A DNA stretch of 64,000 nucleotides from an uncultured Paraprevotella sp. (GTDB taxonomy: Bacteria > Bacteroidota > Bacteroidia > Bacteroidales > Bacteroidaceae). The notes beneath the pieces were generated by a model. That model was not told the DNA's origin. It saw only the letters and a list, made by a program, of their open reading frames with translations, and ran no database searches. The position numbers were made by a program, and so were the translations under genes. Shown piece by piece: positions 1 through 64,000 of the stretch (the stretch's first letter is position 1; every line of letters begins with the position of its first letter). The DNA lies in the NCBI GenBank assembly GCA_944320775.1, contig CALUIV010000011.1:1-64000 (forward strand). Direction: 5' to 3'.

Positions 1-135
1 ACCACGGCAATTAGGACGGTTGCCAACTCATTACCTGAAAACGAAGTAATTCTTCTAACTCTCTTGATTTCAAAGAGATATATTCCTTATACAGATTTAC
101 GCAAAATCTGTGGAATATCCTCAAAAAAACAGTAG
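1..135 (+). CDS. possible C-terminal end of a gene cut by the left edge
   Basis: Frame 1 is open from the first base to a TAG at 133-135, giving 44 residues that end in a lysine-rich tail (key residues ..DLRKICGISSKKQ). The composition is protein-like, with hydrophobic and charged residues alternating, but the fragment is too short to assign to a family. It would converge on the outer membrane protein gene that ends at 168 on the minus strand. An open frame of 44 codons can also arise by chance. Confidence 0.3.
   Translation, partial: TTAIRTVANSLPENEVILLTLLISKRYIPYTDLRKICGISSKKQ
80..118. repeat. nested inverted repeat (hairpin)
   Basis: ATATTCC (80-86) pairs with GGAATAT (112-118), and inside it ACAGATTT (91-98) pairs perfectly with AAATCTGT (104-111) around a 5-base loop. 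The left side carries a 4-base bulge. It lies downstream of the minus-strand gene ending at 168 and could help end its transcript, but no T run follows on either strand. It also overlaps the open frame at 1-135. Confidence 0.4.
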
Positions 136-167
136 ATTGCGGTAGTATTTTTTGAGAATTGATTCTT

Positions 168-3056
168 TTACTCTTTCGGTGTCTTGTTCAGTTTATAGAT
201 AACGTGCAGCATGGCATAACGGGGCAGGCTGTTAATCCAGGTTTCGGTTTGTCCCTGTGCGTTGATGTTATGAGTCACATTACTGATTTGGTTCAGTATA
301 TCCGATGCGTCTATCTTGAAGGTAAGATTTCCTTTCAAGATACTTTTCGAAACGGAAGCATTCCAGATGTAATAAGTGGTGTTCAAGGTGTTGTCTGCGT
401 ATCCGTCGCGGTTGAATATATGAAATTCGCTTACAATCTGCCAATTTGCCGGGAGATTGAACGTACCATTTATTCCGCCGCTTAGATTAAGGGCACTGGT
501 TTCCATAAAGCCGTTGCGCTGGGAAAAACTTCTTAGCCAGCCTGCTTGTATATTAGCTCCGAGTGCCTGATTTCCGATTTTATAGCTGATGTCCAGTCTT
601 TCAGACAGATTGAGATTGTCTACGACGCTACGTATCAGTTGCTCTGTTTCCGAGGCGTAATCCACGGAATGGATGAACGAAGCTTTGGTATTCATTTCCA
701 ACTGGAAAGCCTTTTTCTTGCCCAAAGGAGTGGAATAATTTAGCTCCGCGTTGCCGTTCCAGTTTCCGTTTATGTTTTCCGGTTGCCAGTAACTTATACC
801 GCTGTCACGGTCATATCGTTTGGCATTGGCTATAGCTCGATTGGTTTGGGAAAACGAAGCTTTAATCAGGAAAAACCGATAGGATTGTTTGAGAAATTGC
901 TGAAAATGGAAGTTCAGTAGGTGTGTTTGCGGCCGTTTCAGGTCCGGTCGGGTCATGTAGATATTATTCGGGTCACTGCTGTTGCTGGTACGTATCTGAT
1001 TGTTAATATTCGGCAGAGATTCATCGTAGTTGTATTCCAAAGTCCACATGCAAGATTCCTTGTTGTCCTCTCTATAATGCATGATGTTGAAGGTCGGACT
1101 GAGTCTGTTTGAGAATCGGTTTACAATCGTATCGGTCTGGTCTTTCCGATAATGTAAATGCTCGTTCTGCATCAGACTTTTTATGTATAGATTGATGGCA
1201 TATATAGATTTGGCGGTTGCCGAAGGAGAAATGTGGTATTTGATGGCCAGCGAGGGTATATAGTTGTCTTGTGTCAGTACGGAATGGTAACTGTTTTCGC
1301 GATCCAGTGCCAGCATGCCGGGGTTGATGGCAGAGGGGGGTAGTATCGGTTGTTCCGGATTTGTATCGCTTTCCTCCAGAGCATTGGTCAGGTTGTTTTG
1401 GTCCTGATGGTGGCGTTTGGCTTCCAGAGTGGGAATGATGGTCCAGCTGTATGTACGTCCAGTCTGATAAGGAGCGTATATCCAATCATAGCTGATTTTT
1501 CCGGAAACATTATAACTTTCCGAAGTCTCGTCTGTTAGTTGTAACAGGCGATTACCACCGGTTTGACTGGAGGCCGAACCGTATTGGCGCAGATAAGACA
1601 AGGCCGGATTTTTCTTGTCTTTTATGTATTGACCGCTGACGAATATTTTAAGCAGGTCGTTAGCCAGATGGGGTAGGTTGATGGTGGACAGAGCGTATCC
1701 GTTCGCATTCAGCCGTTCTTTGCTTTCTTCATTTTCCCGTGCTTGGCGGTTAAGCAGCATGCGGTTATAGCGTGAGGTAGTCCAGCTGGGGGCAAAGAGT
1801 GAATCGAGCGATTCCAGACGATAGCTTTCTTCGGGCGATTCTGAGAATTCAGCCAGACGATTCCGGAAGATAGAATTGTCGCGTTTATAGTCAATGTTTG
1901 GCTTGATAAAAATAAAAGCTCTGTCGGTACTGATTTCCAGTTGATGTTTTGATATCAGGTGCTTTCTGAATATTTGGTTTTTTGTTACGCTTCGTCCGTA
2001 AATGTTTTCGGTTGAAAAATAATTGACGCTGCTGGTCTGCTTTTCGGTGTATATATCTTCACGGGTCAGGTTGACAAATCCGTTGTAGCTCACTTTATTT
2101 CGCTTGTAATTGATGTCTATTCCACCCATCTGCAGATCCATCTCACCATCCGGATTCCATCCGGAATCCCAGTAACCTCCCGAAGAGCCGGTCTGTGTAT
2201 CCTTGATGTTGTTCAGATTGACGAAGGCGGCCAGACGGGTATGGCGGAAATAGCTTAAAGCGAAAGCCTTACCCATATATCGGTTGTTCGGTAGACCGTA
2301 ACCGGCATCCAGATTACCGATGAGGCCCTTCATATATTTCTTTTTCAATGTGACATCCATTACCATGTTTTCTTCATATTCCAGTCTTTTTCGGGCTTCG
2401 CTTTTCAGATAGCTGTCTTTTGATGCCCGGTTGTACACCTTAATGTTTTTCACGGTATAAGCCGGAAGATTTTGCAGAGCAATCTTCGGGTTTCCTGAGA
2501 AAAATTCCTCGCCGTTTACCAGCAGACTTTCCATAACCCGGCCGTTGACTTTGATTTGTCCGTCGGTCAGTTCCGCACCGGGAAGTTGAGCTACAAGCGC
2601 ATCCAGCATAGAGCCTTCAGCCAGTTCGAAAGCGGCGGCATCATATACGATCGTATCGCCGCGCATCACCATCTTAATGCGTGTGCTGGTGACAGTTACA
2701 TCTTTCATCTTGATATGCCGTTCCTTTTCCAAGAGCAGATTGTCTATTCCCACGACGCTGCCTCGGTAACTGCCGATGGAGAAATGCCTGATACCAGTGG
2801 CATAACCTTCCTTGTCTGCCAGAAGCGTATAGTTTCCGGGGTGGTAATCTAGTTCCAGTTTATAGTTTCCGTTTTCTTGTGATAAGGTCTTGTAGCTTAT
2901 TTTTATGGTGTCCTGAAAATACAGTTCTATTTTGGCGCTATCCAAGGACTCATAGCTTATACGATCATAAATATTGAAGTTAACCATGCTCTTTTTCTGG
3001 CTATAGAGCAACTGGGTGCTTAGCATCAGGAATAGGAATAAGTATTTGCATTTCAT
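168..3056 (-). CDS. outer membrane beta-barrel receptor-like protein (TonB-dependent receptor superfamily)
   Basis: This 962-residue protein has an N-terminal signal peptide (about residues 1-20), then a carboxypeptidase-regulatory-like beta domain (about 22-110). Next comes a plug-like segment (about 115-235) with the pattern GDTIVYDAAAF..LAEGSMLDALVAQLPG..VNGRVMESLLVNGEEFF, followed by a long barrel rich in aromatic residues. This layout is typical of Bacteroidetes outer membrane proteins related to TonB-dependent receptors (outer membrane beta-barrel family 3). These proteins sit in the outer membrane, and the substrate usually cannot be told from sequence. No SusD-like partner or sigma/anti-sigma pair adjoins it, so it is a stand-alone unit with its own promoter. 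The start ATG at 3054-3056 precedes a clear signal peptide. Confidence 0.85.
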   Translation of the reverse strand: MKCKYLFLFLMLSTQLLYSQKKSMVNFNIYDRISYESLDSAKIELYFQDTIKISYKTLSQENGNYKLELDYHPGNYTLLADKEGYATGIRHFSIGSYRGSVVGIDNLLLEKERHIKMKDVTVTSTRIKMVMRGDTIVYDAAAFELAEGSMLDALVAQLPGAELTDGQIKVNGRVMESLLVNGEEFFSGNPKIALQNLPAYTVKNIKVYNRASKDSYLKSEARKRLEYEENMVMDVTLKKKYMKGLIGNLDAGYGLPNNRYMGKAFALSYFRHTRLAAFVNLNNIKDTQTGSSGGYWDSGWNPDGEMDLQMGGIDINYKRNKVSYNGFVNLTREDIYTEKQTSSVNYFSTENIYGRSVTKNQIFRKHLISKHQLEISTDRAFIFIKPNIDYKRDNSIFRNRLAEFSESPEESYRLESLDSLFAPSWTTSRYNRMLLNRQARENEESKERLNANGYALSTINLPHLANDLLKIFVSGQYIKDKKNPALSYLRQYGSASSQTGGNRLLQLTDETSESYNVSGKISYDWIYAPYQTGRTYSWTIIPTLEAKRHHQDQNNLTNALEESDTNPEQPILPPSAINPGMLALDRENSYHSVLTQDNYIPSLAIKYHISPSATAKSIYAINLYIKSLMQNEHLHYRKDQTDTIVNRFSNRLSPTFNIMHYREDNKESCMWTLEYNYDESLPNINNQIRTSNSSDPNNIYMTRPDLKRPQTHLLNFHFQQFLKQSYRFFLIKASFSQTNRAIANAKRYDRDSGISYWQPENINGNWNGNAELNYSTPLGKKKAFQLEMNTKASFIHSVDYASETEQLIRSVVDNLNLSERLDISYKIGNQALGANIQAGWLRSFSQRNGFMETSALNLSGGINGTFNLPANWQIVSEFHIFNRDGYADNTLNTTYYIWNASVSKSILKGNLTFKIDASDILNQISNVTHNINAQGQTETWINSLPRYAMLHVIYKLNKTPKE

Positions 3057-3110
3057 AGTAGTATGTATTTAGATTTTGAATAAAAAGCAAGATTTTTGTA
3101 GTCCTGATGT

Positions 3111-3142
3111 CAAATATATCCTTTTTAAAAAGAAAAAACAAA
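3111..3142 (-). promoter_or_regulatory. Bacteroidetes-type promoter of the receptor-like gene
   Basis: Read on the minus strand, a -33 TTTG (3139-3142) is followed after 20 bases by TATATTTG (3111-3118), an exact match to the TAnnTTTG -7 consensus. It lies 55 bases upstream of the start at 3056. Confidence 0.65.
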
Positions 3143-3230
3143 TTTAGTGCTGCTTTTAAGAAGGATGATCTGAATTGGCAACAAATGCACTGAAAAAGTG
3201 CAGGATAGCATTAAAATAAAGAACAAAAAG

Positions 3231-3262
3231 TTTGCAGTGAAAAGAAAATAGTTGTACCTTTG
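3231..3262 (+). promoter_or_regulatory. promoter of rpsO
   Basis: TTTG at 3231-3234 and TACCTTTG at 3255-3262, spaced by 20 bases, match the Bacteroidetes -33/-7 consensus. The leader to the rpsO start is about 30 bases. Confidence 0.75.
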
Positions 3263-3300
3263 CAACCGCTAAATGAATTTTTACTCAAAAACAAAAAGTT

Positions 3301-3570
3301 ATGTATTTAGACGCAGCTAAAAAGCAAGAAATCTTTGGACAGTACGGAAAGTCTAACACTGATACTGGTTCAGCAGAGAGCCAGATTGCATTGTTTTCAT
3401 ACCGTATTTCCCGTTTGACGGAGCACATGAAGCAGAACCGTAAAGATTATAGTACTGAAAGAGCTTTGACAGGTTTGGTAGGAAAGCGTCGCGCTTTGTT
3501 GAACTACCTGAAGGCACGTGATATCGAAAGATATCGTGCTATCGTTAAAGCACTTGGTTTGCGTAAGTAA
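3301..3570 (+). CDS. rpsO: 30S ribosomal protein S15
   Basis: The product is 89 residues, the normal length for S15, a primary 16S rRNA-binding protein of the small subunit. It also helps form the bridge to the large subunit. The family signature is clear: GSAESQIALFSYRISRLTEHMK at about 23-44 and GLVGKRRALLNYLKARDIERYRAIVKALGLRK at the C-terminus. The gene is monocistronic, with its own promoter 40-70 bases upstream and a strong terminator just after the stop. In enterobacteria S15 represses its own mRNA; no such structure is evident in this short leader. Confidence 0.98.
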   Translation: MYLDAAKKQEIFGQYGKSNTDTGSAESQIALFSYRISRLTEHMKQNRKDYSTERALTGLVGKRRALLNYLKARDIERYRAIVKALGLRK

Positions 3571-3593
3571 TTTCGCAACTGCTAAAGATTTTG

Positions 3594-3625
3594 ACCGCTT
3601 TCCTGTTTGGAAGGCGGTTTTTTTT
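3594..3625 (+). terminator. rho-independent terminator of rpsO
   Basis: ACCGCTTTCC (3594-3603) pairs with GGAAGGCGGT (3609-3618), with one G-U pair, around a 5-base loop. A run of eight T follows. Confidence 0.9.
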
Positions 3626-3634
3626 GTATTTTTG
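3606..3634 (+). promoter_or_regulatory. probable promoter of the YfhO-family gene
   Basis: TATTTTTG (3627-3634) matches the -7 consensus. A TTTG lies at 3606-3609, with a spacing of 17 that is slightly short. The promoter is embedded in the rpsO terminator, so the terminator's T run sits between the two boxes. Confidence 0.5.
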
Positions 3635-3708
3635 CACGGACAGCGATAAGATTTGGCGACAGGTTTTGCTGCCTGTGTTGTCATGCAATTAATTAAAACA
3701 ATAATAAA

Positions 3709-6240
3709 ATGAACAAATTGAAAACGATCCTTCCCGATGTGTTGGCCATCGTATTCTTCATTTTGATTGGTTTTGCCTATTTTTTCAAACCGATCAGTGA
3801 GGGGTGGGTGTTGACCGGACATGACCATACCGGTGGTACTGGTTCGGGATCTGAACTTACAGAGTATTATCAGCGTACCGGTGAGCGTAGTCGCTGGACG
3901 AATGTTTTGTTTTGCGGTATGCCGACTTATCAGATGGCGCCCAGTTATGATTCGACAGATATATTAGTCGGTGTCCAGAAAATCTATCAGTTAGGGCTTC
4001 CGGTTTATGCCATGTATGTGTTTATCATGCTGTTGGGCTTCTATATCCTGTTGCGTGCTTTTGACTTTAAAGTCTGGATGGCGGCTTTGGGAGCCATTCT
4101 TTGGGCTTTCTCTTCCTATTATTTTATTATTATTGCGGCCGGTCATATCTGGAAATTCTTTGCATTGGCCTTCATTCCGCCGACAATCGCCGGTCTGGTG
4201 CTCTGTTATCGTGGCAAGTATCTTTGGGGTGGTGTGGTGACAGCTTTGTTCACGGCCCTGCAGATCATGTCCAATCATGTGCAGATGAGCTATTATTTCC
4301 TGTCGGTTATGTTGCTCATGGCCTTGGCTTATTTGGCTCAGGCTATCCGGAATAAGACGTTGAATCAATGGTTTAAAGCAACGGGTGTGTTGGTCGTAGC
4401 CGGTCTTTTGGGTATTTGCATCAATCTTTCCAATTTGTATCATACTTATGAGTATAGTAAGGAAAGTATGCGCAGCAAGAGCGAACTGACGCATCGCGAC
4501 ATTAAAGATCCCGAAAATCAGACCAGTAGCGGACTGGAGCGCGATTATATCACGCAGTGGAGCTATGGTATTGGAGAAACCTGGACTTTACTGGTACCCA
4601 ATACAAAGGGAGGAGCATCGTTCCCGCTGACAGCCAGCAAAACAGCCATGAAAAAGGCTGATCCGCAGTTTGCACCCATTTATCAGGCTTTCGGACAGTA
4701 TTGGGGCGAACAGCCCGGTACGAGTGGTCCGGTCTATGTCGGTGCATTTGTGCTGATGCTTTTTGTTTTGGGACTCTTTATTGTTAAAGGACCAATGAAG
4801 TGGGCTTTGCTGATTGCAACGATTCTCTCCATCCTGCTTTCCTGGGGAAAGAATTTCATGGGATTTACGGATTTCTTCCTCGATTATGTTCCGATGTACG
4901 ATAAATTCCGTACGGTAGCTTCTATTTTGGTTATTGCCGAGTTTACCATTCCTTTACTGGCTATGCTCGCCCTGAAGGAAATTGTTGAGAAACCGGAGAT
5001 CCTGAAGACACAGTTCAAGGCTGTATGTGGCAGTTTTGCCGTGACTGGTGGTATTGCTTTACTTTTTGCCTTGCTTCCGGATGTCTTTTTCGGCCAATAC
5101 ATTTCTACGGCAGAATACAGTATGCTCCAGGGGGCGGCTGCAGCCGGTTATATTCCCGGAGAATATTTGTTGCCGATTGTGAACAATCTGGAAGAAATGC
5201 GCCGTGCCGTATTTGTTGAAGATGCCTGGAGAAGTTTCTTTGTCGTCTTCCTTGGTGCTTTGCTGTTGCTGGCTTTCTATATGAAGAAAATCAACAAGCC
5301 TATTTTTATCGGTACTCTGATAGCTCTGTGTCTGGTCGATTTGTGGCAGGTAGACAAGCGTTATCTGAACGACGGTATGTTCAGCGAACCGGTAAAAGAC
5401 ATGAAAGAAATGGTCAAGACACCGGCCGACGAACAAATCCTGAAAGATCCGCAACTGTATTATCGTGTTTTGAATCTGACTACGAATACCTTTAATGAGA
5501 ACAACACTTCGTTTTTCCATAAGAGCGTAGGTGGTTATCATGCAGCCAAATTGCGTCGTTATCAGGAAATGATTGAAGAGCACATTACTCCTGAAATGAG
5601 TGCCTTTGCATCGGCAGCAACACAAGTGAACGGACAGATGGATCAGGTGAATGGAGATTCTATCTATCCGGTGCTGGATATGCTGAATGTAAAATATGTG
5701 ATTATGGGACAGCAAGGTGGTCAGTCTTTCCCTGTTTTGAATCCGCATGTTAATGGAAACGGCTGGTTTGTCAGTCGGGTGAAGTATGTTCCCAATGCTG
5801 ACGAAGAAATTTTGAGTCTGCACCATGAACCGTTGAAAGAAGTGGCTATTGTCGACCAGCGTTTCAAGGAACAATTGGGGAATGCCGCCGAACAACAGCC
5901 GAAAGATTCGCTGAGCCGGGTAGAATTGACCAAGTATGACGCCAATGCACTTACTTATGAGGTGAATTCCTCAAAGGGAGGTGTCGTCGTGTTCTCGGAG
6001 ATCTATTATCCGGGTTGGACGGCTACTGTGGATGGAGAACCTGTAGAGATAGCCCGTGCCAACTACATCCTGCGTGCTATTCAGGTTCCGGCCGGAAAGC
6101 ATGTTGTGGAATTCAAGTTTGATCCGCAAAGTGTTCATACGACCGAGGCTATTGCTTATACGGCGCTGGCTATTCTGTTTGTCGGTTTTCTGTTCCTGCT
6201 TTATCGGGAAATCCGACGGAAAAAAGTGCAGAAAGATTAA
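3709..6240 (+). CDS. YfhO-family integral membrane protein
   Basis: This 843-residue protein has a first membrane helix at about 8-26. A conserved extracytoplasmic segment follows (TGHDHTGGTGSGSELTEYYQRTG..W.N.LFCGMPTYQM), then about twelve further hydrophobic helices. A soluble C-terminal beta domain (about 640-800; YYPGWTATVDGEPVEIARANYILRAIQVPAGKHVVEFKF) precedes a last helix. That C-terminal motif is typical of YfhO-like proteins, which have the look of GT-C glycosyltransferases. Members in Gram-positive bacteria help glycosylate teichoic acids; the role in Bacteroidetes is unknown to me. A lipid-linked sugar donor is a plausible substrate, by inference. The gene stands alone between its own promoter and terminator. 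Confidence 0.85.
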   Translation: MNKLKTILPDVLAIVFFILIGFAYFFKPISEGWVLTGHDHTGGTGSGSELTEYYQRTGERSRWTNVLFCGMPTYQMAPSYDSTDILVGVQKIYQLGLPVYAMYVFIMLLGFYILLRAFDFKVWMAALGAILWAFSSYYFIIIAAGHIWKFFALAFIPPTIAGLVLCYRGKYLWGGVVTALFTALQIMSNHVQMSYYFLSVMLLMALAYLAQAIRNKTLNQWFKATGVLVVAGLLGICINLSNLYHTYEYSKESMRSKSELTHRDIKDPENQTSSGLERDYITQWSYGIGETWTLLVPNTKGGASFPLTASKTAMKKADPQFAPIYQAFGQYWGEQPGTSGPVYVGAFVLMLFVLGLFIVKGPMKWALLIATILSILLSWGKNFMGFTDFFLDYVPMYDKFRTVASILVIAEFTIPLLAMLALKEIVEKPEILKTQFKAVCGSFAVTGGIALLFALLPDVFFGQYISTAEYSMLQGAAAAGYIPGEYLLPIVNNLEEMRRAVFVEDAWRSFFVVFLGALLLLAFYMKKINKPIFIGTLIALCLVDLWQVDKRYLNDGMFSEPVKDMKEMVKTPADEQILKDPQLYYRVLNLTTNTFNENNTSFFHKSVGGYHAAKLRRYQEMIEEHITPEMSAFASAATQVNGQMDQVNGDSIYPVLDMLNVKYVIMGQQGGQSFPVLNPHVNGNGWFVSRVKYVPNADEEILSLHHEPLKEVAIVDQRFKEQLGNAAEQQPKDSLSRVELTKYDANALTYEVNSSKGGVVVFSEIYYPGWTATVDGEPVEIARANYILRAIQVPAGKHVVEFKFDPQSVHTTEAIAYTALAILFVGFLFLLYREIRRKKVQKD

Positions 6241-6269
6241 TGTAAATCATTTTTAATATTTGATGGCGA

Positions 6270-6302
6270 AGAGGATATGTCGAAGGGCATATCCTCTTTT
6301 TT
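6270..6302 (+). terminator. rho-independent terminator after the YfhO-family gene
   Basis: AGAGGATATG (6270-6279) pairs perfectly with CATATCCTCT (6288-6297) around an 8-base loop, followed by T residues to 6302. Confidence 0.9.
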
Positions 6303-6349
6303 AGGTTAAAAAAGTAGGGGTGCGGATGACAATGAGTTTAATTATCGCT

Positions 6350-6357
6350 TACCTTTG
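6350..6357 (+). promoter_or_regulatory. -7 box that fixes the start of the GNAT-nitrilase gene
   Basis: TACCTTTG lies inside the longest possible reading frame (from 6320), upstream of the ATG at 6380. The matching -33 box is poor. Transcription from here begins after 6360, so the ATG at 6380 is the likely start. Confidence 0.5.
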
Positions 6358-6379
6358 CATCCGATTATCATTATATGTT

Positions 6380-7918
6380 ATGGAAGAGCAAAATATAGGA
6401 AAAGTCTTGGTGCGTCCGCTTCAGATTGAAGACTATGCCCAGCTGGCCCAATCCTTCCGTCGCGTGTATTCAGACGGTAGCGATGTTTTCTGGACCCATC
6501 ATCAGATTGAAACTTTGTTGCGTATATTTCCTGAAGGACAGGTTGTGACGGTTGCCGATGACAAGATTGTCGGTTGTGCCTTGTCGATCATTGTAGACTA
6601 CAATCTGGTGAAAGGCGACCACACTTATGCAAAGGTGACGGGAAATGAAACTTTCTCGACACATAATCCCAAGGGAAACATTCTTTATGGTATCGAGGTG
6701 TTTATTCATCCCGACTATCGGGGGTTACGCCTGGCCCGCCGTATGTATGAATATCGCAAAGAGCTTTGCGAGCAATTGAATCTGAAGGCGATTATGTTTG
6801 GTGGCCGTATTCCGAACTATCACAAATATGCCGACCGGATGCGTCCGAAAGAATATATCGAACGGGTGGGTAAACGTGAAATTTACGACCCCGTGCTTAC
6901 GTTCCAGCTTTCGAACGATTTCCACGTGCGCAAGGTGATGACCAATTATCTGCCCAACGACGAAGAGTCCAAGCATTATGCCTGCCTGTTGCAGTGGGAT
7001 AATATCTACTATCAGCCGCCTACGGAGAATGCCAATCCGATTCCGGCGAAGACCAGCGTCCGTGTCGGTCTGGTACAGTGGCAGATGCGTAACTATCATT
7101 CCATCGACGACTTGTTCGAGCAGATTGAGTTTTTTGTGGACGCCGTGTCGGGGTATAAAAGCGATTTCATCCTCTTTCCGGAATATTTCAATGCTCCATT
7201 GATGGAGGAGTTCAACCACATGAGCGAGTCACAGGCCATTCGCGGTCTTTGTTCCTATACCGATGAGATTCGCGAACGTTTCCTGAAACTGGCCATCAGC
7301 TACAACATTAATATCATTACCGGAAGTATGCCGTTGCAGCGTGAAGACGGTTTGTATAATGTCGGTTTCCTGTGCCGTCGCGACGGAACGTATGAGATGT
7401 ACGAAAAGATTCATGTTACCCCCGAAGAAACAAAAAGTTGGGGTTTGAGTGGAGGTAGCCGGGTTCAGACGTTCGACACGGATTGTGCCAAAATCGGCGT
7501 GCTGATCTGTTACGACGTTGAGTTTCCTGAGTTGTCGCGTATTATGGCCGATCAGGGTATGCAGATTCTGTTTGTTCCTTTCCTGACCGACACGCAGAAT
7601 GCTTATTCCCGTGTGCGTGTCTGTGCTCAGGCGCGTGCCATCGAGAATGAGTGTTTCGTCGTGATAGCCGGAAGTGTGGGTAACCTGCCCCGTGTGCATA
7701 ACATGGACATTCAGTATGCCCAGTCCGGTGTGTTCACACCTTGTGATTTTGCCTTCCCTACGGATGGCAAGCGTGCCGAAGCCACTCCGAACACTGAGAT
7801 GATTCTGGTTTCTGATGTGGATCTGGACTTGCTCAACGAACTGCATACATATGGTAGTGTGCGGACCTTGAAGGACCGTCGCCGGGATTTGTATGAGGTG
7901 CGGTTCAAGAATAAATGA
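6380..7918 (+). CDS. fused GNAT acetyltransferase / carbon-nitrogen hydrolase
   Basis: This 512-residue protein has an N-terminal GNAT-like acetyltransferase domain (about 8-200; a loop near IEVFIHPDYRGLRLARRMYE resembles the acetyl-CoA binding turn). A complete nitrilase-superfamily domain follows (about 229-505). The catalytic triad of the latter is visible: Glu268 in FPEYF, Lys343 in YEKIHVTP and Cys377 in LICYDVEFPE. Nitrilase-family enzymes hydrolyse amides or nitriles, and this fused subfamily is widespread but poorly characterised. An amidase acting on a product of the acetyltransferase is an inference. The frame could begin at 6320, but a -7 promoter box lies between, so the ATG at 6380 is preferred. 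The gene is monocistronic. Confidence 0.88.
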   Translation: MEEQNIGKVLVRPLQIEDYAQLAQSFRRVYSDGSDVFWTHHQIETLLRIFPEGQVVTVADDKIVGCALSIIVDYNLVKGDHTYAKVTGNETFSTHNPKGNILYGIEVFIHPDYRGLRLARRMYEYRKELCEQLNLKAIMFGGRIPNYHKYADRMRPKEYIERVGKREIYDPVLTFQLSNDFHVRKVMTNYLPNDEESKHYACLLQWDNIYYQPPTENANPIPAKTSVRVGLVQWQMRNYHSIDDLFEQIEFFVDAVSGYKSDFILFPEYFNAPLMEEFNHMSESQAIRGLCSYTDEIRERFLKLAISYNINIITGSMPLQREDGLYNVGFLCRRDGTYEMYEKIHVTPEETKSWGLSGGSRVQTFDTDCAKIGVLICYDVEFPELSRIMADQGMQILFVPFLTDTQNAYSRVRVCAQARAIENECFVVIAGSVGNLPRVHNMDIQYAQSGVFTPCDFAFPTDGKRAEATPNTEMILVSDVDLDLLNELHTYGSVRTLKDRRRDLYEVRFKNK

Positions 7919-7952
7919 TATTCGTCTCAATTTTTAATCAAAATATAATTGG

Positions 7953-7992
7953 TTCAGGCGGTCTGATTATGGCCGCCTGAATTATTTTTTTC
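7953..7992 (+). terminator. terminator of the GNAT-nitrilase gene
   Basis: TTCAGGCGG (7953-7961) pairs perfectly with CCGCCTGAA (7973-7981) around an 11-base loop, then a T-rich tail. Confidence 0.85.
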
Positions 7993-8198
7993 TCAGAACA
8001 GCAGGGATTAAGATATATTTTTAAACCTTGCTCTTTTGAGTTTTTTTAATGTAATGCGAGTTCAAATAGCATTATTCTATAATTGTACAAACAAATTTAT
8101 ATTTGAAAGTTTAAATGTAGAATAAATATTGAATAGATAATTACATATTGTATTTATATTCCCTTGTTAAATAAAAAATATCTTTTTTGTCTATTTTT

Positions 8199-8229
8199 TT
8201 TGCATATTGTAAATATACTTGTATATTTG
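8199..8229 (+). promoter_or_regulatory. promoter of receptor copy A with an internal operator-like palindrome
   Basis: TTTG (8199-8202) and TATATTTG (8222-8229) are spaced by 19 bases. Between them, and overlapping the -7 box, is the perfect inverted repeat AAATATAC-TT-GTATATTT (8211-8228), flanked by a further weaker symmetry (TG..CA). A protein bound there would block the promoter. A related element lies upstream of copy C. Confidence 0.65.
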
Positions 8230-8273
8230 CATATATTAATAGATAGTAATAATCATTAAACGGATATTTTTAT

Positions 8274-10628
8274 ATGATGACGACGAAAAAATTTTTCTCT
8301 GCATTAGTGCTGTTCTTATGCACGGCACTTGGGGCACAAGCCCAGAAAACCGTGAGCGGACGCGTCCTGAATCAGGACAGTGTCGCATTGCAGCAGGCCA
8401 CGGTGCTGCTTTATCTGGCCAACGATTCCACCCCTTTGAGGGTTGTCTCCACCGACCAGTGGGGCATGTTCCGGTTTCAGGCCGATACAGCCCGATATGT
8501 CCTGCAGGTGCTGCACATGGGCTACGTGCCCTACGAACGTGCATTGTCGGTACGCGGCGCGGACCAGCAGACCTACATCGGCGATATTCTCTTGAAAGAG
8601 TCGGTCAAGTCGCTCGGAGAAGTTTCGGTCAGTGGCGAAGTGAAGCACACGGTGGTCCGGATGGAAGACGACAAGGAGGTCTACACCCTGTCCAGCCGGG
8701 TCAAGCGGAATGCTGCTTCGGCGTTTATGGCCCTGGCCGATATACCTGGAATAGATGTAAATCCGATCAATAACGATGCTTCCGTACGGGGCAGCGAAGG
8801 GGCGACGCAGATCATGGTCAACAACATCCGGCGTGATAAATATTATGTGCAGACCATCGATCCGAAGACAATCGAGCGGATAGAGGTCAGTCGTTTTCCG
8901 AGCATGCGCTATTTGTCGCGCGGTGTCGGGGCCCTGATTAATATTGTCACCAAGGAACCTGTCCGGGGCTATTCAGGAAACTTGTCCTTAACCCAGGATC
9001 CGTTGCTACAGTTTGGAACACAAAACGCCAGCTTTACCGGAGTCTATGAGAAATGGACTTATTCTTTGTATGGAAATAATTTTTATTTCGATGAAGATAA
9101 CCGGGAGAGTTATACGTTGCGTAAGACAAGACAGGGAGAACAGTGGAACCGTATGGAACGGCAGTCTTATGGAGACGGTACGTTTAATATGGTGAACCCA
9201 TATGTTGGAATGAATATTGACTATACGCCTTCTGACCGTTCGTACAGTTCGCTGTCTTTATCTTATACATACTCAAATCAACGTACAGGAGCTACATATC
9301 AGACTCAGGAAGAGCAGGCAGGAAACATACATGATTATTTTGCAGCGCAAAATGATGAAAATCCCTATTACTCAACCAAGGCCGGTTTTTATCATCAGAC
9401 CACATGGAACAAAATCCATACGTTGAGCATAGATGCCGATTATCAGTGGATAAATACGAAATCTACACTGGATTATCGGGAAATGGAAACCGAAAACGGC
9501 GCTCCGTTTAACCGGCTCAATCAGTATGAGGACAATGAAAACATGAGTGCCGACGTACAGGTCAATATGGAACATAAATGGAAACCGGTGACACTGGGCG
9601 AAGGATACCGGTTTTCGTGGAAACGGAATGACGCTTACAAACGGATCAATCAGGACATCACCGACCTGCTGTATCAGGAGTGGCGCAACAGCCTGTATGT
9701 CGACCTTTCCGGTAAATTCCATCCCAAATGGTTCTACCGGGCCGGAGCCACGATGGATATTGCCAAGACGGCGATTCTGGGGCGTTCGAACGTCTATGCC
9801 GACGTGATGCCTTCGGCCAGTCTTCGCTACACCCTGTCGCCGCAACAGTTTATCAGCGCCAGCTATGCGCGTTCGCGTCGGGTGCCCGGCATGTCGATGC
9901 TCAATCCGACGCCGGTTACCGTAGATTCCGTGCGCGTCTATCAGGGCGATCCCGAACTGCTGCCCGTATATACCCATTCGACGACTCTGGGCTTCTATTC
10001 TTATGTGAAGAAGCTTTATCTTTATCTGACGCTGGGATACAGATGGGGAAATTCGTTCTCTTCCCTGAGCAAGGTCAACGACGAGGGAATCAACATCATT
10101 ACCTACGGCCGCGCTTCCAGCTGGAAATCCCCGAGAGGTTCGATCGATATTGCCTGGTTTATAAACTCGTGGCTGAAACTGGGTATCTATGCAACCGCCT
10201 CCTATTCTATGTATGAGGATGACCGTGAGGAGCAGTTCAATAAAAATCTTTGGCGCACTTCGCTCATGCCCTACGGAACGATTAATGCCAAGCGCTTTTA
10301 TGCCAGTTTCAGATTCCCGGTTACGTTCAAACAGCGTACATTCACCGGATATACCAGAAATGTATCCGAAAGTAGTCTGAACATGTCCTACCGGCTGACA
10401 GATTCCTGGATGCTGTTGCTTGAGTGCCGCTATTTTGAGCCGTTGACCTACCGGGGCGAGACGGATATAGACGGTTATTATGAATATTACAGTGATGATA
10501 TCGGCCGTTCTTTCCGGGCCATGTTGGGCGTCAGCTATTCTTTCAGAAAGGGTAAGAGCAGCAAAAACAAACAACGTAAAGTACGGACCTTCGAATCCTC
10601 ATCGGAAAGTACTGTTAGAAGTTATTAA
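8274..10628 (+). CDS. outer membrane receptor-like beta-barrel protein, copy A
   Basis: This 784-residue protein has a signal peptide (1-23, ending GAQAQ), a carboxypeptidase-regulatory-like domain (about 24-105) and a plug-like domain (about 110-230). The plug shows VRGSEGATQIMVNN..RRDKYYVQTIDPKTIERIEVSRFPS and ends with GVGALINIVTKEPVRGYSG. A beta-barrel follows to the end. It belongs to the TonB-dependent receptor superfamily; the ligand is unknown. Two paralogues lie at 57688-60040 (B) and 60104-62455 (C) on the other strand. Copies A, B and C are nearly identical at about 1-290 and 400-600 but differ strongly at about 290-395, where exposed loops are expected. The gene is monocistronic, with a palindrome in its promoter and a terminator after it. 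Confidence 0.88.
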   Translation: MMTTKKFFSALVLFLCTALGAQAQKTVSGRVLNQDSVALQQATVLLYLANDSTPLRVVSTDQWGMFRFQADTARYVLQVLHMGYVPYERALSVRGADQQTYIGDILLKESVKSLGEVSVSGEVKHTVVRMEDDKEVYTLSSRVKRNAASAFMALADIPGIDVNPINNDASVRGSEGATQIMVNNIRRDKYYVQTIDPKTIERIEVSRFPSMRYLSRGVGALINIVTKEPVRGYSGNLSLTQDPLLQFGTQNASFTGVYEKWTYSLYGNNFYFDEDNRESYTLRKTRQGEQWNRMERQSYGDGTFNMVNPYVGMNIDYTPSDRSYSSLSLSYTYSNQRTGATYQTQEEQAGNIHDYFAAQNDENPYYSTKAGFYHQTTWNKIHTLSIDADYQWINTKSTLDYREMETENGAPFNRLNQYEDNENMSADVQVNMEHKWKPVTLGEGYRFSWKRNDAYKRINQDITDLLYQEWRNSLYVDLSGKFHPKWFYRAGATMDIAKTAILGRSNVYADVMPSASLRYTLSPQQFISASYARSRRVPGMSMLNPTPVTVDSVRVYQGDPELLPVYTHSTTLGFYSYVKKLYLYLTLGYRWGNSFSSLSKVNDEGINIITYGRASSWKSPRGSIDIAWFINSWLKLGIYATASYSMYEDDREEQFNKNLWRTSLMPYGTINAKRFYASFRFPVTFKQRTFTGYTRNVSESSLNMSYRLTDSWMLLLECRYFEPLTYRGETDIDGYYEYYSDDIGRSFRAMLGVSYSFRKGKSSKNKQRKVRTFESSSESTVRSY

Positions 10629-10666
10629 TGTATAAAATTGTATCTTATTGATTAATACTTGTTTAT

Positions 10667-10702
10667 GAGTTGCCCAACTCATCATCCTGAGTTGGGCAAC
10701 TC
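10667..10702. repeat. double palindrome downstream of receptor copy A
   Basis: Two 14-base arms (10667-10680 and 10689-10702) are perfect inverted repeats of each other, and each arm is itself a hairpin-forming palindrome (GAGTTG-CC-CAACTC and GAGTTG-GG-CAACTC). The DNA can therefore fold as one long stem or as two small hairpins. It sits just before the true terminator. Confidence 0.7.
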
Positions 10703-10716
10703 GTTTGAATCAGATG

Positions 10717-10754
10717 GCCATCTCGTGAACCTGAGTTCGAGATGGCTTTTTTTT
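10717..10754 (+). terminator. rho-independent terminator of receptor copy A
   Basis: GCCATCTCG (10717-10725) pairs perfectly with CGAGATGGC (10738-10746) and is followed by eight T. Confidence 0.9.
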
Positions 10755-10784
10755 GACCGTTTTTTGTTAAAAATATCAGTTTGA

Positions 10785-10814
10785 TTTGTTTTCCGGTGAA
10801 TATGGTTATCTTTG
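10785..10814 (+). promoter_or_regulatory. promoter of the DUF4837 gene
   Basis: TTTG (10785-10788) and TATCTTTG (10807-10814) are spaced by 18 bases. The ATG lies 28 bases downstream. Confidence 0.6.
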
Positions 10815-10842
10815 TCCTTAGAGTTAATAAGTATGGGCAGTC

Positions 10843-11883
10843 ATGAAAAGAATCAGGAATTATTTCGGCAGAATAGGACGTTTTGGGGTAGCTTTGGTTG
10901 TTGTATTCGGGGGATTTTTGTTATGTTCTTCATGCGGAAGGAAACAGAAAACGGATGACTTTATAGCTCCTTCAAAAGGGATACCTTATGAATTGCTTTT
11001 AGTCGTGGACAAACCGGTTTGGGAAAGTGCGGTGGGGGATACTTTACAGGCAATTCTGAAGGGCAGCGTGCCGGGGTTACCGCAACATGAACCGATGTTT
11101 AAATTGTTGCGCGTGTTTCCCGAAAACTATGTGCAGATGTATGTGACGATGCGCAATACGCTTTTCGTCCGTTTGAATTCGGAAACGCCCCGGCCGCGCA
11201 TGGGGGTGGCCTATAATGTTCAGGCTCGTCCGCAGATTTATGTGACGGTCGAAGGACCGGACCTGAAATCGTTGGGTGCTTTTTTGTGGGAAAACCGCCA
11301 GAAACTGACCGATCTGTTCGTAGAAGAGGAACTGCAACTGGAAGCCAACCGGTTGAGAAAGAAATATCATCGGAAAGTGGATCAGGACGTGCGGGCTTTG
11401 TTCGGCTATTCGGTGAAAGTGCCAGAAGAAATACGGGCTACGAAGAAAGCGGAAAACTTCTTGTGGGCTTCGACTAACCTGAACGACAAGGACTTGAATT
11501 TTGTTATGTATACGTTTCCGTATGATAGTCGGGAGCTGCTCGATAAGACTTATTGGGTCTGCAAGCGGGATTCGGTGCTGAAACGTAATATACCCGGTTC
11601 CGAGCCGGATCAGTGGATGACGACCACCTGGGAGGAGAACATGCCGATTGTCGAATTGCGCGAACGGAATTTGGACGGACAACATGTCTGGGAACTGCGC
11701 GGACTATGGGAACTACGGCATGGCGGCATCGGCGGTCCGTTTGTTTCGCTGGCCCGTCTGGATTCCGTGAAAGGACGTTTTGTTGTGTGCGAAGGGTTTG
11801 TTTATTCTCCGCGTACGAATAAAAGAAATCTGATGCGCCGTATGGAAGCAGCCCTGAGGACTCTGGAACGTGTCGAAAGATAA
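10843..11883 (+). CDS. DUF4837-family lipoprotein
   Basis: This 346-residue protein begins with a basic stretch and a hydrophobic core (about 14-27), then a lipobox-like LLCSSC with the likely lipidated Cys at 31. It would be anchored in a membrane facing the periplasm. The body matches the Bacteroidetes family DUF4837, with a SKGIPYELLLVVDKPVWES opening and a C-terminal half rich in RGLWEL..GGPFVS. The function is unknown. It lies just upstream of a DUF1573 gene on the same strand, but each has its own promoter. Confidence 0.8.
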   Translation: MKRIRNYFGRIGRFGVALVVVFGGFLLCSSCGRKQKTDDFIAPSKGIPYELLLVVDKPVWESAVGDTLQAILKGSVPGLPQHEPMFKLLRVFPENYVQMYVTMRNTLFVRLNSETPRPRMGVAYNVQARPQIYVTVEGPDLKSLGAFLWENRQKLTDLFVEEELQLEANRLRKKYHRKVDQDVRALFGYSVKVPEEIRATKKAENFLWASTNLNDKDLNFVMYTFPYDSRELLDKTYWVCKRDSVLKRNIPGSEPDQWMTTTWEENMPIVELRERNLDGQHVWELRGLWELRHGGIGGPFVSLARLDSVKGRFVVCEGFVYSPRTNKRNLMRRMEAALRTLERVER

Positions 11884-11901
11884 TTTTTTGAAACAATGCT
11901 C

Positions 11902-11931
11902 TTGCTTTCTGTTTCAAAATCTGTATCTTTG
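11902..11931 (+). promoter_or_regulatory. promoter of the DUF1573 gene
   Basis: TTG (11902-11904) and TATCTTTG (11924-11931) are spaced by 19 bases, 23 bases before the ATG at 11955. Confidence 0.65.
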
Positions 11932-11954
11932 TTTGGAATAATATCAGGAAAATT

Positions 11955-13043
11955 ATGTTTTTGAAAAAAATAGGATTGTGGGCGGCAGCCTGGTTTTGCT
12001 CTTGTGGTCTTTGGGCACAGGCGGAGTTTACCGTGGCCAGTGATGTGGCCAATATGGGCGAACTGATGTTTCAGATGCCGGCCAAAGTGAAGTTTACGGT
12101 GACAAATACGGGAAAAGATCCTTTGATTATCAGTCATATACATCCTTCGTGTGGTTGTGCGACCGTAGAATGGACCCGTACGCCGATAGCGGCTGGAGAA
12201 ACGGGCGAGATTGAAGCGGAATATGATGCCAAGATGCTGGGTGTTTTTCAGAAAGACCTGGAAGTCTATACCAATGCTTCGCCGAAACCGGTGTATTTGC
12301 ATCTTCAGGGCCGTGTGGTTTCGACGCTGACAAACTATGAGGGCATGTTCCCGATCGGAGTCGGGCAGATCCGGCTGAGCACCAATAATGTGGAGTTTGA
12401 TGATGTGAACAAAGGAGACCGCCCGATGGTGGAGATTGCCTTGGTGAATACTTCCCGGAAAAGTTATGTTCCCACGCTGATGCACATTCCGCCTTATCTG
12501 GAGGTGAAATATCTGCCGGAGGAACTTTCGGGCGGACGAATCGGAAAGATCCAGCTGACGCTGGATAGTGAAAAGTTGTATCAGTTGGGGTTGAATCAGA
12601 CATCGGTTTATCTGGCAAAAGAACCGGGCGATAAGGTCAGTCCGGAAAATGAGATTGTTGTTTCGGCGGTATTATTGCCGGATTTCTCCGGGCTTTCGGC
12701 GGATGAACTGGCGCAGGCACCTCAGTTGGAAATGTCGGCAGATTCTCTGCATTTCGAAAAAATGGGTTTGCTGAATCGGAAAAGTGCAACGATAACACTG
12801 CATAATACCGGAAAAAATCCGTTGGAAATACGCGCCATTCAGGTGACGAATCGTTCACTAGGTGTCAGTCTGAGCAATCGGAAAATTGCTGCCGGAACAT
12901 CTGCAAAACTGAAAATTACCGTTTATGGTAAGTATTTGAAGCAAGTTAAGAATAAGCCACGTGTGGTCTTGATTACAAACGATCCGCAGATGCCTAAGGT
13001 AATCGTTCCGATTTCGGTTGCTGAGGATGCTGCGCGGAAGTAA
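11955..13043 (+). CDS. DUF1573 protein with Ig-like repeats
   Basis: This 362-residue protein has a signal peptide (about 1-22, ending LWAQA). Its beta-sandwich repeats are of the DUF1573/ASPM-SPD-2-Hydin type. The first (about 25-120) carries the usual HPSCGCATVEW motif and the ITNTGKDPLIIS-like pattern. A last repeat (about 262-355) has HNTGKNPLEIRAI and ends VITNDPQMPKVIVPISV. Such proteins are exported to the periplasm or surface, and their role is unknown; they probably bind other proteins. The stop is about 70 bases before meaB, so read-through into meaB is possible. Confidence 0.82.
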   Translation: MFLKKIGLWAAAWFCSCGLWAQAEFTVASDVANMGELMFQMPAKVKFTVTNTGKDPLIISHIHPSCGCATVEWTRTPIAAGETGEIEAEYDAKMLGVFQKDLEVYTNASPKPVYLHLQGRVVSTLTNYEGMFPIGVGQIRLSTNNVEFDDVNKGDRPMVEIALVNTSRKSYVPTLMHIPPYLEVKYLPEELSGGRIGKIQLTLDSEKLYQLGLNQTSVYLAKEPGDKVSPENEIVVSAVLLPDFSGLSADELAQAPQLEMSADSLHFEKMGLLNRKSATITLHNTGKNPLEIRAIQVTNRSLGVSLSNRKIAAGTSAKLKITVYGKYLKQVKNKPRVVLITNDPQMPKVIVPISVAEDAARK

Positions 13044-13112
13044 GAAATGCTTCTGGAAGAATAATAGATATTTGGTTTCAAAGTTTTCCAATAATATTAA
13101 TATTATGTGGTT

Positions 13113-14210
13113 ATGGAACATCCTGAAAACAGTAAAGAATATAAAGGGCTGACCGTAAACAGCGGAGTGGAACAGCCTTCGAATATTAATCCGTATCTGA
13201 AACGCGGACGGTATAAGCATCGTCGGCTTTCGGTGAATGATTATGTAGAGGGAATTGTCAAAGGAGATGTGACGGTACTTGGTCAGGCAGTTACATTGGT
13301 CGAGAGTACGAATCCCGAACATCAGGTTCAGGCACAGGAAGTGATCGAAAAATGCCTTCCTTATTCGGGACGTTCCATTCGTGTGGGAATCAGTGGGGTA
13401 CCCGGAGCAGGAAAAAGTACGAGTATCGACGAGTTCGGGCTTCATGTGTTGAAAGAACATGGCGGAAAACTGGCCGTACTGGCTATTGATCCGAGCAGCG
13501 AGCGCAGCAAGGGAAGTATTCTCGGCGATAAAACCCGTATGGAAAAACTGGCGGTTCACCCCGATTCATTCATACGCCCCAGTCCTTCGGCCGGTTCGTT
13601 GGGTGGAGTAGCCCGCAAGACGCGCGAAAGCATTATTCTGTGTGAAGCGGCCGGATTCGATAAAATCTTTGTGGAAACGGTCGGTGTGGGGCAGAGCGAA
13701 ACGGCCTGCCATTCCATGGTCGACTTCTTCCTGTTGATCCAGCTGGCCGGTACGGGCGACGAATTACAGGGCATCAAGCGTGGCATTATGGAAATGGCTG
13801 ATGGCATTGTGATTAACAAATGCGACGGGAATAACGTGGACAAATGTCAGTTGGCAGCTGCCCAGTTCCGCAATGCTTTGCATTTATTTCCGGCACCCGA
13901 GAGCGGTTGGACGCCTCAAGTATTGACTTATTCCGGATTTTATGGTTTGGGAATCAAGGAAATCTGGGATATGGTGTACCAATATATTGATTTTGTTCGT
14001 GCCAATGGTTATTTTGAGCATCGGCGCAATGAACAGGCTAAATTCTGGATGTATGAAACCATAAACGAACATTTGCGCAACAGTTTCTATCAGAATGAAA
14101 CCATTGCACAAATGCTGGCAGCCGAAGAACGGCAGGTGCTCGAAGGGCGGCAGACATCATTCGTGGCGGCCAAGCAGCTTCTCGATGCGTATTTTGCACT
14201 CCTCCATTAA
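13113..14210 (+). CDS. meaB: methylmalonyl-CoA mutase-associated GTPase MeaB
   Basis: This 365-residue protein is a G3E-family P-loop GTPase. Its Walker A is GVPGAGKST (95-103) and its guanine-specificity motif is NKCD (235-238). The family block DPSSERSKGSILGDKTRME is also present. MeaB (ArgK) loads and protects the B12-dependent methylmalonyl-CoA mutase, part of the succinate-propionate route common in Bacteroidales; the mutase genes are not in this window. A GTG at 13107 is also in frame, but the ATG at 13113 is preferred. The last 54 bases overlap the 3' end of ispH on the other strand. Confidence 0.93.
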   Translation: MEHPENSKEYKGLTVNSGVEQPSNINPYLKRGRYKHRRLSVNDYVEGIVKGDVTVLGQAVTLVESTNPEHQVQAQEVIEKCLPYSGRSIRVGISGVPGAGKSTSIDEFGLHVLKEHGGKLAVLAIDPSSERSKGSILGDKTRMEKLAVHPDSFIRPSPSAGSLGGVARKTRESIILCEAAGFDKIFVETVGVGQSETACHSMVDFFLLIQLAGTGDELQGIKRGIMEMADGIVINKCDGNNVDKCQLAAAQFRNALHLFPAPESGWTPQVLTYSGFYGLGIKEIWDMVYQYIDFVRANGYFEHRRNEQAKFWMYETINEHLRNSFYQNETIAQMLAAEERQVLEGRQTSFVAAKQLLDAYFALLH

Positions 14211-15029
14211 CCATTTCGGGGTGGAGGTGGCGCCGCAAATGCCGATCGAAGAACAGTTCGCGAGCCAGGCCGGGTCTATTTCCGAGGCATCGTCGATCAG
14301 ATGTGCGTTTGGGTTGACCGACTGGCATTCGTTGAACAGCACGCGCCCGTTTGAACTTTTCTTGCCGCAGACAAACAGAATCATGTCGTGGCGCGAAGCG
14401 AATTCGCGGATGTGGGGCATGCGGTTGGCTACCTGTCGGCATATGGTGTCGTAATAACGGAACGTAGCGTTCGGAGCTATATGCTCTTTGATGTATTCCA
14501 CGATGGTCCGGAAACCATCCAGTGGTTTTGTGGTCTGGGAATAAAGACAGATGTCGCGCCCGAAATCCAGCTTGCTGACTTCTTCCGGACTTTCGATGAC
14601 AATGGCTTTTCCCTCGGTCTGGCCGACCAGACCGAGTACTTCGGCATGGCCGTTTTTTCCGAATATGACAATCTGTTTCTGAGGGTTGTCATTGGCATCA
14701 TACTCTTTTTTGATCCGTTCCTGCAAATGAAGCACAACGGGACATGTTGCGTCTATGATTTCAATTTTGTTCTTTTTCGCCTGTTCGTAAGTGCATGGAG
14801 GTTCTCCATGGGCCCGGAGCAGAACCTTTTCGCCACGCAACTGGTTGTATTCGTCGTGGTCGATTGTAATCAGTCCCATCTTTTTCAGACGGTCACATTC
14901 CTTGCCGTTGTGCACGATGTCGCCCAAACAATAAAGGCGCGAACCGTTTGCAAGTTCTTCTTCGGCTTTGTTGATGGCCCGGGTCACTCCGAAGCAAAAA
15001 CCGGATCCGCTGTCAATTTCGATTTTCAT
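14157..15029 (-). CDS. ispH: 4-hydroxy-3-methylbut-2-enyl diphosphate reductase
   Basis: The product is 290 residues. IspH (LytB) is the last enzyme of the methylerythritol phosphate pathway and reduces HMBPP to IPP and DMAPP with a [4Fe-4S] cluster. All three cluster cysteines are visible at the same numbers as in E. coli: Cys12 (GFCFGV), Cys96 (DATCPVV) and Cys197 (DTIC). It is the last gene of a porQ-cmk-ispH operon, 30 bases after cmk. Its 3' end overlaps the 3' end of meaB by 54 bases, tail to tail. The window also encodes Dxs, the first enzyme of this pathway. Confidence 0.97.
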   Translation of the reverse strand: MKIEIDSGSGFCFGVTRAINKAEEELANGSRLYCLGDIVHNGKECDRLKKMGLITIDHDEYNQLRGEKVLLRAHGEPPCTYEQAKKNKIEIIDATCPVVLHLQERIKKEYDANDNPQKQIVIFGKNGHAEVLGLVGQTEGKAIVIESPEEVSKLDFGRDICLYSQTTKPLDGFRTIVEYIKEHIAPNATFRYYDTICRQVANRMPHIREFASRHDMILFVCGKKSSNGRVLFNECQSVNPNAHLIDDASEIDPAWLANCSSIGICGATSTPKWLMEECKIRIEKLLGRHE

Positions 15030-15059
15030 GTATTTCCTGTTTTTTTTATTGCTGGGCGT

Positions 15060-15752
15060 TTATTTAGACGCCGCCTGCAGATATTGTTCCTTCAGCCATG
15101 CTTTCTGTTCTTCAATGGTCATGTGGCTGTTGTCCAGTTCTATGGCATCGGCAGCCTTGCGTAACGGACTGACGGCGCGGGTCATATCGATGCGGTCGCG
15201 CTCTTGTACGTTGAACAGAATCTCATTGAAGTCGACAGCTTCTCCTTTGGCTTTCAGTTCGTCATAGCGTCTTTGCGCCCGGATTTCGGCCGATGCGGTC
15301 ACGTAGATTTTCAGTTCGGCATCCGGAAAAACAGTTGTTCCGATATCGCGGCCGTCCATGACGATGCCTTTGTCTTTTCCGAGTTCCTGTTGCATCCGGA
15401 CCAAAGCCTCGCGGACAAAGCCCACGGCTGCAATCAGGCTGACTTTTCCGGAAACCTCCATGGTGCGGATCTGCTGTTCTACATTTTCGCCGTTCAGGTA
15501 AGTGTCCGGGCGTCCGCTTGTTTCGTTCAGGCAGAAGGAAATCCGGATTTTCGGCATGTGTTGCTTTAAAGCCTCCAGATCAACGTTTCCATCAGCCAGA
15601 AACAGACCGTTTTGCAGGCAATAAAGGGTTACGGCACGGTACATGGCGCCACTATCAATATAAATATAACCGATTTCGCGTGCCAGATCTTTGGCCATGG
15701 TGCTTTTGCCGCATGATGAGAAACCGTCGATGGCAATGGTAATCTTTTTCAT
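15060..15752 (-). CDS. cmk: cytidylate kinase
   Basis: The product is 230 residues. It phosphorylates CMP and dCMP with ATP. The P-loop GFSSCGKS is at 10-17, and the family motifs DSGAMYRA (about 37), [22 protein letters not shown] (about 155) and [13 protein letters not shown] are present. The ATG at 15752 starts directly at the first beta strand ([10 protein letters not shown]); an in-frame TTG at 15770 lies in the gap after porQ and is less likely. It is the middle gene of porQ-cmk-ispH, with gaps of 24 and 30 bases. Confidence 0.96.
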
Positions 15753-15776
15753 TTTGGATTTTTGTTTCAAACTGTG

Positions 15777-16760
15777 TTATTTATTATATAAGGAATAATT
15801 CAGACTGATGCTGAAGGAAGGGGCCGACACATGGTATTGGGCATACGCCAGACTCAGCTTGAAACGGCTTAGTATTAATCCGGCTCCGGCCGAGAGACCG
15901 GCTCCATGGGATTTTCCGGCTATGGCCATTTCGTTTGCTCTTCTGAAATTGTAACCGGCCGACAGATAAATATTGTCTGATGCCAGCAGATCGACACCCA
16001 GACTGAAATGGTTCATCAGAATCGTACCGAATTTGCTTTTGCCTTCGGGATTGAAATAATATTTGTTGTTCCAACGGGTCAAATCGTTCATCGTGACGGT
16101 GATCCGGATCGGTGCATGGAGCATCTTTTTCGAAAAACCGGCAACCAGATCAAAAGGCAGGCGTTCGCGCGTGTCGGCGAATGATTTTACCTGACCTCCG
16201 GCATGCGCAGCAACAAACGAACAGGAGAATTCATTGTCGGGGTTATAATAGTTTAGTCCTAAATCGACGGCAAGAGCCAGGGCGGTGTAATCCCCATAAC
16301 CCGAATAAATCATTTTGGCCGTGACACCACCTGCCCAACGTTCACTGAGCAAATAGGAATATGTGCCGCTCAAAGCCAGGTCTATGGCCGAGAATTCTCC
16401 GACGACCTCTCCCGAAGGAGTCGTTTCTTTCAGGCTGCCGTAGCTGGCAAACTGTGCTCCGATACCCCATGTCGATGCTTCGCCCGCAGTTTTGACAAAT
16501 GCGGCACTACCATTTTTGCTTCCTTGCATGAAAGTAAGGAAATTCAGGTTGAGTGTTTTGTCACTGACTGATGAGGCCAGTGCCGGATTTTGAAAAATAA
16601 ATGAAGCATCGTCTTCGATGAGCGATATGGATTTCCCTCCTAAAGCAGTGATATGGGCTGATGCCGGAAGTTTCAGGAAGTTGAATACCGATGCGCTTTC
16701 CTGAGCGAAGCAGATGGCATTGAAGAGCCATAAAGCGAATATGAACGCTGTTTTTTTCAT
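15777..16760 (-). CDS. porQ: type IX secretion system protein PorQ
   Basis: The product is 327 residues, with a signal peptide (1-19, ending CFAQ) and a PorV/FadL-like outer membrane barrel. The family opening is clear: FNFLKLPASAHITALGGKSISLIEDDASFIFQNPAL. PorQ belongs to the type IX secretion machinery of Bacteroidetes and acts with PorU, PorV and PorZ in the attachment complex that processes cargo at the cell surface. To my knowledge, porQ next to cmk and ispH is a known arrangement in Porphyromonas. The first gene of the operon, it has a strong promoter upstream. It indicates that the organism has a type IX system; no cargo protein with a type IX signal was recognised in the window. Confidence 0.9.
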   Translation of the reverse strand: MKKTAFIFALWLFNAICFAQESASVFNFLKLPASAHITALGGKSISLIEDDASFIFQNPALASSVSDKTLNLNFLTFMQGSKNGSAAFVKTAGEASTWGIGAQFASYGSLKETTPSGEVVGEFSAIDLALSGTYSYLLSERWAGGVTAKMIYSGYGDYTALALAVDLGLNYYNPDNEFSCSFVAAHAGGQVKSFADTRERLPFDLVAGFSKKMLHAPIRITVTMNDLTRWNNKYYFNPEGKSKFGTILMNHFSLGVDLLASDNIYLSAGYNFRRANEMAIAGKSHGAGLSAGAGLILSRFKLSLAYAQYHVSAPSFSISLNYSLYNK

Positions 16761-16780
16761 CTGTTTCCTTATTTTGGGGT

Positions 16781-16812
16781 CAAAGATACATTTTTAAAAG
16801 ATAACGTACAAA
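16781..16812 (-). promoter_or_regulatory. promoter of porQ-cmk-ispH
   Basis: On the minus strand, TTTG (16809-16812) and TATCTTTG (16781-16788) are spaced by 20 bases, 20 bases before the porQ start. Confidence 0.75.
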
Positions 16813-16909
16813 AAAAGGTTTTTAGGGTATGTGGCCCCGAAAAAAATAAAAATGAAGAGGTTTACGAAAAAAAACATGTTTTATCGTTCTTGGAATAAAA
16901 AAAATGTGC

Positions 16910-16917
16910 TACATTTG
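16910..16917 (+). promoter_or_regulatory. -7 box of the TonB-like gene
   Basis: TACATTTG matches the consensus and lies 38 bases before the ATG. A weak TTG lies 17 bases upstream (16890-16892). Confidence 0.5.
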
Positions 16918-16955
16918 TCACGATAAGCCTCGAACACGTAAAAAACAATAATATT

Positions 16956-17666
16956 ATGGAAATTAAGAAATCACAAAAAGCAGATCTTGAGGGAAAGAAA
17001 AGCACCAGTATGCTGATTGGCTACGTGCTTGTCCTTGCCGCTATCTTCGTTGCTTTTGAGTGGACTCAGCGCGAAAAGAAAGTGGTGGAGCTGGAACCTG
17101 TATTCACCAGCAACTTTGAAGAAGACATGATTCCAATTACGACGCAACAGCAAGAAATTACTGCTCCGCCTCCAGCAGCTGCACCGAAAATTGCAGAAGT
17201 GCTGAATATCGTGGACAATGAAACGGAACTGGTTGAAGAGGAAGTGGAAACTTCAGAAGAAGTCAATCAGGCTATTTCGACTACACACGGAACCGGTGCT
17301 TCTTCATCTACAGGTCCTACAGGTCCGGTGGTAGAGGTTGTAGAGGATGAAACGATTTATCAGATTGTAGAAGAGAATCCTTCTTTCCCCGGTGGTGATG
17401 CAGCTTGTATGAAATGGTTGGCCGAAAATATCAAATATCCGCCAATCTGTGTGGAGCAGGGTATTCAGGGGCGTGTCATTGCAACCTTCGTGGTTAACAG
17501 AGACGGTTCAATCGTGGATATTGAGATTGTAAGAAGCCCGGATCCATATTTGTCTAAAGAAGCTGAGCGTGTATTGAAGATGATGCCTCGTTGGAAGCCG
17601 GGCAAGCAGAGAGGAAAACCGGTTCGCGTGAAGTTCTCTTTGCCGGTAATGTTCAGATTACAGTAA
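16956..17666 (+). CDS. TonB-family energy transducer
   Basis: This 236-residue protein has a short cytoplasmic N-terminus, one membrane helix (about 22-41) and an acidic, Pro/Ala-containing periplasmic stretch (about 45-130). It ends in a TonB C-terminal domain (about 135-236; PSFPGGDAACMKWLAENIKYP..GIQGRVIATFVVNRDGSIVDI..WKPGKQRGKPVRVKFSLPV). TonB passes proton-motive energy from ExbB/ExbD to outer membrane receptors, several of which are in this window. The exbB-exbD operon begins 2.2 kb downstream, separated by the polyprenyl synthase-TatD pair and a tRNA. It is followed by its own terminator. Confidence 0.9.
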   Translation: MEIKKSQKADLEGKKSTSMLIGYVLVLAAIFVAFEWTQREKKVVELEPVFTSNFEEDMIPITTQQQEITAPPPAAAPKIAEVLNIVDNETELVEEEVETSEEVNQAISTTHGTGASSSTGPTGPVVEVVEDETIYQIVEENPSFPGGDAACMKWLAENIKYPPICVEQGIQGRVIATFVVNRDGSIVDIEIVRSPDPYLSKEAERVLKMMPRWKPGKQRGKPVRVKFSLPVMFRLQ

Positions 17667-17690
17667 TATTATATATAATGTATCATGTAA

Positions 17691-17720
17691 AAAAGGCTGC
17701 ATGCTGGTGCAGCCTTTTTT
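17691..17720 (+). terminator. terminator of the TonB-like gene
   Basis: AAAAGGCTGCA (17691-17701) pairs with TGCAGCCTTTT (17708-17718) around a 6-base loop and ends in a T run. Confidence 0.9.
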
Positions 17721-17784
17721 AGTCTCATGGAACTTGTGCTTCCTGCCGGAGTTCCGCATGATTTTATTCTAAAAGGAGAATATT

Positions 17785-18759
17785 ATGTTTACAGCAGAAA
17801 AAATGTTGGAGCTGTTTAATCAGGCTCTAGTTGAACATAAAATAGAGCGAAAACCCGAAGGACTTTATGATCCGATCCGTTATGTTTTGTCGCTGGGTGG
17901 TAAACGAATACGTCCTGTGCTGATGCTGATGGCATATAATCTTTATCAGGAAGATGTGACGCCGATCATGTCCCAGGCACTGGCAATCGAAACGTATCAT
18001 AACTATACGTTGCTGCACGATGATTTGATGGACCGTGCTGAAGTCCGGCGCGGAAAACCGACGGTGCACAAACGCTGGAATGACAATACGGCTATTTTGA
18101 GCGGTGATTCCATGCTGGTACTCGCATATCAGCTGATGGCTGACTGTCCGGCTGATAAAATCAAGGACGTTTTGTCGTTGTTTACCGAAACGGCTTTGGA
18201 AATAGGTGAAGGACAGCAGTATGATATGGATTTTGAAACACGTATGGACGTGACGGAAGCGGAGTATCTGGAAATGATTCGTCTGAAAACATCTGTGTTG
18301 TTGGCTTGTGCCTTGAAAATCGGAGCCTTGCTGGCTGGTGCTCCGTCTGCCGATGCGGATCGTCTGTATGATTTCGGAGAAAAAGTCGGTCTGGCTTTTC
18401 AATTGCAGGATGATTTTCTGGATGTTTACGGTGATTCGGAAGTCTTCGGGAAAAAAATAGGCGGTGATATCTTGTGCAACAAAAAGACTTATATGCTTAT
18501 TCAGGCATTGCAGTTGGCCGACAGCGATCAGCATGCTTTGTTGAAGAGCTGGCTGGAAAGTAAAGATTATGTCCCGTCAGAGAAAATAGCAGCTGTTACT
18601 GCCTTGTATGATCAGATAGGTATCAAACAGGTATGTGACCGGAAAATCAATGATTATTTTTCACAGGCCCGCCAATGTCTCTCTGAGGTGGACTTGCCTG
18701 AAGAAAAGAAGGCTTGCCTGTGGGATTTTGCTCTTTCGTTGTTGAACCGGAAATCTTGA
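17785..18759 (+). CDS. trans-polyprenyl diphosphate synthase
   Basis: This 324-residue enzyme adds IPP units to an allylic diphosphate to make a longer isoprenoid chain (FPP, GGPP or longer). Both aspartate-rich magnesium sites are visible: DDLMD at 79-83 and DDFLD at 209-213, together with GGKRIRPVL at 38-46. The residues before the first motif (LLH) and the length do not settle the product chain. TatD follows 12 bases later in the same operon. Confidence 0.92.
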   Translation: MFTAEKMLELFNQALVEHKIERKPEGLYDPIRYVLSLGGKRIRPVLMLMAYNLYQEDVTPIMSQALAIETYHNYTLLHDDLMDRAEVRRGKPTVHKRWNDNTAILSGDSMLVLAYQLMADCPADKIKDVLSLFTETALEIGEGQQYDMDFETRMDVTEAEYLEMIRLKTSVLLACALKIGALLAGAPSADADRLYDFGEKVGLAFQLQDDFLDVYGDSEVFGKKIGGDILCNKKTYMLIQALQLADSDQHALLKSWLESKDYVPSEKIAAVTALYDQIGIKQVCDRKINDYFSQARQCLSEVDLPEEKKACLWDFALSLLNRKS

Positions 18760-18771
18760 ACAGGTACTATA

Positions 18772-19554
18772 ATGTTTTTCATAGATACGCACGCCCATTT
18801 ATATGGGGAAGAATTTGCTGACGATTTGGATGCAGTCGTTGTTCGTGCCCGAGAGGCTGGTGTTGGTAAGATTTTGTTGCCGAATATTAATGAGGATAGT
18901 GTTGCATCGATGTTGGATCTTTGTACTCGTTATCCCCATTATTTTTATCCGATGATGGGATTGCACCCCGAAGATGTCCGGGACGATTACAAAGAGGTGC
19001 TGCAACGTATGCGCAGTATGCTGGATGCGTCGCGGACTTTTGTTGGTGTCGGTGAAGTCGGACTGGATTATTATTGGGACAAGACATACTATCAGGAACA
19101 GCAGACGGCTTTTGAGATTCAGGTGGAATGGGCTGTTGAGCGGGGACTCCCGCTGATGATTCATACCCGTTCGGCACAAAAAGAACTTGTCGATATTTTG
19201 AAAAGGTATGATTCAGCTGGGATTCGTGGCGTTTTTCATTGTTTCGGCGGCAGTGTGGCCGACGCAGAGGAGTTGTTACAGTTCGAACGTTTTGCCCTTG
19301 GAATCAATGGACTTGTGACGTTTAAGAAAGCTACCTTGCCGGAAGTCTTGCGTGGAAATGTTCCTTTGGAGCGACTGGTGTTAGAGACAGATGCGCCTTA
19401 TCTGGCTCCAGTGCCCTGCCGGGGAAAACGTAACGAAAGTGCTTATCTGGCATATACTTTAAAGAAAATAGCTGAGATTTACGAAGTCTCAGAACAAACG
19501 GTAGCCTTGACGACAACAGAAACAGCCAGCCGGATCTTCCATTTTGAGGAATAA
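18772..19554 (+). CDS. TatD-family metal-dependent hydrolase
   Basis: This 260-residue TIM-barrel protein has metal-ligand motifs DTHAHL (5-10), GEVGLDYY (about 97), MIHTRSA (about 129), HCFGGS (about 155) and LETDAPYLAP (about 204). TatD enzymes are magnesium-dependent 3'-5' exonucleases linked to DNA repair and, in some species, to D-aminoacyl-tRNA clearance. The order of motifs and the length are normal. It is co-transcribed with the polyprenyl synthase upstream. Confidence 0.92.
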   Translation: MFFIDTHAHLYGEEFADDLDAVVVRAREAGVGKILLPNINEDSVASMLDLCTRYPHYFYPMMGLHPEDVRDDYKEVLQRMRSMLDASRTFVGVGEVGLDYYWDKTYYQEQQTAFEIQVEWAVERGLPLMIHTRSAQKELVDILKRYDSAGIRGVFHCFGGSVADAEELLQFERFALGINGLVTFKKATLPEVLRGNVPLERLVLETDAPYLAPVPCRGKRNESAYLAYTLKKIAEIYEVSEQTVALTTTETASRIFHFEE

Positions 19555-19576
19555 ACGGATGTGAATAAATAAAAAT

Positions 19577-19619
19577 GTATTGCCATTTAAAAGATTTTTT
19601 CTTTAACCTATGGCAATAC
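19577..19619. repeat. inverted repeat after tatD
   Basis: GTATTGCCAT (19577-19586) pairs with ATGGCAATAC (19610-19619). The intervening bases TTAAAAGA and TCTTTAA can extend the stem. The run after it is A-rich rather than T-rich, so it is only a possible terminator or transcript-end stabiliser. Confidence 0.5.
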
Positions 19620-19652
19620 TAAAAAAAAAGAATATTTTTGCACGTGAAAACG

Positions 19653-19681
19653 TTTGCATCTCGCATTTTTTTTGTAATTTG
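19653..19681 (+). promoter_or_regulatory. probable promoter of tRNA-Ser
   Basis: TTTG (19653-19656) is followed after 18 bases by TAATTTG (19675-19681), a one-base-shorter form of the -7 box, about 48 bases before the tRNA. The ExbB gene 87 bases after the tRNA has no clear promoter of its own, so the tRNA and exbB may share a transcript. Confidence 0.4.
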
Positions 19682-19729
19682 CACCCGTTTTTGAAAGACA
19701 GGGCTGTAGTCCGCAGAAAAACATGACGA

Positions 19730-19817
19730 GGAGAGATGCTCGAGTGGCTTAAGAGGCACGCCTGGAAAGCGTGTATACGTCAAAAGCGTATCGGGGGTTC
19801 GAATCCCCCTCTCTCCG
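19730..19817 (+). tRNA. tRNA-Ser (anticodon GGA)
   Basis: The 88-base gene has acceptor arms GGAGAGA and TCTCTCC with G as discriminator base, as expected for serine. The anticodon stem CACGC/GCGTG encloses CTGGAAA, so the anticodon is GGA. A long variable arm and the T arm (GGGGG-TTCGAAT-CCCCC) are present. CCA is not encoded. Confidence 0.95.
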
Positions 19818-19904
19818 CGCAGATAATGGAACCGTGATAAAACAATTTATATAGAAAATAATAACAATCAATAAATTATTTAATCTTAAAAAATTAGACA
19901 CACA

Positions 19905-20738
19905 ATGAAAAAGTTATTTGCAATTGTTGCGATGATGGGAGTTTTTGCGTTTGGCATGACTCAGTCAATGATGGCACAGGATGCAGCTGCTGCCGTAGCT
20001 GCTGATACAGCTGTTGTTGATTCAGCTGCTGTAGACACAGCTGCTGTTGATACAGCTGTTGTTGAGGAAGTAGTGGAAGAAGCACCTATCGTTGAGGAAG
20101 AAGGTGGTATCCACAAAGAATTGAAGACTAAGTTTATCGAAGGTGATGCAGGCTTTATGTCTTTGGTAGCAATCGCTTTGGTATTGGGTCTTGCTTTCTG
20201 TATTGAACGTATTATTTATTTGAGCCTTGCCGAAATCAACGTAAAGAAATTGTTGGCTGCTTTGGAAGAGAAACTTTCTAAGGGTGACATTGAAGGCGCA
20301 AAGACTATTTGCCGTAACACTCGTGGTCCTGTTGCTTCTATCTGCTATCAGGGTCTGATGCGTATCGATGAAGGTATCGAAAACGTAGAGCGTTCAGTTG
20401 TTGCTTACGGTAGCGTACAGTCAAGCTATTTGGAGCAGGGTTGCTCATGGATCACTTTATTTATCGCTATGGCTCCGTCACTCGGATTCTTGGGTACTGT
20501 GATCGGTATGGTTATGGCGTTCGACCAGATCCAGCAGGCTGGTGATATTTCTCCGACAATCGTTGCCGGTGGTATGAAAGTGGCCTTGATTACAACTATC
20601 TTCGGTATCGTGGTAGCTTTGGTACTTCAGATTTTCTACAACTATATCCTTTCTAAGATTGAGAACATCACTTCTAACATGGAAGAGGCTACAATCTCAT
20701 TGCTGGATATGTGTATGAAGTATAACTTGAAAAAATAA
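19905..20738 (+). CDS. exbB: MotA/TolQ/ExbB proton channel protein
   Basis: The product is 277 residues. After a signal-peptide-like N-terminus (1-24, ending MMAQ) comes a low-complexity stretch of Ala, Val, Asp and Thr (about 25-65). Three membrane helices follow (about 82-100, 178-198 and 218-240) with the family motif APSLGFLGTVIGMVMAF (about 188-204). ExbB forms the pentameric proton channel that drives TonB. The N-terminal extension resembles that of Bacteroidetes ExbB homologues. It is the first gene of exbB-membrane protein-exbD-exbD; the gap to the next gene is 8 bases. Confidence 0.92.
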   Translation: MKKLFAIVAMMGVFAFGMTQSMMAQDAAAAVAADTAVVDSAAVDTAAVDTAVVEEVVEEAPIVEEEGGIHKELKTKFIEGDAGFMSLVAIALVLGLAFCIERIIYLSLAEINVKKLLAALEEKLSKGDIEGAKTICRNTRGPVASICYQGLMRIDEGIENVERSVVAYGSVQSSYLEQGCSWITLFIAMAPSLGFLGTVIGMVMAFDQIQQAGDISPTIVAGGMKVALITTIFGIVVALVLQIFYNYILSKIENITSNMEEATISLLDMCMKYNLKK

Positions 20739-20746
20739 TTTGAACC

Positions 20747-21235
20747 ATGATTAAAACAGAAAAATTGTCCAGATATGCGTTGAACGCCTGCATCGTCGTT
20801 ATTTTGGTGATCTTCGGCTTGTTCTTCGGTGTCGGATATGATAACCCACAGGGCGATTACAATGCCCCGCAGTTTACAGAAGTGCTGATGTATTTGATGT
20901 ACGTCATGACGGTTGTTACTGCATTGCTCGCTGTTTGGAGTGCCATCAAGAGCGTGAAAGACAGCATGGGTGGAAACGGCGAGAACCTGAGTGGTGTACC
21001 TGGCAGTAAAGTAAGCCTTTTCTCCATTATCATCATGTTGGTTTCTTTGGCTGTTGGTTTCTTCCCGAACATGAACGAAACTGAGTTTGTGACAGCTTCA
21101 GGTGCGGTAACAAGCGCAACCATGGTCACAATCACTGATATGTTTATTATTTCCATTTATATCATGCTGGCTGTTGCTGCCTTGGCTGTTGTCATCAACA
21201 TGAGCGGCATCATCAAGAAGAGTGGTATTAAATAA
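20747..21235 (+). CDS. membrane protein of the ExbB-ExbD operon
   Basis: This 162-residue protein has four predicted membrane helices (about 12-30, 43-62, 85-105 and 130-152) and no motif I can name. It sits between exbB and exbD with short gaps (8 and 38 bases), an arrangement seen in other Bacteroidetes. A structural or regulatory part in the Ton motor is likely from context only. Confidence 0.75.
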   Translation: MIKTEKLSRYALNACIVVILVIFGLFFGVGYDNPQGDYNAPQFTEVLMYLMYVMTVVTALLAVWSAIKSVKDSMGGNGENLSGVPGSKVSLFSIIIMLVSLAVGFFPNMNETEFVTASGAVTSATMVTITDMFIISIYIMLAVAALAVVINMSGIIKKSGIK

Positions 21236-21273
21236 TTGCATACATCGTTTTCATATTATAAAACAGTAAGTAA

Positions 21274-21864
21274 ATGGCAAAGGAAAAAAGAAAAGTACCT
21301 GGTTTGAACGCGACTTCTACAGCGGACATCTCTTTCATCTTGCTGATCTTCTTCCTGGTTACGACTTCAATGGATACGGATACGGGTCTTGCCCGTCGTT
21401 TGCCGCCTCCACCAGAAGATGAAAACAGTGAAGCTGAAATCGATGTAAAAGAGAGAAATGTGCTGAATGTGAAAGTGAACTCATTAGGACAGATCATGGT
21501 AAACGGCGACATGTTGGATATTTCCCTGCTGTGTGATCGTGCTAAGGAATTTGTCAAGAATGAGAACAACGATCCGAACTTGCCGGAGAAACATGCAAAG
21601 AATATACCCTTGTTGGGTATGTGTGCTGTAACCGACAAGCATGTGATTTCAGTTCAGACCGACCGTGGTACAAGTTATAACGTTTATTTTCAGATTCAGA
21701 ATGAGTTGGTTCGCGCATATAATGAATTACGTGATGAACTGAGTAAGGCTAAGTTTGGAAAACTTTATGCCAATCTGACTGAAGAGCAGCAGGAAGCAAT
21801 TCGTGGATACTATCCACAGAAGATTTCTGAGGCTGAACCTAAAAATTATGGAGGAGACAAGTAA
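21274..21864 (+). CDS. exbD: ExbD/TolR biopolymer transport protein, first copy
   Basis: This 196-residue protein has one N-terminal membrane helix (about 15-32; STADISFILLIFFLVTTSMDTD). The helix contains the aspartate conserved in ExbD for proton passage (DISF). The periplasmic domain follows. ExbD works with ExbB to energise TonB. The C-terminal 60 residues extend past the usual length of about 140. Its stop codon overlaps the start of the second exbD by one base, so the two are translationally coupled. Confidence 0.9.
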   Translation: MAKEKRKVPGLNATSTADISFILLIFFLVTTSMDTDTGLARRLPPPPEDENSEAEIDVKERNVLNVKVNSLGQIMVNGDMLDISLLCDRAKEFVKNENNDPNLPEKHAKNIPLLGMCAVTDKHVISVQTDRGTSYNVYFQIQNELVRAYNELRDELSKAKFGKLYANLTEEQQEAIRGYYPQKISEAEPKNYGGDK

Positions 21865-22322
21865 TGAGCAGATTTAATAAGAAAGGCAGCAGAGAGATGC
21901 CTGAAATGAACACCTCATCACTTCCTGACTTGATCTTCACGATTTTGTTCTTCTTCATGATCGTTACCACCATGCGTGAGGTGACTTTGAAGGTTAAGTT
22001 TACGGTTCCGGCCGGTACGGAGCTGGAGAAACTGGAAAAGAAATCAGCTGTGTCGTTTGTCTATGTTGGTCCTCCAATAGATCAGCTTAGAGCAACAATG
22101 GGATCGGGTACACGTATTCAGTTGAATGATAAGTTCGCTGAGCCGGCAGAAATTATGGATTTCGTGGCACGTGAACGTTCAACAATGTCCGATCAGACAG
22201 CTCAGACAATTTCTTTGAAAGTGGATCAGAAAACAAAGATGGGTATCGTAACGGATATCAAACAGGTGTTGCGTAAGTCTTGGGCTTTGAAGATAAATTA
22301 TTCTGCAACCCGTCGTAATTAA
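21864..22322 (+). CDS. exbD: ExbD/TolR biopolymer transport protein, second copy
   Basis: This 152-residue protein has an N-terminal helix (about 14-33; TSSLPDLIFTILFFFMIVTTM) that carries the expected aspartate (PDLIF). The periplasmic domain is of normal length. Two different ExbD subunits in one operon are common in Bacteroidetes. It starts within the stop of the first copy (TAATG) and is followed by a strong terminator. Confidence 0.9.
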   Translation: MSRFNKKGSREMPEMNTSSLPDLIFTILFFFMIVTTMREVTLKVKFTVPAGTELEKLEKKSAVSFVYVGPPIDQLRATMGSGTRIQLNDKFAEPAEIMDFVARERSTMSDQTAQTISLKVDQKTKMGIVTDIKQVLRKSWALKINYSATRRN

Positions 22323-22373
22323 TCGAGGTTTTCTGTGTGATTTCAATGCAAATCGCCTAAACTTAAATATTAT

Positions 22374-22413
22374 AAAAAAGCGGAGCTTTACTTACAGAAG
22401 CTCCGCTTTTTTT
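22374..22413 (+). terminator. terminator of the exbB-exbD operon
   Basis: AAAAAAGCGGAGCTT (22374-22388) pairs perfectly with AAGCTCCGCTTTTTT (22398-22412) around a 9-base loop. Confidence 0.93.
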
Positions 22414-22443
22414 GTGTTGTTCTTATAGATTTGATTATTTTTG
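22411..22443 (+). promoter_or_regulatory. promoter of the Lrp/AsnC gene
   Basis: TTTG (22411-22414, in the tail of the preceding terminator) and TATTTTTG (22436-22443) are spaced by 21 bases. This places transcription start after 22450 and supports the ATG at 22469. Confidence 0.6.
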
Positions 22444-22468
22444 CACGGATTTTAAACTAAAGTATTCT

Positions 22469-22984
22469 ATGAGTAATGTTCATTTGGATGCTCTGGACGA
22501 GCAGATATTACGTTTGGTGGCGGATAACGCACGTATTCCTTTTCTGGAGGTGGCCCGTGCCTGTCATGTCTCAGGTGCTGCCATTCACCAACGGATTCAG
22601 AAGTTGACGAAACAGGGTGTATTAAAAGGTTCTCAATACGTACTCGACCCAGAGAAAATAGGATATGAGACTTGTGCTTATATGGGATTGTTTCTAAAGG
22701 ATCCTTCTGATTTTGATCGTGTGGTCTCAGCACTGGAAAAGATTCCAGAGGTGGTGGAATGCCATTACACAACGGGGGATTACGATATGTTCATTAAGAT
22801 CTATGCCCAGAATAATCATCACATGTTAAGTATTATTCATGACAAACTGCAGCCATTAGGTTTGCAGCGTACTGAGACGATTATTTCTTTTCATGAGGCT
22901 TTTTCAAGACAAATGCCCATATTGCACCTGGCTGAAGAGAATTTGAATGAAGAGGAATGCGACGGGGAAACAATTGCCGAATAA
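22469..22984 (+). CDS. Lrp/AsnC-family transcriptional regulator
   Basis: This 171-residue protein has an N-terminal winged helix-turn-helix (about 5-60; LDALDEQILRLVADNARIPFLEVARACHVSGAAIHQRIQKL). A RAM-type effector-binding domain follows (about 68-150; VECHYTTGDYDMFIKIYA). Proteins of this family bind amino acids and control their metabolism. A longer frame from 22412 exists, but the promoter lies inside it, so the ATG at 22469 is used. The next gene, converging from the other strand, makes sulfur amino acids; a regulatory link is possible but unproven. Confidence 0.92.
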   Translation: MSNVHLDALDEQILRLVADNARIPFLEVARACHVSGAAIHQRIQKLTKQGVLKGSQYVLDPEKIGYETCAYMGLFLKDPSDFDRVVSALEKIPEVVECHYTTGDYDMFIKIYAQNNHHMLSIIHDKLQPLGLQRTETIISFHEAFSRQMPILHLAEENLNEEECDGETIAE

Positions 22985-23023
22985 GTTTTAATCGTGTTTT
23001 CCGTTCTTAATGTGTAAAATATA

Positions 23024-23057
23024 AGCCGGTCTGATTATGTTCAGACCGGCTGTTTTT
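23024..23057. terminator. terminator between the convergent lrp and metY genes
   Basis: AGCCGGTCTGA (23024-23034) pairs with TCAGACCGGCT (23041-23051) around a 6-base loop. T-rich DNA follows on the plus side. Confidence 0.85.
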
Positions 23058-23076
23058 ATGTTCTTAAAATTTTATT

Positions 23077-24369
23077 TTAAGCTTTGATCACCTTGTCAAG
23101 TGCTTGTTTAATGTCGTCTATGATGTCATTTACGTTTTCGATACCTACGGAGAGGCGGATCAGATCGGGAGCGATTCCTGCTTCTTTCAGTTGTTCATCG
23201 GATAACTGGCGATGGGTGTGACTTGCAGGGTGCAACACGCATGTGCGTGCATCTGCTACGTGTGTGACAATACAGATCATTTCCAGACTATCCATAAACT
23301 TGATAGCTTCTTCTTTTGACCCTTTCAATCCGAATGCGATGACCCCACAAGATCCGTTGGGTAAATATTTCTGTGCCAGTGTGTAGTATTTGTTACTCTT
23401 CAGACCACTGTAATTCACCCAAGCAACCCTTTCGTCGTTTTCCAGAAATTCTGCTACGGCTTGTGCATTTTTGCAATGTTGCGGCATACGAAGATGGAGG
23501 GTTTCCAATCCCAGATTTAGTAAAAATGCGTTCTGTGGACTTTGGATTGATCCCAAATCGCGCATCAGTTGTGCGGTTGCTTTCTGAATGTAGGCCATTT
23601 TGCCAAATGCTTTGGTGTACGTCAGTCCGTGATAGCTTTCGTCAGGCTCACATAAACCCGGAAATTTTTCTGCATGGGCATTCCAGTCGAAGTTTCCACT
23701 GTCTACAATGGCACCACCTACGGCAGTCGCATGGCCGTCCATATATTTTGTCGTGGAATGTGTCACAATGTCTGCACCCCATTCAAACGGGCGACAATTG
23801 ATTGGCGTAGCAAATGTGTTGTCTACAACCAAGGGGACACCGTGTTTGTGCGCCAGCCGGGCAAAGCGTTCGATATCGAAAACCTGGCATCCTGGATTGG
23901 AAATAGTCTCACCGAAGAAACATTTTGTATTCGGACGGAAGGCTGCTTCAATTTGTTCGTCACTCCAGTCCGGTTCGATGAACGTGCAATCAATGCCCAG
24001 TTTTTTCATCGTGACGCCAAACAGATTATATGTGCCACCATAGATCGTGTTGATGGAAATAAAATGATCTCCCGCCTGGCAGATGTTGAATATGGCGTAG
24101 AAATTGGCAGCCTGACCGGATGATGTCAGCATGGCTGCGATTCCACCTTCAAGGGCAGCTATTTTTGATGCTACGGCATCGTTTGTCGGATTTTGCAGAC
24201 GAGTATAGAAATAACCACTTTCTTCCAAATCGAAGAGACGGGCCATTTGTTCGCTGTTGTCGTATTTGAATGTTGTACTTTGGTAAATAGGAAGAACCCG
24301 TGGTTCTCCTTTTTTAGGCTTCCATCCTCCTTGTACACACAAGGATTCTCTGCTGAGTTTTTTTTCCAT
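23077..24369 (-). CDS. metY: O-acetylhomoserine sulfhydrylase (PLP enzyme)
   Basis: This 430-residue member of the Cys/Met metabolism PLP family carries the PLP lysine at 208 (THSTTKYMDGHATAVGG). Other features are SSGQAANFYAIFN (about 83), YGGTYNLFGV (about 110) and the C-terminal block LSVGIENVNDIIDDI. Members of about 430 residues usually make homocysteine from O-acetylhomoserine and sulfide; cystathionine gamma-synthases are shorter (about 380). The start at 24369 is 44 bases after the rlpA stop, so the two may share a transcript. Confidence 0.9.
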   Translation of the reverse strand: MEKKLSRESLCVQGGWKPKKGEPRVLPIYQSTTFKYDNSEQMARLFDLEESGYFYTRLQNPTNDAVASKIAALEGGIAAMLTSSGQAANFYAIFNICQAGDHFISINTIYGGTYNLFGVTMKKLGIDCTFIEPDWSDEQIEAAFRPNTKCFFGETISNPGCQVFDIERFARLAHKHGVPLVVDNTFATPINCRPFEWGADIVTHSTTKYMDGHATAVGGAIVDSGNFDWNAHAEKFPGLCEPDESYHGLTYTKAFGKMAYIQKATAQLMRDLGSIQSPQNAFLLNLGLETLHLRMPQHCKNAQAVAEFLENDERVAWVNYSGLKSNKYYTLAQKYLPNGSCGVIAFGLKGSKEEAIKFMDSLEMICIVTHVADARTCVLHPASHTHRQLSDEQLKEAGIAPDLIRLSVGIENVNDIIDDIKQALDKVIKA

Positions 24370-24413
24370 GTTATGTATAAACTTTATTGTTGTTTTGTCT
24401 GGTGATACATTGC

Positions 24414-24968
24414 TTATTTGCTCTTTTGATCTTTCAGTAATGTATCAGCTGCTTTCTTGATATTCTTTATTGAAGGTGATTTTTGTATTTTAGCCTGTGT
24501 TGTTTCGTCCAATTGCCATTGGGGAACAGGGAAGGTTGCGCATGGTATAAAGTTCAGGTTAAGTTCCATGCGTCCGTCTTTCCCGGATGAGCGGTAAGGG
24601 CTGCGTTCTTCATGATATGACGTAATTTCTACCAGACAGACCCCCGATTGTAGCATATCCAATTCTTTGGCAGCGGCCATAGACAAATCGATGACTCGTT
24701 GTGGTATAAATGGTCCACGGTCGGTAACTTTGACAACAACACTTTTTCCGTTCATCGGATTTCGTACTTGCAACATGGTTCCAAGCGGATATGTTTTATG
24801 TGCACACGTCAGGCTGTCACGGTGGTAACGTTCACCGTTGCTCATCATGCTACCATGCAGCTTGTCTGAATAATATGAAGCTTTTCCTTTTAAGCTGATT
24901 TGTGCAAATAAAAAGATAATCAGACCGAATAACAGATACAGGCTGATTAAAAATCGTCTGTTTAGCAT
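24414..24968 (-). CDS. RlpA-family double-psi beta-barrel protein
   Basis: This 184-residue protein has an N-terminal hydrophobic segment (about 5-23) that serves as signal or anchor. The RlpA double-psi beta-barrel covers about 28-118 (GKASYYSDKLHGSMMSNGERY..LTCAHKTYPLGTMLQVRNPMNGKSVVVKVTDRGPF..VIDLSMAAAKELDM). RlpA proteins act on peptidoglycan, and some are lytic transglycosylases active on strands without stem peptides. There is no SPOR domain here, so the protein is shorter than the enterobacterial form. Confidence 0.87.
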   Translation of the reverse strand: MLNRRFLISLYLLFGLIIFLFAQISLKGKASYYSDKLHGSMMSNGERYHRDSLTCAHKTYPLGTMLQVRNPMNGKSVVVKVTDRGPFIPQRVIDLSMAAAKELDMLQSGVCLVEITSYHEERSPYRSSGKDGRMELNLNFIPCATFPVPQWQLDETTQAKIQKSPSIKNIKKAADTLLKDQKSK

Positions 24969-24994
24969 ATTGGCATTTTATCTGTTGCTTGTTG

Positions 24995-25026
24995 CAAAGT
25001 ACATAAAAATCTTGGTTTTTACCAAA
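24995..25026 (-). promoter_or_regulatory. probable promoter of rlpA
   Basis: On the minus strand, TTTG (25023-25026) is followed after 21 bases by TACTTTG (24995-25001), one base shorter than the usual -7 box, 27 bases before the ATG. Confidence 0.4.
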
Positions 25027-25079
25027 TATTGGTGTGTTTTTCTTACAATTGTTAATTATGATTTAAGATTTATAGATAG

Positions 25080-25122
25080 AATAGAAAACTTTTTGATTGC
25101 AAAAAGTTTTCTATTACTTTTG
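25080..25122 (+). promoter_or_regulatory. promoter and operator of the TetR-RND efflux operon
   Basis: The -33 TTTG (25092-25095), with a second TTG at 25097-25099, and the -7 TACTTTTG (25115-25122) form a good promoter; the spacing is 19 bases from 25095. A perfect inverted repeat with 16-base arms (25080-25095 and 25100-25115) and a 4-base centre covers the -33 box and reaches the -7 box. This is where a TetR dimer pair would bind to repress its own operon. Confidence 0.75.
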
Positions 25123-25181
25123 CTAAGGATAAAAAAAAGAAAAAATTGGTGAATCAGGATTCTCAGAACAATAAGGAACGC

Positions 25182-25832
25182 ATGGAGCAAAAGGAACATG
25201 TGCTACGGATTGCCATGCATGAATTTATTCATCACGGTATCAAGCAAGTCAAGATGGATGACGTTGCGAAAATGCTGGGGATGTCCAAGCGTACGCTTTA
25301 TGAGATTTTTCAGGATAAGGAAGATTTGCTTTTAGAAGGTGTAAAAAGCTATAAGCAATATTGCCGCGAGCAACAGGAGCTTGATTTGCAAAGATCTCAA
25401 AATATTTTAGAATTGCTTTTGCGTTCGTTCAGTAGAAAAATGGAAGAATTTCGACATACGAATTTTCGCTTTTATCAGGATATTTATCGTTATCCGAAGG
25501 TTCTCCAGTATTTGATACATTGCAGTGAGGAAGAAAATAAGGATTTTCGGGAACAGATGGAACGGGGCGTAAAAGAAGGATTGTTCCGTTCTGACATCAA
25601 TTACGATATTTTTATATTATTACTTAGTGAACAGTTCCGTGTCTTGTTTGAGCGGGACGGATGGGATCGCTTTTCGCCGATGGATATGTTCCGGTCCATC
25701 TTGTTTGTCAGTTTACGGGGCATATTGACTCATCAGGGACTTTTGCTTTTTGAGCAGTTTGTAGATGAAGATTTTATCATTCGTGATACACATTTTTTTG
25801 AAGAGACAGAAAGAGTAATTAATAACAGATAA
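25182..25832 (+). CDS. TetR/AcrR-family repressor of the efflux operon
   Basis: This 216-residue protein has an N-terminal TetR helix-turn-helix (about 8-52; VLRIAMHEFIHHGIKQVKMDDVAKMLGMSKRTLYEIFQDKEDLL) and a helical ligand-binding domain. It is the first gene of an operon with TolC-, adaptor- and RND-type genes, 9 bases before the next ATG, and so probably senses a substrate of that pump. The perfect 16-base inverted repeat across its promoter supports autorepression. An in-frame TTG (25146) and GTG (25149) lie upstream; the ATG at 25182 is chosen, but the upstream starts remain possible. Confidence 0.88.
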   Translation: MEQKEHVLRIAMHEFIHHGIKQVKMDDVAKMLGMSKRTLYEIFQDKEDLLLEGVKSYKQYCREQQELDLQRSQNILELLLRSFSRKMEEFRHTNFRFYQDIYRYPKVLQYLIHCSEEENKDFREQMERGVKEGLFRSDINYDIFILLLSEQFRVLFERDGWDRFSPMDMFRSILFVSLRGILTHQGLLLFEQFVDEDFIIRDTHFFEETERVINNR

Positions 25833-25841
25833 GTGTCAATA

Positions 25842-27182
25842 ATGGAAAAGTTGTTTTTGAAGAAACGTCTGCTGGTTTTTATACCAGTTTTTTTGTTCGG
25901 TCTTGTGGGACATGGACAGCAACGGGGATCTGTTTTGCAACTGACTTTGCGTGACGCCATCGGGATCGCTTTAAGCGAGAATCCGACAATCAAGATGGCT
26001 GATCAGGATGTAGAACTGAAAAAGGTGAGCCGAAAGGAAGCATGGCAGAGTTTGTTGCCAACAGTCGATTTGTCGGGAAATATTTCCTATACGATTGAAG
26101 CGGCTACTATGAATATTGATGGTAATCAATTTAAAATGGGCCGTGACAAGTCTAATTCCTGGACGGGTGCCTTGCAAGTCAGTCTGCCTTTGTTTGCCCC
26201 TTCTGTTTATCGTACGATGAACATGACCCGTGAAGATATAGAGCTGGCATTGGAAAAAAGTCGTGAATCACGAAACAGTATGGTTAATCAAACGACAAAG
26301 GCTTATTTTCAGCTGCTTTTAGCGCAGGACAGTTATGACGTGCTCAAGAAAAGCTATGATTTCAGTGTTGAAAACTATAATGTGGTCAAGGCTAAATTCG
26401 AGCAGGGAAAAGTAAGCGAATATGATAAAATATCGGCTGAAGTACAGATGCGTAACATGAAACCGAGCGTTGTTTCTGCCGAGAATGCCGTGAATCTGGC
26501 TATGCTTCAGCTTAAAGTCTTGCTGGGAATATCCGATGCCGAACTTCAGATCGAAATCAAGGATAACTTGAAAAACTATGAAGCTGATGTCGCAGCATTC
26601 GACGGACAGATGCTTGTTTCGCTGAAAGAGAACTCTACGTTGAAACAGTTGGATTTCAATGAACGTCTGTTACATTCAAGTTTGAAAGTGCAGAAAGCAT
26701 CTTTTATGCCGACTTTGGCTTTGAGCTATCAATACCAGTATCAGTCGATCAGTAATGCGGATTTCCGGTTGGGAAATTATAATTGGTCGCCGAGTTCTAC
26801 TTTGGCTCTGTCGTTGAGTGTACCTTTGTATCGGGCTTCAAATTTTACAAAAGTAAAATCTACACGTATCCAGCTGGAACAACTGACTGAAAATAGAATT
26901 AATACGGAGCGCCAGTTGCAGATGCAGGCTACTTCGTATCAGGACAATATGGAAGCCAGTGCGGAACAGTTGACGAGTAACAAGGAATCTGTGGCACAGG
27001 CGGAGAAAGGACGGTTGATTGCTCAGAAAAGATATGAAATCGGTAAGGGAACCATTTTGGAACTGAACAGTAGCGAGGTGGCGTTGACCCAATCGCAGCT
27101 GACATATAATCAGTCGATTTATGACTATTTGGTGGCAAAAGCAGATTTGGATTATTTAATGGGAAAAGATTATCATGAATAA
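25842..27182 (+). CDS. TolC-family outer membrane efflux channel
   Basis: This 446-residue protein has a signal peptide (about 1-25) and two repeats of the outer-membrane efflux type, with long coiled coils (about 130-190 and 340-400). The motif LTLRDAIGIALSENPTIK opens the mature part. It forms the trimeric exit duct of a tripartite pump with the two following genes. The ATG at 25842 is preferred to a GTG at 25833. Its last 8 bases overlap the adaptor gene start, which implies translational coupling. Confidence 0.92.
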   Translation: MEKLFLKKRLLVFIPVFLFGLVGHGQQRGSVLQLTLRDAIGIALSENPTIKMADQDVELKKVSRKEAWQSLLPTVDLSGNISYTIEAATMNIDGNQFKMGRDKSNSWTGALQVSLPLFAPSVYRTMNMTREDIELALEKSRESRNSMVNQTTKAYFQLLLAQDSYDVLKKSYDFSVENYNVVKAKFEQGKVSEYDKISAEVQMRNMKPSVVSAENAVNLAMLQLKVLLGISDAELQIEIKDNLKNYEADVAAFDGQMLVSLKENSTLKQLDFNERLLHSSLKVQKASFMPTLALSYQYQYQSISNADFRLGNYNWSPSSTLALSLSVPLYRASNFTKVKSTRIQLEQLTENRINTERQLQMQATSYQDNMEASAEQLTSNKESVAQAEKGRLIAQKRYEIGKGTILELNSSEVALTQSQLTYNQSIYDYLVAKADLDYLMGKDYHE

Positions 27183-28236
27183 AAAGAAGAATATGACTAA
27201 GAGATTTTGTTTTCACTATGTGATGCTGGGATTGATTGCTTTGGGAGCAGCCGCATGTTCATCAGGCAAGGGCGGCGAAAAGCAAAGCACTACGGATCAG
27301 GCAGTACAGGCAGATGAAAAGCCTAAGGTAAAGTTGGCTCAAGTGACAGAACGTGATGTAGATCAGATTGAAGAGTACACGGCTACTGTGGAGAGCGACG
27401 TTAAGAACAATATTTCTTCGAATGCAGCCTTACGAATAGAAAAAGTGCTGGTTGATGTCGGTGATGCCGTTAAAAAAGGGCAGGTTCTGGTAAAAATGGA
27501 TGCTTCGAACCTGGTTCAGTTGGATTTGCAGATTAAAAATCAGGAAATTGAGTTTAAGCGTATTGATGAGTTGTATAAAGTTGGAGGAGCCAGTAAGTCA
27601 GAATGGGACAATATAAAGACACAGCTGGATGTGAACCGGACGGCTTATAACACAATGAAGGAAAATACGCAACTGATCAGTCCGATCAATGGTGTGGTTA
27701 CAGCCCGGAATTATGATGATGGAGATATGGCTTCCACATCACCGATTCTGACCGTAGAAACATTGGCTCCAGTGAAAATGTTGGTCAATGTTTCCGAAAC
27801 CTATTATCCGAAAGTTAAGAAGGGGATGCCTGTATCTGTAAAACTGGATACGTATGGTGATGAAGTTTTTGCAGGTAAAGTTAGTATTGTGTATCCAACA
27901 ATTGATCCGGCAACTCATACTTTCCCGGTTGAAATACAGTTGGCAAATGCGGATCAGCGTGTGCGGCCGGGTATGTTTGCACGTGCTACATTGACATTTG
28001 GTGTCGAACGCCGTACGGTAATTCCGGACATGGCAATAGTGAAACAAATGGGTGCCGGTGATTATTATGTCTTTATTTATGAGGCTAATGGTACGGTGAC
28101 TCGTAGTGTTGTGAAACTGGGCCGTCGTATGGGAAATGAGTATGAGGTAATCAGTGGTGTGCCAGCTGGTTCACGTGTCGTAATTGCCGGACAGAATAAA
28201 CTGGCGAATAAAGTTGCGGTAGATGTGGTTAAGTAA
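27175..28236 (+). CDS. RND efflux periplasmic adaptor (membrane fusion) lipoprotein
   Basis: This 353-residue protein has a lipobox (GAAAC, with Cys about 28). A lipoyl-like domain (VLVDVGDAVKKGQVLVKMD) is split by a short coiled coil, and a beta-barrel domain and a membrane-proximal domain follow (IVKQMGAGDYYVFIYE..RVVIAGQNKLANKVAVDVVK). The adaptor links the RND pump in the inner membrane to the TolC duct. The start overlaps the TolC-gene stop; a second in-frame ATG at 27193 is also possible. Confidence 0.92.
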   Translation: MNKKKNMTKRFCFHYVMLGLIALGAAACSSGKGGEKQSTTDQAVQADEKPKVKLAQVTERDVDQIEEYTATVESDVKNNISSNAALRIEKVLVDVGDAVKKGQVLVKMDASNLVQLDLQIKNQEIEFKRIDELYKVGGASKSEWDNIKTQLDVNRTAYNTMKENTQLISPINGVVTARNYDDGDMASTSPILTVETLAPVKMLVNVSETYYPKVKKGMPVSVKLDTYGDEVFAGKVSIVYPTIDPATHTFPVEIQLANADQRVRPGMFARATLTFGVERRTVIPDMAIVKQMGAGDYYVFIYEANGTVTRSVVKLGRRMGNEYEVISGVPAGSRVVIAGQNKLANKVAVDVVK

Positions 28237-28280
28237 CTGGAGGCCCATACTAAGTAGTAATCTTAAAACGAATTAAGCTT

Positions 28281-31200
28281 ATGAGTCTATATGAAGGAGC
28301 GGTCAAAAAGCCGATTATGACCACACTCTGCTTTGTGGCAGTGATGATTCTGGGTCTGTTCTCCCTGACCAAGTTACCGGTGGACCTCTATCCGGATATC
28401 GACACCAACATGATTATGGTGGTGACGACTTATTCGGGTGCATCGGCATCGGATATCGAGAATAATGTGACCCGTCCCTTGGAGAATACGCTGAATGCGG
28501 TCGAACATTTGAAGCATATTACTTCCGAGTCGCGTGAAAATACTTCTGTGATTACCTTGGAATTTGAATATGGTAATGACATAGAGGTGATTACGAATGA
28601 TGTACGGGACAAACTGGATATGATTAGTTCAATGCTTCCTGATGAAGCGAATACACCGATCATATTCAAGTTCTCTTCTGATATGATTCCGATTGTCATT
28701 CTTTCGGTTCAGGCAGAGGAAAGCCGGAGTGCTCTGTACAAAATCTTGGATGATAATGTCGCTAATCCATTGGCGCGTATTGATGGTGTCGGTACGGTAT
28801 CCATCTCCGGTGCTCCCGAACGGGAAATCAACGTTTATATGGATCCCAATAAAATGGAAGCCTACGGAATTACTGTGGAAGCAGTCAGTCAGGTGATTGC
28901 CCAGGAAAACAAGAATGTTCCCGGAGGATCTTTTGATATTGGAAACAATACCTATCCGTTGCGTGTTGAAGGTGAATTTGCAGATCCGCAGCAGATGAAG
29001 AATATCATTGTCGGTACGCACAATGGTGCTCCTGTTTATTTGCGTGACGTCGCGCGGATTGTAGATGGTGTTCAGGAAAGAGCGCAGAAGGCGTATAATG
29101 AAGGAGTGCAAGGTGCGATGATTGTCATTCAGAAGCAGACGGGTGCCAATTCCGTGCAAATTGCTCAGGATGTCAAGAAAATGTTGCCGACGCTGCAGAA
29201 ACAGTTGCCAACCGATGTAAAATTGGGTGTGATTGTCGATACTTCGGACAATATTCTGGATACAATCAATTCGTTGACCGAAACGATTCTATATGCCATT
29301 TTGTTTGTGGTCATTGTGGTCTTTGTATTCTTGGGACGCTGGCGGGCAACGTTGATTATTTGTATAACCATTCCGATGTCGCTTATCGCTTCGTTTATTT
29401 ATCTGTTGATTGCAGATGGCTCGTTGAACATGATTTCACTGTCCTGTTTGAGTATTGCAATCGGTAGCGTAGTGGACGACGCCATTGTGGTTCTTGAGAA
29501 TGTTACAACCCATATAGAACGTGGCTCCGATCCGAAACAGGCGGCTATTCACGGAACAAACGAGGTGGCCATTTCTGTTGTTGCCTCAACATTGACCATG
29601 ATTGCTGTGTTCTTCCCGTTGACGATGGTGACCGGTATGTCGGGTGTCTTGTTTGAGCAATTGGGTTGGATGATGTGTGTCATTATGACGATTTCTACTA
29701 TTTCTGCTTTGACGTTTACGCCGATGCTTTGTTCGCAGATGTTGCGCTTGCAGAAAAAGCAGAGCAAGGTGTTCCTTTATTTATATGCTCCGGTCCGTAA
29801 ATCGCTGGATAAATTGGATGATTTATATGCTCGTTTGCTGGATTGGGGTGTGCGTCATCGTAAAACGGTGATTGCTTCATGTGCCGCTTTGTTTCTGGCC
29901 AGTCTGGGATGTTGTTCAGGAATTAATTCCGAATTCTTCCCGACAAGTGATAACGGGCGTGTAGCGGTCAATCTGGAGTTACCGATTGGTACGCGTGTTG
30001 AATTTGCCGAAAAGATATCTTTGGAACTGACACGTAAATGGCAGGAACGTTATGGTGAGGATATGGATGCCATTAACTTCAAGGTTGGACAGGCCAGTGA
30101 TGATGATACCTTCAACTCGTTGTCAGACAACGGTCCGCATATTATTAACTTTAATATTTCTTTTGTTCCGTCTACAGACCGTGAAAAGGGATTACAGGAA
30201 ATTTGTGATGAAATGCGTGCCGATCTGGCGCAATATCCGGAGTTGGTTAAGACCGATGTAATCATGGGCGGCCAGCATGGTGGTATGGGCGGTCAGGCTA
30301 TGGCTTCTTTTGAAATTTATGGTTATGATTTCAACCAGACAGACAAGGTTGCCAAGGAGTTGAAAACTAAACTGGAAGAGGTGAAGGGTGTAGCTCAGGT
30401 AAATATCAGCCGAAGCGATTATCAACCGGAATATCAGGTCGATTTTGACCGGGAGAAACTAGCTTTACATGGTTTGAACCTGACAACTGCTGCTACCTAT
30501 CTGCGTAACCGTATTAATGGTGCTACAGCTTCTTATTATCGTGAAGACGGTGATGAATACGACATTAAGGTTCGTTATGAGCCGGATCAGAGAACAAGTG
30601 TTGAGGCGCTTGAGAATGTAGTCTTGTATACGGCTAACGGTAAAGGGGTACGCGTGAAGGATGTCGGAACTGTTGTTGAACGTTTTTCACCACCTACAAT
30701 CGAACGTAAGGACCGTGAACGTATTGTGACGGTTGATGCCGTTTTGTCGGGTATCGCTTTGAGCCAGGGTGTGGCTGCCGGAAATGCCATTATCGACAAG
30801 ATGGAACTGCCGCAGGGAATTTTCATTAAAGTTGCCGGTTCATATGAGGATCAGCAAGAATCAAACCGGGATTTGGGAACTTTAGCTGTTCTGATTGTCA
30901 TTCTGGTATTTATCGTGATGGCTGCTCAGTTTGAATCTTTGACTTATCCGTTTATCATTATGTTCTCAATACCATTTGCATTCAGCGGTATTATATTGGC
31001 CTTGTTCTTGACAGGAACTCCGTTGAGCATCATGTCGCTTTTAGGAGGTATCATGTTGATTGGTATTGTGGTGAAGAACGGTATTGTGCTGATTGACTAT
31101 ATTTTGCTTTGCCGTGAACGTGGTATGGGTATTATCCGTGCAGTAACGACTTCGGGACGTAGCCGACTTCGTCCGGTATTGATGACAACGCTGACAACAA

Positions 31201-31487
31201 TTTTGGGTATGGTGCCGATGGCGGTCGGTCAAGGTGTCGGAGCTGAGATGTGGCGCCCGTTGGGTGTAGCCGTGATCGGTGGTTTGACCGTATCTACTGT
31301 GCTGACATTGATTCTTGTGCCTGTGGCTTATTGTTCGTTTGCCGGAAACGGTGTTGCTTTCAAACGTAAAAAAATGAAAAAAGCCCGTGAGTTGAATGCT
31401 TATTATCAGAGTCATAAAGATAAGATGACTCGTGTAAAAGCTAGTGGACGAATCCGTCATCACCATGATGACAGTCAGGAATCTTGA
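28281..31487 (+). CDS. RND multidrug efflux permease (AcrB type)
   Basis: This 1068-residue protein has the normal length for the hydrophobe/amphiphile efflux family. It has twelve membrane helices in two halves (one after about residue 10, five at about 333-490, then 545 and five at about 860-1030) and two large periplasmic loops. The helix-4 proton relay is visible in AIGSVVDDAIVVLENV, with the paired aspartates. It exports drugs, bile salts or similar compounds using proton flow. The C-terminal tail is basic and His-rich (IRHHHDDSQES). Confidence 0.95.
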   Translation: MSLYEGAVKKPIMTTLCFVAVMILGLFSLTKLPVDLYPDIDTNMIMVVTTYSGASASDIENNVTRPLENTLNAVEHLKHITSESRENTSVITLEFEYGNDIEVITNDVRDKLDMISSMLPDEANTPIIFKFSSDMIPIVILSVQAEESRSALYKILDDNVANPLARIDGVGTVSISGAPEREINVYMDPNKMEAYGITVEAVSQVIAQENKNVPGGSFDIGNNTYPLRVEGEFADPQQMKNIIVGTHNGAPVYLRDVARIVDGVQERAQKAYNEGVQGAMIVIQKQTGANSVQIAQDVKKMLPTLQKQLPTDVKLGVIVDTSDNILDTINSLTETILYAILFVVIVVFVFLGRWRATLIICITIPMSLIASFIYLLIADGSLNMISLSCLSIAIGSVVDDAIVVLENVTTHIERGSDPKQAAIHGTNEVAISVVASTLTMIAVFFPLTMVTGMSGVLFEQLGWMMCVIMTISTISALTFTPMLCSQMLRLQKKQSKVFLYLYAPVRKSLDKLDDLYARLLDWGVRHRKTVIASCAALFLASLGCCSGINSEFFPTSDNGRVAVNLELPIGTRVEFAEKISLELTRKWQERYGEDMDAINFKVGQASDDDTFNSLSDNGPHIINFNISFVPSTDREKGLQEICDEMRADLAQYPELVKTDVIMGGQHGGMGGQAMASFEIYGYDFNQTDKVAKELKTKLEEVKGVAQVNISRSDYQPEYQVDFDREKLALHGLNLTTAATYLRNRINGATASYYREDGDEYDIKVRYEPDQRTSVEALENVVLYTANGKGVRVKDVGTVVERFSPPTIERKDRERIVTVDAVLSGIALSQGVAAGNAIIDKMELPQGIFIKVAGSYEDQQESNRDLGTLAVLIVILVFIVMAAQFESLTYPFIIMFSIPFAFSGIILALFLTGTPLSIMSLLGGIMLIGIVVKNGIVLIDYILLCRERGMGIIRAVTTSGRSRLRPVLMTTLTTILGMVPMAVGQGVGAEMWRPLGVAVIGGLTVSTVLTLILVPVAYCSFAGNGVAFKRKKMKKARELNAYYQSHKDKMTRVKASGRIRHHHDDSQES

Positions 31488-31512
31488 TTTGTTTAATATA
31501 AAAATAAGAAAT

Positions 31513-31806
31513 ATGAAATCAGTGATGATCACTTTTGATCAGGCTTTCTATGAGCGCATTATTGAAACTTTGGACCGTATGAATTGCCGTGGCTTCACTT
31601 ATTGGCAACAAGTACAGGGGCGAGGTTCAAAAACAGGTGAACCGCATTACGGTTCGCATGCTTGGCCGTCTATGTGTTCGGCAATCATGACGGTAGTGGA
31701 TGATGCCAAAGTGGATCCATTATTGGAAGTGCTCCATGCGATGGATCAGGAAACAGAGATGTTGGGTTTGCGTGCGTTTGTATGGAACGTTGAAAAAACA
31801 ATATAA
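31513..31806 (+). CDS. small PII-like protein at the end of the efflux operon
   Basis: This 97-residue protein has the beta-alpha-beta ferredoxin-like pattern of PII-type proteins (MKSVMITFDQAFYERIIETLDRM.CRGFTYWQQVQGRGSKTGEPHYGSHAWPSMCSAIMTVVDD). The Gly-rich loop GRGSKTGEPHYGSHAW sits where the PII T-loop would be and is rich in His, Trp and Cys. It starts 25 bases after the pump gene and is followed by a terminator, so it belongs to the operon. A role as an intracellular sensor or regulator of the pump is inference. The ATG at 31513 is used because longer frames run back into the pump gene. Confidence 0.7.
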   Translation: MKSVMITFDQAFYERIIETLDRMNCRGFTYWQQVQGRGSKTGEPHYGSHAWPSMCSAIMTVVDDAKVDPLLEVLHAMDQETEMLGLRAFVWNVEKTI

Positions 31807-31841
31807 AGCCGCCGCTGTTTGATAAAAACATTAATTAGATG

Positions 31842-31896
31842 AAAAAACTGCACTCCGAAGGTTTTTAAATCCCCAAGGAGTGCAGTTTTTTATTTT
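31842..31896 (+). terminator. terminator of the efflux operon
   Basis: AAAACTGCACTCC (31844-31856) pairs with GGAGTGCAGTTTT (31877-31889) around a 20-base loop and is followed by T-rich DNA. Confidence 0.88.
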
Positions 31897-31916
31897 AATA
31901 AAATGATTATTATGGC

Positions 31917-33944
31917 TTATTGTTTGGTTTTGTCGTTTTCTACGGTTTTGAAATCTTCGTATGGAGCTAAAGAGAAAATAACATTACCATAAGAATCTGT
32001 TCCAGCGTATCCTGAAACTTCTGCACGTAACGTATAGCGGGCTTTAGGATCGTATTGGCGTACGTTTAAAAAATACAGATAGTTTTTTCGTTTAGAGGTC
32101 GCTCTTGTTTCGTCGGCAAATCCACGATGTAAATCTTCGTCGATAACTTTACCGTTTTGCAACAGTTGCATATTCTTAATATTCAATTTGTTTTTTCCTT
32201 TGGTATAGAAGAGACCGGCCATGGCACGTCCGTTAGCGTAAATTTTATCTGTAACATCCCATTCCCAGGTAACATATTCAATGGTTTTTACGTCTTCTGG
32301 TTCCCAGGTAGCAATGATATGGCCATTGGGCTTGTAGTAATCTACTTTCATTGCATCTAATCGTTTATATTGTTGGTTTAGTCTTTGTTCAAAATCAGTA
32401 AAGTCTTTTTTCTGATTTGTCCAGGCAATTTCTGCCAAGGCGAGTAGTCGGGGGAAATTCTGAACATTGATGTCTTTAACCTCTTGGGGTACTGCCGGCC
32501 ACATATTAGCCTGTACACCTAATAAGCAAGATTTTTCTTTTTCTGTCAGACCGGCGGCGGGATCGTAATCGTATATCTTTTTTATGGTAATGGCATAGGG
32601 ATAGGCCAAGTCGGCTAAAAGACCGTCATCCGGGGATCCCTGACGGATATCAAAATACAGGTGACTGCTTGGAGTAGCAATAGTTGGAAAACCATATTGA
32701 GCTGCATTTTTTACGGCTGAGCTTCCGATCCAGGACATAATATGTGTACCTTCAGGAAGATTTTCTGCATCACTCAGGATGTCGTTCCAGCCGATAGGAG
32801 TTTTTCCCTTACTGCGGATGATTTTTGAAACACGTCCAACGAAATAGCTTTGCAGTTCTTCTACTCGTTTCATGCCATTTTTTTCCATAAAACTTTTGAT
32901 GTGAGGCTCATTTTCCCATACTGAATGAACAACTTCATCTCCGCCAAAGTGAATATATTCGGCAGGGAATAAGGCTGCGATTTCAGTAAAGACATCGTCA
33001 AGAAATGTATAAACCTTTTCGCTGGTCGGATCTATGGTGTTAGGTGTAAACTGATGTCCCCAGACATGATAGGTTTCACAGAAAGGCATTACATAATCCG
33101 GATATAGATTGTTGTTGGCAGCCAACTCCGGATAGGTGATCAAAAGCGGCCAGCAATGTCCAGGTATATCTATTTCAGGAATAATGCGAACTTGTCTCTT
33201 TGCAGCATAATTGATGAGATCTTTCATTTCTTCCTGAGTATAGAAACCACTACGTTTTTCCGGTTGTTGGAATTGTTCCGGGAATCGGGTGGCTTTTTCA
33301 GATGTCAGTCTCGGATATTTTTTTATTTCAATTCGCCAACCCTGATCGTCTGTCAGATGTAAATGTAACGTGTTGAGTTTGTATAGTGAAAGAACATCTA
33401 TATATTTTTTCAGGACATCAATAGAATAAAATGTTCTGCTGACATCCTGCATATAACCGCGCCATTTGAATCTGGGAGCATCCTGAATGGACAGTGCCGG
33501 CACGGTAATTACTTCCTGGTTCGTTGGGCTTCCCATAATATTCTCCGGCAACAGCTGGTTTAATGTCTGTGCTCCGTAGAATAGTCCTGCACCACCCGTT
33601 GCTTCAATCAGAATACGTTTGTTGCTAATATCTAATTTGTACGTTTCAGATTGTTGGCTTCGTTCGGGAAGGATGAAGCAGATACCTTTTTTTCGGTTTG
33701 CTTGCCGTGTCGTTTTTACCGGAAGTTCCCAACCGGTTGCCTTTCTTATGTTCTCCGTCCATAGTTCGGCAATATCTGTTGCAGCCGGTGTTGCATATAT
33801 TGTGGTTTCTTCATTAAATAAAAAAGGAGGGGCATTTTTTTCAATCAGACTTTGAGGTTGGGGAATGATACTGATGTTGTCGGCAAATGACAATAGATAA
33901 CCCCATATAGCCAATATGGCTATACAAAAAAATTTTTTCATCAT
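31917..33944 (-). CDS. beta-N-acetylhexosaminidase, GH20
   Basis: This 675-residue protein has a signal peptide (1-21) and an alpha/beta GH20b domain (about 24-150). The GH20 TIM barrel follows (about 155-500), with a C-terminal beta domain (about 530-670). The catalytic pair is visible as Asp336-Glu337 in HFGGDEVVHSVW; other barrel motifs are HLHLTDDQGWRIEIKKYP and IPEIDIPGH. The enzyme removes terminal GlcNAc or GalNAc from glycans by substrate-assisted catalysis, most likely in the periplasm. With the GH2 gene 6 kb away it suggests use of host glycans, though the two do not form one locus. Confidence 0.94.
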   Translation of the reverse strand: MMKKFFCIAILAIWGYLLSFADNISIIPQPQSLIEKNAPPFLFNEETTIYATPAATDIAELWTENIRKATGWELPVKTTRQANRKKGICFILPERSQQSETYKLDISNKRILIEATGGAGLFYGAQTLNQLLPENIMGSPTNQEVITVPALSIQDAPRFKWRGYMQDVSRTFYSIDVLKKYIDVLSLYKLNTLHLHLTDDQGWRIEIKKYPRLTSEKATRFPEQFQQPEKRSGFYTQEEMKDLINYAAKRQVRIIPEIDIPGHCWPLLITYPELAANNNLYPDYVMPFCETYHVWGHQFTPNTIDPTSEKVYTFLDDVFTEIAALFPAEYIHFGGDEVVHSVWENEPHIKSFMEKNGMKRVEELQSYFVGRVSKIIRSKGKTPIGWNDILSDAENLPEGTHIMSWIGSSAVKNAAQYGFPTIATPSSHLYFDIRQGSPDDGLLADLAYPYAITIKKIYDYDPAAGLTEKEKSCLLGVQANMWPAVPQEVKDINVQNFPRLLALAEIAWTNQKKDFTDFEQRLNQQYKRLDAMKVDYYKPNGHIIATWEPEDVKTIEYVTWEWDVTDKIYANGRAMAGLFYTKGKNKLNIKNMQLLQNGKVIDEDLHRGFADETRATSKRKNYLYFLNVRQYDPKARYTLRAEVSGYAGTDSYGNVIFSLAPYEDFKTVENDKTKQ

Positions 33945-34037
33945 AACTCTAAAATGATTAAGTATTGTTTAATAAGATAATTTGATTCGGTAAAGATACA
34001 AAGAAAAAAGTATAATCTGGTCTTTTTCTGAAAACGA

Positions 34038-34087
34038 AATTACACGCATAACGAAGTGCAAGAGTTGCTCTGGTTATGCGTGTAATT
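34038..34087. repeat. long inverted repeat between sulP and the hexosaminidase gene
   Basis: AATTACACGCATAAC (34038-34052) pairs perfectly with GTTATGCGTGTAATT (34073-34087) around 20 bases. It lies just after the sulP stop (read leftward) and may end that transcript, although the T run after it is interrupted. Confidence 0.65.
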
Positions 34088-34099
34088 GATTTATGTGGT

Positions 34100-35785
34100 T
34101 TATTTATTATTCTTTTCTAAAAAATCCTGAGCCTTTTCTATAGCTTCATGAATGTTGCTGCAGATGTTTTCTTTGCCCAGCATTTCATTGAATCCGCTGC
34201 GTTCGAGTACTTTGTGAACTTTCGGATTAACTCCGGAAAGAATGATATGAATACCTTCTTTGCGGCTGATTTCACAAAGGTTGGTCAGATTATGGATTCC
34301 TGTTGAATCGATAAATGGGATTTTGCGCATCCGGATAATTCGTACTTTCGGACGTTCCTTTGTTAATAATACGACTTCTTCAAAGCGACTGGCAATACCG
34401 AAAAAATATGGGCCGTTGATTTCGTAGGTTTCTACGTCTTTTGGTAAGGTCAGATGTTCTTCTTCACCCGAAATGGTTGTATCTTTGGTATGTACGATTT
34501 CGTCTCGGTCAATTTTGACTTCTACTACTTCCATTACTCGTTTGATAAACAGCAGACAAGCCAGTACGAGACCAAACTCAATGGCAATAGTCAGGTCAAA
34601 GATGACAGTCAGGAAGAATGTTATCAGCAATACGGCTACGTCCGATTTTGGATTTTTCAGTAATTCACGGAAGGTTCTCCAACCGCTCATGTTATAACTG
34701 ACAATGACCAAAACGCCGGCCAGGCAGGCCATTGGGATGTACTGTGCCAAAGGCATTAGAAAAAGGAATATCAATAATAAAACCAATGCATGAATTACGC
34801 CGGCAATCGGAGTCTTTCCACCATTATTGATATTCGTCATGGTTCTGGCGATGGCACCGGTTGCAGGGATTCCACCGAAAAGTGGAGAAAGAATATTAGC
34901 TATACCCTGACCAACAAGTTCTTGGTTGGAGTCGTGACGGTCACCGATGACGCCATCAGCAACAGTTGCTGATAATAAAGATTCAATAGCGCCCAAAATG
35001 GCAATTGTGATGGCTGGTTGAAGCAGTCCCTTTGCTGTTTCCCAGCTCATGTGAGGCATAGTCAGCGCAGGAATAGATGCATTGATTTGAAAACGGTCGC
35101 CAATGGTCTCGATACTGTTTATACCGGCATATTCCTTCAACAGATAGACACCGACAGTCATAAGAATAATGGCAATAAGTGAACCTGGGATTACACGAGA
35201 GATTTTAGGTGATATGGCAATGATTATGATACTGACGATTCCGACACCTGCCGACCACCAGTCTATTGTGCCAAAACATTGTATATAGGCAATCCATTTC
35301 TCGATAAAATCAGAAGGAACTTCGGCCATAGTCAGTCCAAACAAGTCTTTGATTTGAGTCGTAAAGATGGTTACGGCAATACCACTGGTAAAGCCGACTA
35401 CAATAGGATAGGGGATGAATTTGATAATCGTTCCCAGACGGAATACGCCAAGCAGAACGAGAATGATACCTGCCATAATTGTGGCAATGAGCAATCCGCT
35501 TTCGCCATACTGTTGGATAATGCCATAAATAATAACAATAAAGGCACCAGTCGGACCGCCAATCTGTACCCGGCTTCCTCCGAAAATAGAGATGGCCAGA
35601 CCGGCAATAATAGCAGTGATAATTCCTTTCTCAGGAGTGACTCCCGAAGCGATGCCGAATGCAATGGCCAATGGCAAAGCTACGATACCAACAATGATAC
35701 CGGCCATAATGTCTGAGGCCAGTTTTGCTTTGGAATAATTCTTCAGATCCGTGAAGAGTTTGGGCTGAAACGTGAAACCTTTCAT
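34100..35785 (-). CDS. SulP-family anion transporter with STAS domain
   Basis: This 561-residue protein has about 12-14 membrane helices (about 20-420), with GGPTGAFIVIIYGII and the loop FGGIPATGAIARTMTNINNGGKTPIAGVIHA. A cytoplasmic STAS domain covers about 445-555 (YEINGPYFFGIASRFEEV..IIRMRKIPFIDSTGIHNL). SulP proteins move sulfate, bicarbonate or dicarboxylates; the substrate is not evident. It is divergent from the POT gene. Confidence 0.93.
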   Translation of the reverse strand: MKGFTFQPKLFTDLKNYSKAKLASDIMAGIIVGIVALPLAIAFGIASGVTPEKGIITAIIAGLAISIFGGSRVQIGGPTGAFIVIIYGIIQQYGESGLLIATIMAGIILVLLGVFRLGTIIKFIPYPIVVGFTSGIAVTIFTTQIKDLFGLTMAEVPSDFIEKWIAYIQCFGTIDWWSAGVGIVSIIIIAISPKISRVIPGSLIAIILMTVGVYLLKEYAGINSIETIGDRFQINASIPALTMPHMSWETAKGLLQPAITIAILGAIESLLSATVADGVIGDRHDSNQELVGQGIANILSPLFGGIPATGAIARTMTNINNGGKTPIAGVIHALVLLLIFLFLMPLAQYIPMACLAGVLVIVSYNMSGWRTFRELLKNPKSDVAVLLITFFLTVIFDLTIAIEFGLVLACLLFIKRVMEVVEVKIDRDEIVHTKDTTISGEEEHLTLPKDVETYEINGPYFFGIASRFEEVVLLTKERPKVRIIRMRKIPFIDSTGIHNLTNLCEISRKEGIHIILSGVNPKVHKVLERSGFNEMLGKENICSNIHEAIEKAQDFLEKNNK

Positions 35786-35820
35786 AAAAAATAAACTGTT
35801 CGATTTTTAAATTTGAGTTG

Positions 35821-35828
35821 CAAAATTA
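35821..35828 (-). promoter_or_regulatory. possible -7 box of sulP
   Basis: On the minus strand the sequence reads TAATTTTG, an exact TAnnTTTG match 36 bases before the ATG. No good -33 box lies at the right distance. Confidence 0.4.
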
Positions 35829-36030
35829 CGATTTTTTATTCAATTTACTGTGCTTTTTTTATAATAAAATAACCTTTTTGCTAACTCTATATATCAAAAA
35901 CTGCATTTTCTAGTCTTTATTCTCTGAGTGAATTGTGAAAAATAGAGAGAATACGTAAGCAAAAAACAGATTAAGGATTAAAAAAAGTCATTCATTTAAG
36001 TATAAATGTGTGGTTTTGATATATTTTATC

Positions 36031-36038
36031 TATCTTTG
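36031..36038 (+). promoter_or_regulatory. -7 box of the POT transporter gene
   Basis: TATCTTTG matches the consensus and lies 45 bases before the ATG. The -33 region is weak. Confidence 0.5.
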
Positions 36039-36082
36039 CGCAGAAATCCAATAATTAATAAAATCTTAAAATACCATTTATT

Positions 36083-37612
36083 ATGTTTGAAGGACAACCT
36101 AAAGGTCTTTATGCGTTGGCTTTGGCCAACACGGGCGAGCGCTTCGGTTATTATACGATGCTTGCTATTTTTGTTTTGTTTTTAAAAGCCAATTTTGGCT
36201 TGTCTCATGCCGTAGCCGGTAACATTTATTCTATATTTCTGGCTTTGGTTTATTTTCTTCCATTTATCGGAGGTATTTTGGCGGATAAGTTTGGTTATGG
36301 CAAGATGGTGACGATAGGTATTGTGGCCATGTTTGTCGGTTATGTTCTTTTGGCGCTTCCTATGGGAACTGGTACATTAGGCCTGATTGCTATGGGTGCT
36401 GCGTTACTCGTGATTAGTGCTGGTACGGGACTTTTCAAGGGAAATTTGCAGGTAATGGTCGGTAATCTTTATGATACACCTGAATATGCTTCTAAGCGTG
36501 ATTCTGCATTCAGTATTTTCTATATGGCCATCAATATCGGTGCTCTTTTTGCTCCTACCGCTGCTGTTGCCATGATGGATTATGCACAGAGCGCTTTAGG
36601 TGTCAGTGAAAATGATTCTTATCATTATGCTTTTGCTGTAGCTTGTTTGTCTTTGATTGTATCCATGGCTATTTATTATGGATTCCGCAGTACGTTTAAG
36701 CATGTTGAAGGCGGAAGTAAACCTGTTGCTTCCGGTAAGACTCAGGAGGCAACTGTGGAAGAACTTTCTCCGCGGGAAACGAAAGATCGTATTGTTGCTT
36801 TGTGTCTGGTTTTTGCTGTGGTTATTTTCTTCTGGATGGCTTTCCATCAGAATGGTTTGACGCTGACTTATTTTGCTGATGAATTTACTGCAAGAAGCTC
36901 TGAAGGATTAGAAAGTATGATGTTCAGCGTATGGAATCTGGTAGCAGTTATTTTTATTGTGTATGCCCTCTTTTCATTATTCCAGTCTAAAACTGGTAAA
37001 GGTAAGGCTATTTCTGCAATTGTTATTCTTTTGTCTGTTGCTTTCCTGGGATGGCGTTATGCAAATATTGATGGTGCAACTGCAGTAAATGCACCTATTT
37101 TCCAACAGTTTAATCCATTCTTTGTGGTAGCTCTGACACCGGTTTCTATGGCAATTTTCGGTTCTTTAGCTCGTAAAGGTAAAGAGCCTTCAGCACCTCG
37201 TAAGATCGGTTTGGGTATGTTGGTTGCTGCTTGTGGTTATATTTTAATGATGTTTGCTTCTTTCGGTTTGTTAACTCCGAACGAGCAGGCTGCTGCATTG
37301 GATGCTGGTACAGCTTCTTTTGTATCACCGAATTGGTTGATTTCAACTTATTTGGTATTGACTTTTGGTGAATTGCTGTTGTCTCCAATGGGTATTTCTT
37401 TTGTTTCTAAAGTGGCTCCTCCGAAATATAAAGGTATGATGATGGGTGGTTGGTTCGTTGCTACGGCAATTGGTAACTACTTGACTTCTGTTGCTGCCAT
37501 GTTGTGGGGTGATATCAATTTATGGGTCGTTTGGGGCGTTCTGATGGGGCTCTGTTTGTTAGCTGCCCTGTTTATTTTCTCTGTTATGAAGAAATTGGAG
37601 AAAGTTGCCTGA
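36083..37612 (+). CDS. proton-coupled peptide transporter (POT/PTR family)
   Basis: This 509-residue major facilitator protein has about 12-14 helices. The N-terminal POT signature appears as ANTGERFGYYTM: the E-R-F-x-Y-Y part of the ExxERFxYY motif is kept, but the first glutamate is Asn. The second POT motif region (AGTGLFKGNLQVMVGNLY; FSIFYMAINIGALFAP) is intact, as is FGELLLSPMGISFVSKVAP in the second half. It would import di- and tripeptides with protons. The changed glutamate may alter proton coupling. It is monocistronic with a strong terminator. Confidence 0.92.
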   Translation: MFEGQPKGLYALALANTGERFGYYTMLAIFVLFLKANFGLSHAVAGNIYSIFLALVYFLPFIGGILADKFGYGKMVTIGIVAMFVGYVLLALPMGTGTLGLIAMGAALLVISAGTGLFKGNLQVMVGNLYDTPEYASKRDSAFSIFYMAINIGALFAPTAAVAMMDYAQSALGVSENDSYHYAFAVACLSLIVSMAIYYGFRSTFKHVEGGSKPVASGKTQEATVEELSPRETKDRIVALCLVFAVVIFFWMAFHQNGLTLTYFADEFTARSSEGLESMMFSVWNLVAVIFIVYALFSLFQSKTGKGKAISAIVILLSVAFLGWRYANIDGATAVNAPIFQQFNPFFVVALTPVSMAIFGSLARKGKEPSAPRKIGLGMLVAACGYILMMFASFGLLTPNEQAAALDAGTASFVSPNWLISTYLVLTFGELLLSPMGISFVSKVAPPKYKGMMMGGWFVATAIGNYLTSVAAMLWGDINLWVVWGVLMGLCLLAALFIFSVMKKLEKVA

Positions 37613-37638
37613 TTGAATAATTAGATCATTGTATATAG

Positions 37639-37681
37639 AAAATGCGCCGTTGCCTGTACATAAGGAAAACGGCGCATTTTT
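37639..37681 (+). terminator. terminator of the POT transporter gene
   Basis: AAAATGCGCCGTT (37639-37651) pairs with AACGGCGCATTTT (37668-37680). Confidence 0.88.
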
Positions 37682-37769
37682 CAAGTCTTTTCGTGGCCAT
37701 TATGTGGCTTGCACGTATTATGGTGAAAAAGATTGTAGATGAATTTTAAGATTGTAAACAGGATAAAAA

Positions 37770-39290
37770 ATGAAAGAAGACTACAAAGTTAATCCCGAAC
37801 TGTTGCATCATGAAACGGGTTCGGGCAGAAAATTACTACCGGTTTGGGTAGCATTTGTGCCCTTGGTTATTTTGGTGGGCTTACTTGTTTTTGTGATTTC
37901 TGCATTTGGCAGTGATGCGTTGTCCGGTGCCAGTCAGATTGCTTTGCTGACAACGTCTGCATTTTGTGTATTGATAGGTCTGATGCTTAAAACCATGCAT
38001 TGGAGTGATTTTGAACAGGCCGTAAATGAGAATGTCAGTGGCGTGGCACAGGCTATTCTGATTCTTTTATTGATTGGTGCTGTCGGAGGGTCCTGGATGG
38101 TAAGTGGTATTGTACCGACCATGATTTATTACGGTATGCAGTTGATAGATCCACAATGGTTTCTCGTATCTTCTTGTGCTATTTGTGCCTTTATTTCGGT
38201 GATGACCGGAAGTTCCTGGACGACCATTGCTACAATCGGTATTGCTTTGATGGGTATTGGCAAGGCACAAGGATTTGCCGAAGGTTGGATTGCCGGTGCT
38301 ATTATTTCTGGGGCATATTTTGGTGATAAGATTTCTCCGATGAGTGAAACGACTGTTTTGGCTGCCTCTACTACGCGCACGCCACTTTTTACCCATATCC
38401 GTTATATGACTTATACGACGGTACCTTCGTTTGTCATTACTTTGACAGTTTTTGCGATAGCCGGTCTGATGCATCAAGAATCGAGTGCACAAAGTATGGG
38501 TGAATTTACGGATGGTTTACAGCGGGTTTTTGTCATTTCTCCGTGGTTGATGCTTGTTCCGTTGGTTACGGCTTTGATGATCGCTCGGAAACTCCCGGCC
38601 GTAGTTATTCTTTTTGTTGCAACCGTGTTAGCCAGTATGGCTGCCATATTGGTTCAGACAGATTTGGTCGATCAAATAGCGGCTGATGATTTGGGAGTTT
38701 GGATGAATCGTTTCAAAGGAGTTATGATTCTGGTCTACGGAAGTACCAGTCTGGATACCGGTGTTCCGGCTTTGAATGAATTGGTGGCTACACGGGGAAT
38801 GTCGGGCATGATGAGTACCGTTTGGCTGATTTTCTGTGCGATGATTTTTGGAGCATCTATGAGTGCGGCCGGCATGATTGAAAGTATTATGCGTATGTTT
38901 ATTCGTTTAGCACATAATACTTTTTCATTGGTGGCTTCTACCGTAGGTGTCGGACTCTTTATGAATATTGTTTGTGCAGACCAGTATCTGTCTCTGATTC
39001 TTACGGGGAATATGTTCCGTGATACGTATAAGAAATTAGGTTTTGAAAGTCGGTTGTTGAGCCGTACTACAGAAGATGCCGTCACGGTGACTTCTGTTTT
39101 AATACCTTGGAACTCCTGTGGTATGACCCAATCTATGGTGTTGGGTGTTTCTACATTGGTTTATTTTCCATATTGTTTCTTTAATTATTTGAGTCCTGTT
39201 ATGACTTTGATTGTAGCAGCTTTGGGTTTTCGGATCTTTAGAACTGGTTCTGGAGATGCAGATAAAGACAATAAAACTATTGGAAACTGA
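37770..39290 (+). CDS. NhaC-family Na+/H+ antiporter
   Basis: This 506-residue protein has about 12 membrane helices and the family blocks TGSSWTTIATIGIALMGIGKA, GAIISGAYFGDKISPMSETTVLAA and VCADQYLSLILTGNMF. The block VLIPWNSCGMTQSMVLGV is also present. NhaC antiporters exchange sodium and protons, and some relatives exchange malate and lactate or amino acids. It is a single gene with its own terminator. Confidence 0.92.
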   Translation: MKEDYKVNPELLHHETGSGRKLLPVWVAFVPLVILVGLLVFVISAFGSDALSGASQIALLTTSAFCVLIGLMLKTMHWSDFEQAVNENVSGVAQAILILLLIGAVGGSWMVSGIVPTMIYYGMQLIDPQWFLVSSCAICAFISVMTGSSWTTIATIGIALMGIGKAQGFAEGWIAGAIISGAYFGDKISPMSETTVLAASTTRTPLFTHIRYMTYTTVPSFVITLTVFAIAGLMHQESSAQSMGEFTDGLQRVFVISPWLMLVPLVTALMIARKLPAVVILFVATVLASMAAILVQTDLVDQIAADDLGVWMNRFKGVMILVYGSTSLDTGVPALNELVATRGMSGMMSTVWLIFCAMIFGASMSAAGMIESIMRMFIRLAHNTFSLVASTVGVGLFMNIVCADQYLSLILTGNMFRDTYKKLGFESRLLSRTTEDAVTVTSVLIPWNSCGMTQSMVLGVSTLVYFPYCFFNYLSPVMTLIVAALGFRIFRTGSGDADKDNKTIGN

Positions 39291-39312
39291 ATAAAGAGAA
39301 CAAAATAAAAAA

Positions 39313-39361
39313 GGAACCGTTTTTACCATTTATCAACTTTGGTAAAAACGGTTTCTTTTTA
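39313..39361 (+). terminator. terminator of the NhaC-family gene
   Basis: AACCGTTTTTACCA (39315-39328) pairs perfectly with TGGTAAAAACGGTT (39340-39353) and is followed by T residues. Confidence 0.9.
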
Positions 39362-39382
39362 GACTTATTCGTCAAGTTCTTT

Positions 39383-39892
39383 TTATTTTATAGTCCATAT
39401 TTCATTGATTTCTTTTCGGACTTTTTCCGGAACAACATTTTGACTTGGATAACCGATAGGGATTATGGCAATAGGATTCTGGTTTTCTGGTAACTCAAAC
39501 AGTTCGCGGAACAATTGTATTCGGAAATTACATACCCAACATGTGCCCAGTCCTTGCTCTGCCGCAGCTAAACAGAGGTGTTCTATTGCAATTGTGACAT
39601 CGATGTCTGCATGATTCTTCTCATCATATCTTCTGGTCCAGGCTTCGTCCGTTAGGGCATATGCTACAATGTAGGCCGGCGCTTCCTGTATCCATTCGCG
39701 TCCATAACATTGCTGGATTTTCTGTTTGTCAGTTTCGTTGGTGTATATGGTGAAATGCCAAGGTTGCTTGTTTACTGCAGAAGGTGCCAGACGGACACAT
39801 TCCATAATGTAATCCAGTTTTTCCTGAGGAATTGCTTCCGGTTTGTATGAGCGTACGGAATAACGTTGTTCACAAAGTTCTTTAAAATTCAT
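39383..39892 (-). CDS. nitroreductase-family flavoprotein
   Basis: This 169-residue protein is of the FMN-dependent nitroreductase fold. FMN contacts are expected in QRYSVRSYKPE (about 8-18) and RLAPSAVNKQPWHF (about 34-47). The helix ITIAIEHLCLAAAEQGLGTCWVCNF is also typical. Physiological substrates of these small members are rarely known. The start is 48 bases downstream of the GH2 gene on the same strand, so the two may share a transcript. Confidence 0.9.
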   Translation of the reverse strand: MNFKELCEQRYSVRSYKPEAIPQEKLDYIMECVRLAPSAVNKQPWHFTIYTNETDKQKIQQCYGREWIQEAPAYIVAYALTDEAWTRRYDEKNHADIDVTIAIEHLCLAAAEQGLGTCWVCNFRIQLFRELFELPENQNPIAIIPIGYPSQNVVPEKVRKEINEIWTIK

Positions 39893-39939
39893 AAGTTTGA
39901 TTCTTTTAAGTTGATGATAGTATTGTTATAAAACGTAGA

Positions 39940-42492
39940 TTATTTGACTTTAATCTCAATTGAAGCAGGTTCAAGGCCTTCGCCGCTGACTTGTATTTTC
40001 AGTTTACCTTTAGCATCTTTTTTCCCGCGAACAATAGCTAAGGCCAGACCATTGAATGATGCTCGTTCTGGACTTTGAAAGGGGGTAAAGGAAGTAGGAT
40101 CACCATTATCTGTTGCGACAAGTTCTCCACAGCCCATTACGTCTATTTTTAGTGGTAAGCAAGCTGTTGGTACTTTTCTGTTTGCTTCGTCTGCAACTGT
40201 AATTGTGATAAAGGCCAGATCGTCTGTTCCTCTTTTTAACGTACTCCGATCTGTTGAGAGCAGGATTTTTCGGGCTGTTCCGGTGGTTTCTATTTCATCT
40301 TCAGCCCATGGTTTCCCATTTTTATAGGTTATGACTTTGACGTTGCCGGGTTGATAGATTACGTTGTCCCATATCAGACGAAAATCCCTGCCTTCTGTTT
40401 TCTTCTTTCGTCCATAACTTTTTCCGTTTACGAATAATTCAGCTTCTGTCCCCGAAGTATAAACATGTATGGGAATGATCTTTCCTTCCTGTCCCGGCCA
40501 GTTCCAATGAGGAAGAATATGGGCCATAGGTAAGTCCGGACGCCAATGTGACTGATATAGATAATATCGGTCTTTGGGAAATCCTGCGAGATCCACAATA
40601 CCGAAGTAGCTGCTTCGTGAAGGTGGTTGTGTACGTTTAAGTGTTTCTAGTTGGGCCTCTAATTCGGCTTTTTTAGATGGATCTGTTCGGAAATTCAAAA
40701 GATTCGTATTGTCAGAATTGAACGGGGTGGGTTCACCCAAATAATCAAAACCAGTCCAGACATATTCGCCTAATAAATGCGGAAAACGATAGTTTGTGGC
40801 AAACTGTGTATCCGGGTTGCAGCCCCATCCGGGGGCATCCTTATCGTATGATGTTATCTGAAAGTTTTTACGTATGGTATCGCCAAGGAAGTAGATGCCT
40901 CGTGTACTCAAACAGGAAGAGGTTTCAGTTCCGATTGTCGGCATATTCTTATAATATTCATCTTGATCCCATTTGGCCTGTTCCTGGAAGAAATAATTGA
41001 CTCCCATGATGTCCAAGGCTTTGCTGGCACCTGAGGCGCGTCCTCCGTTAGGATCATTATATCCGTTTGTTACCGGACGTGTTTTATCCAGAGCTTTTAC
41101 AATATCAACCAAATGACGTGTCATTGTGACATCTTGTTGTTCCATGACTTCGTTACCAATCGACCAAAAAATAACCGAAGGGTGATTCCAGTCTCTACGT
41201 ATCAAGGCTTCCAGGTCTTTTTGGTGCCAGTCTTTATACAACTTATTATAATCCCATTCCCGTTTTCCATGTGCCCAGGCGTCGAATGCTTCATCCATAA
41301 TCAACATGCCGGTTTTGTCTGCCAAATCCAATAAATCGGGTGCCGGTGGATTATGTGATGTTCTGATTGAATTACAGCCCATTGTTCTCATGATACGGAA
41401 CTGACGTTCTAATGCACTTCTGTTGAATGCAGCTCCCAATGCACCGAGATCGTGATGATTACAAACTCCTTGGATCTGTACCTTTCGTCCGTTCAGGAAA
41501 AACCCTTCGCGTGATACTTGGATATCGCGAATTCCAAAAGGAGTATAATAGCGGTCCGTTTCTATACCGTTATTCTGTATTGTTATACAGGCAACATAAC
41601 GATTTGGATTTGTGATATCCCATCGTTTCACATGTTGCATTTGCTGTTGCAAATGAATTTTTTTCGTTTCTTGTGCTGTTAAGGATAGTATCTGTTCTTC
41701 GAATTGAAGAACTTTTTTACCAATACGGTCTAACGAATCCAATTCATATATAGATGTATTAATTATTGTTTGCGCTTTTTGATTTAAATGGTTTTCTACT
41801 TCAATTGTGAAATGTAAGTCTGCTGTTTGATCAGTTAAATTGGTCGTTTCCATTTTGGTTCCCCAATGTCTGATATGTACTTGTCCGGTTTTTACAAGCC
41901 AGACATGACGATAGATGCCAGCTCCCGGATACCAGCGTGAATCCCATTTTTCTGTGTCTGTTCGTACTGCTAATAAATTTTCTTGGCCAATCTGAATATA
42001 TGGAGTTAAATCCAGTCGGAATGAATTGTAACCATATGGCCATGTCCCGACGTATTTACCGTTTAACCAAACTTGTGCGTTAGCCATGACACCGTCGAAA
42101 TCAATATAGAACCGTTTTCCTGCATCTTTTTTGTTTATTTTAAATGCTTTTCGATACCAGCCGATGCCTTGGAACGGAAGTCTGCCAGTATTACCAGCAA
42201 GATCCATTCTGAATGGACCCTTGATGGCAAAATCATGAGGTACATCTAATATTTCCCAATCAGAATCGTCGGTTGATGGTTGGAATATGCCGGATGGTTC
42301 CTTTTTATATGTCCCGTCAGCTTGTAAGCCATAACGGGCAAAACGCCAGTTTTCATCGAATGAAACAACTTGGGCTTGTCCTGATCGTAATAGGATCTGA
42401 TTTTTGGCTCTTACCTTGAAAGTACCGGCCAAACATAGAATCACAATACAGATCCATAATTTTGTTGTTCTTTTCATCATTATGTTTTTCAT
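39940..42492 (-). CDS. glycoside hydrolase family 2 (beta-galactosidase-like)
   Basis: This 850-residue protein has a signal peptide (about 1-29), a sugar-binding jelly roll (about 45-200), an Ig-like domain (about 205-315) and a TIM barrel (about 320-640). C-terminal Ig-like and DUF4982-type domains follow. The acid/base is Glu448 (SIGNE) and the nucleophile is Glu523 (GTETSS). GH2 enzymes of this shape remove beta-galactose, beta-glucuronate or beta-mannose; the exact sugar is unresolved. It probably acts in the periplasm. Its promoter has textbook boxes. Confidence 0.92.
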   Translation of the reverse strand: MKNIMMKRTTKLWICIVILCLAGTFKVRAKNQILLRSGQAQVVSFDENWRFARYGLQADGTYKKEPSGIFQPSTDDSDWEILDVPHDFAIKGPFRMDLAGNTGRLPFQGIGWYRKAFKINKKDAGKRFYIDFDGVMANAQVWLNGKYVGTWPYGYNSFRLDLTPYIQIGQENLLAVRTDTEKWDSRWYPGAGIYRHVWLVKTGQVHIRHWGTKMETTNLTDQTADLHFTIEVENHLNQKAQTIINTSIYELDSLDRIGKKVLQFEEQILSLTAQETKKIHLQQQMQHVKRWDITNPNRYVACITIQNNGIETDRYYTPFGIRDIQVSREGFFLNGRKVQIQGVCNHHDLGALGAAFNRSALERQFRIMRTMGCNSIRTSHNPPAPDLLDLADKTGMLIMDEAFDAWAHGKREWDYNKLYKDWHQKDLEALIRRDWNHPSVIFWSIGNEVMEQQDVTMTRHLVDIVKALDKTRPVTNGYNDPNGGRASGASKALDIMGVNYFFQEQAKWDQDEYYKNMPTIGTETSSCLSTRGIYFLGDTIRKNFQITSYDKDAPGWGCNPDTQFATNYRFPHLLGEYVWTGFDYLGEPTPFNSDNTNLLNFRTDPSKKAELEAQLETLKRTQPPSRSSYFGIVDLAGFPKDRYYLYQSHWRPDLPMAHILPHWNWPGQEGKIIPIHVYTSGTEAELFVNGKSYGRKKKTEGRDFRLIWDNVIYQPGNVKVITYKNGKPWAEDEIETTGTARKILLSTDRSTLKRGTDDLAFITITVADEANRKVPTACLPLKIDVMGCGELVATDNGDPTSFTPFQSPERASFNGLALAIVRGKKDAKGKLKIQVSGEGLEPASIEIKVK

Positions 42493-42529
42493 TATTTCGT
42501 TTTTTGGGGAGTTAGTAAATTCTAATATG

Positions 42530-42561
42530 CAAAGATAATCAAGGAATAGAGAGTATACAAA
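42530..42561 (-). promoter_or_regulatory. promoter of the GH2 gene
   Basis: On the minus strand, TTTG (42558-42561) and TATCTTTG (42530-42537) are spaced by 20 bases, 37 bases before the ATG. Confidence 0.75.
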
Positions 42562-42671
42562 AAAATAATTTTTTTATTTATGCTTATAAGTAGTTGATTA
42601 TTAATTTGATATATTGATGAAATATTCTCATGATTGTTAATGAAAGTGAAAAATAAGAATTCTGCCATTAG

Positions 42672-43250
42672 GTAATCTCAGTTTTCGCTCAGTCAAAATT
42701 TACACCATCAGAAAACAAGCACGATATCCGGATTTCAATCAGTGATGGAACACCAATGACGATGACCGGTATTTTTGGAAATGCATTTTCAGATGCTGTA
42801 TTGGGAAGTAAACGTACCGATGAAAAGGTTTTGGGAGTGTTTGGTTTGGGTTACCGTTATGCAATCAACCGTTTTAAAGTCGGTGGTGATTTAGGATTTG
42901 GTATAGCAAGCAGCAAATTAGCTTTTGCCGGTCAGCCTGCTCCGTCAATCAAAGAACGTGATATTCATTTGTTGGTACTTACTACCGCAGAGTTTTCTTA
43001 CTTCCGGAGAGGTCTTGTCGAACTTTATGGATCTGCAGCTGCCGGTGTTGATTTGAAACGTCATTCAGAGTCTGGGCTTACACCGGAAGGTAAGGAGATG
43101 GCAAGTGCAAAATCGGACTTTGGAGCATCATTTGCTTACCAGGTTAATCCAATTGCCGTACGCGTAGGAAACGACCGGATCGGTGGTTTTGTTGAGGCCG
43201 GTTTTGGTACTAAGGGCTTTGTTACGGCAGGTGTTAGCCTTGGATTCTAA
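42672..43250 (+). pseudogene. outer membrane beta-barrel protein with damaged 5' end
   Basis: The frame is open from 42672, just after a TAG, to the stop at 43250 (192 codons). It encodes what looks like the end of a signal peptide (VISVFAQ), a mature N-terminus and a small barrel of alternating strands. The barrel ends in a terminal Phe (GVSLGF), as in complete outer membrane proteins. The signal peptide start is missing: an ATG at 42640 begins MKVKNKNSAIR in another frame and stops at 42673-42675. The first in-frame ATG (42756) would skip the signal sequence. This suggests a small deletion or frameshift around 42660-42675. The family is not recognised beyond the barrel type. Confidence 0.55.
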
Positions 43251-43305
43251 TGAGCGCATGAGCCAGTAATGCCACTCTGAAGGTTTTCTAATCACGTAAG
43301 AATAA

Positions 43306-44206
43306 TACCTTAATATTTCTTTTCACCGTAATTTTTTTCCGACGCAATATGAGGGACGTATTTCTTCCGTGACGGATGTCCGTATGAAAGAAGGAAACAA
43401 ACAGGAGCACGAACGCACTTTGTCACTCGACATGCCGGCTGTTTCATTGATGTTGGAAGGGCCGATCTGGAAAAACCGGATGTCTTATCTGGTCAGTGCC
43501 CGTCGGAGTTGGCTCGATTTTTTCGATGCAACGCCTTTCTCTTCGTTGCAGGCGATGGCCTGCTATTCCGACGATGAATATCATTTTCCGGATGACCAGG
43601 GAAACCGGGAGACGGGTATGCGTTGGCGGAATCCTGTCTGCGTTTTATAAAACCCGTCGACGGGTTGCGGCGTTGCGTCCTGATGCTTTTCCGGTGGATA
43701 ACCAGTGGCACGAATATATCATGACGGGCGATGGAAACAGTTATGGGGCAAAAGCTTATCTTGCGACAGACTGGAAACGACTGGGAATTCAGCTGTCCTA
43801 TGCGTATATCCGTAGTTGGGAATGGTTTTCTGATTATGCCAGTTTGGGTCGGTTGCCTTCGCTTTACGATGTTCCTCATGCCTTTGCAGCGGCTCTGACA
43901 TATCGTTTCACGGAACGTTCTTCCGTATCCCTTGGTGGCGAGATTCGTTCCGGACGGGTACAGGATCTGGATGAAGATATGGAGGCCATTCCCGAGGAAC
44001 AGTTCCGAAGTTTTCGTGATCCGCTCCGTTATCGGCTCGATGCCGGTTATGGTTATCAGAAAACATTTCGGAATGCTCTGTTGGCTTTTCGTGTAGGATT
44101 ATACAGTATTGTCGGAAATCCACCTTTAGAAGAGATTCAAAACTTCTATTTTGTAAATTTCCAGCAGCAGTGTTTGCCTTATGCGGCGATGAGTGTCCGT
44201 TTCTAG
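43306..44206 (+). pseudogene. remnant of a TonB-dependent receptor
   Basis: Two fragments in different frames lie here. The first (43306-43650) contains a plug-end motif (FPTQYEGRISSVTDVRMKEGN, about 43336-43400) and LSLDMPAVSLMLEGPIWKNRMSYLVSARRSWLDFFD. The second (about 43605-44206) has barrel sequence ending in SVRF. The signal peptide and first half of the plug are absent at the left, and several hundred residues of barrel are missing at the junction near 43600-43630. The gene is therefore dead. It lies next to another damaged outer membrane gene, so the two may be debris of one former locus. Confidence 0.8.
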
Positions 44207-44281
44207 TACTGCCGGTAGCGTTCTGAGTCTCTCAATCAAAATATTTTTTTTTTATTTGGTCGATTTCTTTGGCCTGTTTCG

Positions 44282-44312
44282 TTGCATCTTTCGTTTTCCG
44301 TGGTTATATTTG
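44282..44312 (+). promoter_or_regulatory. promoter of the superoxide dismutase gene
   Basis: TTG (44282-44284) and TATATTTG (44305-44312) are spaced by 20 bases, 26 bases before the ATG. Confidence 0.65.
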
Positions 44313-44338
44313 ATGGCGAACTTTAATTTATCAAGACT

Positions 44339-44938
44339 ATGGCAACACTTTTTACTCTTCCGGTTCTGCCGTATGCGTTGCAGGATCTGGAACCTGTGAT
44401 CAGCAAACAGACGTTGGATTTTCATTATGGCAAACATTTGCAAGCTTATGTAAATCAATTGAATGCTTTGTCCGAAGGAACTCCATACGCTGAGATGACT
44501 CTCGAGGAAATCATTCGTCAGGCACCGGCAGGACCTCTTTTCAATAATGCCGGTCAGGTGTATAATCATACCCAGTATTTCCTGCAATTTCAGACCCCAG
44601 TGGTTGATGAGGCTACACATGTGCCATCCGGCCGTTTGTTGGAAGCATTGGTCGGAGCATTCGGCAGTTTTGAAGCGTTCCGCGAACGTATGACTGCGGC
44701 GGCTACCGGACTTTTCGGATCTGGTTGGATCTGGTTGGTTCAGAATGAATCCGGAACGTTGGATTTATTGCCTTGTCCGAATGCCGATAATCCGGTGAAA
44801 CACGGAGTGAAAGGACTGATGTGTTTCGATGTGTGGGAACATGCCTATTATCTGGATTATCAGAATCGTCGGGCCGATCATCTGAAAGCTTTGTGGCGTC
44901 TGATCGATTGGGCTGTTATCGAACAGCGTATGGGTTGA
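44339..44938 (+). CDS. sodB: superoxide dismutase, Fe/Mn family
   Basis: The 199-residue enzyme converts superoxide to hydrogen peroxide and oxygen in the cytoplasm. Metal ligands are His29, His77, Asp164 and His168 (FDVWEHAYY). Gln73 in NNAGQVYNH is the position used by iron-type and cambialistic enzymes, while manganese enzymes place the glutamine elsewhere. The overall sequence resembles the Porphyromonas cambialistic enzyme, so activity with both metals is possible. It is a single gene. Confidence 0.95.
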   Translation: MATLFTLPVLPYALQDLEPVISKQTLDFHYGKHLQAYVNQLNALSEGTPYAEMTLEEIIRQAPAGPLFNNAGQVYNHTQYFLQFQTPVVDEATHVPSGRLLEALVGAFGSFEAFRERMTAAATGLFGSGWIWLVQNESGTLDLLPCPNADNPVKHGVKGLMCFDVWEHAYYLDYQNRRADHLKALWRLIDWAVIEQRMG

Positions 44939-44957
44939 TCGTTATTCCGGCATATTC

Positions 44958-46865
44958 TTATACGTTCAGACTTTCGATATAGCTTTCCAGTTTTTTATAG
45001 AAAGGCGAGCGGCATAATGTGGCCTTGTTACCCAGCAGGATCAGTTTCATTCGGGCTCGGGTGATGGCCACATTCATGCGGCGCAGGTCATTCAGAAAAC
45101 CGATATTTCCTTCCTGATTGGCGCGTACGAGACTGATGACAATAATGTCACGTTCCTGTCCTTGAAAACCGTCGACGGTGTTGACGGTGATGGCTTGTCG
45201 GAACGGTTTGAAATACGGATCTTTTTTTAATAATTGCCGGAGCAGGACGACCTGACCTTTGTAGGGTGAGATCAGTCCCAGATCAATGCGTTCGGATAAG
45301 ATTCTTTCTTTTCCGATTTTCTCAAAATAGCGGCGGATGGTTTCAATCGTCATTTCTGCTTCTGCACGGTTGCAGCGACTCAGTCCGTCGGTGGTTTCTT
45401 CCGGCATGGTGTCGTCGTCCGTTTGCGTGTCGATCCATTCTATGGGGGTATCCCAATCAAGAATTCCTCTGTATTTGACTTCCGGGGCGCTTTTCAGTTT
45501 TCCGCCGTAGAACCATTCGGCCGGGAAACGCATGATTTCTTCATTCATGCGGTATTGAATTTCAAGCAGATGGACGGTCGCCGGTTTGTTTTCTGCGATG
45601 GCCTGCATCAGGGTGCGGTCCAGTCCGCCTCGTTTGGCTTCGAACGATTTGATGGTGGGGGGGAGTTGCTGATGGTCGCCGGCCAGAATGACGCGTCCGG
45701 CTTTTTGTATGGCAATCCAGCAGGCGGCTTCGAGAGCCTGTGCCGCTTCGTCGATAAACAGGGTAGAGAATTTCTTGCCGGTTAATACCCGGTTGGCCGA
45801 GCCGGTCAGCGTGGAGGCGACAACGCGCGCTTCGTTGAAAAGTGCTTCGTTGATGGCAATTTCCAGTTCTGTGGCCCGTTCGCGCAGTCTGGCTATCTTT
45901 TGATGGAAGCTGTCGCCCGATGCATGACTTTTTCGATTGGTATACAGGTCGCGGATGGCTTTCCGGATGGCCCATAATTGGGGATAGGACGGATGACTTT
46001 CGAAGCGCCGTTCGTAGGTGAACGAAAGCATTTTGTCGTTCACCCGGGCCGGATTACCGATGCGCAGAACCGGTACACCGCGGTCAACCAGTTTTTCGGC
46101 AATCCAGTCGACAGCCATATTACTTTGTGCACAGACGAGCACCTGACTTTCCCGATGGAGTGTTTCGTAGATAGCCTCTACCAGCGTAGTTGTTTTTCCA
46201 GTTCCCGGAGGTCCGTGGACAATTGCTACGTCTTTGGCGCGCAGCACCAGATTGACGGCGGCTTCCTGGCTCGTGTTCAGCCAGGGAAAGCGTATGGGTT
46301 GAAAAGCATAGTTGCCGGCTGGTTGTGTGCCGTGAAAGATTTCACGCAGTTCGGGCAGTCTGCCGGTTTTGGCCCGAAGTACCCGGTCGAGTGCTTCGAA
46401 CATCAGTTTGTAGGTTGTTTCGTCCAGATAAAGCTGCACCCCGAGCCGATAAGCGGATTGAAGGGCGCTCCAGCCTTCCGGACCGGGAAGGGTAATGGTC
46501 ATTATGTCGCCGTCTACATAGCTTACCTGTCCTTGGATATTCATATATTTGAGCCGGCCTTCTCCGCCACGACGGATGTTGTCGCCCGAAATTTCTTCCG
46601 TGAAGAAACAAACCGGTTTTCCCGGTTCAAAGTTATGGTCGGTGTCGAGTTGTTCCGTACGCTCCACTTCAATGGTAAACTGGTTGAGCGAATTGTAGTA
46701 GCTTTTGCGTACGCGTAAAGGAAACCAGCAGACTCCCTGACGGATTTTCCGGTTGATGCCTGTCGTTTCGGTCTGCTTTTCGAAAAGCCGTTTCTCCTCT
46801 TCGTATTCCAATTCGAGCAGTTGTCGCTGTTTTTGTAGGGTGAGTATGCTGGATCCTGTTGCCAT
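44958..46865 (-). CDS. superfamily 1 helicase of the Upf1/SMUBP-2 type
   Basis: This 635-residue protein has an N-terminal beta-barrel region (about 40-150) and two RecA-like domains. Walker A is GPPGTGKT (218-225). DEAAQALE (motif II), QYRMNEEI (motif IV), VNTVDGFQGQERDIIVISLVR (motif V) and RRMNVAITRARMKLILLG (motif VI) follow. The DEAA and FQGQE patterns place it with the Upf1-like SF1B helicases that move 5' to 3' on DNA or RNA. Similar genes are common in Bacteroidetes without a defined role. Its stop is 19 bases from the convergent sod gene. Confidence 0.92.
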   Translation of the reverse strand: MATGSSILTLQKQRQLLELEYEEEKRLFEKQTETTGINRKIRQGVCWFPLRVRKSYYNSLNQFTIEVERTEQLDTDHNFEPGKPVCFFTEEISGDNIRRGGEGRLKYMNIQGQVSYVDGDIMTITLPGPEGWSALQSAYRLGVQLYLDETTYKLMFEALDRVLRAKTGRLPELREIFHGTQPAGNYAFQPIRFPWLNTSQEAAVNLVLRAKDVAIVHGPPGTGKTTTLVEAIYETLHRESQVLVCAQSNMAVDWIAEKLVDRGVPVLRIGNPARVNDKMLSFTYERRFESHPSYPQLWAIRKAIRDLYTNRKSHASGDSFHQKIARLRERATELEIAINEALFNEARVVASTLTGSANRVLTGKKFSTLFIDEAAQALEAACWIAIQKAGRVILAGDHQQLPPTIKSFEAKRGGLDRTLMQAIAENKPATVHLLEIQYRMNEEIMRFPAEWFYGGKLKSAPEVKYRGILDWDTPIEWIDTQTDDDTMPEETTDGLSRCNRAEAEMTIETIRRYFEKIGKERILSERIDLGLISPYKGQVVLLRQLLKKDPYFKPFRQAITVNTVDGFQGQERDIIVISLVRANQEGNIGFLNDLRRMNVAITRARMKLILLGNKATLCRSPFYKKLESYIESLNV

Positions 46866-46980
46866 GATTTATGCTTCTTTGAATTTCTTTGATTTTGAGA
46901 TAATTACTTCCCTTGTTTTTTTAGGCCTTTGTTCAGGCTTATCTTGTTTTTTTATTTCTACGACTTATTTGAATTTTTAA

Positions 46981-47913
46981 TTATCGCGTTTTAACCTGAT
47001 TTTCTTTTTTCATTTGCGCCCGGCTTTTGCTTTGGGTCACCAGCCAGACTCCTCCGAAGACCAGAGCCACGGCAAGCCCCTGTTGCCAACCGAAAACGCC
47101 CAGTCCGACAGCAACACTGACCAGACAAGCCACAATGGGCTGTACGTAGTTATACATGCTGACCACTGTCGGGCGTAAAGTCTTCTGTCCGTACATCATC
47201 AGGATATAGGCCAGGAATGTGGCCCCGACGACGACAAATGCCGTTTCGAGCCAGGTGGTCAGTCCGATTTCTGTCCAGGGCAAAGCATTCAGTTCCGTAT
47301 AGCTGAACGGCAGAATGACGATGGCTGCATACGTAAACATCCATTTCATGCAGGTAATGACATGATACTGGCTGACGAAATTCTTGAAAATAGTCAGATA
47401 AACGGCAAAGCTGCATTGGGCAAACAGACAGAGCAGGTCACCGGTCAGATTGCCGGATTTGTTTCCTGCGGCACCGGTACTTCCCAATATAAGCAACAGA
47501 GCACCGATGGCTCCCAGAAAAATACCCAATACCTTTTTATTGGTCACCGGTTCTTTCAGGAACAGGGCTGCCAGAATCATGGTCACGATCGGCATGGTCG
47601 TTGTCACAATACTGGCATTGACCGGCGAAGTGAGCGACAGTCCGATGGTAAAGCAGCACTGGTTGAACACAATGGCCAGCATGGCTGCAAAAAAGAAACG
47701 GAGCAGATGGGCTGGAGGGACTTCTTTCTTTTCCCGGACAAAGAGTGAGGCGATCCAGAAACAAATGGCTGCTCCGACAGCCCGGAACGTTACCATACTC
47801 AAACCACTGATACCATGAGCCATGGCATCTTTTCCCATGGGCGACATCAGTCCCCAGCAGGCACAGGCCACAAACATGCTGGCATGTCCCCAAATGTTTT
47901 TGTCTTGTTTCAT
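46981..47913 (-). CDS. EamA-family (drug/metabolite) transporter
   Basis: This protein of 310 residues has ten membrane helices in two EamA repeats (about 8-140 and 155-295). Typical blocks are ACWGLMSPMGKDAM, TTMPIVTMILAALFLKEPVT and AIGALLLILGS. DMT exporters carry metabolites or amino acids out of the cell; the substrate is unknown. In-frame starts exist at 47952 (TTG, on the -7 box) and 47928 (ATG). The ATG at 47913 is the nearest one before the first helix; 47928 is a good alternative. Confidence 0.88.
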   Translation of the reverse strand: MKQDKNIWGHASMFVACACWGLMSPMGKDAMAHGISGLSMVTFRAVGAAICFWIASLFVREKKEVPPAHLLRFFFAAMLAIVFNQCCFTIGLSLTSPVNASIVTTTMPIVTMILAALFLKEPVTNKKVLGIFLGAIGALLLILGSTGAAGNKSGNLTGDLLCLFAQCSFAVYLTIFKNFVSQYHVITCMKWMFTYAAIVILPFSYTELNALPWTEIGLTTWLETAFVVVGATFLAYILMMYGQKTLRPTVVSMYNYVQPIVACLVSVAVGLGVFGWQQGLAVALVFGGVWLVTQSKSRAQMKKENQVKTR

Positions 47914-47949
47914 AGGTTGTGAATGCATTCTGTGATTGTTTAAATCATG

Positions 47950-47957
47950 CAAAGGTA
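47950..47957 (-). promoter_or_regulatory. -7 box of the EamA gene
   Basis: On the minus strand the sequence reads TACCTTTG. It overlaps the most upstream possible start (TTG at 47952), which argues for a later start. The -33 box is weak. Confidence 0.5.
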
Positions 47958-47990
47958 CAGCTTTTCAGGCAAAAAGTTTTGGATTTATCA

Positions 47991-48021
47991 TTGTTTTATT
48001 GCTGCTTTCCGATTATCTTTG
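47991..48021 (+). promoter_or_regulatory. promoter of the ATPase-DUF4435 pair
   Basis: TTG (47991-47993) and TATCTTTG (48014-48021) are spaced by 20 bases, 26 bases before the ATPase ATG. The EamA gene is transcribed away from it on the other strand. Confidence 0.65.
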
Positions 48022-48047
48022 TTGGCATACCTTTATAGAAGAATGAT

Positions 48048-48872
48048 ATGGAAAAGCAAGGTGAATATATTCGTCGCGTAGAGATTGACTCTTTGTGGAG
48101 CGGACGCCATCATGTGATTTGGAATTTGCAGCCCGATGTGAACATTCTGAGTGGCGTGAATGGCGTGGGCAAGAGTACGATTCTGAACAAAGTAGTCCGT
48201 TATCTGGTGCAGCAAGCCAGCGGTTGTCTGAGTCGTGACATGCCAGGAGTCAAGATTACGTTTCATCCGAAAGATGCCGAAAGCGTGCGGTTTGACGTAA
48301 TCCGAAGTTTCGACCGGCCTTTGATTCAAGGCGGTTTGTTGGAGAAACTTACGGATACCCGTGTGGCAACGGAGCTCGACTGGCAGCTCTATCAGCTTCA
48401 GCGCCGTTATCTGGATTATCAGGTCAATATCGGTAATCGGATGATCGAGATGTTGACCAGTGGTAATCCCGATGCCCAACGGTTGGCTCAGGAGCAGGCT
48501 TTTGCCAAGACTCAGTTTCAGAATATAGTGGATGAGCTTTTTCAGGAAACGGGTAAGACGATAGATCGGAAAAGTAACGAAATCCTGTTTTTCCAAATGG
48601 GTGAAGTGTTGGCTCCTTATCAGTTGTCTTCAGGAGAAAAACAGATTCTGGTGATCCTGCTGACGGTGTTGGTCGAGGATAAACAGCCTTACGTATTGTT
48701 CATGGACGAGCCGGAAATCAGTCTGCATGTGGAATGGCAACAGAAACTGATCGACCTGATCCGTCAGATCAATCCGAAAGTCCAGATTATTTTGACGACG
48801 CATTCACCGGCGGTTATTATGAACGGTTGGATGGATGCCGTGACGGAAGTTTCCGACATTACGAAAGAATAA
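48048..48872 (+). CDS. ABC/SMC-like AAA ATPase paired with a DUF4435 protein
   Basis: This 274-residue ATPase has Walker A GVNGVGKST (36-44), an ABC signature LSSGEKQ (193-199), Walker B with Asp220-Glu221 (VLFMDEPE) and a switch histidine at 252 (TTHSPAV). This is the AAA_21/AAA_15 type, compact, with only about 150 residues between Walker A and the signature. It resembles the ATPase partners of TOPRIM nucleases in defence systems (OLD, PARIS AriA), but those are much longer. The partner gene starts 35 bases downstream and no other gene is in the operon. Function in defence or nucleic-acid surveillance is inference. Confidence 0.85.
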   Translation: MEKQGEYIRRVEIDSLWSGRHHVIWNLQPDVNILSGVNGVGKSTILNKVVRYLVQQASGCLSRDMPGVKITFHPKDAESVRFDVIRSFDRPLIQGGLLEKLTDTRVATELDWQLYQLQRRYLDYQVNIGNRMIEMLTSGNPDAQRLAQEQAFAKTQFQNIVDELFQETGKTIDRKSNEILFFQMGEVLAPYQLSSGEKQILVILLTVLVEDKQPYVLFMDEPEISLHVEWQQKLIDLIRQINPKVQIILTTHSPAVIMNGWMDAVTEVSDITKE

Positions 48873-48907
48873 ACAACTGTCCCCTGTGGATTAAACCGAT
48901 TCTGATT

Positions 48908-49972
48908 ATGGCAAAGCGATTGTCCGAGCATTTGAATTCCCTTTATGTGGGAGCTGCTAATAAAATGCGTCCGAAAAAGACGCGTCGTCGGATTGTGGCT
49001 TATGTGGAAGGGTATGATGATGTGTCCTTCTGGCGGTCTGTGCTGGATGAGTTTGAGGACGAAGAGCATTATTTTGAAGTAATGCTGCCTTCGCGCACAT
49101 CGCTGGGTAAGGGCAAGAAACTTGTCCTGACCAATCAGTTGGGCGAGCAGTTGGGCGAGAATATGATTGCGTGTGTCGATGCCGATTATGATTATTTGTT
49201 GCAGAATGCCAATTATACTTCCCGGTTTATCAACCGTAGTCCTTACGTGTTTCACACCTATGTCTATGCCATAGAGAATTATCAGTGCTATGCACCCAGT
49301 CTGCACAGTGTTTGCGTCATGGCGACGCTGAACGACCATCAGTTGGTCGATCTGGAAGGCTTTATGCGCAAGTATTCCATCATTATCTGGCCCTTGTTTG
49401 TCTGGTCAATCTGGGCTTACCGGAATAATTGTTATCGGGAATTTACGATGACGGATTTCGGCAATATCATTTCCTTTGGTGAGATTAATGTTTATCATCC
49501 CGAGAATACGCTGGAGGCCGTACGCCGCAGGGTAAACCGGAAAATGGCTGCCTTGCAGCATCATTTCCCGGAGGCAAAACGGAGTTACGAACCCCTGAAA
49601 AAGGAATTGCTCCGTTTGGGAGTAACGCCCGAAACTACTTACCTTTATATTCAGGGACACACACTTTTTGATAATGTCATATCTCCTTTGCTGGTTCCAG
49701 TCTGTACACTGCTCCGTAAGGAACGCGAGCGCGAAATCCATCGGTTGGCAGAACACGAAGTGCAGATGCAGAATGAATTGTCGTCTTATCAGCACAGTCA
49801 GAATCCGGTAGAGGCGATGTTGCGAAAGAACCAGAATTTCAAAACGGCCCCTCCTTATCAGCTTTTACGCAGAGATCTGTCGCGGCTTATGGAGCGGATT
49901 CGAAGGTCTGAAGAAGAGAAAATTCAGACGGCCGACGCACAACAGCCGGAAGAAATACAGAATCAGGACTGA
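48908..49972 (+). CDS. DUF4435 (TOPRIM-like) protein
   Basis: The protein has 354 residues. The N-terminal part has TOPRIM-like acidic motifs: Glu34 in YVEGYDDVSFW and Asp91/Asp93/Asp95 in CVDADYDYL. A family segment follows (YVYAIENYQCYAPSL). The C-terminal half is helical with a coiled coil (about 280-320). DUF4435 is the domain of AriB, the effector of the PARIS anti-phage system, which is held by its ATPase partner until triggered. The in-frame region upstream of 48908 runs through the ATPase gene, so the ATG at 48908 is the start. The gene directly follows the ATPase gene and has an inverted repeat after it. Confidence 0.8.
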   Translation: MAKRLSEHLNSLYVGAANKMRPKKTRRRIVAYVEGYDDVSFWRSVLDEFEDEEHYFEVMLPSRTSLGKGKKLVLTNQLGEQLGENMIACVDADYDYLLQNANYTSRFINRSPYVFHTYVYAIENYQCYAPSLHSVCVMATLNDHQLVDLEGFMRKYSIIIWPLFVWSIWAYRNNCYREFTMTDFGNIISFGEINVYHPENTLEAVRRRVNRKMAALQHHFPEAKRSYEPLKKELLRLGVTPETTYLYIQGHTLFDNVISPLLVPVCTLLRKEREREIHRLAEHEVQMQNELSSYQHSQNPVEAMLRKNQNFKTAPPYQLLRRDLSRLMERIRRSEEEKIQTADAQQPEEIQNQD

Positions 49973-50060
49973 GCCGAAATTTTCTTTGAACAGGGCTTAT
50001 TTATTGGGGATAAAATTTGTCCGTCAATAGAAATGAATCTGATTTACAGCAGATAATCAA

Positions 50061-50103
50061 AATGGCTTTATCGGTTCTTTGTATCAGAAGCGATAAAGCC
50101 ATT
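50061..50103. terminator. hairpin between the DUF4435 and trkA genes
   Basis: AATGGCTTTATCG (50061-50073) pairs perfectly with CGATAAAGCCATT (50091-50103). The genes on both sides end toward it; the T run is better on the minus side, so it may mainly serve trkA. Confidence 0.7.
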
Positions 50104-50144
50104 GTTATATCAGGTTGGTATATTGAAACCAATACCTGTTGTCG

Positions 50145-51488
50145 TTAATTGAAATATTTTTCGATTTTCTTAATCAGCATACTTTTACAGAATACCACCA
50201 CGCTGTCTCCAGCCTGAATCATCGTATTTCCGCTTACGAGCATACCTTCACCTTTACGGACCAGACCACCAATAGTCACTCCGTGAGGCAATCCCAGGTC
50301 TTTCACCGGTTTGCGGGTGACTTTGGCATCTTCTTTGACTACAAATTCTGCTACATCGGCATTGGCCAGTGTGAGGCATTTTACGTTGGCCACATCCGCA
50401 TCGAGCATCATCTGGTAAATATGACTGGCCGCAATGGCCTTCTTGTTGATTATCGTACCGATATCCAGTTTCTCGGCCATACCGATATAATCCATGTTTT
50501 CAATCAGCGCTACCGTTTTTCTGACACCCATTCTTTTTGCCGTCAGGCAGGCCAGAATGTTCACTTCCGTCTGGTTGGTCAGTGCGACAAATGCCTGAGT
50601 ACGGCTGATATCCTCGTCGGCCAGTAAGGCTGCATCCCGACCATCTCCTTGAATGACCATAATATTCTTGTCGGCTAAAGACAGGTTCAGACGGTCGCAG
50701 GTGGCTTTGTCCTGATCGATGATTTTTACGTTCATATAGTTCGGTTTGAACAAAGCTGTGTGCAGACTCATCAGGCCACCACCCATGATAATGACATTCT
50801 TGACATCTTCATAATGTTCCTTGCCTACAATTTTTCGGATATAAGGAATATATTTTTTGGTCGTCATGAAATAAACCAGATCGCCCAGCATCAATTTGTT
50901 GTCTCCGTTGGGGATGATGGTTTCTTCGCCTCGTTTGATGGCTACTACGTGATAGTTTGATCCCGGACAGCATAAGTCTTTTAAGGGAATGTTTAGAATT
51001 TCAGCTGTATCCCGTAGTTTTATACCCAACATGATGAGTGCTCCGTTGTGCACTTCCCACCATTGTCGTACCCAGCTTCTTTTCAGGGCATCAACAATTT
51101 CATGGGCTGCCAGCAATTCCGGAAAAACCATGGAATTGATACCCATACGCTTGAAAAAATCCCGATGCTCCGGTTGCAGATATTCATCGTTGTCGATGCG
51201 GGCTACTGTTTTCTTGGCTCCCATGGCACTGGCCAGCATACAACAGGTCATGTTTTTGTTCTCGTCCGGAGTTACGGCGATAAAAAGATCTGCTTCTGCC
51301 GTACCTGCTTCTTTAAGACCGCTTATGGAAGTCGGAGAAACATTGAGCGTCATCAGGTCAAAATTTCCGGAAATATTGGAGAGTTTTTGCTCACTTTCGT
51401 CAATCAGTACGATGTCTTGATTCTCTTTGGAGAGCAGTTCTGCAAGGTGAGTGCCGACAGCGCCTGCTCCCGCAATGATAATTTTCAT
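50145..51488 (-). CDS. trkA: Trk potassium transport regulatory subunit TrkA
   Basis: This 447-residue protein has two Rossmann NAD-binding (TrkA_N) domains, starting MKIIIAGAGAVGTHLAELL and NVIIMGGGLMSLHTALF. Each is followed by a TrkA_C domain. It sits under the potassium channel TrkH in the inner membrane and controls it by nucleotide binding. TrkH itself is not in this window. The gene follows dxs with a 21-base gap and is probably co-transcribed with it. Confidence 0.95.
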   Translation of the reverse strand: MKIIIAGAGAVGTHLAELLSKENQDIVLIDESEQKLSNISGNFDLMTLNVSPTSISGLKEAGTAEADLFIAVTPDENKNMTCCMLASAMGAKKTVARIDNDEYLQPEHRDFFKRMGINSMVFPELLAAHEIVDALKRSWVRQWWEVHNGALIMLGIKLRDTAEILNIPLKDLCCPGSNYHVVAIKRGEETIIPNGDNKLMLGDLVYFMTTKKYIPYIRKIVGKEHYEDVKNVIIMGGGLMSLHTALFKPNYMNVKIIDQDKATCDRLNLSLADKNIMVIQGDGRDAALLADEDISRTQAFVALTNQTEVNILACLTAKRMGVRKTVALIENMDYIGMAEKLDIGTIINKKAIAASHIYQMMLDADVANVKCLTLANADVAEFVVKEDAKVTRKPVKDLGLPHGVTIGGLVRKGEGMLVSGNTMIQAGDSVVVFCKSMLIKKIEKYFN

Positions 51489-51509
51489 ATAGTCAGTAAT
51501 TGGTTGATA

Positions 51510-53441
51510 CTAATTTGTTCCTATGCCGCAGCAGGCATTTATTGTCGCAACGATATGTTCCTCATCAATACCGCACAGTTGATATAATTCCTTGACGGTT
51601 CCGTGTTCGACGAAGCTGTCCGGCAATCCCATACGTACAATCTGAGGTTTGAACCCATGTTCGTTCATGTATTCGACTACAGCCGATCCCAGTCCGCCCG
51701 TCAGAACTCCGTCTTCGATGGTAATGATCCGGTCGAATTCACTTCCGATTTCCTGCAGCAGTGTGGTGTCGATTGGTTTCAGAAAACGCATGTCGTAATG
51801 AGCAATGCTGATTTCTTTCTTTTGTTCTTTGGCTTTTTTTTCGGCACGGATAATGGCTGTTTCGGCATCATAGCCGATAGGGCCGATTGTCAGTATCGCC
51901 AGGTCGTGTCCGGCTTTCAGCTTTCTGCCGGTTCCGACTGGTATTTCCTGCATGGGGCATTTCCAGTCAACAAGTTTGCCTCTGCCGCGTGGGTAACGGA
52001 TAACGAACGGTCCTTTGTCCGGCAATTGTGCTGTATACATCAGGTGGCGCAGTTCGTGTTCGTTCATCGGAGAGGCAATGGTCAGATTTGGTATCGGCCG
52101 CAGGTAGGCCAAGTCGAAGGCACCATGGTGCGTCGCACCGTCCTCACCGACCAGTCCGGCCCGGTCCAGACAGAGCACAACGTTCAGTTTCTGAATGGCT
52201 ACATCGTGGATGATGTTATCATAGGCCCGCTGGGCAAACGACGAATAGATGTTGCAGAACGGCAGCATGCCGTCTTTGGCCAGTCCGCCCGAGAAGGTTA
52301 CGGCATGGCCCTCGGCAATACCGACATCGAAGGCACGTTCGGGCATTTCCTGCATCATGATGTTCAGGGAACAGCCCGTAGGCATGGCGGGTGTGATTCC
52401 GATGATTTTATCGTTCTTGCGGGCCAGTTCCACTATTGTATGTCCGAATACATCCTGAAAGCGTGGAGGCAATCCGTTGGTGTCGCTTTTCAGTCGTTCG
52501 CCGGTTTCCTTGTCGAATTTTCCCGGGGCATGCCATTCGGTGGCCGATTCTTCGGCCGGTTTAAATCCTTTGCCCTTTATGGTGTGCAGATGGAGCAGCT
52601 TGGGCCCCTTCATGTTCTTGATGCTTTGCAGCACTTCTACCAGCTCGATGACATTATGTCCGTCCCGCGGACCGAAATAGCGAATATTCATGCCTTCGAA
52701 AATATTTTGCTGGTTGCTGATCAGCGACTTGATGGAATTGTTGAATCGGATGATGCTTTTCTTGCGGTCATCGTCCAGCCATCCCCAGCTGTTGAGCTTT
52801 TGAGATACTTTAAAGCGCATCCGGTTATACCAGGGACTGGTGTGCAATTGCAGCAGATAATGCTTCATGCCACCGACACTCCGGTCGATGCTCATGTTGT
52901 TGTCGTTCAGAATAATGAGCAGATCGTTTGGGGTGGATGAGGCATTGTTCAGTCCTTCGAACGCCAGTCCACCGCTCATGGAACCGTCTCCGATCACTGC
53001 AATGACGTTACGGTCGGTTTCCCCTTTCAGTTTGGATGCGACCGACATACCCAGTGCGGCCGAAATAGAATTCGAGGCATGGCCGCAAGTAAACGTATCG
53101 TATTCGCTTTCGCTGGGTGAGGGAAACGGACGGATTCCGTGAAGTTTTCGGTTGGTCGAAAATGCTTCCCGACGTCCGGTCAGTATTTTATGTCCATAGG
53201 CCTGATGCCCCACATCCCAGACGATGCGGTCGTAGGGCGTGTTAAATACATAATGCAGGGCTACCGTAAGTTCTACAACACCTAAGCTCGAGGCGAAATG
53301 CCCCGGGTTGTCGGCCAGCTCATCAATGATGTCCTGACGCAATTCCTGGCAAACTTCAGGTAGTTTTTCGACAGGAAGTTTGCGCAAATCAGCCGGATAA
53401 TTAATTCCGGACAATAGCTTATATGTTTTTTCTTTACTCAT
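51510..53441 (-). CDS. dxs: 1-deoxy-D-xylulose-5-phosphate synthase
   Basis: This 643-residue thiamine-diphosphate enzyme makes DXP from pyruvate and glyceraldehyde 3-phosphate, the first step of the MEP isoprenoid route. It shows the family opening [28 protein letters not shown], the ThDP motif [16 protein letters not shown] (about 150) and the pyrimidine-domain glutamate region [18 protein letters not shown]. The ATG at 53441 gives the usual N-terminus; a TTG at 53462 lies on the promoter. IspH of the same pathway is 37 kb away. It is the first gene of dxs-trkA. Confidence 0.97.
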
Positions 53442-53459
53442 TACGGATATTAATTGATG

Positions 53460-53467
53460 CAAATTTA
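53460..53467 (-). promoter_or_regulatory. possible -7 box of dxs-trkA
   Basis: On the minus strand the sequence reads TAAATTTG, 19 bases before the chosen dxs ATG. No clear -33 box lies at the right distance. Confidence 0.4.
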
Positions 53468-53489
53468 GAATAATTTCGTATAAGATATC

Positions 53490-53497
53490 TATTTTTG
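53490..53497 (+). promoter_or_regulatory. -7 box of the GSCFA-murF/alr operon
   Basis: TATTTTTG matches the consensus and lies 37 bases before the ATG. The -33 element is weak. Confidence 0.45.
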
Positions 53498-53533
53498 CAC
53501 TAGATTTTTCAAACTATATGTATTTGTCTTGTT

Positions 53534-54583
53534 ATGGAATTCCGTGTTCATGTAGCTCTGCCGCAAACGGATAAAAAGATCCTTCCGGCCGACTCTTTCC
53601 TTTTTGTCGGCTCTTGTTTTGCCGAGCATATCGGTGCATGTATGTCCGATTCGGGTTTGGATTGTTTGGTCAATCCTTTTGGAGTCTTGTATAATCCGGC
53701 CAGTATCCGGAATTGTCTTTTGCTGGCAGCTGAATTGTCCGATGCTTTGCCTGGCAGTGCCGGTGAATGTTCCGCTTGTACCGATAGAGAGCAAGATTAT
53801 TCCGGGCGTCTGTTTTTTGAGTCGGGCGGAATGTGGCATTCCTGGTGGAATGATTCCGGTTTTTCCAGAACAAACCGTACGGACTGTATTGCTTTTTTTG
53901 AGCAGCAGTATCGTTTGACCGGAGCGCGTTTGAAAACGGCTTCACGTATTTTTATTACTTTGGGTACCAATCACTGTTATCTCCTTTCCGATGGTATGGT
54001 GGTGGGAAACTGTCATAAACAGCCTGCCCGTCTTTTTGACGAGTGCGTACTTTCTTTGGAGGAAACAACCGGCATTTTGCGTCAGATTGTTTTGGTTTGC
54101 CGGAAGCTCAATCCTCAGTTACAGCTTGTTTTCACGGTCAGTCCGTATCGTTATGCCAAATACGGTTTTCATGAAAGCCAGTTGGGCAAGGCCGTGCTGT
54201 TGCTGGCTGTAGACGAAATATGCCGTGCCTATGCCGACTGCTGTTCCTATTTTCCGGCTTATGAACTCCTGTTGGACGAATTGCGGGATTACCGTTTTTA
54301 CAAAGAAGACATGCTGCATCCGTCAGATCAGGCCGTGTCGTATATCTGGGAATGTTTCCAGCAAAGTTATTTTGCGGATGAAACGTCACAATATACAGCG
54401 GAATGGAGCGCCTTGAAAAAGGCTTTGGCCCATCGGCCCTTGCATCCCGAGTCGGAAGCTTATCATCAGTTTTTGTGTAAAACTATGTTAAAGATTGATA
54501 CCTTGCAAAAAAAATATCCGAACTTAGCAATAGAAAAGGAACGTGCCCGTCTGGCGGCACTTCTGGAACAATATTCCGTTTAA
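53534..54583 (+). CDS. GSCFA-domain protein
   Basis: This 349-residue protein carries the namesake motif GSCFA at 26-30 (FVGSCFAEHIG), an active-site-like serine block of the SGNH/GDSL type. LVNPFGVLYNP and a later LGTNHCY follow. The C-terminal HPSDQAVSYIWECF holds the likely catalytic Asp and His. GSCFA proteins are thought to be esterases or acyl hydrolases of unknown substrate. No signal peptide is seen, so it is cytoplasmic. It starts 26 bases before murF-alr and may act in the same cell-envelope context. Confidence 0.85.
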   Translation: MEFRVHVALPQTDKKILPADSFLFVGSCFAEHIGACMSDSGLDCLVNPFGVLYNPASIRNCLLLAAELSDALPGSAGECSACTDREQDYSGRLFFESGGMWHSWWNDSGFSRTNRTDCIAFFEQQYRLTGARLKTASRIFITLGTNHCYLLSDGMVVGNCHKQPARLFDECVLSLEETTGILRQIVLVCRKLNPQLQLVFTVSPYRYAKYGFHESQLGKAVLLLAVDEICRAYADCCSYFPAYELLLDELRDYRFYKEDMLHPSDQAVSYIWECFQQSYFADETSQYTAEWSALKKALAHRPLHPESEAYHQFLCKTMLKIDTLQKKYPNLAIEKERARLAALLEQYSV

Positions 54584-54609
54584 GACAAACGATTTAATTA
54601 CAGGAAGAA

Positions 54610-57099
54610 ATGTCATATTCTGCAGAACAAATAGCTTCGCTCATCGGAGCCAAGCTGGTTGGTAATCATGATTCAAGAATAGACTGGATTTTAACAGACA
54701 GCCGTTCTTTGTGTTTCCCCGAGGAAAGTCTTTTTTTTGCCTTGCGTACGCAGCGTAACGACGGGCATCATTATGTAGCCGATCTTTATCGCCGTGGTGT
54801 GCGTCATTTTGTGGTCGAGGCGATTCCCGGCAGTCCGGAAGATTTTGCCGATGCCGATTTTCTGATGGTCAAGAATCCGTTGAAAGCCTTGCAACGGTTG
54901 GCTGAACGTCATCGGGAGTCGTTTTCCATTCCGGTTATCGGTATTACCGGTAGCAATGGCAAGACAATCGTGAAAGAATGGCTTTATCAGATTCTTGCAA
55001 ACGACAAGGCTGTGGCCCGTTCGCCGCGCAGCTATAATTCGCAGATCGGTGTCCCCTTGTCTGTATGGACGCTGAATGCGCAGACCGATCTGGGAATTTT
55101 CGAGGCCGGTATTTCCGAACCGGGCGAAATGGAGGCCTTGCGGACCATGATTCAGCCGACTATGGGTATTTTCACTTGTCTGGGCAGCGCGCATCAGGAA
55201 AATTTCAGTTCGATGGAAGAAAAATGCATCGAGAAGCTGAAATTGTTTCAGGATGTCCGGGTGCTGGTTTGTTCTGCCGATGATGAGCTGTTGCAACAGT
55301 GTGTGAACCGGCAGGGGCTTCAGGACAGATTGTTTACCTGGTCATTCCGTAATCCGGAATGCGATGTGTTTGTCGAATCAGCCCGGATTTTGCCATCGGC
55401 TGTATCCGGTGGTCAGCCGCAGACGGAATTCGTTTACCGGTATCAGGGCCAGCAGCAGCGGTTCAGCATTCCGTTTATTGATGAGGCTTCGCGCATGGAT
55501 GCCCTTCATTGTCTGGCAGCAGCGCTTTGTCTGGGATTGTCTCCCGAGACGATAGCCGTCCGCATGGCCGGATTGGAACCGGTGGCCATGCGTCTGGAAG
55601 TAAAGGAGGGCCGTAACGGCTGCACGTTGATCAACGACAGTTATAATTCAGATATTCATGCATTGGATATAGCGCTCGATTTCATGAACCGACGTCCGGA
55701 TCATGCCGGAAGATGCCGTACGCTGATTCTGAGCGATATGGATCAGACGGGCGAAGATGCCGAACAGCTTTACACGAAAGTAGCCCAGTTGGTAAAAACC
55801 CGGGGCATCGACAAACTAATCGGAGTAGGGCAGGAGATCGTCCGTATGGCCGATATGCTGACCTTGCCGGCCTATTTCTTCCCGACTACGGAGGAACTGT
55901 TGCAAAGTCCGGTTTTTGCTGCTTTGCGTCATGAAGTGATTTTAATCAAGGGGGCCCGCCGTTTCCGTTTCGATGAAGTGACGGAACATCTCGAACTGAA
56001 GGTACACGAAACCATTCTCGAGGTGAATCTCAATGCTGTGGTCGATAATATGAATTATTATCGCAGTTTCATGAAACCCGAGACCAAGATGGTCTGTATG
56101 GTCAAAGCTTCGGCTTATGGTGCCGGTTCGGTCGAAATTGCCAAAACCCTTCAGGACCATCATGCCGACTATCTGGCTGTGGCCGTAGCCGATGAAGGCG
56201 TGGATCTGCGGAAGGCCGGTATTACTGCCAATATCATCATCATGAACCCCGAAATGACGGCTTTCCGTACGCTTTTCGAGTATGAACTGGAACCCGAAGT
56301 GTATAGCTTCCGTTTGCTCGATGCTTTGATTCATGCTGCGGAAAAGGAAGGTATCACCAATTTCCCCGTACACATCAAGCTCGACACCGGCATGCACCGT
56401 CTGGGATTTGATCCGATGAAGGATATGCCGCGTCTGATTGACCGGCTGAAACATCAGACGGCCGTGATTCCTCGTTCTGTCTTTTCCCACTTTGTCGGAA
56501 GCGACAGTGATGATTTCGACCGTTTCTCTCAATTGCAGTACGACCGTTTCCTGAAAGGCAGCGGTGCGTTGCAGGCTGCGTTTGCTCATCCGATTTTACG
56601 CCATATCTGTAACAGTGCCGGTATTGAACATTTCCCGGAACGTCATCTGGATATGGTTCGTCTCGGACTCGGACTCTACGGCATTAATTCCCGCAACAAT
56701 GAAATGCTGCACAATGTCAGTACGTTGAAGACCACCATACTGCAAATTCACGATGTGCCCAAGGAAGAAACTGTTGGTTATAGCCGTAAGGGCATCTTGC
56801 ATCGCGACAGCCGTATTGCCGCTCTGCCGATCGGATACGCCGACGGATTGAACCGGGGATTGGGCTGCGGACGGGCCTATTGTCTGGTGAATGGACAGAA
56901 AGCGCCTTATGTCGGGAATATCTGTATGGATGTCTGTATGATTGATGTGACTGATATTGATTGCCGCGAGGGCGACAGTGTGACCATATTTGGCGAAGAT
57001 CTCCCCGTGACCGTGCTGAGCGATATTCTTGGTACGATTCCTTATGAAGTGCTTACCGGAGTCAGCACCCGGGTGAAACGGGTTTATTATCAGGATTAG
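54610..57099 (+). CDS. murF-alr: MurF-alanine racemase fusion
   Basis: This 829-residue fusion has a MurF part (1-about 455) that adds D-Ala-D-Ala to UDP-MurNAc-tripeptide, with P-loop GITGSNGKT (111-119) and LINDSYNSD. Its alanine racemase part (about 460-829) supplies D-Ala from L-Ala with PLP on Lys499 (MVKASAYGAGS), with HIKLDTGMHRLGF, ICMDVCMIDVT and the tyrosine of VGYSRKG. The fusion is typical of Bacteroidetes and joins supply of D-Ala with its use in peptidoglycan. It follows the GSCFA gene in one operon. No terminator is obvious just after it. Confidence 0.95.
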   Translation: MSYSAEQIASLIGAKLVGNHDSRIDWILTDSRSLCFPEESLFFALRTQRNDGHHYVADLYRRGVRHFVVEAIPGSPEDFADADFLMVKNPLKALQRLAERHRESFSIPVIGITGSNGKTIVKEWLYQILANDKAVARSPRSYNSQIGVPLSVWTLNAQTDLGIFEAGISEPGEMEALRTMIQPTMGIFTCLGSAHQENFSSMEEKCIEKLKLFQDVRVLVCSADDELLQQCVNRQGLQDRLFTWSFRNPECDVFVESARILPSAVSGGQPQTEFVYRYQGQQQRFSIPFIDEASRMDALHCLAAALCLGLSPETIAVRMAGLEPVAMRLEVKEGRNGCTLINDSYNSDIHALDIALDFMNRRPDHAGRCRTLILSDMDQTGEDAEQLYTKVAQLVKTRGIDKLIGVGQEIVRMADMLTLPAYFFPTTEELLQSPVFAALRHEVILIKGARRFRFDEVTEHLELKVHETILEVNLNAVVDNMNYYRSFMKPETKMVCMVKASAYGAGSVEIAKTLQDHHADYLAVAVADEGVDLRKAGITANIIIMNPEMTAFRTLFEYELEPEVYSFRLLDALIHAAEKEGITNFPVHIKLDTGMHRLGFDPMKDMPRLIDRLKHQTAVIPRSVFSHFVGSDSDDFDRFSQLQYDRFLKGSGALQAAFAHPILRHICNSAGIEHFPERHLDMVRLGLGLYGINSRNNEMLHNVSTLKTTILQIHDVPKEETVGYSRKGILHRDSRIAALPIGYADGLNRGLGCGRAYCLVNGQKAPYVGNICMDVCMIDVTDIDCREGDSVTIFGEDLPVTVLSDILGTIPYEVLTGVSTRVKRVYYQD

Positions 57100-57587
57100 G
57101 AAGAGCTGAACAGGCAACTTATTCTAATTTTTCTGTCCGTTAAGTATGTATGGTTCTAAAAAACGAAAAAAAGGACGAAAAAAGTGTTTTCCGTATGCAA
57201 ATACTTTTGAATTTACATACTTGGAATCTGGTGAATGAAAAAACGGAAGTATAGGAAGGTTGTTTTGAGCGTAATTTGTTAGAATACAAATAAATAACGC
57301 GGAAATTTTATGGCGTTGGGAAGACTGTTTTAGCGTCAAAAAGACCTTAAAAGCGGAAAAATTCCGGCAAATAAAAAGATGATCACGATCATATTCCAAT
57401 GAGTTCAGCATCATATCCGATCGTGACGGCCATCTAAAATTCTTGTTTCCGACAGAAAACGGGAACAAAAGACTAGAAAATATGCAGAAAAACGGAATAT
57501 TTCGGATGAAAATGCAAATAAATTCTGCATATTTATGCATAAAATTTCCTGGATCAATATTTTTTCTGGAGGTTTGGAACCGCTGAA
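57100..57587. other. intergenic region with inverted repeats, no gene seen
   Basis: About 490 bases between murF-alr and the terminator of receptor copy B have no convincing gene; a 138-codon minus-strand frame has no family features. A -7 match, TACTTTTG, lies at 57202-57209. Inverted repeats are TCACGATC/GATCGTGA (57383-57390, 57419-57426) and ATATGCAGAA/TTCTGCATAT (57480-57489, 57533-57542). A small non-coding RNA is possible but unsupported. Confidence 0.35.
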
Positions 57588-57589
57588 AA

Positions 57590-57647
57590 AGAAAAAATGA
57601 ACATAATCTGCCAGTTCAGCAAATATAGGACTGGTGGATTATGTTCA
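57590..57647 (-). terminator. terminator of receptor copy B
   Basis: Reading leftward, an imperfect 20-base hairpin (57628-57647 with 57598-57617; eleven outer bases perfect, TGAACATAATC) is followed by a T run (57590-57597 region read on the minus strand). Confidence 0.8.
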
Positions 57648-57687
57648 TTTACTCCTTCACGCTTATTTCGTATATAGGTTGTCTTGA

Positions 57688-60040
57688 TTAATAACTTCTT
57701 ACAGTACTTTCCGATGAGGATTCGAAGGTCCGTACTTTACGTTGTTTGTTTTTGCTGCTCTTACCCTTTCTGAAAGAATACCTGACGCCCAACATGGCCC
57801 GGAAAGAACGGCCGATATTGTTACTGTAATATTCATAATAACCGTCTATATCCGTCTCGCCCCGGTAGGTCAACGGCTCAAAATAGCGGCATTGAAGCAA
57901 CAGCATCCAGGAATCCGTCAGCCGGTAGGACATGTCCAGACTACTTTCGGATACAGTTCTGGTATATCCGGTGAATGTACGCTGTTTGAACGTAACCGGG
58001 AATCTGAAACTGGCATAAAAACGCTTGGTATTAATCGTTCCGTAGGGCATGAGCGAAGTACGCCAAAGATTTTTATTGAACTGCTCCTCACGGTCATCCT
58101 GATACATTGAATAGGAGGCGGTTGCATAGATACCCAGTTTCAGCCACGAGTTTATAAACCAGGCGATATCGATCGTACCTCTCGGGGATTTCCAGCTGGA
58201 AGCGCGGCCGTAGGTAATGATGTTGATTCCCTCGTCGTTGACCTTGCTCAGAGAAGAGAACGAATTTCCCCATCTGTATCCCAGCGTCAGATAAAGATAA
58301 AGCTTCTTCACATAAGAATAGAAGCCCAGAGTCGTCGAGTGGGTATATACGGGCAGCAGATCGGGGTCGCCCTGATAGATGCGCACGGAGTCTACGGTAA
58401 CCGGCGTCGGATTGAGCATCGACATGCCGGGCACCCGACGCGAACGCGCATAGCTGGCGCTGATGAACTGTTGCGGTGACATGATGTAGCGAAGACTGGC
58501 CGAAGGCATCACGTCGGCATAGACGTTCGAACGCCCCAGGATCGCCGTCTTGGCAATATCCATTGTGGCTCCGACCCGGTAGAACCATTTGGGATGGAAT
58601 TTTCCGGAAAGGTCGACATACAGGCTGTTGCGCCACTCCTGATACAGCAGGTCGGTGATGTCCTGATTGATCCGTTTGTAAGCGTCATTCCGTTTCCACG
58701 AAAACCGGTATCCTTCGCCCAGTGTCACCGGTTTCCATTTATGTTCCATATTGACCTGTACGTCGGCACTCATGTTGTCATTGTCCTCAAACTGATTGAC
58801 CTGGTTAAACGGTTCACTGTTTTCGGTTTCCATTTCCCGATAGTCACTTTCAGGTTTCATGTTATACCACGAATAATTGGCATCCACGCTCAATGTGTGG
58901 ATTTTGTTCCATGTAGTCTGGTGATAAAAATCGGCTTTGGCAGCGTGATAGAAACATTCATCATTTTGCGCTGCAAAATAATCATGTACGTTTCCTGCCT
59001 GTTCATCCTGAATCTGGTATGTTTCTTCTGACTGTTGATGGGAGTACGAATAAGATAAAGACAGCGAACTGTACGAACGGTCAGAAGGCGTATAGTCAAT
59101 GCTGGTACCGAAATGTGGACCGGCCATATTAAATGTGCCGTCGTCCGACCGGCGCTCCATGCGGTTCCACTGCTCTCCTTGTCTTGTCTTACGCAACGTA
59201 TAACTCTCCCGGTTATCTTCATCGAAATAAAAATTATTTCCATACAAAGAATAAGTCCATTTCTCATAGACTCCGGTAAAGCTGGCGTTTTGTGTTCCAA
59301 ACTGTAGCAACGGATCCTGGGTTAAGGACAAGTTTCCTGAATAGCCCCGGACAGGTTCCTTGGTGACAATATTAATCAGGGCCCCGACACCGCGCGACAA
59401 ATAGCGCATGCTCGGAAAACGACTGACCTCTATCCGCTCGATTGTCTTCGGATCGATGGTCTGCACATAATATTTATCACGCCGGATGTTGTTGACCATG
59501 ATCTGCGTCGCCCCTTCGCTGCCCCGTACGGAAGCATCGTTATTGATCGGATTTACATCTATTCCAGGTATATCGGCCAGGGCCATAAACGCCGAAGCAG
59601 CATTCCGCTTGACCCGGCTGGACAGGGTGTAGACCTCCTTGTCGTCTTCCATCCGGACCACCGTGCGCTCCATTTCGCCACTGACCGAAACTTCGCCGAG
59701 CGACTTGACCGACTCTTTCAAGAGAATATCGCCAATGTAGGTTTGCCGGTCCGTGCCGTGTACCGACAATGCATGTTCGTAGGGCACGTAGCCCATGTGC
59801 AGCACCTGCAGGACGTAACGGGCCGTATCGGCCTGAAACCGGAACATGCCCCACTGGTCGGTGGAGACAACCTGTAAAGGGGTGGAATCGTTGGCCAGAT
59901 AAAGCAGCACCGTGGCCTGCTGCAATGCGACACTGTCCTGATTCAGGACAGTGTCCGCTCACGGTTTTCTGGGCTTGTGCCCCAAGTGCCGTGCATAAGA
60001 ACAGCACTAATGCAGAGAAAAATTTTTTCGTTGTCATCAT
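57688..60040 (-). pseudogene. outer membrane receptor-like protein, copy B, frameshifted
   Basis: It is a full-length homologue of copies A and C. The ATG at 60040 starts the same signal peptide (MMTTKKFFSALVLFLCTALG), but the frame breaks after about residue 33. The codons for GRVLNQDSV have become GHCPESGQC because GCG is replaced by ACTG (net +1) near 59950-59952. The shifted frame stops at 59540. The true frame continues intact from there to 57688 (745 codons open), with plug, barrel and tail as in A. No ATG restores a signal peptide, so the product is not expected to reach the outer membrane unless the frame is restored. It lies 63 bases after copy C and may be on its transcript. Confidence 0.85.
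59929..59955. repeat. perfect 27-base palindrome at the frameshift of copy B
   Basis: Two 13-base arms (59929-59941 and 59943-59955) surround one T. In copies A and C the same site is only a quasi-palindrome, because one arm has GCG where the other predicts ACTG. The mutation in B made the arms match exactly. Confidence 0.9.
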
Positions 60041-60103
60041 ATGCAAATATTTATTTAGTATTTAATGTGAAATTGGGAAAATTTTTTCGTTGGATTACCT
60101 TGA

Positions 60104-62455
60104 TTAATATTTTCCTACAGTACTTTCCGATGAGGATTCGAAGGTCCGTACTTTTCGTTGCCTGTTTCTGCTGCTCTTACCCTTTCTGAAAGAATACTTG
60201 ACGCCTAATATAACCCGAAGAAAACGGCCGGTATCATTACCGTAATTTTCGTAATAACCGTCTATATTTGTTTCGGTTTCAAAAGTCAATGGTTGAAGAT
60301 AGCGGCATTGAAGCAACAGCATCCAGGAATCTGTCAGCCGGTAGGACATGTTCAGACTACTTTCTTTCGTCTTTTTTGTGTATCCGGTGAGTGTGCGCTG
60401 TTTGATTTTAACCGGAAACCTGAAACTGGCATAAAAACGCTTGGTATTAATCGTTCCGTAGGGCATGACCGAGGTGCTCCAAAGATTTTTATTGAACTGT
60501 TCCTCATAGTCATCCTGATACATCGAATAGGAGGCGGTTGCAAAGACACCTAATTTCAGCCACGAATTTATAAACCAGGCGATATCGATCGAACCGTTCG
60601 GGGCTTTCCATCCGGAAGCGCGGCCGTAGGTAATGGTGTTGATTCCCTCGTCGTTGACTTTGCTCAGAGAAGAGAACGAATTTCCCCAGCCATATCCCAG
60701 CGTCAGATAAAGATAAAGCTTCTTCACATAAGAATAGAAGCCCAAAGTCGTCGAATGGCTATATACGGGCAGCAGATCGGGATTACCCTGATAGACGCGC
60801 ACGGAGTCCGTGGTAATCGGCGTCGGATTGAGCATCGACATGCCGGGCACCCGACGCGAACGCGCATAGCTGGCACTAATATATTGTCGCGGCGACAGGG
60901 TGTAACGAAGACTGGCCGAAGGCATCACGTCGGCATAGACGTTCGAACGCCCCAAGATCGCCGTCTTGGCAATATCCATCGTGGCTCCGGCCCGGTAGAA
61001 CCATTTGGGATGGAATTTACCGGAAAGGTCGACATACAGGCTGTTGCGCCACTCCTGATACAGCAGGTCGGTGATGTCCTGATTGATCCGTTTGTAAGCG
61101 TCATTCCGTTTCCACGAAAACCGGTATCCTTCGCCCAGTGTCACCGGTTTCCATTTATGTTCCATATTGACCTGTACGTCGGCACTCATGTTGTCATTGT
61201 CCTCAAACTGATTGACCTGGTTAAACGGTTCACTGTTTTCGGTTGCCATTTCCCAATAGTAGTTTTCAGGTTTTATATACGTCCACAGATAATTGGCATC
61301 CACGCTCAACGTGTGGATTTTGTTCCACGTAGTCTGGTGATAAAAGTCGGCTTTAGCCGTGTGATAGGGACGTTCTTCTTTTAGCATCGCGAAATAATCA
61401 TGTACTTCCCCTGCTTGTTCTTCCTGTACACGGAACGTGTTTTTTGCCCGCTCACTTGTATAGGTATAAGATAAAGACAGTGAACTGTACGAACGGGCAG
61501 AAGGCACATAGTCAATGCTGGTACCGATAGACGGACACACCATATTGGCCGTGCCGTCGTCTGACCGGCGCTCCATGCGGTTCCACTGTTCTCCTTGTCT
61601 TGTCTTACGCAATGTATGACTCTCCCGGTTTTCTTCATCAAAATAGAAATTACTTCCGTACAAAGAATAAGTCCATTTCTCATAAACTCCGGTAAAATTG
61701 GCATTTTGTGTGCCGAATTCCAGTAACGGATCCTGAGTGAAGGACAAGTTTCCTGAATAGCCCCGGACAGGTTCCTTGGTGACAATATTAATCAGGGCCC
61801 CGACACCGCGCGACAAATAGCGCATGCTCGGAAAACGACTGACCTCTATCCGCTCGATTGTCTTCGGATCGATGGTCTGCACATAATATTTATCACGCCG
61901 GATGTTGTTGACCATGATCTGCGTCGCCCCTTCGCTGCCCTGTACGGAAGCATCGTTGTTGATCGGATTTACATCTATTCCGGGCACATCGGCCAGAGCC
62001 ATAAATGCCGAAGCGGCATTCCGCTTGACCCGGCTGGACAGGGTGTAGACCTCCTTGTCGTCTTCCATCCGGACCACCGTGCGCTCCACTTCGCCACTGA
62101 CCGAAACTTCGCCGAGCGACTTGACCGACTCTTTCAAGAGGATATCTCCGATGTAGGTTTGCTGGTCCGCGCTGCGTACCGACAATGTATGTTCGTAGGG
62201 CACGTAGCCCATGTGCAGCACCTGCAGGACATATCGGGCCGTATCGGCCTGAAACCGGAACATGCCCCACTGGTCGGTGGAGACAACCCGCAAAGGGGTG
62301 GAGTCATTGACTAAATAAAGCAGCACCGTGGCTTGCTGCAATGCGACACTGTCCTGATTCAGGACGCGTCCGCTCACGGTTTTCTGGGCCTGTGCCCCAA
62401 GTGCCGTGCATAAGAACAGCACTAATGCAGAGAAAAATTTTTTCGTCGTCACCAT
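60104..62455 (-). CDS. outer membrane receptor-like beta-barrel protein, copy C
   Basis: This 783-residue intact paralogue of copies A and B has a signal peptide (1-23), regulatory-like domain (24-105), plug-like domain (about 110-230) and barrel. It differs most from A and B at about 275-390 and in the last 150 residues. Middle blocks, for instance MSADVQVNMEHKWKPVTLGEGY and the stretch to about 500, are almost identical in all three. It is transcribed away from the PAS-LuxR regulator gene; their 290-base gap holds a palindrome similar to that in the promoter of A. The ligand is unknown. Copy B follows on the same strand. Confidence 0.88.
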   Translation of the reverse strand: MVTTKKFFSALVLFLCTALGAQAQKTVSGRVLNQDSVALQQATVLLYLVNDSTPLRVVSTDQWGMFRFQADTARYVLQVLHMGYVPYEHTLSVRSADQQTYIGDILLKESVKSLGEVSVSGEVERTVVRMEDDKEVYTLSSRVKRNAASAFMALADVPGIDVNPINNDASVQGSEGATQIMVNNIRRDKYYVQTIDPKTIERIEVSRFPSMRYLSRGVGALINIVTKEPVRGYSGNLSFTQDPLLEFGTQNANFTGVYEKWTYSLYGSNFYFDEENRESHTLRKTRQGEQWNRMERRSDDGTANMVCPSIGTSIDYVPSARSYSSLSLSYTYTSERAKNTFRVQEEQAGEVHDYFAMLKEERPYHTAKADFYHQTTWNKIHTLSVDANYLWTYIKPENYYWEMATENSEPFNQVNQFEDNDNMSADVQVNMEHKWKPVTLGEGYRFSWKRNDAYKRINQDITDLLYQEWRNSLYVDLSGKFHPKWFYRAGATMDIAKTAILGRSNVYADVMPSASLRYTLSPRQYISASYARSRRVPGMSMLNPTPITTDSVRVYQGNPDLLPVYSHSTTLGFYSYVKKLYLYLTLGYGWGNSFSSLSKVNDEGINTITYGRASGWKAPNGSIDIAWFINSWLKLGVFATASYSMYQDDYEEQFNKNLWSTSVMPYGTINTKRFYASFRFPVKIKQRTLTGYTKKTKESSLNMSYRLTDSWMLLLQCRYLQPLTFETETNIDGYYENYGNDTGRFLRVILGVKYSFRKGKSSRNRQRKVRTFESSSESTVGKY

Positions 62456-62583
62456 ACGGAAATCATTTTATTGTTTAACATATTTCTCATTTTTATTTTT
62501 TATTATCATTATGATATGATTCATTATTACCGTTTTGTTCCGGGCAAATTCTTCCGGTATATTCGTGGATTTTATTAACTTTT

Positions 62584-62591
62584 CAAAAATA
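62584..62591 (-). promoter_or_regulatory. possible -7 box of receptor copy C
   Basis: On the minus strand the sequence reads TATTTTTG, 129 bases before the start of copy C. The -33 spacing is poor. A second candidate is CACTTTTG at 62648-62655 next to the shared palindrome. Confidence 0.3.
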
Positions 62592-62647
62592 TGGTGCAAG
62601 GTGATAGAAAAAATAACAAAAAACAAAAAATAATCAATGTTTTTTTA

Positions 62648-62670
62648 CAAAAGTGTACTTAAGTATATTT
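62648..62670. promoter_or_regulatory. palindromic element shared with the promoter of copy A
   Basis: TACTTAAGTA (62656-62665) is a perfect palindrome. Read on the minus strand the region gives AAATATACTTAAGTACACTTTTG, close to AAATATACTTGTATATTTG at 8211-8229 in the promoter of copy A. It is a candidate binding site for a common regulator, possibly the adjacent PAS-LuxR protein. Confidence 0.4.
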
Positions 62671-62694
62671 TTGAAAAATATTCAGGGAAATGTG

Positions 62695-62724
62695 TTTGAA
62701 AAATTAGAAAAAACATTATCTTAG
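62695..62724 (+). promoter_or_regulatory. probable promoter of the PAS-LuxR gene
   Basis: TTTG (62695-62698) and TATCTTAG (62717-62724, one mismatch to TAnnTTTG) are spaced by 18 bases, 21 bases before the ATG. Confidence 0.45.
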
Positions 62725-62745
62725 CCCCGCGTAAAATGTTGGGAT

Positions 62746-63495
62746 ATGGACATACATAAGTTATTTAACCAATTAAATAAAGTCAGTGATGCCATTGATT
62801 ATTCCGAAAGGGAAGCCGCTCAGCTGATCCACATCATTAAACTGATTTTGGCAGACGAATATCAGAGTTTTTATATCATTGATTATAGCCGGAAGAAATT
62901 TGTATATGTCCATGAAAATCCCTTGTTTCTTTGTGGACATTCTGCCCAGGAAGTGCAATGCATGGGCTATGATTTTTATGCGCGATACGTACACCCCGAG
63001 GATATTCCCTTTTTGTTTGAAGTCAATGAAATCGGTTTCGGCGGATACTGGCAACTTTCGGAGGAAGATCGTGAAAAGGATATTTATATATCCTATGATT
63101 TCCGAATCCGGAGTGGGGATACTTATTTGCCTGTACGGCACACCTTGATTCCACTGATCAAGAATAAACGGCAGGAAATCGTCTGGGCTTTGTGCAAGGT
63201 TTCCTTGACCGATCAGAAGCATCCGGGACCCATTATGGCTCGATTGGGCGAGAAAGAATTACTTTGGAATCGGGAAACAAAATGCTGGGACGAACTTCCG
63301 AAACCCAAATTAAGCGAGAAAGAAAAGGAAATTGTCCGTATGTCTATCCAGGGCTATACGGAAAAAGAAATGTCGGACCTGCTGCAACTGTCTGAGAGCG
63401 CCGTTAAACGAAGGAAAAAATTTTTGTTTCAGAAGTTACGCGTGAAAAATATGTCCGAGGCTATTGTCTGTTGCAGCAATAAGAAACTGTTTTGA
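62746..63495 (+). CDS. PAS-like LuxR-type transcriptional regulator
   Basis: This 249-residue protein has an N-terminal helical segment and a PAS-like sensory domain (about 35-150; FYIIDYSRKKFVYVHENPLFLCGHSAQEVQCMGYDFYARYVHPED). A LuxR-type helix-turn-helix follows at the C-terminus (about 189-245; LSEKEKEIVRMSIQGYTEKEMSDLLQLSESAVKRRKKFLFQKL). No receiver domain is present, so it is not a usual response regulator; it may sense a small ligand. It is divergent from receptor copy C and a good candidate to regulate it. This is inferred from position and from the palindrome in the shared gap. Confidence 0.85.
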   Translation: MDIHKLFNQLNKVSDAIDYSEREAAQLIHIIKLILADEYQSFYIIDYSRKKFVYVHENPLFLCGHSAQEVQCMGYDFYARYVHPEDIPFLFEVNEIGFGGYWQLSEEDREKDIYISYDFRIRSGDTYLPVRHTLIPLIKNKRQEIVWALCKVSLTDQKHPGPIMARLGEKELLWNRETKCWDELPKPKLSEKEKEIVRMSIQGYTEKEMSDLLQLSESAVKRRKKFLFQKLRVKNMSEAIVCCSNKKLF

Positions 63496-63565
63496 TTGGT
63501 TGGGGCACTATAAAATATTTTGTGTAAATGGAAAATACGGGATTCAATTTAGAGTCTCGTATTTT

Positions 63566-63733
63566 TTATTTTATAGATTTCTCCAACGCTGTTGTTGGAG
63601 AATAAAAATCATATACCATCCCAGTATTTCCATAAGAACCTTTAGCAGGATATGGATATGGTATGGTCGTGTAACCCATCTTGGATAAAAGCTTAATAGC
63701 ATCATATACAGTGTTTACATATTTCGTTATCCG
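63566..63733 (-). pseudogene. possible C-terminal fragment of a minus-strand gene
   Basis: About 55 residues read like real protein (key residues YVNTVYDAIKLLSKMG..PYPAKGSYGNTGMVYDFYSP) and end at a stop at 63566. The frame stays open to 63805, but the upstream part is antisense to the other fragment. No family is recognised. Confidence 0.3.
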
Positions 63734-63813
63734 AATGGAATGCGTTTTGGCGTTGATACGCTTCGTTCTACATTTGCCGAAGAAAAGAGGGAACAGATTC
63801 GGCAAGGGATATA
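63724..63813 (+). pseudogene. possible C-terminal fragment of a plus-strand gene
   Basis: An open stretch ends in YPNGMRFGVDTLRSTFAEEKR..IRQGI and a TAG at 63811-63813. The composition is protein-like but there is no start and no recognised family. Confidence 0.3.
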
Positions 63814-63853
63814 GAAGAAATTAGGGTAAAAGAGTGGTTTATGCGTAAAATTG

Positions 63854-63885
63854 TTTGGGTAGTTCAGCGAAATATTGTACTTTTG
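63854..63885 (+). promoter_or_regulatory. promoter of the gene at the right edge
   Basis: TTTG (63854-63857) and TACTTTTG (63878-63885) are spaced by exactly 20 bases, a textbook Bacteroidetes promoter. Confidence 0.75.
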
Positions 63886-63897
63886 CATTGAAAAATC

Positions 63898-63926
63898 TGT
63901 CGCCAAAAAAGCATTCTTTGGCGACA
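63898..63926 (+). promoter_or_regulatory. inverted repeat in the leader, operator-like
   Basis: TGTCGCCAAA (63898-63907) pairs perfectly with TTTGGCGACA (63917-63926) around 9 bases. It lies between the expected transcript start and the ATG at 63941, so it could be a repressor site or an RNA hairpin that controls the next gene. Confidence 0.65.
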
Positions 63927-63940
63927 AAACAATAGTAAAA

Positions 63941-64000
63941 ATGGCAACACAAAGCATTGAGAACAAGATACTTTCAGCCATAAATAGGAAAAAGCACGGT
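63941..64000 (+). CDS. start of a DUF6088/AbiEi-like gene, cut by the right edge
   Basis: The first 20 codons (opening MATQSIENKI) are in frame to the window end. This opening matches what I recall of DUF6088 proteins in Bacteroidetes, which resemble AbiEi antitoxins of type IV toxin-antitoxin systems and often precede a nucleotidyltransferase toxin. The strong promoter and perfect inverted repeat before it would fit an autoregulated antitoxin. Twenty residues are too few to be sure. Confidence 0.45.
   Translation, partial: MATQSIENKILSAINRKKHG

Follow-up and report, generated by a model that had tools for sequence, protein, structure and literature searches.

Introduction

What does a gene pair of the kind known from phage defence do among the core genes of a gut bacterium, and how did it come to be there? 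PARIS is an abortive-infection system, reported in 5.2% of genomes (PMC9122126) and in 20% of human gut metagenome-assembled genomes (MAGs) (PMC10924106). A pair with PARIS-like composition, an ABC ATPase followed by a DUF4435 protein, lies in a 64,000-nucleotide stretch of a contig from an uncultured Paraprevotella sp. (CALUIV010000011.1; hereafter the window). The original prediction, made from the letters of the window, read it as a compact PARIS relative serving either defence or housekeeping. We integrated profile searches, structure prediction, genome surveys and gene trees to examine what the pair is, how it is inherited and which of these roles it may have.

Results and discussion

The locus

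Both genes, the ATPase motifs (Walker A GVNGVGKST at residues 36-44, signature LSSGEKQ at 193-199, D220-E221 and H252) and the DUF4435 acids (E34, D91, D93 and D95) were found where the original prediction had placed them (Table 1). The two open reading frames (ORFs) share a strand and are separated by a stop codon and 35 bases. An alternative ATG for the DUF4435 frame is present at 48734; M1, K3 and R4 are at least 90% conserved among 66 aligned homologues, which supports the start at 48908. GC content of the pair (0.474) is close to that of the window (0.447), and its third-position GC falls inside the range of four neighbours. A TAnnTTTG box, which matches the Bacteroidetes -7 promoter consensus, precedes the ATPase start; in 17/17 Paraprevotella loci examined (18 fetched) the ATPase is preceded by this box in the form TAnCTTTG. 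It is likely the -7 promoter of the two-gene unit, in line with the shared promoter proposed earlier. Downstream, a hairpin with 23-nt arms (87% complementary; RNA fold -29.9 kcal/mol, z -8.06) is likely to act as the terminator for both the pair and the convergent trkA.

Table 1. Features of the ATPase-DUF4435 locus, in positions of the window.
Feature	Position	Strand	Basis
TATCTTTG, likely -7 promoter box of the unit	48014..48021	+	Recurrence in genus; predicted
Compact AriA-like ABC ATPase, 274 aa	48048..48872	+	ORF and Pfam/PADLOC profiles
Walker A; signature; D220-E221	48153-48179; 48624-48644; 48705-48710	+	Inside ATPase ORF
ATPase two-helix middle lobe, residues 108-164	48369..48539	+	Predicted helices and conservation
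AriB-like DUF4435 protein, predicted Toprim nuclease, 354 aa	48908..49972	+	ORF and profiles
Predicted catalytic region: E34, D38, K68-G69-K70, D91, D93, D95	49007..49192	+	Conservation in 97 proteins
Hairpin, likely two-way terminator	50056..50108	.	Between pair and convergent trkA

Pfam assigned the neighbours to Fe/Mn-SOD, an AAA_11/AAA_12 helicase-like protein, an EamA transporter, TrkA, dxs, GSCFA and a Mur ligase-alanine racemase. Among the neighbours searched in the window we recognised neither defence genes nor mobile elements; a setting among core genes with no visible mobile element had been remarked on before. Gene order is partly kept elsewhere: among 141 loci (overlapping sets included), 32 have the EamA family, 31 the helicase, 33 TrkA and 31 dxs. 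The window locus carries both flanks together; in most other loci the order is eroded or lies outside the fetched stretch. The helicase-like protein, two genes upstream of the pair (44958-46865), comprises only 635 aa. Its helicase part matches Mokosh MkoA models (1.6e-84), and it is found near the pair in several genera.

Membership in PARIS

The published score rule for PARIS sets cut-offs of 32 and 27 bits for AAA_15 or AAA_21 and 27 bits for DUF4435 (PMC9122126). The ATPase scored 67.5 bits for AAA_15 and 74.2 bits for AAA_21, and the DUF4435 protein scored 192.7 bits in a scan that, taken to E 1, gave no further family. PADLOC AriA models were matched by 65/65 ATPases tested, and PADLOC AriB models by 66/66 DUF4435 proteins. 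The AlphaFold2 model of the DUF4435 protein best matched AriB, followed by OLD Toprim domains; the original prediction had depended on a TOPRIM fold, and the prediction run here does not bear out the lack of one. AriA was the nearest solved structure to the AlphaFold2 model of the ATPase, at a score by which Foldseek alone barely tells AriA (E 6.3e-10) from retron PtuA (E 9.0e-10). VIA-align provided a second look at Foldseek's list, and the comparison covers the folds on that list. Searches of the PDB with the DUF4435 protein (P0002) and with a profile (A1) gave no sequence-level match to AriB, and the link to AriB among solved structures is therefore one of predicted fold, not of sequence. 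Profile searches (Pfam, PADLOC) and predicted folds agree on the PARIS-like domain pairing that had been proposed.

The predicted AriB-like Toprim fold comes with a conserved set of catalytic acids. E34, D38, G69, K70, D91, D93 and D95 are identical in 97/97 aligned proteins (L049, from the genome already represented by L021, excluded), and all 97 have K or R at position 68; the catalytic acids and the GK pair also occur in a plasmid DUF4435 protein at 22% identity. The change E26A inactivates the two-metal tRNase AriB, and K60 and K64 hold the anticodon loop in an AF3 model, their alanine changes abolishing defence (PMC12409363, excerpts). K68 follows E34 by 34 residues, as AriB K60 follows E26, and the basic residues at 68 and 70 fall near the AriB K60/K64 position; this is a match of spacing, not a residue-level alignment. 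The ATPases are similarly constrained, with E197, D220, E221 and H252 kept in 96/96 and K42 in 95/96, the exception being a clipped ORF start. The structure alignments of each protein covered 58 of the 80 named loci described below.

The ATPase departs from E. coli PARIS in size (274 aa versus 464 aa for AriA). It keeps the ABC head and has predicted helices at 109-137 and 143-164 where AriA has a larger insert, a feature that is typical of PARIS and lies outside the published rule. The original description as a compact relative is sound in comparison with E. coli AriA, and fails as a claim to novelty. PADLOC already holds a compact AriA model (PDLC04164, 253 positions), which the ATPase fills at model positions 4-252, and 13/16 related ATPases examined have 244-307 aa (the other three 331, 360 and 443). 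These two facts rule out a novel minimal ATPase, and compactness is not the new feature. PDLC04164 describes the same compact kind of ATPase; we found it as a profile without a tested function, and it is silent on core inheritance. ATPases of 221-244 residues, with the middle lobe shortened or absent, occur in four genomes of two genera (L031, L033, L059 and L077) and are possibly the smallest AriA-like heads.

Other systems also combine an ABC ATPase with a Toprim nuclease, as in OLD classes 1 and 2 and Gabija. OLD and Gabija GajA carry both domains in one polypeptide and are DNA nucleases, whereas the present pair consists of two ORFs and has a weaker structural match to OLD. We consider it improbable that here, in an OLD-like manner, an ATPase-controlled Toprim protein attacks DNA rather than tRNA. 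In Septu and retron systems, the partner of PtuA is an HNH nuclease (PMC12409363, excerpts); here it is a DUF4435 Toprim protein, and the searched neighbours include neither an HNH protein (PtuB) nor a retron.

Distribution

Among 151 Bacteroidaceae genomes (one per species, at least 90% completeness, 22 genera; a family that we infer to be Bacteroidaceae in the GTDB sense), 146 carried the DUF4435 gene, covering 22/22 genera, with 46-76% identity across most of the family. On the same genomes, the control gyrB was found in 151/151 (150 over the cut-off), and the control HsdR was over the cut-off in 68/151, with any match in 99 and none in the window's own genome. The pair is present also in genomes without HsdR, including the window's own. 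Outside the family it is sparse: 18/247 genomes matched in an order-wide sample, four of them in the family and the other 14 at no more than 39% identity (14/243 outside the family, the 243 being taken as non-family from listed misses that begin with other families). A class-wide sample gave 7/296 matches, six in the family and the seventh at E 5.8e-4 with five stops, and a separate sample gave 36/37 in the family, where a genome of 77% completeness was the one without a match, and 2/24 outside. Conservation in Bacteroidales, a question raised by the original prediction, is thus near-complete within Bacteroidaceae and rare in the rest of the order.

Protein searches listed the best 120 of thousands of matches. 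The named loci, the best 80 of 578 relatives, belonged to Paraprevotella, Phocaeicola, Alloprevotella, Bacteroides, Prevotella, Prevotellamassilia or to a Bacteroidaceae, Prevotellaceae or Bacteroidales bacterium, with three exceptions among those 80 (Clostridium, Roseburia and an uncultured bacterium). A few genomes deviate. In one of the 146 (G024) the pair is divergent, at 31% identity, and may be a replacement; in G178 the two matches lie ~1.5 kb apart. A second, divergent pair was seen in five family genomes.

Inheritance and losses

The ATPase lies directly upstream of the DUF4435 gene in 97/98 fetched loci (97 genomes) and in 77/80 named loci, two sets that overlap; the exceptions are contig edges (e.g. 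L082). Trees were built for 75 of 80 genomes, the remaining five lacking the pair. For genera with at least two members, genus clades were recovered in 15/16 cases by DUF4435, 14/16 by the ATPase and 13/16 by gyrB. Normalised Robinson-Foulds distances were 0.49 (gyrB-DUF4435), 0.46 (gyrB-ATPase) and 0.38 (DUF4435-ATPase), and the corresponding tree-distance correlations were 0.61, 0.47 and 0.72; 0/500 permutations reached any of these values. Some discordance remains: 35/48 well-supported gyrB splits recur in each gene tree and 13/48 do not. To judge from trees that recover genera about as well as gyrB does, the pair is vertically inherited in Bacteroidaceae.

In the five genomes without the DUF4435 gene a close ATPase was missing as well (the best match at E 2.8e-6, or no match). 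They represent three lineages on the gyrB tree, and their nested position leads us to read the absences as losses. G088 is without the pair, and its EamA and MscS-like genes, which elsewhere stand on either side of the pair, lie ~180 bases apart. The tight clade G129/G137/G152 has other genes between EamA and the MscS-like gene (G137, L265 2513-7338; the gap also in L266 and L267), read in G137 as aconitase, isocitrate dehydrogenase and citrate synthase; we take this to be an insertion or rearrangement where the pair usually lies. Loss in three lineages implies that the pair is dispensable, which is also true of immune genes. The outcome that the original prediction named against itself, conservation that is universal and vertical together with a known non-defence role, is seen in part: the pair is near-universal and vertical in the family, it does not extend to the order and no non-defence role is known.

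Relatives outside the family and mobility

In a wider tree, built without L275 and L288 (the latter left out because its two genes lie apart), the core family clade groups apart, with 28/29 sampled members and support of 0.89 and 0.86. The closest DUF4435 proteins found outside the family (in f107) are 36-39% identical and keep all predicted catalytic residues. Profile searches in 2/2 f107 genomes found no ATPase beside the gene or elsewhere in the genome, bar one weak match (E 6.9e-4). These orphans (L275 8555-9664; L276 9338-10432), with 36-37% identity over the aligned part, are AriB-like proteins living without AriA, and they rule out a strict two-gene rule. They imply that the nuclease does not always need to be held by an ATPase.

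Pairs in some other families adjoin genes read as housekeeping, e.g. ruvB. In f57 (L277/L278) and f100 (L280/L281), the pair has neighbours of almost equal sizes in both matching genomes, which suggests that these pairs are stably inherited too. A 4.4-kb Klebsiella pneumoniae ColRNAI-type plasmid (L289 1-1948) encodes a compact ATP-binding protein of about 325 aa and a DUF4435 protein; the compact form thus also exists as a small mobile cassette. In E. coli, a distant DNA match over about a third of the query was found in 20/5,426 genomes, and in the one genome examined an IS3 element stands directly before a short ATPase gene.

Such mobile relatives, the second divergent pairs within the family and the quarter or so of well-supported gyrB splits that go unrecovered are what could be expected if an ordinary mobile PARIS had become common in Bacteroidaceae through repeated transfer. 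Against this stand the presence over 22 genera with one genome sampled per species, the genus clades kept in both gene trees, the partly kept gene order and the lack of any hit in 50,697 phage records. Two Bacteroidaceae plasmids matched; one keeps the gene order of the chromosome and resembles a piece of it, and the record of the other lists no genes at that place. Repeated transfer, already disfavoured, is in our view very unlikely.

Core immunity or a cellular task

PARIS is known from a small fraction of genomes, and the present pair is near-universal and vertically inherited in one family. By sequence and predicted fold it appears to be PARIS-type, compact and core-inherited, and what is new is its distribution. 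The observations (two-gene layout, motifs, invariant predicted residues, family-wide presence, joint absence and genus-following trees) and the models, with a predicted AriA-like ABC head and AriB-like Toprim fold, lead us to give an even chance to the view that this vertically inherited, near-universal unit of Bacteroidaceae is a triggered translation-arrest switch.

The ATPase of PARIS forms a ring that sequesters the nuclease, and phage anti-restriction proteins act as triggers. We hypothesize a course of action by analogy with PARIS, in which an ATPase assembly holds the nuclease until a trigger arrives (PMC12409363, excerpts; PMC11455837). The compact ATPase would assemble and, in an ATP-dependent complex, keep the nuclease inactive; on a trigger the ATPase would change shape and release the nuclease, whose dimers would cleave tRNAs using two metal ions. 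Growth would then stop before a phage completes its cycle. The components that such a course requires are all there and conserved. The trigger site likely differs from that of AriA because AriA's large insert is missing. Against this view, the DUF4435 protein stands alone in f107, Foldseek by itself hardly separates AriA from PtuA, and the PDB gave no sequence-level match to AriB. In E. coli PARIS, loss of ariA by itself was not toxic (PMC9122126).

As to role, abortive infection by a core gene is the reading that we favour, not strongly, and we hold it about evenly poised between true and false. We favour it since defence genes are the closest relatives that have been characterised and since absence of the pair is tolerated. 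On the other side, it is unusual for defence genes to be near-fixed, vertically inherited and placed among core genes, and the pair occurs also in genomes without HsdR. Most of the AriA insert is missing from the ATPase, whose middle lobe does not behave as a possible arms-race sensor might. In a conservation profile calculated without five sequences (four short ATPases and L044), residues 106-135, the first part of the lobe, scored 0.82-0.83 against a mean of 0.70. Variable stretches lay instead at ATPase residues 46-75 and 91-105 and, in the DUF4435 protein, at 181-240 and in the tail. For this reason we rejected the idea of a hypervariable sensor that would point to an arms race.

The same features (near-fixation with vertical descent, the conserved middle lobe, presence in genomes without HsdR), together with a likely vegetative promoter box kept across the genus, are compatible with a domesticated unit: a PARIS-type pair captured by the family ancestor and put to cellular use, for instance in controlling tRNA quality or in arresting growth under stress, with an internal trigger. 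The f107 relative, which has the same catalytic residues and no ATPase in 2/2 genomes, somewhat raised this possibility and moved our final weighting. A precedent is Cran1, an OLD-family enzyme of the archaeon Saccharolobus that has a role in the cell cycle and for which no antiviral effect was found (PMC12796447, excerpts). Like the present pair, it is a member of a defence-type ATPase-Toprim superfamily that is kept in a lineage; its gene could not be deleted and the enzyme has nickase activity (PMC12796447, excerpts), whereas the present pair was lost in three lineages and is thus not essential. Defence roles of the characterised relatives and fast protein evolution (seen in the identity range across most of the family) also weigh against domestication, which we regard as possible and somewhat doubtful. 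With core immunity kept as the preferred reading, we tentatively entertain a specific form of the other, as a minority view: the ancestor of Bacteroidaceae would have captured a compact pair whose small ABC ATPase, answering to an internal signal, and tRNA-cutting nuclease became a standard growth-control switch.

Implications

In the open-access literature, a scope that leaves most subscription papers outside, we recognised no description of the pair as a core gene of Bacteroidaceae. No transposon or fitness data on the pair were found in the literature, which included one Phocaeicola vulgatus RB-TnSeq paper, covered by word search. Two papers touch on the pair, and a DefenseFinder prediction of PARIS published there is probably this pair. 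The 20% of human gut MAGs with PARIS hits may likewise be explained by the present clade, an identity of hits that we infer.

A near-universal PARIS-type pair means that a family of gut bacteria carries either a fixed innate immune gene or a suicide module that has been tamed. If the pair serves housekeeping, much of the PARIS 'defence' surveyed in gut Bacteroidales would be a core gene rather than acquired immunity, and a growth-control switch would belong to dominant gut bacteria.
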